Shown piece after piece: positions 1-34,223 of a stretch of 34,223 bases of DNA. This DNA is from an uncultured Bacteroidales bacterium (GTDB taxonomy: Bacteria > Bacteroidota > Bacteroidia > Bacteroidales > WCHB1-69), in the NCBI GenBank assembly GCA_900319925.1, contig ONQE01000038.1, forward strand, positions 9,752-43,974. Direction: 5' to 3'. Each line of letters starts with the position of its first letter. Position 1 is the first letter of the stretch. The notes under the pieces are model-generated. The model had not been told where the DNA came from and made no database searches. It worked only from the letters and a program-made list of their open reading frames with translations. The position numbers and the translations under genes are program-made.

Positions 1-1
1 C

Positions 2-376
2 ATCTCCACGATTCCCGAGTCGGCCATCGCGGCGGTGAAGGCGCTACGCGGGGTGGACACGCTGATCTTGGGCGGCTTCGACCGCGGCATCGACTACCAA
101 GTGCTCATCGACTTCCTGAAGGAGAACCCCATCCAGAACATCGCTTTCACGGGTCCCGCCGGCCACCGCATGTTGGAAATGTGCCGTGAACAGAACGCCC
201 TCCCGCAAAACTTCATCGAAACCGACGACTACGAAGCCATCGTCCGCTTCTGCTACGAAAAGACTCCCGTCGGCGGCACCGCCCTCCTCTCCCCCGCCGC
301 CGCCAGCTACAACCAGTTCAAGAACTTCGAGGAGAGAGGGGAAACCTTCAAGCAATTAGTAATTAGTAATTGGTAA
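2..376 (+). CDS. murD: UDP-N-acetylmuramoylalanine--D-glutamate ligase, C-terminal part (truncated by window start)
   Basis: Only the last 124 codons are present; the frame is already open at base 2, so the gene starts outside the window. MurD is the cytoplasmic Mur ligase that adds D-glutamate to UDP-MurNAc-L-Ala. The visible part is its C-terminal (domain 3) Rossmann-like region: the stretch TLILGGFDRGIDY matches the conserved LILGG-DRG-D segment of MurD, and LLSPAAASYNQFKNFEERG matches the closing SPA-ASFD-F--FE-RG motif. An internal GTG at 35 is not the true start. The reading frame then runs seven codons into an AT-rich 7-bp tandem repeat (QLVISNW, stop at 374-376), so the last residues are repeat-encoded. 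Family assignment is confident because the SPA...FKNFEERG signature is highly specific. Confidence 0.9.
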   Translation: MSTIPESAIAAVKALRGVDTLILGGFDRGIDYQVLIDFLKENPIQNIAFTGPAGHRMLEMCREQNALPQNFIETDDYEAIVRFCYEKTPVGGTALLSPAAASYNQFKNFEERGETFKQLVISNW

Positions 377-407
377 TTAGCAATTAGCAGTTAGTAGTTA
401 GCAGTTG
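352..407 (+). repeat. Heptamer array, TAATTAG family
   Basis: About eight degenerate 7-bp units (TAATTAG, TAATTGG, CAATTAG, CAGTTAG, TAGTTAG) run without break from inside the 3' end of murD into the gap. It belongs to the window-wide set of 7-bp-period arrays. Confidence 0.85.
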
Positions 408-426
408 TGCTATCGTAAAAGAGTGC

Positions 427-630
427 TATTATTGAGACATTCTTCCTTGAGCAGTCCCGAAGGGACAAAACGCGCGAAGCGCAAGTAACCCCACACAAGG
501 CGAAGCCGCAGTGTGGGGCCTCGCAAGAGAAACAATCCCACAAGGCGAAGCCGCAGTGTGGGGCCCAATCCCACAAAGCGAAGCCGCAGTATGGGGCCCA
601 ATCCCACAAGGCGAAGCCGCAGTATGGAAC
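427..630 (+). repeat. Modular GAA-triloop hairpin element, copy 1 (four tail units)
   Basis: A head of about 90 bp contains three short hairpins, all closed by a GAA loop: GTCCC-GAA-GGGAC at 454-466, GCGC-GAA-GCGC at 472-482, and an outer stem CCCCACAC (489-496) / GTGTGGGG (511-518) enclosing GGC-GAA-GCC. The last unit is then repeated three more times with small changes (about 531-560, 561-590, 591-630). The same element occurs at 18327-18488 (minus) and 28838-28930 (plus). It ends 20 bp before the thioredoxin start codon and has the same orientation as that gene. The start at TATTATTG (427-434) is set by similarity among the copies. No transposase is associated. Confidence 0.85.
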
Positions 631-650
631 CTAACCAAAACCTTAACAAT

Positions 651-1178
651 ATGAAAAAGAACATCCTCATCCTCTGTGCAGTGCTGCTGTTCGCCGCCTG
701 CGGACAGAAAACCAAGACGGAGCAGCCTCAGGAGCAAGTCCAGACGGAGGCCGCCAACGACTACAGCCACCTGAACCCTGTGCAGGACAACGGCACGACC
801 ACTGTTCAGGAAGACCTCTCCGGCAAGGTCATCATACTGACCGCCGACGAATTCCGGGCCAAGGTCAGCGAAATTGACCCCGCAAGGGGACTGCGTTACA
901 AGGGCAACACCCCCTGCATGGTCGATTTCTACGCCGACTGGTGCGGACCGTGCCGCCAGCTTGCCCCCATCGCCGAGCGGATGGCCAAGAAGTACAAAGG
1001 CCAGCTGATCGTCTACAAGGTCAACGTGGACAGGGCACAAGACATCTGCCAGGCCTTGAACATCCAAAGCATCCCTACCCTGCTCTTCATGAAACCCAAC
1101 ACCCAGCCCGGTTTGATGGTCGGCGCCCCGACAGAGTCGGAGTTGGAGAGCACCATCCAGGAGTTTCTGGGAAAATAG
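651..1178 (+). CDS. Thioredoxin-family lipoprotein
   Basis: 175 residues. An N-terminal lipoprotein signal (MKKNILILCAVLLFAAC, lipobox FAAC with Cys17) is followed by a Gln/Glu/Thr-rich linker to about residue 55. A thioredoxin fold then carries the redox motif WCGPC at residues 97-101 and the cis-proline segment QSIPTLLF. It is expected to sit on the periplasmic side of a membrane and reduce disulfides or act as an oxidant scavenger; the partner is unknown. The ATG at 651 is chosen because it begins the signal peptide. The frame is open upstream to 513, but that stretch is the hairpin repeat read as arginine/serine-rich protein and is very unlikely to be translated. No strong TAnnTTTG promoter is visible; TATTATTG at 427-434, the start of the hairpin element, is a weak candidate. 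Confidence 0.88.
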   Translation: MKKNILILCAVLLFAACGQKTKTEQPQEQVQTEAANDYSHLNPVQDNGTTTVQEDLSGKVIILTADEFRAKVSEIDPARGLRYKGNTPCMVDFYADWCGPCRQLAPIAERMAKKYKGQLIVYKVNVDRAQDICQALNIQSIPTLLFMKPNTQPGLMVGAPTESELESTIQEFLGK

Positions 1179-1291
1179 ACTTAGGACGTGAGACGTTAGA
1201 TGTGGATAAAACAATGGCACTGGCGAGTTCGGGATTCCGTCGCCTCCTATCGTCGGCAACGGAATGGAGGTGCGTTTAATCAAGCATTAGC

Positions 1292-2140
1292 GTGAAGAAA
1301 ATCTTCCTCATAACGATATGGTTTTTGTTTGTCGTTGCGTGCGCGGACGCGCAGGTGACGGTGGCGGATTCGTTGCCGTCGATCTTCCACCGATGGGAGG
1401 TACGGATGGACGGGCTGCAGGATGACGACCCGGAGATCGTGTCGCTGCATTACCTCTTCCTGCAGGACATCCGCAAGCAGATGGACAAGACTGGGGAGCA
1501 GCTGAACGTCACGCTGGCGAGGAGTCCGAAGACGGACTTCTACGCCGTGAAGCGGGAGTTCCGGCGGCTGACCTTCAAGGCGGAGCAGATGCAGGAACGG
1601 TTGTCCGTGGCCAAGGCGCGGGTCGATCACGACTTCTACCTACGGGCCGTGGAGGAGCTGGCCTACCGCGACACCGTCCGGGCGATGTACAATCTGGAGC
1701 GCGCTTTGCAGTACAACCCGCTCAACCCCGACGCGATGCTGCAGAAGTGCAAGATCCTGCTGGCGCAGGGGCAGTACCAGCCGTGCGTCGATCTCATCCA
1801 CAAGGTCTATACCGAGGCGACTCTCGACGAGGCGCAGGAGAGGGCGGTCTCGGACTTCACCTTGGTGCTCTACGACAAGCTCTACTCGCACGGCAGCACG
1901 CTGGTGAAGAGCGGAAGGTCGGCGGAGGCGTTGGAGGTGTTCCTCGCGTTGGAGCACTTCTGCAACAACATGCCCAGCGGGTACTGCAACGACGACTACT
2001 ACAAGGGCATCGTGCTTTCCCGTGAGGGGGTGTATGAGTCGTACCTCAGCATCGCCCGCGAGGCCGAGAAGCGCGGCAACCACGAGATGTCGCGGAAATT
2101 CTACCAGTACGCCGAGGAGTACCTGCGGAAGAACGAGTGA
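1292..2140 (+). CDS. Secreted TPR-like protein of unknown function
   Basis: 282 residues from a GTG start at 1292, preceded by a purine-rich GGAATGGAGG at 1261-1270. A signal peptide (MKKIFLITIWFLFVVACADAQ) is followed by an alpha-helical protein. Around residues 130-165 the pattern A-YNLERALQYNPLNPDAMLQKCKILLAQGQY resembles one or two tetratricopeptide repeats, and a further helical pair near the C-terminus (GNHEMSRKFYQYAEEYL) has TPR-like spacing. A Cys at position 17 raises the possibility of a lipoprotein, but the lipobox (VVAC) is followed by an AQ that also fits signal peptidase I. I do not recognise the family. The stop codon TGA is itself the first triplet of a TGACTTG/TGATTTG heptamer array. 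Confidence 0.75.
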   Translation: MKKIFLITIWFLFVVACADAQVTVADSLPSIFHRWEVRMDGLQDDDPEIVSLHYLFLQDIRKQMDKTGEQLNVTLARSPKTDFYAVKREFRRLTFKAEQMQERLSVAKARVDHDFYLRAVEELAYRDTVRAMYNLERALQYNPLNPDAMLQKCKILLAQGQYQPCVDLIHKVYTEATLDEAQERAVSDFTLVLYDKLYSHGSTLVKSGRSAEALEVFLALEHFCNNMPSGYCNDDYYKGIVLSREGVYESYLSIAREAEKRGNHEMSRKFYQYAEEYLRKNE

Positions 2141-2275
2141 CTTGTGATTTGTGATTTGTGATTTGTGACTTGTGACTTATGACTTAAGACTTGTGACTTT
2201 CGCGAACCCAACAACCAATAACCAATAACACAATAACCAATAACCAATAACCAATAAACCTTAAACCCAAAAACC
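2138..2275 (+). repeat. Composite heptamer arrays (TGATTTG, then ACCAATA, then AAACCTT)
   Basis: Starting exactly at the TGA stop codon of the preceding gene there are about eight TGATTTG/TGACTTG units to about 2199. After a short spacer come about six ACCAATA units (2210-2258), then AAACCTTAAACCC. All have a 7-bp period. Together they fill most of the 250-bp gap before the kor operon. Confidence 0.85.
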
Positions 2276-2315
2276 AAAACTTATCAACACCCGCCTGTTA
2301 TAACGAAAAAAAGTG

Positions 2316-2323
2316 TACCTTTG
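2316..2323 (+). promoter_or_regulatory. Bacteroidetes-type -7 element for the kor/vor operon
   Basis: TACCTTTG fits TAnnTTTG and lies 68 bp before the first kor start codon, immediately after the repeat-filled part of the gap. No clear -33 TTG is seen at the usual distance, so only the -7 element is called. Confidence 0.6.
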
Positions 2324-2390
2324 CAAACTTGATTTTTCAGTCAGGAATCAACAAAAAATTCAAACAATAACTACCTAAAATATTAAAATT

Positions 2391-2618
2391 ATGGCATTTA
2401 AAGGAGCTTTAGTCATTGACACTGAAAAGTGTAAAGGTTGTGCCGTGTGCATAACCGGTTGCCCGCAAGACCCGAAATGCATCGCCTTGTCGAAGAAGGT
2501 GAACGCCAAGGGTTACAACTATCTGGAAATGGTCAACGAGGAGGCCTGCATCGGCTGCGCGAGCTGCGCGGTGATCTGCCCCGACGGGGTCATTGAAGTG
2601 TATCGTGCGAAATGCTAA
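2391..2618 (+). CDS. korD: 2-oxoacid:ferredoxin oxidoreductase, delta (2x[4Fe-4S] ferredoxin) subunit
   Basis: 75 residues with two CxxCxxCxxxC cluster motifs: Cys14, 17, 20, 24 and Cys53, 56, 59, 63, the latter followed by Pro64. An extra Cys30 follows the first motif. This is the small ferredoxin subunit of four-subunit 2-ketoacid:ferredoxin oxidoreductases and carries electrons from the TPP centre to external ferredoxin. It is the first gene of the operon, 53 bp before the alpha subunit, and has a TACCTTTG promoter upstream. Family members are labelled KorD or VorC/D depending on the presumed substrate (2-oxoglutarate or branched-chain 2-oxoacids), which cannot be settled from sequence alone. 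Confidence 0.88.
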   Translation: MAFKGALVIDTEKCKGCAVCITGCPQDPKCIALSKKVNAKGYNYLEMVNEEACIGCASCAVICPDGVIEVYRAKC

Positions 2619-2671
2619 CCCGCACGGAGAGTCAAGAATTTTAACAACAATTAATCAAAACATCTATTAAA

Positions 2672-3751
2672 ATGGCAAAACAATTAGTATTGATGAAGGG
2701 AAACCAAGCCATTGCAGAAGCCGCCATCCGTTGTGGCTGTGACGGCTATTTTGGCTATCCCATTACCCCGCAGTCAGAAGTGCTCGAGCACCTGATGGCG
2801 GAGAGACCATATCTGACCACCGGCATGGTAGTGTTGCAAGCCGAGAGCGAATTGGCGTCCATCAACATGGTGTACGCTGGCGCCGCCGCCGGCAAACGCG
2901 TCATGACCTCTTCCTCCTCCCCGGGATTCTCCCTGATGCAGGAAGGCCTTTCCTATATCGCCGGCGCTGAGCTGCCCGCCCTGTGCGTGAACGTCGTCCG
3001 CGGCGGCCCCGGCCTTGGCACCATCCAACCCTCTCAGTCCGACTACTTCCAGACCACCAAGGGCGGCGGTCACGGCGACTACCGTCTGATCACCCTCGCC
3101 CCCGCATCCGTGCAAGAGATGTACGACTTCGTGGAGCTGGGCTTCGACCTCGCCTTCAAATACCGCAACCCGGTCGCCATCCTCTCCGACGGCGTCATCG
3201 GCCAGGTGATGGAGAAAGTGATGGTTGACGACTACAAACCGCGCTGGACCAACGAATACATCGAGGAGAACTGCCCGTGGGCTGCCACCGGACACCGTTC
3301 CACCGGCAAGCACAGAATCGTGACCTCCCTCGAACTGGAAGCCCTCAAGCAGGAGGCCATCAACGACCGCATCCAGGCCAAATACCGCAAGTGCGAAGAG
3401 GAAGACGCCCGCTACGAGGCCATCCAATGCGACGACGCCGAATACGTCTTCGTGGCTTACGGCTCCGCAGCCCGTATCTGCATGAAGTCCGTCGAACTCG
3501 CCCGCGCCGAAGGCATCAAGGTCGGCTTGATCCGCCCGATCACCCTGTGGCCCTTCCCGACGAAAGCCGTCAAGGAAATCGGTGGCCGCATGAAGAAGAT
3601 CCTCAGCGTGGAAATGAACGCCGGTCAGATGATCGAAGACGTGAAACTCGCTGTCGATTGCAACGTCCCCGTCGAACACTACGGCCGCTACGGCGGTGTC
3701 ATCCCCACCCCGGTCGAAATCCTCGATGCGTTGAAAAAAATGGTTAAATAA
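2672..3751 (+). CDS. korA: 2-oxoacid:ferredoxin oxidoreductase, alpha subunit (KorA/VorB type)
   Basis: 359 residues, the usual length for this subunit. The N-terminal pyrimidine-binding domain shows GYPITPQSEVLEHL, LQAESELASINMVYAGAAAGKR and TSSSSPGFSLMQEGLSYIAGAELP, followed by RGGPGLGTIQPSQSDYF, a hallmark of the family. The C-terminal domain (from about residue 250) has the FVAYGSAARICMKSV and IRPITLWPFP motifs of the transketolase-C-like fold. With the beta subunit it binds thiamine pyrophosphate and decarboxylates a 2-oxoacid to its CoA thioester. Bacteroidales homologues are commonly annotated VorB (2-oxoisovalerate) although the four-subunit layout equally fits 2-oxoglutarate. It is cotranscribed with its neighbours (17 bp to the next gene). 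Confidence 0.9.
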   Translation: MAKQLVLMKGNQAIAEAAIRCGCDGYFGYPITPQSEVLEHLMAERPYLTTGMVVLQAESELASINMVYAGAAAGKRVMTSSSSPGFSLMQEGLSYIAGAELPALCVNVVRGGPGLGTIQPSQSDYFQTTKGGGHGDYRLITLAPASVQEMYDFVELGFDLAFKYRNPVAILSDGVIGQVMEKVMVDDYKPRWTNEYIEENCPWAATGHRSTGKHRIVTSLELEALKQEAINDRIQAKYRKCEEEDARYEAIQCDDAEYVFVAYGSAARICMKSVELARAEGIKVGLIRPITLWPFPTKAVKEIGGRMKKILSVEMNAGQMIEDVKLAVDCNVPVEHYGRYGGVIPTPVEILDALKKMVK

Positions 3752-3768
3752 TTTAAGCACTTGAAATT

Positions 3769-4611
3769 ATGACAAGAGAAGATATAATCAAACCCGAAAA
3801 TTTGGTGTACAAACGCACTCCGGTCCTCACGGATGCTACAATGCACTATTGTCCTGGTTGCGGTCACGGCGTCGTGCACAGAATCATCGCCGAGGTGATC
3901 GAGGAAATGGGCATTCAAGACAATGTCATCGGTATCTCCCCCGTGGGTTGTTCCGTGCTGGCATACAACTATTTCGACGTTGACTTCGTGGAAGCCGCTC
4001 ACGGCCGCGCCCCGGCTTGCGCCTCCGCCATCAAACGTCTCCGCCCCGAGACCTTCGTGTTCTCCTACCAGGGCGACGGTGACCTGGCCTCCATCGGCTG
4101 CGGTGAGGTCGTTCACGCCTGCAACCGCGGCGAGAACATCACCATGATCTTCATCAACAACGGTATCTACGGTATGACCGGCGGTCAGATGGCCCCCACC
4201 ACCCTCGAGGGTATGGAGACCGTCACCTGTCCTTACGGCCGTGATCCCAAGATCATGGGTCACACCATGCGCTTGACCGAAATGCTGGCCCAACTGCCCG
4301 GCACATACTATGTCACCCGTCAGGCTGTCTATACCCCGGCGGCTGCCCGCAAGTGCAAGAAAGCCATCCGTCAGGCCTTCGAAAACCAGAAACTGAACAA
4401 GGGCGTCTCCTTCGTGGAAGTCACCTCCAACTGTAACTCCGGCTGGAAGATGACTCCCGTCCAAGCCAACAAGTGGATGGAAGAGAACACCCTCAAATAC
4501 TTCCCGCTCGGCGACATGAAAGTTGACGGCAAGTTCGATCCCAAGTTCATCGAACGCGTCGGCACCTTCGACCAGCCCAACGAAACCATCTTTTCACTGA
4601 GAAAAAAATAA
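3769..4611 (+). CDS. korB: 2-oxoacid:ferredoxin oxidoreductase, beta (TPP-binding) subunit
   Basis: 280 residues. The N-terminal HYCPGCGHG motif and the TPP/Mg signature running from QGDGDLASIGCGE to INNGIYGMTGGQ identify the beta subunit of the 2-oxoacid:ferredoxin oxidoreductase family. GDGD and the asparagine pair about 28-30 residues later coordinate the Mg-diphosphate of TPP. It forms the active site together with the alpha subunit encoded just upstream. The ATG at 3769 is preceded by an AT-rich, purine-poor leader typical of this phylum. The gene is 19 bp from the gamma subunit. Confidence 0.9.
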   Translation: MTREDIIKPENLVYKRTPVLTDATMHYCPGCGHGVVHRIIAEVIEEMGIQDNVIGISPVGCSVLAYNYFDVDFVEAAHGRAPACASAIKRLRPETFVFSYQGDGDLASIGCGEVVHACNRGENITMIFINNGIYGMTGGQMAPTTLEGMETVTCPYGRDPKIMGHTMRLTEMLAQLPGTYYVTRQAVYTPAAARKCKKAIRQAFENQKLNKGVSFVEVTSNCNSGWKMTPVQANKWMEENTLKYFPLGDMKVDGKFDPKFIERVGTFDQPNETIFSLRKK

Positions 4612-4630
4612 TCATTAAAATCCAAAAGAC

Positions 4631-5182
4631 ATGACTGAAGAAATCATTATAGCAGGCTTCGGCGGACAGGGTGTGCTCTCCATGGGTAAGATCTTGGCCT
4701 ACGCCGGCATCATGCAAGACAAAGAAGTGAGCTGGTTGCCCTCCTACGGTCCTGAAATGCGCGGTGGTACCTCCAACGTCACCGTCATCATCAGCGACGA
4801 GCGCATCTGCTCCCCCTACCTCAACCAGTTCGACACCGCCATCATCCTGAACCAACAGTCGATGGACAAGTTCGAGTCGGCCGTGAAACCCGGAGGTCTT
4901 CTGATTTACGACCCCAACGGCATCACCCATCACCCGACCCGCAAGGACATCAACATCTACCAAGTCGCCGCCACCGACAAGGCCAGCGAACTCGGTATCT
5001 CCAAGCTGTTCAACATGATCGTGCTGGGCGGTTTCCTGAAGGTGAAACCCCTCGTCACCCCCGAGATGTTGCACAAAGGTCTGGAGAAGTCCCTGCCTGA
5101 GCGCCACCACCACCTCATCCCCAAGAACGAGGAGGCTGTGGAAATCGGCAAGGGTCTGTTGACTCCCTACCACACGTTGTAA
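4631..5182 (+). CDS. korC: 2-oxoacid:ferredoxin oxidoreductase, gamma subunit
   Basis: 183 residues. The N-terminal GFGGQGVLSMGKILAYAG and the following SWLPSYGPEMRGGTSNVTV are the typical start of the gamma domain of pyruvate/ketoisovalerate oxidoreductases. The domain completes the four-subunit complex; in two-subunit enzymes it is fused to alpha. As the last gene of the operon it is followed within 50 bp by a palindromic repeat and a strong intrinsic terminator. The product supplies reduced ferredoxin from 2-oxoacid oxidation or, run in reverse, assimilates CO2 into 2-oxoacids; the direction is inference. Confidence 0.9.
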   Translation: MTEEIIIAGFGGQGVLSMGKILAYAGIMQDKEVSWLPSYGPEMRGGTSNVTVIISDERICSPYLNQFDTAIILNQQSMDKFESAVKPGGLLIYDPNGITHHPTRKDINIYQVAATDKASELGISKLFNMIVLGGFLKVKPLVTPEMLHKGLEKSLPERHHHLIPKNEEAVEIGKGLLTPYHTL

Positions 5183-5188
5183 TCGTCT

Positions 5189-5216
5189 GTAGAGACGTGC
5201 CATGGCGCGTCTCTAC
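5189..5216. repeat. Palindromic repeat, GTAGRGRCG family
   Basis: A 28-bp hairpin starting GTAGAGACG and ending CGTCTCTAC, with GCC/GGC continuing the stem after one T-G wobble. It lies 6 bp after the gamma-subunit stop. Related copies are at 16911, 21165 (half), 26011 and 26058. A sister form with GTAGGGGCG arms is at 15020, 19193 and 34071. Confidence 0.85.
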
Positions 5217-5228
5217 TATATATTATTA

Positions 5229-5260
5229 TAAGGACGGCCTTCTGACCGTCCTTATTTTTT
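5229..5260 (+). terminator. Intrinsic terminator of the kor/vor operon
   Basis: A perfect 9-bp stem TAAGGACGG (5229-5237) / CCGTCCTTA (5246-5254) with an 8-nt loop runs directly into a T tract (5255-5260). Confidence 0.85.
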
Positions 5261-5348
5261 ACTTGTCACCACGACTGTCGCATCAAAAAAAATCACGGCA
5301 TACTGCAACCTTTTCACTATTTCCCGTCTTTAGTTTAAGTAAAGTTAC

Positions 5349-5356
5349 TATTTTTG
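5349..5356 (+). promoter_or_regulatory. Bacteroidetes-type -7 element for the FN3 surface-protein gene
   Basis: TATTTTTG followed by CA lies 75 bp before the ATG at 5432. It is the only good TAnnTTTG match between the kor terminator and this gene, and it supports the 5432 start over the longer open frame that begins at 5197. Confidence 0.55.
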
Positions 5357-5431
5357 CAGCGAGGTGTCTTGGATTGGGTTTTCGTGAATCAAGACACGGC
5401 AAAAAGTTGAAACAGAATAAGCTATATTATA

Positions 5432-6513
5432 ATGAGAAAGACATTGGCCCTTTTACTGTTCTTATTCGGAACGTTCCCGCTTTGGATGCAAGCGCAGCAG
5501 GATTCCTGCGCCATCACCTCATTGCCCTACACGGAGGATTTCTCCTCGTTTCAGCAGTACCTGCTCATACAAGACTCCTGTTGGACATCGCTGAATACAA
5601 CATCGCCGTGATGCCACTTTTGGATTATTCGTATGACATCCATACGGTCATGGTCTCCCTTTACTTGAAAAAGAGTGCCTTGTCCGGTTGTTTTGAAGTG
5701 GGTGTGATGACCGATCCAACCGACGAAAGCACCTTCTTTCCGATAGACACCTTGCAAAATCCCACAACCATCGCATTTTATCCGCACCACGTCTATCTAA
5801 ACAACTACTCGGGAACCGGACGTTACATTGCTTTCCGCTGGAGAACTTATACAGCCATATTCGACCCCCATTACGCCTGGGTGGACGACATCACCCTCCA
5901 GGAGAGCACGGGCTGCGCCACGGTCGAGGAACTGAGCGCCAGCAATGTCACCGGCACGAGTGCGGTGCTCCGCTGGAACGACGGACCGATAGGCACGGTC
6001 ACGGGACACACCATCGAATACATTGACTCCGATTCGACGATCACCACCATCACCGACGTTGTCGGCAACGAGTTCGCGTTGAGCTGGCTCACCCCCAACA
6101 CCACCTACAACGTAAACGTGTCCGCCAACTGCGACAACGATTCTACCAGTCTCCCCGCAAGCATCAGTTTCACCACCGCCTGCGCGAGCGGCGGCGACCT
6201 GCTTTTCGGAGAGGAGAACCATATCACCTCACGGAATTTCCCCATCCACAAATACGCACTCACGGAGGAGATCTACACGGCCAGCGAAATCGGCGCGGCG
6301 CGGAACCTGCAGTCCGTCTCCTTCCACTGCACCACCGCCGGCAGCGACCGCAACATCGCCCTCTACCTGATGCCGGTCGAGCAGTCGATGCTCACGGGCT
6401 TCATCCCTATCAACAGCACGGCGGTCAAGGTCTTTGACGGCATCGTCAACATGAGTGCCGGATGGGTACTATTACGATGGCTCCTCCAACCTCCTGGTGG
6501 TCATCGACGATAA
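5432..6513 (+). pseudogene. N-terminal part of T9SS FN3/choice-of-anchor-J surface protein, broken by two frameshifts
   Basis: ATG at 5432 opens a clear signal peptide (MRKTLALLLFLFGTFPLWMQAQ) and the start of a choice-of-anchor-J module (SLPYTEDFSSF...DSCWTSLN), but this frame stops at TGA 5609-5611. The module continues one frame away from about 5602 (IAVMPLLDYSYD...GVMTDPTDESTFFP), followed by an FN3 domain (CATVEELSASNVTGTSAVLRW). That frame ends at 6513, while the match to the family continues from about 6467 in the original frame (YYYDGSSNLLVV). By comparison with the intact modules downstream in the same protein, about 40 residues are missing at the first junction and several at the second (GW|YYYDG against GWFTIYFDTPFYYNG). 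So these look like two out-of-frame deletions, either real or assembly errors. The continuation is the gene at 6455-11047. Confidence 0.8.
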
Positions 6514-9500
6514 CACAAACGCCTACGGGTCCTACACTCCCAACAGCTTCTTCTTTGTGGATGAACCCGTCGGCAATATGGTGCGCATCGCTAACACCTG
6601 GAACACGAACTACAATCCCAGCTCGGTCAGCAGCTATAACGGCACCATCTACCACTACCGTCACCGGATCAAATTCGGGGATGTGTGCGACAACCAGGCC
6701 TCCTGCGTGGCTCCCTACACGTACTTGAGCGACATCTCGGAAACATTCGCGCAGCTGAACATCGTGCCGGGGAACGGAGAAAGCTCCTGGACCGTGGAGT
6801 ATCGGGGTGAACAGGACACCCTTTGGACGACCGACAGTTCCGTCACCTACTCGCCCTACTACTTGGGCAGCTTAGCCGCCAACACCAACTATTGGGTGCG
6901 GGTGAAGCCCAACTGCGGCAACGGGATTCCCGACCACTGGGCCACACGCAGTTTCCGCACCACCTGCGGAGAGCTGCCCCTACCCTATTCCGAAGACTTT
7001 GAGACGTCCCTGATTTCGGAAGCCGACGGCTACTTCCTGAGCTGTTGGCAGCGCTACAGCACCGCCGACAATCCTACCGCGACCGTGGCCACCTCGCTTT
7101 CCGAAGCCCACAGCGGCGAGCACTATCTCAACCTATCGGCTGCCCCGAACGACACCACCATCGTTGTATTGCCTGGCATCTACAATATCTTACTGAGCTC
7201 GTTAGAGATAGAGTTCTATCTGTCGGACCCTGGCAATGACACGCTGGAAATCGGGGTGATGTACGACCCCTCAGACCCCGACTCGTTCCTACCGCTGGAT
7301 ATCATACATCCTTATTCCACCAACAGCTATGAAAAAATCGTCTATCCGTTCCTCCATTATACCGACTTCACTACCCATATTGCCTTCCGCAGAACGGGCG
7401 GCACGGCAGGGAATCTGAAAATCGACGACTTGACCGTCAGAGAGGCAACCGGATGTTATGTACCGCTCGACGTGCAAGTCTCCGACATCTTGGCTTTCTC
7501 CGCCGAGATTGACTGGACGGAGCCAGGCAACGCCACGCAATGGAGCATCGAATACGGCGTGAACGGGTTCACGCAGGGTACCGGCACCGTGGTGACGGTA
7601 GACGCGCTGCCGTTCACCCTTTCCGGCCTGCTGGCCGACCACACCTACGACTTCTACGTGCGCTGCGACTGCGACACCGACCACCACAGCGACTGGAGCA
7701 ACGTCTATACCTTCAGTACCCCCTGCTATGAGATCGACCACTTCCCATTCTCCGAAAACTTCAACGCGGCAGGTACCGGCAACGGCATCCACAGTCTGCC
7801 CGAATGCTGGGGGCGGCTGAACACCCAATACGTCGAAATCCAATTTTCTTCACCGTCCAGCGGGTACCTCTGCTTCATCTACGACCCCGGCATCGCCGTC
7901 ATGCCGAGACTCGCAGACTACGACTCCAATGGGAATCCCATAGACATCCGGCACCTCAAGCTGGATCTGGATGCCCGCTATTACGACAACGCCGACCACA
8001 TCACCGTGGGCGTGATGACGGACCCGAATGACGCCAGCACCTTCCAAGCCGTAAAGGATATTGACGTCGGATACGATTTTTCTTCCAACTTCCGGCACGA
8101 CGAAGTCTTCTTTTATGGATATACTGGCAACGGCCGTTACATTGCTGTCAAAAACAGGAATGCGTCCTACGCCGTGGCGGACAATTTTGTCATCAGCCAG
8201 CTGGACTACACCTGTTCCGCGCCCGAGGGGTTGACCTGCGGCAACATCGGGAGCAGCTCCGCCATCGTTACCTGGCAGTCAGGGGCTGTGGGCGACGCGC
8301 AGGAGTACACCCTGCAGTACAAGCCGCAAGGGGACAGTGTCTGGACAACCGCTGCCAGCAACATCTCCGAGGCGCAGTATTTCCTCACCGGGCTGACACC
8401 GGACACTTGGTACGACGTGCGCGTGCGGACGCTCTGCACGGACAGCACCTACGGGGAATGGGACACGACCGCCTTCCAGACAGAGTGCCTTTCCGGCGGT
8501 TACGCCTACATCGGCAACGGAACGAGCACTTCCTCATATCAGCCCGTCAGCAACTGGCACACATCCATCTCCCGGCAGCTCTACTACCAGAGCGAGGTCG
8601 GAGGCCCTGGCTACATCTACTCCGTCTCTTTTCAGGCCAACAACCCGCTGACGAACCAACGCAACTGGAAGATTTACTTGCAGCATACCAGCCTCAGCGA
8701 ATTTTCCTACACCGCTGTGCTCGACAACCTTCCGCCCGTGAAGGTCTTTGAAGGCACCGTGAACATCCACGACGGCTGGTTCACCATCTATTTCGACACC
8801 CCGTTCTACTACAACGGCACTTCCAATTTGGTGCTCACCACGCAGGACTACACCGGATCACAAGCTTCCTACACCAATTCGTACTACGTACACTCCTGCC
8901 CGGTATCCATGGCCGCGAACAGCACTACTTTGCCCCCTGACCATCCGTTCGACTACCAATGGTCGTTTTCCTCAAACCGGAACAACGTCATTTTCCGAAA
9001 AGACTGCGACAGTAACGCCACGTGCGGCATCCCGAACCTGATGGTGGACAGCGTGATCGGTAACGAAGCCTATCTGACGTGGGCGGCCGGCTATCAGGAG
9101 ACCCAGTGGGAGCTGGAGTACAAAATGGCTGAATCCACGGTGTGGAACTCCTACAGCAACCCCACCGGGTTCCACGTCACGCTGAGCGGCCTGCAAATGA
9201 ACTCCCTTTACGAAGCGCGTATGCGGGCGGTGTGCGGGACGAACGACTACGGTTCCTGGACATACGTCTCCTTCACGACCGGATGCGGAGCCATCGTGAC
9301 AATCCCCTACTCCGAGGATTTCGAGGACAACATCACCAACGACTTTGTGAATTGCTGGAGCAGGCTGGAAGAGACCGCGACGGTCATCGACAACCAAGGG
9401 ACCACGCCCTCCGTCACCACCAACCATTGCTTGTTCCTGACCCGCTACCAGTCGAGCTCGCCGTTCGCGTTGGCGGTGCTTCCAGAGCTCGGCAGCGGCA

Positions 9501-11047
9501 TCAACCCCGCCAACCTCGTTGTGTCTCTGACTATGAAATCCCTATCCTCAAACAACCTCCTCGAAATCGGGGTCATGACCGATCCCGACGTCACCGCCTC
9601 CTTTGTCCCATTGGACACGCTCTTCCCCACGAATCTGTGGACGGAGGCTTCGGTGCCGCTCAACAACTACAACGGCAACGGAAAGTTCATCGCCATCCGC
9701 ATGAGCACGGCCAGCCCCGTGGCAAGCGTTATGGTGGACGATATCCTCGTAGAGGTTATCTCCTCCTGCGCCAAGCCGACGAATCTGACCGTCACCAACA
9801 TCACCGAGAGCATGGCCTCGCTTGACTGGAACACCCTCTCGACACCTGTGGCCGGATGGGAGGTCGAATACGGCCCCTACGGATTCACGCATGGCAACGG
9901 CACCACGCTCACCCTATCCGACAGCACCGCCACATTGACCGGACTGGACGCCAACACCACCTATACCGCTTACGTGCGTTCCGATTGTGGTGGCGGCGAA
10001 TTCAGCAATTGGATCTCCGTCACATTCACCACTGCTTGCGGTTCAATCACGCCTCCTTATTTCCAGGATTTCGAAGATTCGGACGTTTTCCCGGATTGTT
10101 GGGAGCAGGAATTCCTAACAAACACGCTTGAATGGAGCTTGGCCACACCCTCTGACCACCCGACCGGTGCGCACAGCGGAAGCCAGGCCATCCACCTGAA
10201 AAACACGAAAACAGCCAGTGACATCACGATGCTGATCTCCCCCACCTTCCGCCTCCAAGGGTTTGGGAACCCCGTCTTGCACTTCTGGCATACTCAAGCC
10301 AAGTGGGTCAACGACCAAGACACGCTGGCCGTATTGTACAGGACAGCCCCTGACGCCGAATGGACCCTGCTCGCCTCCTACAACCAAGATATTCCAAACT
10401 GGAAGCTGGATTCTTTGTCGCTGCCGAACGGCACCGACACCTACCAGATCGCTTTCCAGGGCACGGTCAAATACGGCTATGGCATCTTCATCGACGACGT
10501 CAGCATCACGGCAGTCCCGCTCGACACCTGCCAACCCGTCACCGGACTGACCGCCACGGACACCGGCAACCACCACATCACGCTCAGCTGGACACCCGAG
10601 GAGACGGACTATTGGGTGGTCTATTTCCGAATCTCGGGGACAAGCGTTTGGGATTCGCTCCAGACTACCACTCCGTCGGTCACCTTGGATGCCCTCCAGG
10701 TGAACACGCCCTACGACATCTATGTGGTATCCTATTGCGAGGGAGGTTTGCCTGCGGCATCGGACACGATTTCCGTCTCCACCACCAATGTCGGTATCCT
10801 CACCCTCGAGCTGGCACGCGACATCCAGCTCTTCCCGAACCCCACCAGCGGCACACTGACCGTCACTTCCGCGCAAAGTCCCATCATCCGCATCGAAGTG
10901 TGCGATTTGGCAGGGCGGACGATGACATTCACGGACACGGATAGCAACACCGTCCGGATGGACCTTTCCGAACTCGCTGCCGGAATCTATTTTGTACGAG
11001 TTCAGACAGAGGCTGGCACAGTCACCAAACGGGTGGTCAAGAGATAA
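6455..11047 (+). CDS. Giant T9SS-sorted surface protein, uninterrupted C-terminal part (FN3 and choice-of-anchor-J modules)
   Basis: The frame is open from 6455 for 1530 residues; GTG 6455 is not a true start, because the protein begins at 5432 in the broken upstream part. It alternates FN3 domains (CxxPxxLxVxxIxxxSAxVxW...WxVEYG; six here, for example CYVPLDVQVSDI, CSAPEGLTC, CGIPNLMVDS, CAKPTNLTVTNI, CQPVTGLTATDT) with choice-of-anchor-J/MAM-like jelly-roll modules (PYSEDFE...CWxR...GVMTDPxDxxxF). The last about 80 residues are a T9SS type A sorting domain (IQLFPNPTSGTLTV...RIEVCDLAGRTM...MDLSELAAGIYFVRV...KRVVKR). It should be exported through the T9SS and anchored or released at the cell surface. 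Adhesion or glycan binding is plausible but unproven. Its architecture matches the gene at 28962-34199. Confidence 0.85.
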   Translation: MPDGYYYDGSSNLLVVIDDNTNAYGSYTPNSFFFVDEPVGNMVRIANTWNTNYNPSSVSSYNGTIYHYRHRIKFGDVCDNQASCVAPYTYLSDISETFAQLNIVPGNGESSWTVEYRGEQDTLWTTDSSVTYSPYYLGSLAANTNYWVRVKPNCGNGIPDHWATRSFRTTCGELPLPYSEDFETSLISEADGYFLSCWQRYSTADNPTATVATSLSEAHSGEHYLNLSAAPNDTTIVVLPGIYNILLSSLEIEFYLSDPGNDTLEIGVMYDPSDPDSFLPLDIIHPYSTNSYEKIVYPFLHYTDFTTHIAFRRTGGTAGNLKIDDLTVREATGCYVPLDVQVSDILAFSAEIDWTEPGNATQWSIEYGVNGFTQGTGTVVTVDALPFTLSGLLADHTYDFYVRCDCDTDHHSDWSNVYTFSTPCYEIDHFPFSENFNAAGTGNGIHSLPECWGRLNTQYVEIQFSSPSSGYLCFIYDPGIAVMPRLADYDSNGNPIDIRHLKLDLDARYYDNADHITVGVMTDPNDASTFQAVKDIDVGYDFSSNFRHDEVFFYGYTGNGRYIAVKNRNASYAVADNFVISQLDYTCSAPEGLTCGNIGSSSAIVTWQSGAVGDAQEYTLQYKPQGDSVWTTAASNISEAQYFLTGLTPDTWYDVRVRTLCTDSTYGEWDTTAFQTECLSGGYAYIGNGTSTSSYQPVSNWHTSISRQLYYQSEVGGPGYIYSVSFQANNPLTNQRNWKIYLQHTSLSEFSYTAVLDNLPPVKVFEGTVNIHDGWFTIYFDTPFYYNGTSNLVLTTQDYTGSQASYTNSYYVHSCPVSMAANSTTLPPDHPFDYQWSFSSNRNNVIFRKDCDSNATCGIPNLMVDSVIGNEAYLTWAAGYQETQWELEYKMAESTVWNSYSNPTGFHVTLSGLQMNSLYEARMRAVCGTNDYGSWTYVSFTTGCGAIVTIPYSEDFEDNITNDFVNCWSRLEETATVIDNQGTTPSVTTNHCLFLTRYQSSSPFALAVLPELGSGINPANLVVSLTMKSLSSNNLLEIGVMTDPDVTASFVPLDTLFPTNLWTEASVPLNNYNGNGKFIAIRMSTASPVASVMVDDILVEVISSCAKPTNLTVTNITESMASLDWNTLSTPVAGWEVEYGPYGFTHGNGTTLTLSDSTATLTGLDANTTYTAYVRSDCGGGEFSNWISVTFTTACGSITPPYFQDFEDSDVFPDCWEQEFLTNTLEWSLATPSDHPTGAHSGSQAIHLKNTKTASDITMLISPTFRLQGFGNPVLHFWHTQAKWVNDQDTLAVLYRTAPDAEWTLLASYNQDIPNWKLDSLSLPNGTDTYQIAFQGTVKYGYGIFIDDVSITAVPLDTCQPVTGLTATDTGNHHITLSWTPEETDYWVVYFRISGTSVWDSLQTTTPSVTLDALQVNTPYDIYVVSYCEGGLPAASDTISVSTTNVGILTLELARDIQLFPNPTSGTLTVTSAQSPIIRIEVCDLAGRTMTFTDTDSNTVRMDLSELAAGIYFVRVQTEAGTVTKRVVKR

Positions 11048-11221
11048 GGACAGGATTACTTATGTTTGGTATTTTGGCGACACTCACCGACTTTTTTGCC
11101 ATCATCACCAACTATCATTGGCAAACCGATGTCCAGACAAACGATTATCTTTTTGAAGCACAGTATCATACGGACAAATAAAAAAAAAATTCAAACGGTG
11201 TACACATTATCAAAAAAAGTG

Positions 11222-11229
11222 TATTTTTG
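11222..11229 (+). promoter_or_regulatory. -7 element for tRNA-Pro
   Basis: TATTTTTG followed by C lies 15 bp before the tRNA 5' end. The 197-bp gap before it (11048-11221) shows no ORF and no repeat. Confidence 0.6.
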
Positions 11230-11244
11230 CCGTCGAATTTGATT

Positions 11245-11318
11245 CGGGGTGTGGCGCAGTTGGCTAGCGCACTTGCATGGGGTGCAAGGGGTCGGAAGTT
11301 CGAGTCTTCTCACCCCGA
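11245..11318 (+). tRNA. tRNA-Pro (anticodon GGG)
   Basis: A complete 74-nt cloverleaf can be folded by eye: acceptor CGGGGTG pairing with CACCCCG, D stem GCGC/GCGC with loop AGTTGGCTA, and anticodon stem CTTGC/GCAAG around the loop ATGGGGT (anticodon GGG, G37). The variable loop is GGGTC and the T arm is GGAAG/CTTCT around TTCGAGT. The C1-G72 pair with A73 is typical of bacterial tRNA-Pro. The CCA end is not encoded. Confidence 0.93.
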
Positions 11319-11327
11319 CGGATCAGG

Positions 11328-11360
11328 AAAGACGGACGTCATAACGCCCGTCTTTTTTTT
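11328..11360 (+). terminator. Intrinsic terminator after tRNA-Pro
   Basis: An 8-bp stem AAAGACGG (11328-11335) / CCGTCTTT (11348-11355) is followed by further T residues to 11360. It lies 10 bp downstream of the tRNA. Confidence 0.85.
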
Positions 11361-11442
11361 GTATCCCCCACCCTTTTCTTTCAGAAAATAGCCGCCCAGC
11401 GTTTTTACCACAACCTTCCAAGTCCTTTTCCATGAAAAATAC

Positions 11443-11450
11443 TATTTTTG
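11443..11450 (+). promoter_or_regulatory. -7 element for hydE
   Basis: TATTTTTG followed by CC lies 26 bp before the ATG at 11477. The upstream ATG at 11432 would lie in front of this promoter, which argues against it as the start codon. Confidence 0.6.
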
Positions 11451-11476
11451 CCGCCGAAACTGAAACGTGTCACGAT

Positions 11477-12565
11477 ATGGTATTGCAAGACATTCTTGAT
11501 AAGACGTTTTTGGAGCGGGAGGACATCCTCAGGCTGCTCGACACGCAGGGCGACGAATACGAGTCGTTGTTGCGCAAGGCTTTGGACGTCAAACTGTTGC
11601 ACCTCGACAACCACGTGCATCTGCGCGGGCTCATCGAGTTGAGCAACATCTGCCGCAAGTCGTGCCTCTACTGCGGGGTACGCGGCGGCAACACCAAGGT
11701 CACCCGCTATGCCATCAGCGAGGACGACGCCGTGGCGTGCGCCCAACTCGCCCAGCGCCTCGGCTACGGTTCCGTGGCCATCCAAAGCGGCGAGCGCGAC
11801 GATGCCGAGTTCATCGACAAAATCACCCGCATCATCCAGCGTATCAAGGAGATCGACAACGGCTCCTTGGGCATCACCCTGTCGTTGGGCGAGCAGAGCG
11901 AGGCAACCTACCGCCGCTGGTTCGAGGCCGGCGCACACCGCTACCTGCTGCGCATCGAATCCTCCGACGAGGAGCTCTACTACCGCATCCACCCTCACGA
12001 TGCGCGCCACGACTTCCACCGCCGCCTCGACTGCATCGACACGCTCATCGGGCTCGGCTACCAGACCGGCACCGGCGTGATGGTAGGACTACCGTTCCAA
12101 ACCCTGGAAATCCTGGCCGGCGACCTGCTCTTCTTCCGCGACAAAGACGTGGCCATGGTCGGCATGGGCCCCTACATTCCGCACCCCGACACCCCGCTCT
12201 ACGCATTTGCAGACCAAATCCCATCCTCCGAAGAACGGGTGAAGATGACCCTCCGGATGATTGCCATCCTGCGCCTCATGATGCCGGAAATCAACATGGT
12301 AGCGGCCACCGCCATGCAGACCCTCGACCCCTTCGGGCGCGAGAAGGCCATCATCGCCGGCGCCAACGTCATCATGCCGAACCTCACCCCCAACGAGTTC
12401 AGGGAAGAGTACCTGATCTACCCCGACAAGGCCTGCGTGAGCGACAAACCGGACGAGTGCTTCTCGTGCTTAGACCTGCGCATGAAGGGCATCGGCCACG
12501 ACATCCTCTACAACGCCTGGGGCGACTCCCCCGCCTTCTTGAAGAAACATCCCCGCGAATCGTAA
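11477..12565 (+). CDS. hydE: [FeFe]-hydrogenase H-cluster radical SAM maturase HydE
   Basis: 362 residues from ATG 11477; the longer frame from 11432 would contain its own promoter. The radical-SAM cluster motif CxxxCxxC is at Cys59, 63, 66 (NICRKSCLYCGVRGGN), with the HydE-typical GVRGGN after it. GYGSVAIQSGE and the GVMVGLPFQT segment fit the family's TIM barrel. Near the C-terminus CVSDKPDECFSC keeps the Cys-x7-Cys-x2-Cys ligands of the optional second [4Fe-4S] cluster known from Thermotoga HydE. HydE acts in building the dithiolate-bridged diiron subcluster of [FeFe]-hydrogenase. HydF, HydG and the hydrogenase itself are not in this window. Biotin synthase and PylB are related radical-SAM enzymes, but CGVRGGN and the second Cys motif favour HydE. 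Confidence 0.9.
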   Translation: MVLQDILDKTFLEREDILRLLDTQGDEYESLLRKALDVKLLHLDNHVHLRGLIELSNICRKSCLYCGVRGGNTKVTRYAISEDDAVACAQLAQRLGYGSVAIQSGERDDAEFIDKITRIIQRIKEIDNGSLGITLSLGEQSEATYRRWFEAGAHRYLLRIESSDEELYYRIHPHDARHDFHRRLDCIDTLIGLGYQTGTGVMVGLPFQTLEILAGDLLFFRDKDVAMVGMGPYIPHPDTPLYAFADQIPSSEERVKMTLRMIAILRLMMPEINMVAATAMQTLDPFGREKAIIAGANVIMPNLTPNEFREEYLIYPDKACVSDKPDECFSCLDLRMKGIGHDILYNAWGDSPAFLKKHPRES

Positions 12566-12601
12566 ATCCGCATATCCATACGGACAAAACGGTAAAAAAT
12601 G

Positions 12602-12609
12602 TATCTTTG
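12602..12609 (+). promoter_or_regulatory. -7 element for prfB
   Basis: TATCTTTG followed by CA lies 43 bp before the prfB ATG and matches the strongest form of the Bacteroidetes -7 box. Confidence 0.7.
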
Positions 12610-12617
12610 CACCCAAT

Positions 12618-12646
12618 TAATAATTGATAATTCATAATTGATAATT
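12618..12646 (+). repeat. Heptamer array, AATTGAT family
   Basis: Four to five 7-bp units (AATTGAT/AATTCAT) lie between the prfB promoter and its start codon, that is, within the probable 5' leader. Confidence 0.75.
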
Positions 12647-12651
12647 GCCCT

Positions 12652-13735
12652 ATGACCACATCCGATCAGATTAAGGACATCGTAACGAGGCTCGGTGAGC
12701 TAAGGAGGTATCTTTGACGTAGATGCCAAAGAACAGGAAATCAAGCAGAAAGAAGAAATCACGCAACAGGACGGTTTCTGGGACGATCCCAAGGCCGCCG
12801 AGAAACTGCTGAAGGAGATCAGCGGCATCAAAGCATGGGTGGCCGACTACTACAAGGCTGCCGAGCTGAATGATGAGCTGCAGGTCGTCAACGAATTCCA
12901 GCAGTCGGGCGACGCCACCGAGGCGGAGCTGGACGAGGCCTACGCCAAGACGATGGAGGCCGTGGAGAAGCTGGAGTTCAAGAACATGATGCGCGACGAG
13001 GAGGACTCCTTCGACGCCATCCTCAACATCAACTCCGGCGCGGGCGGCACCGAGAGCTGCGACTGGGCCGAGATGCTCCTACGTATGTACATGCGCTGGG
13101 CGGAACGGCACAACTTCTCCGTGAAACTCATTGACCGTCAGGAGGGTGACGTCGCTGGCATCAAGTCCGCGTCCATCGAAATCGGCGGCTCGTACGCCTA
13201 CGGATTCCTCAAGAGCGAGAACGGTGTGCACCGGTTGGTGCGCATCTCGCCGTTCGACTCCGCGGCACGGCGCCACACGTCGTTCGCCTCCGTCTTCGCC
13301 TACCCCGTCATCAACGACGACATCGAGATCGAGGTCAGTCCGGCGGACATCTCGTGGGACACCTACCGCAGCAGCGGTCCGGGCGGTCAGAACGTCAACA
13401 AGGTGGAGACGGCCGTGCGCCTGCACCACCATCCCACGGGCATCATCATCGAGTGCCAGGTGACGCGTTCGCAGTCGCAGAACCGCGAGAAGGCCATGCA
13501 GATGCTGAAGTCGCAGCTCTACCAGATCGAGTTGGAGAAGAAGCGCGAGAAGCTCAACGAGATCGAGAGTTCCAAGAAGCGCATCGAATGGGGCAGCCAG
13601 ATCCGCAGCTACGTGATGCAGCCTTACAAGTTGGTGAAGGACCTGCGCACGCAGTACGAGACCGGCAACGTCAACGCGGTAATGGACGGCGACCTCGACG
13701 GCTTCATCAAGGCGTACCTGATGCAGTTCCATTGA
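12652..13735 (+). CDS. prfB: Peptide chain release factor 2 (with programmed +1 frameshift)
   Basis: The ATG at 12652 opens a 21-codon frame ending CTT TGA at 12712-12717. Shifting +1 at CTT gives Leu-Asp-Val-Asp-Ala and continues to TGA at 13735, 360 residues in total. The class-defining motifs are both present after the shift: the stop-codon reading SPF tripeptide at residues 199-201 and the GGQ peptidyl-tRNA hydrolysis motif at 244-246 ([18 protein letters not shown]). RF2 reads UAA and UGA. The in-frame UGA gives the classical autoregulation: low RF2 lets the ribosome pause and shift. A start at 12839 would lack the N-terminal helical domain and is rejected. Confidence 0.95.
12703..12717 (+). 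promoter_or_regulatory. RF2 programmed +1 frameshift site
   Basis: The internal Shine-Dalgarno AGGAGG (12703-12708), a TAT codon, the slippery CTT (12712-12714) and the in-frame TGA (12715-12717) followed by C reproduce the known bacterial prfB recoding signal, including the three-base gap between SD and CTT. Confidence 0.95.
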
Positions 13736-13749
13736 GTCCAAAAAAATCG

Positions 13750-13757
13750 TATCTTTG
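13750..13757 (+). promoter_or_regulatory. -7 element for ribBA
   Basis: TATCTTTG followed by CC begins 14 bp after the prfB stop codon and 39 bp before the ribBA ATG. Confidence 0.7.
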
Positions 13758-13788
13758 CCAAATTTTAGAGACAAGGTAAAGAAACGAT

Positions 13789-15006
13789 ATGCAAGAGTCT
13801 AAATTACAATCCATCGAACAGGCCATCAAGGATCTGAAGGCCGGGAAGTTCGTCATCCTGGTGGACGACGAGGAACGCGAAAACGAAGGCGATTTCATCA
13901 TCGCCGCCCAACATATTGACGCCGGGAAGGTCAATTTCATGCTTACCCGCGGCCGCGGCGTGCTCTGCGTGCCCATGACCAGCGAACGATGCCGCGAACT
14001 CGACCTCGAAATGCAGGTCTCCAACAACACCTCTATCCACGAGACCCCCTTCACCGTCACCGTGGACCTGCTCGGACACGGCTGCACGACGGGCGTCTCC
14101 ATGCACGACCGCGCCGCCTCCATCAACGCGCTGGCCGACAAATCGATGAAGGCCTCCGACTTCGGCCGCCCGGGACACGTGAACCCCCTGCGCGCACGTG
14201 ACGGCGGCGTGCTGGTACGCGCCGGCCACACCGAAGGCACCGTCGATCTGCTGAAACTCGCCGGTCTCGAACCGGTGGGCGCCCTCATCGAAATCATCAA
14301 CCCCGACGGCACCATGGCCCGCCTGCCCGAGCTGCTGCAAGTGGCCGAGGAGTACGGCATCACCATCACCAGCATCGAGAAGCTCATCGAATACCGCCTG
14401 GAGAAGGAGACCCTTATCCGCCGCGAACAGGAGGTCAACCTGCCCACGCAATGGGGCGATTTCAAGCTGATTGCCTACACGCAGCTCAACAACGGCGCCA
14501 CCCACCTGGCCCTCAAGAAGGGCGAATGGGAGGACGGCGAACCCGTGATGGTGCGCGTGCACTCCTCCTGCGCCACCGGCGACATCTTCGGCTCCTGCAA
14601 GTGCGACTGCGGCGAACAACTCCACCGCGCCATGGAAATGGTCGATAAGGAAGGCAAGGGACTCGTGCTCTACATGAGCCAGGAGGGCCGTGGCATCGGA
14701 CTCATCAACAAGCTGCGGGCCTACCACCTGCAGGAACTCGGCCGCGACACCGTGGAGGCCAACCTCGAACTCGGCTTCAAGGCCGACGAGCGCGACTACG
14801 GCGTGGGGGCGCAGATCCTCCGCGACCTCAAGGCCACCAACGTCCGCCTCATCACCAACAACCCCGCCAAACGCGTCGGCCTCTCCGCCCACGGCATCAC
14901 CATCTCCGAAACCCTGCCCATCATCATCAAACCCAACAAAATCAACGAAGGATACCTGAAGACCAAACAGGCGAAAATGGGACACGATTTGCATTTCGAC
15001 ATTTAA
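13789..15006 (+). CDS. ribBA: Bifunctional 3,4-dihydroxy-2-butanone-4-phosphate synthase / GTP cyclohydrolase II
   Basis: 405 residues, the usual length of the fused enzyme. Residues about 1-205 are the RibB half: [11 protein letters not shown] is the acidic active-site loop and [19 protein letters not shown] holds the catalytic histidine. Residues about 206-400 are the RibA half: HSSC...CKCDCG supplies the zinc ligands in the Cys-x10-Cys-x-Cys pattern, and [16 protein letters not shown] is the GTP-binding/catalytic stretch. Together they feed both branches of riboflavin synthesis from ribulose-5-phosphate and GTP. An additional cysteine sits inside the zinc motif (GSCKCDCG where GS-(L/R)-(K/R)-CDCG is usual). 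No FMN riboswitch fits in the 32-bp leader. Confidence 0.95.
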
Positions 15007-15019
15007 TAAACACGACCGC

Positions 15020-15043
15020 AGGGGCGAATAATTATTCGCCCCT
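15020..15043. repeat. Perfect 24-bp palindrome, AGGGGCG form of the GTAGRGRCG family
   Basis: The half AGGGGCGAATAA is followed by its exact reverse complement. It lies 14 bp after the ribBA stop. Close copies are inside two coding sequences at 19193-19216 and 34071-34098. It may act as a transcript end for ribBA, but it lacks a T tract. Confidence 0.85.
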
Positions 15044-15054
15044 ACCCTCCTCGT

Positions 15055-15103
15055 AACCTATAAACCTTAACCATTAAACCTTAAACCCTAACCCTTAAAC
15101 CTT
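15055..15103 (+). repeat. Heptamer array, AACCTTA/AACCCTT family
   Basis: Degenerate 7-bp units (TAAACCT, TAACCAT, TAAACCC, TAACCCT) fill the leader of lepA and end 5 bp before its start codon. No separate lepA promoter is visible in the gap. Confidence 0.8.
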
Positions 15104-15107
15104 CTAG

Positions 15108-16895
<1,788 letters not shown>

Positions 16896-16910
16896 CAAAT
16901 GCAAAAAAAC

Positions 16911-16940
16911 AATAGAGACGCAAAATTTTGCGTCTCTATT
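16911..16940. terminator. Perfect 30-bp palindrome, likely bidirectional terminator (GTAGRGRCG family)
   Basis: AATAGAGACGCAAAA is followed by its exact reverse complement, then by TTGTTATTATT. It lies between two converging genes (lepA ends at 16895, the minus-strand ferredoxin part ends at 16949). The arms belong to the same family as the repeats at 5189 and 26011. Confidence 0.7.
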
Positions 16941-16948
16941 TGTTATTA

Positions 16949-17368
16949 TTACAACGTTCCCTGCTTCAATTTCTCCACATATTCGTCCACCTTCTGCATC
17001 ATCTCCGGAATCCGGATGCGTTGCGGGCAGTGGGAGAGACACTCGCCACAGTTGGTGCAGTGGTCGGCCTGGCGCAGCTTCGGCACGCTGCGGTCGTAAC
17101 CGATGAGGAAAGCCCTCCGCATCTTCTTGTAGTCGCTTTCATCTTGCGACGTAGCCAAATTGCCCTCCTTAATGCACTTATTGTAGTGAGTAAAGATGCC
17201 GGGGATGTCCAACCCGAAGGGACAAGGCATACAATACTGACAGGCGGTACAGGGGATATTCTTCAAATCGTAGATTTCCTCTGCGATGGTTTCGAGAAAG
17301 TTAAGTTCCTCGTTGGTAAGCGGTTTCAGCGGACAGTGCGTAGCGAGGTTGTCGTCCAGATGGTCCAT
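16949..17368 (-). pseudogene. C-terminal 4Fe-4S part of the aldo/keto reductase (out of frame with its N-terminal part)
   Basis: 139 residues from an internal ATG. MDHLDDNLATHCPLKPLTNEEL matches the segment that normally follows the AKR barrel. Two ferredoxin-like motifs follow: CTACQYCMPCPFGLDIPGIF and CTNCGECLSHCPQRIRIPEMM. In the family this tail is fused to the barrel in one polypeptide. Here it lies one frame away from the barrel (17301-18290), with about 25 residues apparently missing at the joint. It is probably not translated on its own unless the shift is a sequence error. Confidence 0.75.
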
Positions 17369-18290
17369 CGCTGCGCTGCGGTTCGCGTTCCTTCATCTCC
17401 GCGACGATGTAGTCGGGCACGTTGGCAAGGCGGCCGCCCAACAACGGCTCCATGATGACAGCCGGTATATTCCTCTTGGCCAGCTCGTTGTAGAGATACT
17501 CAGCCTCCGTGTTAGCCTCATTGATCTCGTTGGCGAAGTGCCAGTCAAGGTAGTTCATCTCAATCTGCACGAAATCCCACTTGTACTCGTCGTGGCGCGA
17601 CAGCAGGTAGTCGAACACCTTGACATCGCCGTGGTAGGAGAATCCGAGGTTGCGGATGACCCCCTCCTCGCGTTTTTGCAGCAGGAAGTCGAGGATGCCG
17701 TTGTCGTAGTAACGCTTGCGGAGCATCTCCATACCGTCCTCGCCCCCGCCCACGCTGTGCAGAAGCAGATAGTCGATATAGTTGGTCTGCAGCTCTTTCA
17801 GCGAGTTCTCGAACATCTTGATGGACTCCTCTCGCGGCCAGGTGCTTGGGGAGAAGTTCGACATCTTGGTGGCGAGATAGTAACTGTCGCGCTTATACCG
17901 TGACAGCGCGATGCCGGTGGCATGCTCGCTGCGTCCCTGGCAATAGACCGGGGCGGTGTCGAAGTAGTTGACACCGTACTCGATGGCCTTGTCCACCAGC
18001 TTGTTAACCATCTCCTGATCGATAGGAGCGGATTTGGCTTCGCGTCCGGAGGCCCCTTTGGGAGCGTCCTTTTCGATGACGGGGAGCCGCATCATGCCGA
18101 AACCCAACAGCGACACCTTGTCGCCGTTTTTAGGGTTCGTGCGATAGGTCATCTGGCCCTTCTGGGGCTTGATGGTACCTTTAGGGTCGAGGTTGCCGAC
18201 CTTGTTCTGGCAGCCGACCATCGTCGCAGCCGTCGCGACCGTGCCGGCACCGAATATTTTGAGGAAATCTCGTCTGGATATGTCTTTCAT
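17301..18290 (-). pseudogene. Tat-exported lipoprotein aldo/keto reductase, N-terminal barrel part (frameshifted)
   Basis: The start ATG at 18290 opens a twin-arginine signal (SRRDFLK, residues 5-11) with a lipobox ending at Cys27 (TMVGC), so the protein should be exported folded and lipidated. The AKR catalytic tetrad is complete: Asp111 and Tyr116 (YFDTAPVY), Lys142 (ATKMS) and His178 (LLLHS). After GGRLANVPDYIVAEMKEREPQRS the reading frame changes to unrelated residues and stops at 17301, while the true continuation is in another frame from 17368. Normally this family has an SVASWAFRF-like helix and a ferredoxin tail here. The gene follows the membrane polyferredoxin gene with the hairpin element in between, which suggests an electron-transfer pair. 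It is a broken gene or an assembly error. Confidence 0.8.
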
Positions 18291-18293
18291 GCT

Positions 18294-18326
18294 GATTACT
18301 TCGTGTTGATTACTTCGTGTTGATTA
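18294..18326 (-). repeat. 14-bp tandem repeat upstream of the aldo/keto reductase
   Basis: GATTACTTCGTGTT (plus-strand reading) occurs twice in tandem, 18294-18307 and 18308-18321, with the start of a third copy. It fills the space between the reductase start codon and the hairpin element. 14 bp is twice the 7-bp period of the other arrays. Confidence 0.8.
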
Positions 18327-18488
18327 GCTCGCTGGGGCCCCATGCTGCGGCTTCATCGTCGCTGGGGCCCCACACTGCGGCTTCGCCTCTTTGGGGCCCC
18401 ACACTGCGGCTTCGCCTTGTGTGGGGTTATTAGCGCTTCGCGCGTCTTGTCCCTTCGGGACTGCTTAAGGAATTATGTTTCATAATAC
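18327..18488 (-). repeat. Modular GAA-triloop hairpin element, copy 2 (three tail units)
   Basis: On the minus strand the order is the same as in copy 1: a TATTATGAAACAT-like start, CCTTAAGCAG, GTCCC-GAA-GGGAC, GCGC-GAA-GCGC, CCCCACAC...GTGTGGGG around GGC-GAA-GCC, then two further tail units, the last degenerate (ATGAAGCCGCAGCATGGGG). It lies between the polyferredoxin stop and the reductase start and is oriented with the reductase. Confidence 0.85.
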
Positions 18489-18525
18489 GAAAGGTTACCG
18501 ATACTAACTGCTAACTGCTAACTAA

Positions 18526-20061
18526 TCACACCGTTCGTTGTTGTTCGACGCCTTCGACGTAGATGGCGGAGAGCGGGCGGGCGGGGCAGACGTACTCGCA
18601 GGCGCCGCAGCCCACGCACTTGCTTTCGTTGACGGCGGGGATGAGCAGATTGGTGGTTTCGTCGCCCTTCAGCGGGACCAGATTGATGGCCTCGGCGGGG
18701 CAATGGCGGGCGCAGTTGCCGCAGGGAATACCGTCGGCCACCACGATGCAGTTCTTGGCCACCCAGTAGGCCTGCCCTTTCTTGGTGACAGCCTTCTCCT
18801 CCTTGAGCAGCTTCTGTATCGCGCCGGTGGGACATACATCGCTGCAGGCGGTGCACTCGGGACGGCACCAGCCGCGCTCGTAGGAGATCTCCGGCTGCAT
18901 CAGGTGCAGCAGGTCGGTGGAGGGACGCAGCACGTCGTTCGGGCACTGCGACACGCAAAGCTGGCAGCCCGTGCAGTGTGTGCGGAAACGGTGGAGCGAA
19001 CCAGCTCCGGCCGGCACGATAGGCGTCTCGCGCTCAGGCACCACCTTGTCCTTGATGGCCGCCAATCCACCGTCAACCGTCTTCTTCTCCTGAGCGAAGG
19101 CAGCGGCACCGAGGGCCACCGCAGAACCGATGAGGAAGGCACGCTTGGAGGTGTCAACGCTTCCGGCGTTGCCGGGTTGTGGGTCACCGGGCAGGGACGA
19201 ATCATTATTCGCCCCTACGGGTGCGGATTTGGTCGTCGCGTGTTTATATTCAATGGCTTCCTTCGGGCAGACCGCCATGCAGTTGCCGCAGGTCACGCAC
19301 CGCGAATAATCCACGAAGCCGTTCTCGCCATCGATGCAGGAGGCCTTGCAATTCTTGGTGCAGAGGCCGCAATGCACGCACTTCTCCTCGTTGATGCGCA
19401 TCTTGAACCAGGAGAACCGGCTGAAGAAGCTCAGGAAGGTGCCCACCGGACAGATGTTGTTGCAGTAGGTGCGGCCGTTGCGCCATGCCAGGATGACGAT
19501 AGCGAGGAACGTCACCGCCGCGATGAGGAAGGTCGGCAGACTCCGCATCCAGACCTCCTTCGAGTAGAAGGCGTAGCTGTTAAAGTGCTCGCTGACGGCG
19601 GCCAACCCGTTGTTGATCCACTGCCAGACAGGGGCGAAGAGGCTCTGCACGATGCGGCCGTAGGCTGAATAGGGAGCGAGGAGCGCAACCAAGGAGCCGA
19701 TGCCCGCGACGAGCGCGACTACGAACACCCCTAAAAAGATGTATCTCAGGATGTTGTGCGCTTTCGAGAAGGTGTAGCGGTTCTTCTTCGCCCAATTGTG
19801 GACGTGCGCCACCCCGTCCTGGAACACGCCGAGCGGACAGATGACGGAACAGTAAACACGCCCGAACAAGAGGGTGATGATCAGCAGGATAGCCACCACC
19901 ACGAAGTTGAGGGCGAGGACGGCAGGCAGTAACTGCACCTTGGCCATCCAGCCGAGGAATCTGTGCAGCGTTCCCGTGAAGTCGAGGAACATCAGCGTGA
20001 TGCCGAGGAAGAAAAGGGCCGCGAGCACCCGCCGGATTCGTTGTAATGTCTTTTTATGCAT
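18526..20061 (-). CDS. Membrane-bound 4Fe-4S polyferredoxin (NapH/CcoG-like)
   Basis: 511 residues. The N-terminal half has about five membrane segments (for example residues 10-30, 45-68, 105-130, 180-200). Two membrane-proximal cluster motifs are YCSVICPLGVFQD and YCNNICPVGTFLSFFSRF, as in NapH-type proteins. Two CxxCxxCxxxC motifs follow (CVHCGLCTKNCKASC, CVTCGNCMAVCP), then a linker, then a second transmembrane/Tat-like stretch (KRAFLIGSAVALGAAAFA). A C-terminal group of clusters comes last (CTGCQLCVSQCP, CTACSDVCP, CGNCARHCP, CVGCGACEYVCP). It is probably an electron conduit at the cytoplasmic membrane, partnered with the adjacent AKR. The linker contains an in-frame palindromic repeat (19193-19216). 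Its TGA stop opens a TGATTAG/TTAGCAG heptamer run (to about 18504). Confidence 0.82.
   Translation of the reverse strand: MHKKTLQRIRRVLAALFFLGITLMFLDFTGTLHRFLGWMAKVQLLPAVLALNFVVVAILLIITLLFGRVYCSVICPLGVFQDGVAHVHNWAKKNRYTFSKAHNILRYIFLGVFVVALVAGIGSLVALLAPYSAYGRIVQSLFAPVWQWINNGLAAVSEHFNSYAFYSKEVWMRSLPTFLIAAVTFLAIVILAWRNGRTYCNNICPVGTFLSFFSRFSWFKMRINEEKCVHCGLCTKNCKASCIDGENGFVDYSRCVTCGNCMAVCPKEAIEYKHATTKSAPVGANNDSSLPGDPQPGNAGSVDTSKRAFLIGSAVALGAAAFAQEKKTVDGGLAAIKDKVVPERETPIVPAGAGSLHRFRTHCTGCQLCVSQCPNDVLRPSTDLLHLMQPEISYERGWCRPECTACSDVCPTGAIQKLLKEEKAVTKKGQAYWVAKNCIVVADGIPCGNCARHCPAEAINLVPLKGDETTNLLIPAVNESKCVGCGACEYVCPARPLSAIYVEGVEQQRTV
19193..19216. repeat. Palindromic repeat inside the polyferredoxin coding sequence
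   Basis: This 24-bp near-palindrome differs at two positions from the perfect copy at 15020-15043. On the coding (minus) strand it is read as GANNDSSL between the second cluster pair and the KRAFLIGSA segment. Confidence 0.85.
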
Positions 20062-20065
20062 TTGA

Positions 20066-20132
20066 GCTTTTATGGGTTAAGGGTTATGGGTTAAGGGTTA
20101 AGGGGTAATGTTTAAGGGGTAAAGGTTATGGG
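20066..20132 (-). repeat. Heptamer array, TAACCCT/TAACCTT family (minus-strand reading)
   Basis: About nine 7-bp units link the TAA stop of the lipoprotein gene (20133-20135) to the start of the polyferredoxin gene. The stop triplet itself begins the array (TAACCCA, TAACCTT...). Confidence 0.85.
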
Positions 20133-20945
20133 TTAATTTGAAGATTGGGAGACGCTGATGTTTGAAAGGGTGAAGCCGCCGTCGTTGTTGAAGGTCACGA
20201 GGGCGGTGATGGCGGGCATGTCATCGTAGTGGAGCACCTTGCCGGTCACGAAGTTCACACCAGGTTGCGCCAGCACAAACAACGAGTCGCCGTTGATGTT
20301 GTAGGAAATCTGTTCACCGAGCCAAACGGCATCGTCGAAGAAGTCTCCCATATCCTTGACTGTATTCGTGACGGTTGCCAACTCGGTCTCCCCGTTATAG
20401 AGGGTGATGTTCTCCCCTTTGACGGAGTACGTCAGCTCCTTTCGGAGGGCTTCCTGTATTTCGTAGGGGTTGATGGTACCGGCAACGTAGTGGGGACCGT
20501 CGTCGCGGAAACCGATCTTGTAGAAGCGTTCCACGTGGGTGCCCGTGCCCTCGACGGAAACTCCGGTAAGCCAGAGTTCACCGGTGGACGCGTTGTAGCG
20601 GGCGGCAGGGGTGTTGCCGTGGCGGATGTCGGCGAAGATGGTGGCGCGGCCATCCTTGGCAATCACGATGCCGAAGCCCTCGGAAGAGGTGACCGAGTCA
20701 CAGCTCACCAGACTCCACACTTGGACATGGTTGACGGTATCGTTGAGAATCATCTCGAAATTCTTGTCAAGGACGTGGCGATCCAGCGTCGCGACGACGA
20801 GTTCAGGGGCTTTGCCCTCATTCACAGGTTCCTCCAACACGCCTTTCACGGGTTTCACTTCTGCTTTTTTCCCTTTGCAGGAGACGGTTATCGCACCGCA
20901 AAGAATCACCAGCGCGACAACGCCAATCCATTTCAAATGTTTCAT
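20133..20945 (-). CDS. Lipoprotein of unknown function
   Basis: 270 residues from ATG 20945 (a GTG two codons earlier is the alternative). MKHLKWIGVVALVILCGAITVSC is a lipoprotein signal with the lipobox TVSC, so the protein should be membrane-anchored on the periplasmic or outer face. The mature part is beta-rich with a short Lys/Glu/Val/Pro linker (KGKKAEVKPVKGVLEEPVNEG) after the lipidated cysteine. I do not recognise a family. A TATTTTTG promoter lies 37 bp upstream on the minus strand, with phased GGCAAG sites behind it. It is probably the first gene of the unit that continues with the polyferredoxin and AKR. Confidence 0.75.
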   Translation of the reverse strand: MKHLKWIGVVALVILCGAITVSCKGKKAEVKPVKGVLEEPVNEGKAPELVVATLDRHVLDKNFEMILNDTVNHVQVWSLVSCDSVTSSEGFGIVIAKDGRATIFADIRHGNTPAARYNASTGELWLTGVSVEGTGTHVERFYKIGFRDDGPHYVAGTINPYEIQEALRKELTYSVKGENITLYNGETELATVTNTVKDMGDFFDDAVWLGEQISYNINGDSLFVLAQPGVNFVTGKVLHYDDMPAITALVTFNNDGGFTLSNISVSQSSN

Positions 20946-20981
20946 ATTCACGTTCTTAATCGTTGTTTATTTTCCAAACCG

Positions 20982-20989
20982 CAAAAATA
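20982..20989 (-). promoter_or_regulatory. -7 element for the lipoprotein/polyferredoxin/AKR unit
   Basis: On the minus strand TATTTTTG followed by C lies 37 bp before the lipoprotein ATG. Confidence 0.6.
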
Positions 20990-21021
20990 CACATTTTTTT
21001 CTTTGAAGCTAAGGTATATTT

Positions 21022-21096
21022 CGCAAGGGGTTGGCAAGTGGTTGGCAAGTATCAGGCAAGTCCTAGGCAAGCCTTTGAGCTTGCGAAGAGCTTGCC
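21022..21096. promoter_or_regulatory. Phased GGCAAG half-sites (candidate operator/activator region)
   Basis: GGCAAG occurs at 21033, 21044, 21055 and 21066, each 11 bp from the last, with a degenerate CGCAAG at 21022 in the same phase. Two inverted copies follow at 21080 (CTTGCG) and 21091 (CTTGCC), again 11 bp apart. The cluster begins about 33 bp upstream of the minus-strand promoter at 20982-20989. Confidence 0.6.
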
Positions 21097-21164
21097 TGCC
21101 CCTGTTCAAGTAGTGCTCTGGTACGGTTCTACTACGGTTCAACTGTTTGCTTATATGCTCTCAC

Positions 21165-21183
21165 GTAGAGACGCAAAATTTCT
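21165..21183. repeat. Broken half of a GTAGRGRCG palindrome
   Basis: GTAGAGACGCAAAATTT matches the left arm and centre of the element at 16911-16940, but the right arm is absent (TCTCCTCTC follows). Confidence 0.6.
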
Positions 21184-21195
21184 CCTCTCTTCTTC

Positions 21196-21308
21196 AGAAA
21201 GTTTGTATGGTTAACTTTACAAACTTTCTTTTTTGATTCATAACCTATTGGTTATCAAATTGAAAGTTTGAAAGAAACTTTTGAAACTTTCTTTCAAACT
21301 TTCAATTT
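21196..21308. promoter_or_regulatory. Three stacked inverted repeats (candidate operators)
   Basis: IR1 has 12-bp perfect arms AGAAAGTTTGTA (21196-21207) and 21218-21229 with a 10-nt spacer. IR2 is ATAACC-TATT-GGTTAT (21240-21255). IR3 has 21-bp perfect arms 21257-21277 and 21288-21308 with a 10-nt spacer. IR1 and IR3 share the core GAAAGTTTG. IR3 ends 11 bp before a TATCTTTG promoter, so it covers the -33 region. Confidence 0.65.
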
Positions 21309-21319
21309 GTTTTTCGTTG

Positions 21320-21327
21320 TATCTTTG
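21320..21327 (+). promoter_or_regulatory. First -7 element upstream of the M20 dipeptidase
   Basis: TATCTTTG followed by CC lies immediately downstream of inverted repeat IR3. Between this and the second promoter is GATTCGGGG...CCCCAATC (21334-21372), which can pair as a stem with one bulge. Confidence 0.65.
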
Positions 21328-21383
21328 CCGTGCGATTCGGGGTTACTCGGTCACTTGGCCACATCCCCAATCCTAAAAAAATG

Positions 21384-21391
21384 TATCTTTG
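21384..21391 (+). promoter_or_regulatory. Second -7 element upstream of the M20 dipeptidase
   Basis: TATCTTTG followed by CA, 64 bp downstream of the first. It is the more likely direct promoter of the gene at 21547. Confidence 0.65.
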
Positions 21392-21411
21392 CACCTCTAA
21401 ACTGTTCTGCC

Positions 21412-21536
21412 CTTAACCCTTAACCCTTAACCCTTAACTCTTAACTCTTAACCCTTAACCCTTAAACCTTAACCCTTAAACCTTAACCCTTAAACCTTAA
21501 ACCCTAAACCCTAAACCCTAACCCTTAAACCTTAAT
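21412..21536 (+). repeat. Long heptamer array, CCCTTAA family
   Basis: About 17 units of CCCTTAA with the variants CTCTTAA and CCTTAAA fill the leader from just after the second promoter to 10 bp before the start codon. TTAA is self-complementary, so TAA appears on both strands. Confidence 0.9.
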
Positions 21537-21546
21537 CCCCCACAAT

Positions 21547-22905
21547 ATGAACATCAAGAATTACATCGAAGAGAACGAAACCCGTTTTTTGGACGAACTG
21601 TTCAGCTTGCTGCGCATCCCGTCCATCAGCTCGCAGAGTGAGCACAAAGACGACATGGTGCGCTGCGCCGAGCGTTGGAAGGAGCTCATCATGGCCGCCG
21701 GCGCCGACAAGTGCGACATCTACCCCACTGAGGGCAACCCCATCGTGGTGGGTCAGAAAATCATCGACCCCGCCGCCAAGACCGTGCTGGTCTATGGCCA
21801 CTACGACGTGATGCCCGTGGATCCTATCGAGCTCTGGAACACCGAGCCTTTCGAGCCCGTCATCAAGGACGGCAAGATTTGGGGACGCGGTGCCGACGAC
21901 GACAAGGGTCAGTCGTTCATGCACGCCAAAGCGTTCGAGTACCTGGTGAAATCCGGCGCCCTGAAGTGCAACGTCAAGTTCATGCTTGAGGGCGAGGAGG
22001 AGATCGGCAGCACGCAGCTCTACAGTTTCTGCGAGCAGCACACCGACCTGCTCAAGTGCGACGTCATCCTCGTCTCCGACACGGGCATGATTGCCACCAA
22101 CACGCCCTCCATCACCGCCGGTCTGCGCGGTCTCTGCAACATGATCGTGAAGGTCACCGGTCCGAACCGCGACCTCCACTCCGGCATCTTCGGCGGTGCC
22201 GTCGCCAACCCCATCAACGTGCTCTGCGACCTCGTCTCCGGCCTCATCAACGACAAGGGCGAGGTGACCATCCCCGGATTCTACGACGACGTGGTGGTGC
22301 TCTCCAAAGAGGAGCGCGCGCTCATCGCACAGGCTCCGTTTGACGAAGAGGAGTACAAGAAGTCATTGGACGTCAAGGCTTTGTACGGCGAAGAAGGCTA
22401 CAGCACCATCGAGCGCACGGGTATCCGTCCGAACTTGGGCGTCTGCGGCATCGAAGGCGGCTATACCGGCGAGGGGTTCAAGACCGTGCTTCCGGCCACT
22501 GCTTCCGCCAACATCTCCATGCGCTTGGTAGCCAACCAGGACTCCCACAAGATTGCGGAGCTGTTCCAGAAGCATTTCGAGAACATCGCGCCCGACTACG
22601 TGAAGGTGGAGGTGATTCCCGCGCACGGCGGCGAGGCCTACCGTTGCGGCGTGGATGTGCCTGCCTATCAGGCGGCTGAGAAAGCCTACATCGATGTCTA
22701 TGGCAAACGTCCCATCCCGACCTACAGCGGAGGCAGCATTCCGATTGTGGCGCACTTCGAGAAGGTGCTGGGCGTGAAGTCCATCCTCTGCGGCTTCGGC
22801 CTCGCCGAGGACAACATCCACTCCCCGAACGAGAACTACAAATTGGAGCACTTCCGCCGCGGTATCGAAGTGATCACGCACTTCTACGAACACTTCTGCG
22901 AATAA
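21547..22905 (+). CDS. M20-family dipeptidase (zinc metallopeptidase)
   Basis: 452 residues, typical for the carnosinase/PepV-like branch. Metal and catalytic residues are in the expected order: His85 and Asp87 (VYGHYDVMPVD), the bridging Asp118 (GRGADDDKGQ) and the Glu150-152 cluster (LEGEEEIGS). A later metal-ligand Asp lies in SDTGM, and the C-terminal His is in CGFGLAEDNIHSPNE. The central dimerisation domain (ITAGLRGLCNMIVKVTGPNRDLHSGIFGG) is complete. No signal peptide is present, so it probably cleaves dipeptides in the cytoplasm. It stands alone, with two promoters and a long repeat-filled leader upstream and a terminator downstream. Succinyl-diaminopimelate desuccinylase is a less likely alternative. 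Confidence 0.9.
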   Translation: MNIKNYIEENETRFLDELFSLLRIPSISSQSEHKDDMVRCAERWKELIMAAGADKCDIYPTEGNPIVVGQKIIDPAAKTVLVYGHYDVMPVDPIELWNTEPFEPVIKDGKIWGRGADDDKGQSFMHAKAFEYLVKSGALKCNVKFMLEGEEEIGSTQLYSFCEQHTDLLKCDVILVSDTGMIATNTPSITAGLRGLCNMIVKVTGPNRDLHSGIFGGAVANPINVLCDLVSGLINDKGEVTIPGFYDDVVVLSKEERALIAQAPFDEEEYKKSLDVKALYGEEGYSTIERTGIRPNLGVCGIEGGYTGEGFKTVLPATASANISMRLVANQDSHKIAELFQKHFENIAPDYVKVEVIPAHGGEAYRCGVDVPAYQAAEKAYIDVYGKRPIPTYSGGSIPIVAHFEKVLGVKSILCGFGLAEDNIHSPNENYKLEHFRRGIEVITHFYEHFCE

Positions 22906-22925
22906 ACGCGGACCGCAAGATATAA

Positions 22926-22961
22926 AAAGACGGCGGGCGCTTTGACACGTCCGCCGTCTTT
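22926..22961. terminator. Bidirectional intrinsic terminator
   Basis: A perfect 11-bp stem AAAGACGGCGG (22926-22936) / CCGCCGTCTTT (22951-22961), with A-rich and T-rich flanks, lies between converging genes. Confidence 0.85.
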
Positions 22962-22972
22962 CATCTGTTGTG

Positions 22973-23200
22973 TTACTGCTTGCACTTGACGACGTTTGCG
23001 CCCCATTCCTCGTTGAGCTCGGCCTCTTTGGCCATACACTCTTCTTTGTTGGACGTCTCATCCTCGTACTCCGGTGCGAGATGCATGACATCCGTCTTGA
23101 GGTAACAATGGCATCCGACCTTGTTGCAAGAGGTGGAAAGACCAGCCAACAGCAATGCTGCTGAGACTAAAACCAAAAGTTTTTTCATAATGCTTTTCAT
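22973..23200 (-). CDS. Small Cys-rich lipoprotein of unknown function
   Basis: 75 residues from ATG 23200 (an ATG at 23188, giving MKKLLVL..., is the alternative and leaves a shorter signal). The lipobox LSTSC is followed by CNKVGCHCYLKT and a short acidic segment ending GANVVKCK. The mature part is only about 50 residues and has four more cysteines, two of them in CHC. It is probably a small envelope lipoprotein; no catalytic motif is seen. It stands alone on the minus strand, opposite a shared terminator. Confidence 0.7.
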   Translation of the reverse strand: MKSIMKKLLVLVSAALLLAGLSTSCNKVGCHCYLKTDVMHLAPEYEDETSNKEECMAKEAELNEEWGANVVKCKQ

Positions 23201-23293
23201 AGACTTCTTTGTGATATTGTACTAAGGACAAGTGCGATTGCCATTGCGGAAGTCTGTGACACAATGACTTCGCATCTGCCCTTTCAAATGGGT

Positions 23294-23998
23294 TCAAAAT
23301 GACAGGCTCAGCCCCACCCCACTGGGAGTCGGCCCCACACGCAGCTGCATGGCGGAAGAGGGCGCATTGGCGCCGTCCGCAATTCGGTTCGCGGTGGCTC
23401 TTCCCTTGACGGACAGCACGACAGCGGGCACGATGAAGGCGGTGGTCACCACAGCGCTACCCAAGAAGACGAAGAATCCCGAGAAGGCACTGCGCATAAT
23501 CAATGGTCCCAAATCATCGTGTTCGAGGATTAGGTCCCCGTACTTCGCTGTTTGGACGAAGGCGGCGCAGAACTGATAGAATCCGGTGCCGGCGAAGGCC
23601 GCCGCACCGCCGGCCGCCACGTAGAGCGGGATGCTGACAATCCGGTTGACCTTTGACTTACGCCAGTCGGCATAGTCGGAGGTCGAGAGGAAGGACTCCA
23701 AGTCCGCATCGTTCAGTTGGAACAGCTCGCCGTCACCCGTGAGGTACATGTGGCCACGTTGGAAGTAGAGCTTCCCGATGCCGCGATCCTTCCGGAACGC
23801 GTCCAGGAGCTCCTCCTTGGTCATCAGGGCCGGCTGCGGCAACGAGTCGTAAAGGTAGAGCGTGTCGTAGGTGACCTGTTCCTCGATGATGTAGAGGGTG
23901 TCCTGCGAGGGGCTGTCGCCGTCCACCTGCGCCCAGGCCGACGTGAAGGCGAAGCCCCCCACGAAAACCATTATTAACCTTAACCAATGAGCTTTCAT
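23294..23998 (-). CDS. Exported membrane protein of unknown function
   Basis: 234 residues. A signal peptide (MKAHWLRLIMVFVGGFAFTSAWA) precedes a Thr/Asp/Tyr-rich strand region (QDTLYIIEEQVTYDTLYLYDSLP) and a short helical part. Two hydrophobic segments lie near residues 120-142 (IVSIPLYVAAGGAAAFAGTGFYQF) and 167-194 (IMRSAFSGFFVFLGSAVVTTAFIVPAVVLSV). The C-terminus ends in alternating residues and a final Phe (LRVGPTPSGVGLSLSF), which resembles an outer-membrane strand ending. No family is recognised. It lies downstream of the sigma-factor gene on the same strand, across a 165-bp repeat array. Confidence 0.65.
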   Translation of the reverse strand: MKAHWLRLIMVFVGGFAFTSAWAQVDGDSPSQDTLYIIEEQVTYDTLYLYDSLPQPALMTKEELLDAFRKDRGIGKLYFQRGHMYLTGDGELFQLNDADLESFLSTSDYADWRKSKVNRIVSIPLYVAAGGAAAFAGTGFYQFCAAFVQTAKYGDLILEHDDLGPLIMRSAFSGFFVFLGSAVVTTAFIVPAVVLSVKGRATANRIADGANAPSSAMQLRVGPTPSGVGLSLSF

Positions 23999-24000
23999 AT

Positions 24001-24163
24001 TGATTTGTGATTTGTGACTTGTGATTTGTGATTTGTGACTTGTGAGGTGTGATTTGTGAGGTGTGATTTGTGATTGGTGATTTGTGATTTGTGACTTGTG
24101 AACTGTAAACGGTAAACGGTAAACATTAAACCATAAACCATAAACCTTAACCCTTAAACCATA
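24001..24163 (+). repeat. Composite heptamer array (TGATTTG, then GTAAACG, then CCATAAA/AACCCTT)
   Basis: The whole gap between two minus-strand genes is 7-bp repeats: about 15 TGATTTG/TGACTTG/TGAGGTG units, three GTAAACG units, two CCATAAA units, then CCTTAACCCTTAAA. The order of families matches the array at 25391-25569. Confidence 0.9.
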
Positions 24164-25225
24164 CTACCGATTGGAATCCTTAATCACGACGGTTCGGTTG
24201 TTGTGCCGCAGGACCTTTTTCACCACGACGGGTGGAGGGGCTGCGGCGGAATCGGGTAGGTCGTCGGAGGAGGGTTCGGCTTCGGGATTGCTGGAGGGCG
24301 TGGCGGTTCTGGCCGGGGTCGGCGCAACTGTCTCCACGGAGGTTTCCGGGAGTTCCACCTCGGCCGTAGTGTCGGTGGACGGCGGTGCTGCGATGGCGGC
24401 GGTGGGCACGGAAGGTGGGGCAACGGGCGGCACGGGTTGTGGAGGCCGGAGCATGACCGGGAGCAGCACCGCGCCCACCGCGGCGGTGCCGAGGCCTACG
24501 GCCAAGGGCGCGCGGAAGGCGTGGAAGCGGACCCGCAGGGGAAGTTTCGTGGCGGCCGCGCCCTGGATGTCCGACGCGGCGAGGGGGTGTTGCGGAGGCA
24601 ACCCCAGACCGTCAAGGCGACTGCGGCAATAACGGTCGAAAGCGGCATCTATGCCGAAAAGTGGTGCAAAGAACGTCATAAGCGGTGTGTGTTTATGTTG
24701 TGATTTTTGGAACAAGATGATTTGCAACTCTTTGCGAGCTCGCATGAGGTGTGATTTCGAGGTGTTGGGCGATATGCCGAGCGTCTCGGCAATCTGGCGG
24801 TGGTTGAGACCGTCGAAGACATAGAGGTTGAGGACGGTGCGGTGATGGACGGGGAGCTGTGCGACGGCCTCCAAGATTTCCTCGCGAGTGAAGTCGGCCT
24901 GGCGGATGGCCTCCAGCATGGTCTCGGGCGAGAGGTCCTCGTCCACGTCCGGAAGCACAGACAGATACTGTTCCGTCCTCACCTCCGTCATGCGTCCCTT
25001 CTCCCTGAGGTAGTCCACAGCGGTATTGATGGTGATGCGGGTCAGCCAATGGCCGAAGCTCTCGGTCACGCGGAGCGTGTCCGCACGCTCCATGGCACGC
25101 AGGAAGGCGTCGTGCGCCAAATCCTCGGCCACCTCGCGTTCAGACACATACCGATAGCATATCCCGATCATCTCCGCGATATGCCGCTGGTACTTCCTTG
25201 TCCAAAAAGCGTTCGTCGCATTCAT
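24164..25225 (-). CDS. ECF RNA polymerase sigma factor with membrane-spanning C-terminal extension
   Basis: 353 residues from ATG 25225. The longer frame (to 25297) contains its own promoter and is rejected. Sigma-70 region 2 spans residues about 8-77 (VAEDLAHDAFLRAM...FGHWLTRITINTAVDYLRE). Region 4 spans about 112-170 (AVAQLPVHHRTVLNLYVFDGLNHRQIAETLGISPNTSKSHLMRARKEL). After a 70-residue linker comes one hydrophobic segment (residues 240-259, PLAVGLGTAAVGAVLLPVML). A Pro/Ala/Thr/Glu-rich tail of about 75 residues then ends in KKVLRHNNRTVVIKDSNR. The tail would project into the periplasm and tether the sigma factor to the membrane. No separate anti-sigma gene is nearby. A TATTTTTG promoter on the minus strand at 25247-25254 precedes it. 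Confidence 0.85.
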   Translation of the reverse strand: MNATNAFWTRKYQRHIAEMIGICYRYVSEREVAEDLAHDAFLRAMERADTLRVTESFGHWLTRITINTAVDYLREKGRMTEVRTEQYLSVLPDVDEDLSPETMLEAIRQADFTREEILEAVAQLPVHHRTVLNLYVFDGLNHRQIAETLGISPNTSKSHLMRARKELQIILFQKSQHKHTPLMTFFAPLFGIDAAFDRYCRSRLDGLGLPPQHPLAASDIQGAAATKLPLRVRFHAFRAPLAVGLGTAAVGAVLLPVMLRPPQPVPPVAPPSVPTAAIAAPPSTDTTAEVELPETSVETVAPTPARTATPSSNPEAEPSSDDLPDSAAAPPPVVVKKVLRHNNRTVVIKDSNR

Positions 25226-25246
25226 ACAGTTCACTATTTGCGGGTG

Positions 25247-25254
25247 CAAAAATA
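25247..25254 (-). promoter_or_regulatory. -7 element for the ECF sigma gene
   Basis: On the minus strand TATTTTTG followed by CA lies 22 bp before ATG 25225, which fixes the start choice. The gap behind it (25255-25390) is AT-rich, with no ORF or other site recognised. Confidence 0.6.
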
Positions 25255-25390
25255 ATGTTTCTTTCAACACCGACCATACCGCCCCGTCAGGAAACATCGT
25301 CCTTACATACTATAAGACGCAAAAAAGTGATATGGTTGCAACATGAGTGAATTTTTTTTTGAAAAAAAAGATGAGTAGTATTGTAATGTG

Positions 25391-25569
25391 CTGGTGATTA
25401 GTGAATTGTGACTTGTGACTTATGACTTGTGACTTGTGATTTGTGACTTGTGATTTGTGATTTGTGAGGTGTAAACGGTAAACGGTAAACGGTAAAACCA
25501 TAACCCTTAAACCATAACCCTTAAACCATAACCCTTAAACCATAACCCTTAAACCATAACCCTTAAACC
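25391..25569 (+). repeat. Composite heptamer array (TGATTTG, then GTAAACG, then 14-bp CCATAACCCTTAAA)
   Basis: About twelve TGATTTG/TGACTTG units and three GTAAACG units are followed by five near-perfect copies of the 14-mer CCATAACCCTTAAA. The array runs directly into the umuD stop codon (TAA on the minus strand at 25572-25570). Confidence 0.9.
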
Positions 25570-25989
25570 TTAAACCCTCTTAATCACATACGTCACGATA
25601 CCCCATACCTGGAAGTTGTTCTCTTCGGTGACTTCGATGGGTGGGTAGTCGGGGTTGTGGGGCAGGAGGAAGAGGCGGCCGTTTTCGACGTGGATGCGCT
25701 TGAGGGTGAACTCGCCATCGATGAAGCAGACCGCGATCTGGTCGTTGGAGGGCACCAGCGACTTGTCGATGACCACGATGTCACCGTCTTGGATGCCGAC
25801 ACCCACCATGCTGTCGCCGGTGATGCGGGCGTAGAAGGTCGAGGCTTGGTTCTTGACCACATAGCGATTAAGGTCGAGCACCGGCTCGGCGTAGTCCTCC
25901 GCCGGGGAGGGGAATCCGGCGTGAATACCTTCCACCACGGGAATCTTGTCATGGTGGGAATGCGGGGTGAAAATGTCAAGGTTGGCCAT
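25570..25989 (-). CDS. umuD: UmuD-like S24 self-cleaving SOS protein
   Basis: 139 residues, the same length as E. coli UmuD. The key residues fall on the same numbers as in E. coli: cleavage at Ala24-Gly25 (IHAGFPSP, Cys24-Gly25 in E. coli), Ser60 (TGDSM) and Lys97 (TLKRI). There is no N-terminal helix-turn-helix, which excludes LexA. UmuD, once cleaved through RecA, activates the error-prone polymerase UmuC (Pol V). No umuC follows; the next gene downstream on this strand is the sigma factor. TACATTTG on the minus strand (26014-26007) may be its -7 box and overlaps a palindromic repeat. The last codons run into the heptamer array, whose first TAA is the stop. Confidence 0.9.
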   Translation of the reverse strand: MANLDIFTPHSHHDKIPVVEGIHAGFPSPAEDYAEPVLDLNRYVVKNQASTFYARITGDSMVGVGIQDGDIVVIDKSLVPSNDQIAVCFIDGEFTLKRIHVENGRLFLLPHNPDYPPIEVTEENNFQVWGIVTYVIKRV

Positions 25990-26010
25990 ACTCGGTTCGT
26001 TATTTACAAA

Positions 26011-26040
26011 TGTAGAGACGCGCCATAGCGCGTCTCTACA
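26011..26040. repeat. Palindromic repeat, GTAGRGRCG family (13-bp perfect stem)
   Basis: TGTAGAGACGCGC, a CATA loop and the exact reverse complement. It lies 22 bp upstream of umuD, with a second copy immediately behind it. Confidence 0.85.
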
Positions 26041-26057
26041 ATATTTCGGTTTGTACG

Positions 26058-26082
26058 CAGAGACGTGCCAGGCGCGTCTCTG
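26058..26082. repeat. Palindromic repeat, GTAGRGRCG family (second tandem copy)
   Basis: CAGAGACG...CGTCTCTG with GCC/GGC extending the stem through one T-G wobble. It lies 8 bp downstream of the PorE-like gene's stop and may serve as its transcript end. Confidence 0.8.
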
Positions 26083-26089
26083 TATGGGG

Positions 26090-28606
26090 TTAACGATAAA
26101 GAATCACGTTGCGGGATTTGTCAATCGTGAACTCACCCCACTCCTCGCGGATGTACTGGTCGCCGACCACGATGGCGGCGGGCAGGTTCTTCTTGATGGT
26201 GACCTTCACGTTCTCGGAGTAGTCGTCGCCGATACGCAGTTCCTCGAGGTAGAGGACTGCGCCCTCGATGATGCTACCGTCCTCCTGCTTGATGGCGCCG
26301 GCCTTCTCCTCGAAGTCTTCCAAGCTGATGAAGGACTCTTTCAGGAAGCGGGTGGCATCGGCGTAGTTCATGAGAACCTCCTCACTGTTGTCGCCGATCT
26401 GGAACTGCAGGGATTTGCTGTTGGCGTAGCAGGTACCGTTGACCTTTTCGCCATCGATGGTGACGGGCACGGTGCGCTCTTGGACGACGGCGATGCCAGT
26501 GGGCACCTTCGCGATGGTGTCGTTGGTGGGCACGTAGTCGTCACGCAGGATGGTGAACTCAGTACGACGGTTCAGGGCGTGGGCAGCCTCCTGTTCGGGT
26601 TTCGACGGCAAGGAGTTGATGTAGTCCTCGGTCAGATAAGTGCCCTTGGCGAAGAAGTAACGTTTGCCGTTATAGGTGGAGTACATGTCCTTGTCGAGGC
26701 GGCGCGGCACACGCTCACCGTAGCCTTTCGGCACGATACGGTCGGCGGCGATACCTTTCTCCAAGACGAGGAAGTCCACGCAGCTCTGGGCACGTTTCTG
26801 AGACAGCACATCGTTCTTCTCCTCCGTGTCACGCGCGTCGGTGTGGGAACGGAGCTCAACCACGATGGTCGGGTTCTGTACCATAATATTATATAGGTAC
26901 ATCAAGGAGTCTTGATATTGCGGTTTCAGATCCCATTTGGCCAAATCGTAGAGGATTTCGGGCAGCACGATAGGCTCCTTCGGGATGGGTTCCAGGGTGA
27001 AGTCCTGTTTGAGGTCGGTGTTCTCGGTGAGGCCGACAGTGGTCTGCTTGGCGGTGTTGCCACGCTCCCAATAGCCACTCTTTTTGATCTTGATGTCGTA
27101 TGTGGTGGAGCCGAGAATCTTGGCCTTGTCGAAGTGGTAGTAACCCTTCACGTCCGTGGTGGTCTTGAAGGAGGTGCCGTCGGAACCGACGAGTTCAACC
27201 TCGACGCCGTCCATATACTGACCGTTGTTCTTGTCGCGGACATAGCCGGAGAGCGTGAAGACGATCGGGCGGAGGAGGAAGTAGTAGATGTCGTCGCCGC
27301 CGCGGCCGCCCTGACGGTTTGAGGAGAAGTAGCCCTTCGCGAGGTACGGGGATTTCGACTGCGGGTCGATGGCCTCGTTCTCGTCGAAGATAATGCCGAT
27401 TTCGTCGCCGCAGGAGTTGATGGGAACCATCAGGTTTTCCGGGTCACCAAACGCGCCGTTCTTGTAGTGGGAAACGAAAATATCAAGACCACCCAAACCG
27501 GGATGTCCGTCGGAGGAGAAGTAGAACTCCTCTTCGTTGCGCCAAGCCGGAAACACCTCCTGGCCTTCGGTGTTGATTGTGGGTCCGAGGTTGGTGATAT
27601 TGGTGAACTTGGCCGTCTTCTTGGTACGGGTAGCCGTGTAGAGGTCGTAGCCGCCCTGACCGCCCGGCATGTTGGATGCAAACCAAATCGTAAGTTCATC
27701 GTCGGAGATGAACGGATGGACGTAGTTGTAGGAGGAGTCGCCGAGGTCCACGATCTCGGGTTCACCCCAGGCTTTGCCTTTCTTCATCGACTTATAGATG
27801 TAGCAGCCTTGGACTTTCTTCTTGTCTTGCGGGCATTTGGTGAAGTAGAGCACGGTACCCTTGCGGTTGGCGGAGGCTTCGCCCTCGTTGACGCCGCTGT
27901 TGAGCGTGCCGCCCTCGTCCATGGAGGTCACGGGCGACCACTCGCCGGGCCAGTCGGTGTTCTTGCTCTTGGGCTTGGTGGAGACATAGATGTCGGAGAA
28001 AGCCCCCGTGGTCCATTGGTCGGTGCCCTTGCCGGTTGAGCCCTCGCGGTTGGAGGAGAACATGATGGCGTTACGTTTCTCGTTGTTGGCCCACCGCGGT
28101 GCCCAGTCGTCCTCCTTGGTGTTGAACTTCTTGAGGTTCTCGACCTCGTAGCGGGTGGGGTTCTCGTTCCACATCTTGGCCTTGTTGCAGCCGTCGATGC
28201 GGACATCCACGCGCGGGTCGTCGGAGACGCGTTTCTTATAGTTGTTGTAGTACTTGAGAGCCAGGTCGTAGTCGCCGCGCAGGTTGTAGATGCTGCCCAA
28301 GTGGAAGAGTATCATGGGGTTGTCCTTCTGATAGTTCTTCTTTTCGAGGCGGAGGTACTGTTGCTCTGCTTTCTTGAGGTCGCCCATGATGCGGTAGCAC
28401 TCGGCGATCTGGAAGGTGGCGCGCTGAATCTCCACGCGGTTGGATTTCAGCTTCTTGATGCCCTTCTTGTATTCGTTCAGCGCATTCTCGTACTGACAGT
28501 CGCGGAACAAGTTGTCGGCCGGACGCAGAATGGATTGCGCATACGTGCAGCAAATGCTTGACAATAAGAAGCTTGCGATGATTAAACAGACTTTATATTT
28601 CTTCAT
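26090..28606 (-). CDS. PorE-like OmpA-family protein (TPR, beta-propeller, CRD, OmpA) with extra C-terminal retropepsin-like domain
   Basis: 838 residues from ATG 28606 (MKKYKVCL..., signal peptide ending near YAQ). In order: TPR-like helices (about 25-135), a WD40-like PD40 beta-propeller (about 165-430, with repeats such as IWFASNMPGGQGGYDLYTATR and YFSSDGHPGLGGLDIFVS), a carboxypeptidase-regulatory-like Ig domain (about 449-525, SGYVRDKNNGQYMDGVEVELVG), and an OmpA peptidoglycan-binding domain (about 560-690, VELRSHTDARDTEEKNDVLSQKRAQ). This is the layout of the T9SS component PorE of Porphyromonas gingivalis. Residues about 708-838 add a domain resembling a clan AA aspartic protease, with DNS at 739-741 where DTG is expected. 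No canonical lipobox is seen (SSICC), whereas P. gingivalis PorE is a lipoprotein. It is flanked by T9SS cargo genes. Confidence 0.82.
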   Translation of the reverse strand: MKKYKVCLIIASFLLSSICCTYAQSILRPADNLFRDCQYENALNEYKKGIKKLKSNRVEIQRATFQIAECYRIMGDLKKAEQQYLRLEKKNYQKDNPMILFHLGSIYNLRGDYDLALKYYNNYKKRVSDDPRVDVRIDGCNKAKMWNENPTRYEVENLKKFNTKEDDWAPRWANNEKRNAIMFSSNREGSTGKGTDQWTTGAFSDIYVSTKPKSKNTDWPGEWSPVTSMDEGGTLNSGVNEGEASANRKGTVLYFTKCPQDKKKVQGCYIYKSMKKGKAWGEPEIVDLGDSSYNYVHPFISDDELTIWFASNMPGGQGGYDLYTATRTKKTAKFTNITNLGPTINTEGQEVFPAWRNEEEFYFSSDGHPGLGGLDIFVSHYKNGAFGDPENLMVPINSCGDEIGIIFDENEAIDPQSKSPYLAKGYFSSNRQGGRGGDDIYYFLLRPIVFTLSGYVRDKNNGQYMDGVEVELVGSDGTSFKTTTDVKGYYHFDKAKILGSTTYDIKIKKSGYWERGNTAKQTTVGLTENTDLKQDFTLEPIPKEPIVLPEILYDLAKWDLKPQYQDSLMYLYNIMVQNPTIVVELRSHTDARDTEEKNDVLSQKRAQSCVDFLVLEKGIAADRIVPKGYGERVPRRLDKDMYSTYNGKRYFFAKGTYLTEDYINSLPSKPEQEAAHALNRRTEFTILRDDYVPTNDTIAKVPTGIAVVQERTVPVTIDGEKVNGTCYANSKSLQFQIGDNSEEVLMNYADATRFLKESFISLEDFEEKAGAIKQEDGSIIEGAVLYLEELRIGDDYSENVKVTIKKNLPAAIVVGDQYIREEWGEFTIDKSRNVILYR

Positions 28607-28837
28607 TTTACAACAATTTTCCCAATAAAATTTAAGGCGGCTAAAATACAAAAAAAATAAAAACGACCGACGTGAATTTTTTTTCTTTTCGATGTAACGA
28701 AATCGGGGGGACGTGCGACAAAGGCGGATGTGAGGGGGAGACGGTTAAGGGTTAAGGGTTAAGGGTTAAGGGTTAAAGGTTAAAGGTTAAGGGTTAAGGG
28801 TTAATGGATAATTAAGAATGATGTACGTTGTACCCTA
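28607..28837. other. Divergent gap with heptamer array
   Basis: Upstream of the PorE-like gene is an A/T-rich stretch (28608-28690) whose minus-strand TATTTTAG is a weak -7 candidate. 28741-28805 holds about nine units of TTAAGGG/TTAAAGG (CCCTTAA on the minus strand). The hairpin element, copy 3, begins at 28838. No ORF of note was seen. Confidence 0.7.
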
Positions 28838-28930
28838 GATATGTTGAACATCTTCCTTAAGCAGCCCTGGAGGGGCAAGACGCGCGAAGCGCTAATAACC
28901 CCACATAAGGCGAAGCCGCAGTGTGGGGCC
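28838..28930 (+). repeat. Modular GAA-triloop hairpin element, copy 3 (one tail unit)
   Basis: Same order as the other copies: ATGTTGAACAT start, CCTTAAGCAG, GCCCT-GGA-GGGGC (changed but still pairing), GCGC-GAA-GCGC, then CCCCACAT...GTGTGGGG around GGC-GAA-GCC. It ends 31 bp before the start codon at 28962, again in the gene's orientation. Confidence 0.85.
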
Positions 28931-28961
28931 ACGGACGAAAAAAAACAAAAACTTACCGAAT

Positions 28962-31900
28962 ATGAAAAAAATATATCCTTTCATGATCATGCTGCTGCTC
29001 TGCGGATGGGTGCAGGCGCAGATCGACAGTTTGCAGTTGATTCCGGCGACAGTGCCGTTCAGCTGCGATTTCAACAGCCAAAGCGAGAACCAGCGTTGGA
29101 TCCTGACGCGGTCGAGCTGCTTCATGGCTGAACCCTCGAACCGTTTCGTCATCGGCACGGGCACATCCGTGGCGGGCGGCGCTGACAAGTCGCTGTATGT
29201 CAGCGGCGACACGACCGGACTGGAAAGCTACGGCGCCAACAGTGAGTCCTGCCGGCTCTTTGCCGAACGGATTCTCGATTTCGGGAACATCCCGCAGAAC
29301 TGGGTGCTGGAGCTCGACTGGAAGGCGTCGGGCAACCAGAACGGCTCGAATCTCCTTGGCGGGTTGAAGGTCTTCCTGCGCGACACCGCCGACCTGATGC
29401 CGCAGGAAACGCCGGACTATGCGGAGGAGTATCTGGAGTTAGCGGTGAACGACACCGATTGGCGGCACATCCGCATCCCCCTGCAGAATGTCTCGGGGGT
29501 GAAAACGCTGCAGTTCTACACGTGGGGCTATCTCAATGCGAATGCGCGGCTCGTTCCGGCGGCCATCGACAACATCGCCATCACGCCCGCCACGTGCGAC
29601 GCGCCGCAGTTCACGGTCACGACGGTCGGCACCAACGCCGCCTTCAGCTGGCCAGGATCGGAAACGGACACATTCCTGATTATCTACCGGCTAGCTTCTG
29701 AAGGCACACAAAACAGTGTGTATAAGACGGTTACAGGAAGCATGGACACGATTGGGGGACTGCTTCCCAACCGTGAATACATTGCTTGGATGGCGAAGAT
29801 TTGTGGCTCAGACACCTCTGCGATGTACTTAGGCACGCATTTCACGACAGGATGCGGCACCTACGAGGCCCCGTTCGAAGAGCACTTCAGCTCGAGCCAG
29901 CATTGTTGGACACTTGATCCGACATTCAGCGTGTTGTTTGAATACATATATACCACAAATTACGCGTCATACACCAGCAGCCCGGACTATTTCGGCTATT
30001 TTGACACAGCACGCGCTATCTCGCCCGTAATCGACGTCTCAGACTTGGACAACCCCTACCTCAAATTCTCCCGCATTCAGAGCGAGTACGATGGAAAGTG
30101 TAAGGATTTGGACTTGTATTACCGTGAATATGAGGAAGATGAGTGGCATTACATCGGGACCTTTATCACGCCGACGAACTCAAATGAGTGGAAAACAGAC
30201 TCCGTGGCGATTCCCTCGCACTCCCCCACCCTGCAACTCGGATTCTTCTCGATACAGCATGAGAACCAGCAGCTCTCTCGTATTTCTTTGGACGATATTT
30301 ACATTTATAATGGCCCTGACTGTGAGGTGGTTTCGGACGTGGCATTTGCGGGGCAAAGCGGTGACACGGCCTTTATCCACTGGGTGTGCAACAATCCCGC
30401 AGGATGTAATGTGCGTTACAGAACGTCTGCCACAGCGGAGTGGGTCTATACAAACGACCTCGGCGGCTATGCAATCATTGAGCCTCTTGCGCCACTCACG
30501 AACTACGAGGTGGAAGTCTCGTCCTCTTGCGATTCGTTGGTGTGGGTTCCCTGCGCGTTCACCTCGCAGGTGGTCGCCACGCTATTGCCTTATTTCACAA
30601 ACTTTTCCGACACCGCCGACCGAAGTTGGCAGTTAGACAACGGCACCTGCCTCAACCATTGGGTGATGGGTTCGCAGGACGGCTATCCGCAGATGACCAG
30701 CGCCCTGTTCATCACGCACGACGGGACAACGGCGGGGTATGGACAAGACCATTATTACACGGTTGTCAGCGCTTCCAAACGATTCAATGTTAGTGATATA
30801 TCTACGGTGAACATCGAGTTTGACGTGCTTTGCGGCGGTAACAGCAACTTGGATTATCTGAAGATGTTTCTCGCCCCGGCGGATGTGGAGTACGCTGCGT
30901 CAGAGAACAGCACGAGCTTTTCCGCTTATGACTATCAGGTTTACGCAGCCAATTTCCACGAGTTTTTGAGCCAGACGGGCTATCCGGGAGGCGATTACAA
31001 GCTGAATCTCACGCAAGGTAATGTGCTGCATATCAATATGGAAATGCCAAACCCAGCACCAAATGGGGAGGTGCAGTTGGTGTTTGTTTGGCAGAATGAC
31101 CACAGCAATACCAGCAATTATGGCATCCACGTTGATGAACAGCCCGGCCCCGTCATCACCAACGTGCATGTGTGGCAGAACGACTGCGACGTGGTCACCG
31201 ATTTGCAGGTCGTGGACATTGTGGGAAGCCACGCCACCGTGACTTGGACGCCGCCTGCCGTGGCCGATGACTTCGTGGTGGAGTACAAGCTGCAAAGCGA
31301 TGACTGGACTTCGGCCTCGACCTTGACGACAGATACGAACTTTTTGATTCTGAACGGATTATTAGCAGACACCGTTTATAACGTGCGGGTGCGGGTGAAT
31401 TGTGGCAACGTGTTGGGCGTTGGGAATTGGCGCTACTGTTCTTTCAACACGGCCTGTGCTATTGTGGTGACAGACAGCACCCCCTACGTGCAAGATTTCT
31501 CCACAGCACCAGATTGCTGGATTATGGCAGTGAACCCGGATCATTCGTGGAGTTATCTCAACTATAACGGGGCCATGTACCACCAGCACCACTATCAGGC
31601 GGGCTTGAGCGACACCTGTCCCCTCTACTCCCCGATGATGGACATTTCCGCCGTGAGCCATCCTTATCTGAAATTCTCCCATCAGCAGCAGGGAGACATC
31701 AATTTCCACCATTTTGACTATCTGAAAGTGGATTACCGGACCAGTTCGTTGAGTCCGTGGCAAACGCTTGTCTTGTATGATATGGAGATTTCCGCGTTGA
31801 AAACCGACTCCATTCCCTTGCCTGACTCGCTCAATTACATCCAGTTCGCCTTTCTATCCGTCCAAAACGACGGCGGAGGTGCCATCTATCTTGATGATGT

Positions 31901-34199
31901 CTCCGTCTATAACGGGCCTTCGTGCCTGCCGCTGACCAGCGTATCGGTGGTGGATGTGACGGGGACCGCGGCTGCCATCTCCTGGGTCGGGCATAGCGAA
32001 AATGGCTACGTGGTGCGCTACCACGACCTCTCCGACACGGCGTGGAACTATGTCACGACTACGGACACGTTTTTGATAATCAACAATTTACTGGGATCTA
32101 CCACCTATATTGTGCAAGTGTCCGGTGACTGTGACGAGCCGAACTGGCTCTCTGCGCAGCTCTCTACGCCGCTCATCGCCGAGGACCTGCCCTATTTCAC
32201 GGACTTCGCGCCCACTTCCGACCGCGGCTGGTTGCTCAACAACGGCGACTGCGCCAACTATTGGACGATGGGCGAGGTGGACGCCGCCAACCACGTGAAC
32301 GCGCTGTTTGTCACCCACGACGGCAGCACGCCGGGGTATAGCAACACGGACATTTCGGTAGTGACGGCGGAAAAACTCTTCGAGATGGGCAATGCGGATT
32401 CCGTTGTGGTGGAATTCGACATACGTGTCGGCGGCGAGTCCCGTTATGATTTCATCAAGCTGTTTCTGGCACCGGCCAATACGGAATATTCGACCTCAAC
32501 CACAAGTTTCCCGTCATACGCCGGGACGAGTTACAGCACGAATGCCTTCAACTTCACGCCGTTTTTCAGCCTCAGCACCGATCAGTCGCATTCGGCCCCT
32601 TACACCTTCGCGCTTTCTACGGGCACGGGTATGGTGCATATCGCGGCAGTGATGCCCAATCCGGTCGCCAACATGGTGAATCTTTCCCAGGCAAAGGTAG
32701 TTTTCCTATGGAGAAACGACCATCTATGGGGTGACCAGCCTGGCCCGGTCATCACGAACATCTCGGTGCGGAACAACTCCTGCGCGCCCGTGAGCCAGCT
32801 CACCGCCTCCAATGTGCTCTCCACCACTGCCGACATCTCCTGGAGCCCCGGCAACGGCGGCGAAACGGAGTGGGTGCTGGAGTACAAGGAGACCTCAGCC
32901 ACAACTTGGAATCAGGTGGTCATATTCGGCACGCCGGGGTGCGCGCTGACGGGGCTGACACCATCCACCGACTATGAGGTGCGCGTGCAGGCGGATTGCG
33001 GCAACGGCCAGTCGATACCCGTGCAGACATCGTTCACCACCACGCCTTGCGACTACTTCTGTCCCTACACCTTTGTTTTGTACGACAGTCGTGGTGACGG
33101 CTGGAATGGCAACGCGGCCGTCCACGTGATGCAGCAGGGAAGCGACATCGCCTCCTTGGTGGCCATCGACCATCATTTGCAGAACACGCCGACGTACGAC
33201 ACGGTGCAGGTGAATCTGTGTCATAATGAGAACATTACGTTGCAGTGGACGTGGGGGACATGGTGGATGGAGAATGGCGTGACCGTGCTGGATCCTGACG
33301 GGAACATGGTCTATACGGTCGCGGGGATGTGGAACCACGACAGCACGCTGACGACCTTCACCGCGAGCTGTCCGTTCGTCGCACCGATGGTGGTTACGGA
33401 CAGTGCGGGCAGCATCACACAGACGGAAGCGACGCTGCACGGCCACATCGCGGATATGGGCGAGCTGCCCATCGTGACGTACGGTTTTGAGTGGAAGCCG
33501 CTGTTCGCCACCGACTTCACCGTGGTGACGGTCACGGGCGACAGCCTCGTCCACTCGCTCAGCGGCCTCGCCCCGAGCACGGACTACCTCTACCGCGCCT
33601 TCGCCACGACTGCGGTGGCGACCACCTACGGCAACGAAATCGTCTTCACCACGTTGGATGAGGAGATTCCGCCTTGTCCTGCCCCCACCGACCTGCACGT
33701 AATCGACTCGGCGGACTACAGCATCGCCGTTGCGTGGACGGAGACCGGCGACGCGGAGCAGTGGAGAGTCCTGTACCGCGCCTCCAGCGGCCAGATGAGC
33801 TCCGACATCGCCTACGCACCCTCCTACCTCATCACCGGGTTGCAACCGGGCACCGAATACCAAATCCAGGTACAATCGGTCTGTGGGCTCCAGTCCAGCG
33901 ACTGGACGCCTGCCGTGACAGCCTCCACGACCACAGGGCTGCACGACTTTGACCGGTCGTTCGTTGTATATCCTAATCCCGCCAAAAATGTGGTCTGTGT
34001 AGAATACCTAGTGAATAATAATCTTTTTAGTGGCGAGATTCAGGTGTGCGATGTGTACGGGAAAACCGTTGTAGGGGCGAGTCATTATTCGTCCCTACAG
34101 GTCGCCCGTATCGATGTCTCGGGTTTGGCCGCCGGTGTCTATTTCGTGCGGGTGACGACGGAAGAGGGGGTGGTGACGAAGGCGTTCGTGAAACAATAA
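28962..34199 (+). CDS. Giant T9SS-sorted surface protein with FN3, choice-of-anchor-J and GDGWNG domains (intact)
   Basis: 1745 residues from ATG 28962 (MKKIYPFMIMLLLCGWVQAQ, signal peptide). An N-terminal jelly-roll-like module is followed by alternating FN3 domains (CDAPQFTVTTVGTNAAFSW, CEVVSDVAFAGQSGDTAFIHW, CDVVTDLQVVDIVGSHATVTW, CLPLTSVSVVDVTGTAAAISW, CAPVSQLTASNVLSTTADISW) and choice-of-anchor-J-type modules (YFTDF...CxNxW...ALFVTHDG). From about residue 1365 comes a Cys-flanked domain with the YDSRGDGWNG motif, then two more FN3-like domains. The end is a T9SS type A sorting domain (FVVYPNPAKNVVCVEYL...VARIDVSGLAAGVYFVRV...KAFVKQ). A palindromic repeat is inserted in frame within this last domain (34071-34098). 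It should be exported by the T9SS to the cell surface; adhesion is a guess from architecture. Confidence 0.87.
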   Translation: MKKIYPFMIMLLLCGWVQAQIDSLQLIPATVPFSCDFNSQSENQRWILTRSSCFMAEPSNRFVIGTGTSVAGGADKSLYVSGDTTGLESYGANSESCRLFAERILDFGNIPQNWVLELDWKASGNQNGSNLLGGLKVFLRDTADLMPQETPDYAEEYLELAVNDTDWRHIRIPLQNVSGVKTLQFYTWGYLNANARLVPAAIDNIAITPATCDAPQFTVTTVGTNAAFSWPGSETDTFLIIYRLASEGTQNSVYKTVTGSMDTIGGLLPNREYIAWMAKICGSDTSAMYLGTHFTTGCGTYEAPFEEHFSSSQHCWTLDPTFSVLFEYIYTTNYASYTSSPDYFGYFDTARAISPVIDVSDLDNPYLKFSRIQSEYDGKCKDLDLYYREYEEDEWHYIGTFITPTNSNEWKTDSVAIPSHSPTLQLGFFSIQHENQQLSRISLDDIYIYNGPDCEVVSDVAFAGQSGDTAFIHWVCNNPAGCNVRYRTSATAEWVYTNDLGGYAIIEPLAPLTNYEVEVSSSCDSLVWVPCAFTSQVVATLLPYFTNFSDTADRSWQLDNGTCLNHWVMGSQDGYPQMTSALFITHDGTTAGYGQDHYYTVVSASKRFNVSDISTVNIEFDVLCGGNSNLDYLKMFLAPADVEYAASENSTSFSAYDYQVYAANFHEFLSQTGYPGGDYKLNLTQGNVLHINMEMPNPAPNGEVQLVFVWQNDHSNTSNYGIHVDEQPGPVITNVHVWQNDCDVVTDLQVVDIVGSHATVTWTPPAVADDFVVEYKLQSDDWTSASTLTTDTNFLILNGLLADTVYNVRVRVNCGNVLGVGNWRYCSFNTACAIVVTDSTPYVQDFSTAPDCWIMAVNPDHSWSYLNYNGAMYHQHHYQAGLSDTCPLYSPMMDISAVSHPYLKFSHQQQGDINFHHFDYLKVDYRTSSLSPWQTLVLYDMEISALKTDSIPLPDSLNYIQFAFLSVQNDGGGAIYLDDVSVYNGPSCLPLTSVSVVDVTGTAAAISWVGHSENGYVVRYHDLSDTAWNYVTTTDTFLIINNLLGSTTYIVQVSGDCDEPNWLSAQLSTPLIAEDLPYFTDFAPTSDRGWLLNNGDCANYWTMGEVDAANHVNALFVTHDGSTPGYSNTDISVVTAEKLFEMGNADSVVVEFDIRVGGESRYDFIKLFLAPANTEYSTSTTSFPSYAGTSYSTNAFNFTPFFSLSTDQSHSAPYTFALSTGTGMVHIAAVMPNPVANMVNLSQAKVVFLWRNDHLWGDQPGPVITNISVRNNSCAPVSQLTASNVLSTTADISWSPGNGGETEWVLEYKETSATTWNQVVIFGTPGCALTGLTPSTDYEVRVQADCGNGQSIPVQTSFTTTPCDYFCPYTFVLYDSRGDGWNGNAAVHVMQQGSDIASLVAIDHHLQNTPTYDTVQVNLCHNENITLQWTWGTWWMENGVTVLDPDGNMVYTVAGMWNHDSTLTTFTASCPFVAPMVVTDSAGSITQTEATLHGHIADMGELPIVTYGFEWKPLFATDFTVVTVTGDSLVHSLSGLAPSTDYLYRAFATTAVATTYGNEIVFTTLDEEIPPCPAPTDLHVIDSADYSIAVAWTETGDAEQWRVLYRASSGQMSSDIAYAPSYLITGLQPGTEYQIQVQSVCGLQSSDWTPAVTASTTTGLHDFDRSFVVYPNPAKNVVCVEYLVNNNLFSGEIQVCDVYGKTVVGASHYSSLQVARIDVSGLAAGVYFVRVTTEEGVVTKAFVKQ
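34071..34098. repeat. Palindromic repeat inside the T9SS sorting domain of the giant protein
   Basis: GTAGGGGCG...CGTCCCTAC, a near-palindrome of 28 bp related to 15020-15043, is read in frame as VGASHYSSL between the DVYGKT strand and the ARIDVSGL strand. Confidence 0.85.
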
Positions 34200-34223
34200 T
34201 GAGATAAATCAGTTTGCTGAAGT

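Follow-up and report, generated by a model that had tools for sequence, protein, structure and literature searches.

Heptanucleotide satellite arrays in spacers of an uncultured Bacteroidales bacterium and the relation of their orientation to gene edges

STRR sequences of heterocystous cyanobacteria are heptanucleotide repeats, several 7-bp units of which are carried by one genome, and units of the CCCCRAT type are among them. Long simple sequence repeats (SSRs) were surveyed by Mrazek in 2007 and, as the survey is cited in two later papers (PMC4679880, PMC4692102), heptanucleotides are the most abundant class among units of 5-11 nt in most repeat-rich genomes and polymerase slippage was proposed for the heptanucleotide step; the gene-edge geometry and the spread of units between loci described below do not figure in those citing passages. 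G-rich heptamers are known in Xanthomonas (GGGAATC) and Nostoc (GGGGAYT), where, in the passages concerned, they are dispersed, mostly intergenic and, located between the same genes, of a length that varies among relatives, and where their polarity is discussed via the quadruplexes that the units form (PMC4692102). Convergent pairs occur in Xanthomonas and few paired arrays in Nostoc, and a Calothrix example of STRR heptanucleotides is cited in the same paper (PMC4692102). In addition, TAACTGA direct repeats are described in marine Beggiatoaceae, cyanobacteria and five Bacteroidetes (PMC4679880). According to the relevant parts of that paper, they are intergenic heptamers which in the BOGUAY genome lie mostly in one orientation just 5' of start codons, which in F. 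litoralis include one set directly after the stop in reverse orientation, and which differ by 7-nt indels between Cyanothece strains; unlike the arrays below, they have a single favoured unit, in 2-6 copies in BOGUAY and up to 43 elsewhere. Why 7 is favoured as the long repeat unit in bacteria is still called unexplained in the passages that treat the question (PMC4679880, PMC4692102).

The present analysis deals with a window of 34,223 nucleotides, which means the whole stretch of DNA that was analysed (GenBank assembly GCA_900319925.1, contig ONQE01000038.1, positions 9,752 to 43,974), with its source genome and with relatives; heptanucleotide satellite arrays constitute much of the spacer DNA. 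The source genome (G000; 3,120,163 bases, 252 contigs, 86.8% complete) was analysed as stretches. A sample taken without picking for repeats consists of the window and 20 contig heads (199.5 kb, or 209 kb with the stretch L105 added), while the larger sample of 568 kb is biased towards arrays, because 13 of the 20 stretches added to it were picked for a listed GTGACTT match, as were several further stretches outside those 20. The congener sample comprises 920 kb from array-clade genomes of the same genus. One genome per species was used, and all comparisons of relatives are between species. Genes were called by our own codon-model script, so gene starts are approximate; tandem repeats in the window were located by TRF, and block-shuffled sequence was the control for lag counts. 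An assembly artefact is unlikely, because metagenome-assembled genomes (MAGs) from different projects and hosts show the same pattern. An Rfam search of the window gave a single match, a tRNA.

The 7-bp arrays listed in an earlier, sequence-only reading of the window are all found by TRF, at the same positions or a few bases off. An array at 354..406 (+) overlaps the end of a MurD-like gene (2-376) by 23 bp and reads AATTAGC, then AGTTAGT and AGTTAGC; by eye it belongs with the AGTTAGY family, although the consensus-based family counts assign it to GTGAYTT by a distance tie. One spacer carries two arms, a GTGACTT/GTGATTT array at 2137..2199 (+), which begins at the TGA stop of the gene 1292-2140, and a CCAATAA array of the TTAARCC type at 2208..2279 (+; 2208-2257 by TRF), that is, the G arm and then the C arm. 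A TTGATAA array at 12615..12647 (+) ends 4 bases 5' of the ATG at 12652, which is probably the true start of prfB, the mechanical open reading frame (ORF) beginning later. In the stretch 12652-12839 a CTTTGAC frameshift-like site follows AGGAGGT, and the same stretch, which we take to resemble the autoregulatory frameshift site of release factor 2, occurs in congeners. A TTAAACC array at 15055..15103 (+) likewise ends 4 bases 5' of a start, that of lepA (15108), and the orthologous spacers of congeners have other heptamers or none.

On the minus strand, an AGTTAGC array at 18504..18523 begins 2 bases past the stop of the minus-strand gene 18526-20061; this is the repeat listed earlier as CTAACTG, read on the opposite strand. 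The overlapping minus-strand ORFs 16949-17368 and 17301-18290, an aldo/keto reductase and a cysteine-rich ferredoxin-like end (the latter by eye), have the appearance of a single gene interrupted by a frameshift. A TTAAGGG array (20070..20136 in TRF extent, +) fills the spacer between two minus-strand genes, and 18 copies of CCCTTAA at 21410..21535 (+) end 11 bases 5' of the start of an M20-type dipeptidase gene (21547). In a GTGATTT arm at 24001..24101 (+) the G-rich strand points away from the start of the gene 23294-23998 (minus), and the arm at 24101..24160 (+), GTAAACG and then TAAACCT, adjoins the stop of an ECF sigma factor-like gene (24164-25297, minus); 24001-24160 thus sits between two minus-strand genes, yet the order is still GTGATTT and then TAAACC. 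The arm at 25387..25496 (+) is GTGAYTT and then GTAAACG, and it is followed at 25495..25578 (+) by 5.9 copies of CCATAACCCTTAAA, which overlap the stop of a UmuD-like gene (25570-25989, minus). This gene lies between an ECF sigma-type and an OmpA-type gene and has no adjacent UmuC polymerase. Finally, a GGTTAAG array at 28743..28812 (+; 28743-28804 by TRF) occupies a divergent spacer and is flush with neither gene.

The excess of period 7 proposed from the window extends over the genome. In 209 kb there are 33 non-coding lag-7 arrays versus 0-4 at each of the other lags from 2 to 13, and block-shuffled sequence gives 0; by proportion, the whole genome would hold roughly 490. Non-coding runs of at least 12 matches in the 199.5 kb number 30, 32, 26 and 23 at lags 7, 14, 21 and 28; lags from 1 to 20 outside the multiples of 7 have no more than 3 each, and 6 runs fall at lag 22. 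A genome-wide distribution without an excess at 7, named beforehand as the result that would count against the idea, was thus not what was found. The further statement that the many microsatellites of the window all have a period of 7 (or 14) bp holds for the simple intergenic arrays and fails for the window as a whole, which also has dispersed elements of period 29 and 33 and short repeats of 9-12 bp. Of the two 14-mers taken as heptamer cases, CCATAACCCTTAAA is a doubled heptamer (14 = 2 x 7), while TGATTACTTCGTGT (18293-18326, 2.4 copies) is no example of the heptamer period, because it is a true 14-mer with two unlike halves. In the congeners 7 is dominant and not exclusive: non-coding arrays of periods 6 to 13 number 18, 177, 30, 7, 4, 4, 16 and 4, respectively, those of period 12 being partly doubled 6. 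Only 1 of 113 arrays in G000 and 5 of 182 in the congeners lie inside called genes, so their location is intergenic. The excess of period 7, this location and copy-number variation in steps of 7 are features shared with bacterial heptanucleotide repeats (long SSR, STRR-like). The likeness to the STRR of heterocystous cyanobacteria seen in the sequence-only reading stands for form and not for unit sequence, the CCCCRAT type occurring once in the G000 sample (L122).

The units, which had been called unrelated, are related and spread within the genome. The 113 arrays in 568 kb of G000 use just 27 canonical units in about four families; under independent seeding 104.6 distinct units are expected for 112 arrays, 84 of which are made of six units. 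All but 3 of the 113 are within one substitution of 17 reference variants of the GTGAYTT, AGTTAGY and TTAARCC families, TTGATAA being a small fourth family with two arrays, and GTAAACG, TAACCCT and ACCAATA group together. The units differ from one another by scattered substitutions. TAACTGA is absent from the 27 canonical units of the G000 sample, the nearest, CTAACTG, being one base off. A GGG run is present in the unit of 21 of the 113 arrays, and the other 92 lack this G-tract of quadruplex-forming heptamers. Concerning structure, the units are near neutral (mean rank 0.49-0.61), with no marked tendency towards folding or against it. Stop codons occur on both strands of AGTTAGY, whereas the reversed GTGAYTT unit has none.

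The orientation of the arrays is related to gene edges. Among the 78 arrays of G000 that are flush on one side only, 74 have the G-richer strand directed away from the gene (46/49 at stops, 28/29 at starts). The other 35 arrays consist of 5 that are flush at both ends, 29 that are flush at no end and 1 within a gene; in the part of the sample without repeat picking the outward count is 22 of 23. In the congeners it is 92 of 113 (65/78 at stops, 27/35 at starts), and the remaining arrays are flush on both sides (19), on neither (45) or inside a gene (5). The rule is weaker at starts, where outward and inward arrays number 27 and 8 in the congeners, 6 and 7 in G020 alone and 5 and 4 in distant families. 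Array-free edges provide the control: 196 stops show no G-out bias (76 G-out versus 99 C-out) and 249 starts are 134 G-out versus 93 C-out, so that array edges differ from them with Fisher p values of 3e-11 at stops and 2e-5 at starts. Background composition as the cause of orientation is accordingly rejected at stops and could act in part at starts, where leader composition may be an explanation.

The single families show the same geometry. Of the 19 AGTTAGY arrays that have a sense stop as their 5' neighbour, 17 are at most 15 bp away from it, whereas on the 3' side none of 22 comes that near. For GTGAYTT arrays, a sense stop is at most 15 bp away in 18 of 21 cases and an antisense start in 8 of 17, with 3 of 38 flush on the 3' side; for TTAARCC arrays, a start on the 3' side is that near in 24 of 34 cases and an antisense stop in 7 of 9, with 4 of 43 flush on the 5' side. 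The stop-codon content explains part of the GTGAYTT orientation after genes, because the reversed unit lacks stops. In spacers with arrays of both signs, the G arm precedes the C arm in 56 of 57 (25/25 in G000, 31/32 in congeners), an order which is independent of gene direction, since its reverse complement again reads G and then C.

Downstream arrays mostly begin on the stop codon, in register. At 48 stop edges of G000 the array consensus is matched in phase at 0.40-0.56 over the six bases that precede the stop, at 0.75, 0.69 and 0.77 on the three bases of the stop codon and at 0.83 or higher past it; at 63 congener stop edges the values are 0.32-0.56, 0.60-0.68 and at least 0.79, respectively. 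At start edges (30 in G000, 37 in congeners) the match rises some 3-8 bases 5' of the ATG. Furthermore, TAG stops accompany AGTTAGY arrays in 11 of 18 cases versus 93 of 356 genes (p 0.003) and TGA stops accompany GTGAYTT arrays in 10 of 20 versus 69 of 356 (p 0.003), in counts that kept arrays more than one substitution away from any family. The array could simply be supplying the stop; TAG precedes 8 of the 20 stop-flanking GTGAYTT arrays.

Lengths differ in steps of seven. The sequence-only reading had looked to strains for such differences; between species, of the distinct indels scored in a strict count, 13 of 20 within lag-7 context and 2 of 25 elsewhere have a length divisible by 7 (Fisher p 8e-5). 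This count replaced a first one based on loose alignment, which was too noisy (23 of about 83 lag-7-context gaps were multiples of 7). Whole spacers, in some cases together with the stop codon, are replaced by arrays as well. In ten congeners whose proteins are 95-98% identical, the ribBA-lepA spacer, identical to one another in three of the ten, contains different heptamers or a palindrome instead. A comparison of seven congeners gave 32 orthologous spacers shared by two or more of them; an array is present in one or more species in 16 of these, and some are replaced from stop to stop. Arrays and stop codons at one and the same gene end differ between species. Where a single member of a gene pair has a flush array (72 non-independent comparisons), the protein ends agree in 49, whereas the protein on the array side is the shorter one in 20 and the longer one in 3. 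The ends are unchanged in 28 of 28 pairs with arrays on both sides and in 117 of 161 with none, these controls being non-independent as well. Spacers, stop codons and 5' leaders can thus be rewritten wholesale between close species.

Concerning distribution, GTGACTT triplets with at most 2 mismatches give 406 overlapping matches in G000 and are present in 11 of 39 other genomes searched, all 11 being congeners. None of the triplet-bearing genomes matches the reversed control pattern, but two genomes from other families have 3 matches and 1 match to it. A lag-7 run is found in lepA-centred stretches of 7 of 10 array-clade congeners (lepA 96-98% identical) and of 2 of 10 other, array-poor congeners, and is missing from the lepA-centred stretches (5-40 kb each) of 13 of 14 genomes of other families. 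The close relatives are MAGs of uncultured Bacteroidales or Bacteroidetes from sources including sheep rumen, goat omasum and reindeer. At greater distance (at most 67% identity), 38 loci from relatives including Muribaculaceae, Prevotellaceae and Dysgonamonadaceae have 42 lag-7 arrays versus 1, 2 and 5 at lags 6, 8 and 9, with different units such as AAACTCT, while the intermediate groups (71-82% identity) are poor, with 2 lag-7 arrays in one set of 7 loci and 11 in another of 22. The dominance of heptamers thus reaches beyond the genus, although in a patchy manner, and the units are local. At the 22 loci of 71-77% identity there are 8 lag-8 arrays, and the favoured period may shift between lineages, because 8-bp arrays are nearly as common there as 7-bp ones.

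The sequence-only reading had implied a common process, and one dominant period, one orientation relative to genes, length changes of 7n and few units at many loci support it. The best account that we can give, at a probability of about 0.4, is DNA synthesis, by slippage or template switching, that starts from 3' ends at the edges of genes. A spacer would be broken or gapped and a free 3' end at or near the gene edge extended outward; this end might pair through a few bases, for example those of a TGA, TAG or TAA stop, with a heptamer array elsewhere and copy it, and the copy would lengthen by slipped synthesis in 7-base steps set by a replication or repair polymerase. Two extended ends that meet would give the order of G arm and C arm. 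Events entering genes would be removed by selection, stop-rich units would terminate the frame at the ends of genes and leaders poor in G would be tolerated before starts, with no need for a host function of the arrays. Dispersal, register and the junction of G with C arms would all follow from the copying of another array, started from a 3' end at the edge of a gene. The strongest competitor, which we consider possible though somewhat doubtful, is replication slippage in place with a 7-base step, the units being alike by convergence and oriented only by selection at stops and starts. Simple slippage had been said not to favour one period, but slippage is the published proposal (credited to Mrazek 2007 in the citing passages of PMC4679880 and PMC4692102), and the congener periods scatter around 7, as an intrinsic step size would give. 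The 7n indels and the dominance of heptamers with quite different units in other Bacteroidales families also favour it. Set against this are the 27 distinct units, compared with about 105 under independent seeding, the stop-flush AGTTAGY arrays, 17 in one orientation and 0 in the other, and the array-free stops without a G-out bias. For the sharing of units, and for the outward direction of AGTTAGY with its stops on both strands, slippage in place gives by itself no explanation.

Selection of the arrays as RNA or DNA elements, namely translation or termination signals, protein-binding sites or two-arm hairpins, appears unlikely. Arrays adjoin starts and stops, such a role was suggested for the TAACTGA repeats (PMC4679880, in the part concerned), and two-arm spacers resemble inverted repeats; however, unit, length and presence vary at the same gene between close species, and units are near neutral in structure. 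Pairing of the two arms as hairpin or terminator was examined by permutation, which speaks against it in G000, where 189 of 200 permuted pairings fold as low as or lower than the true arm pairs, and gives weak support in clade A, where true pairs fold slightly better (16/200 as low). In the window, 24001-24163 has a fold z of +1.05, and the minus strand of 25387-25569 a z of -1.71, with 8 of 200 shuffles as low. Carriage of the arrays by dispersed palindromic (REP-like) elements is less probable still. A CCTTGAGCAGYCC-like site (at most 2 mismatches) lies outward of 9 of 25 AGTTAGY arrays in G000, the reverse site never, and of 3 of 15 in congeners; some matches to the pattern fall in genes, and such elements cannot explain most arrays, because only 1 of 41 GTGAYTT and 2 of 44 TTAARCC arrays in G000 have the site. 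Y1 transposases, which would suit these elements, are uninformative as a cause, because they are present in 25 of 25 genomes. The least probable of all, in our judgement very improbable, is a telomerase-like or other dedicated templated enzyme that adds heptamers to DNA ends. The outward 5' to 3' course of the G-rich strand at either gene edge, the few units per genome and the dominant fixed period would fit it. The dedicated reverse transcriptase that the sequence-only reading had suggested seeking did not emerge as a single fitting enzyme: RVT_1 occurs in 9 of 25 genomes searched and, within the genus, in 5 of 10 array-clade genomes versus 0 of 6 array-poor congeners searched, but it is missing in the array-bearing drafts G012 (94% complete) and G013 (97%) and in the drafts G003, G007 and G010, and the G000 match covers only part of the domain. 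A reverse transcriptase common to array-bearing genomes was thus not found; it is not required, yet by the 5/10 versus 0/6 not wholly unrelated. Periods 6 and 8 coexisting in congeners and the scattered substitutions between units also stand against a templated enzyme.

The same orientation relative to genes as in 74 of 78 arrays here is reported for the Xanthomonas and Nostoc heptamers (PMC4692102, in the passages on polarity), and both this and the heptamer excess in bacteria are therefore already published. The present analysis adds the outward rule for units without G-tracts, the array-free controls, the stop-codon register, the arm order and the replacement between species; no paper stating a gene-edge orientation rule for Bacteroidales was found in our literature searches. 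An orientation that is tied to gene edges and not to transcription direction, that holds across units and that agrees with published data for two other phyla limits the mechanisms to be considered. It speaks against quadruplexes as a cause, which are not needed since the orientation is the same with a GGG run in only 21 of 113 arrays, and against purely local slippage, and it suggests that DNA is synthesized from ends lying at gene boundaries. It is conceivable, although we would rate it as a long shot, that bacterial heptamer arrays in general are scars of a conserved DNA-end process in which 3' ends at gene boundaries would be extended outward in 7-base G-richer units, telomere-like, and then joined, spacers being rebuilt repeatedly with the same polarity in Bacteroidota, Xanthomonas and Nostoc whatever the unit. 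Ku end joining was rejected; any joining would be Ku-independent, because Ku is absent from 25 of 25 genomes.

A dispersed palindrome-rich element composed of CCCGAAGGG..ACGCGCGAAGCGC and then CCCCACACAAGGCGAAGCCGCAGTGTGGGG has three copies in the window, at 456-482 (+), 18433-18459 (-) and 28866-28892 (+), and related copies elsewhere in the genome, and its CCTTGAGCAGYCC-like part follows 9 of 25 AGTTAGY arrays, in one orientation. Moreover, palindromes of the types GTAGAGACGCG...CGCGTCTCTAC and GTAGGGGCG...CGCCCCTAC are found in the window (25989-26090, 15006-15108) and in L072, L083 and L084, and in relatives they swap with heptamer arrays at the same spacer.
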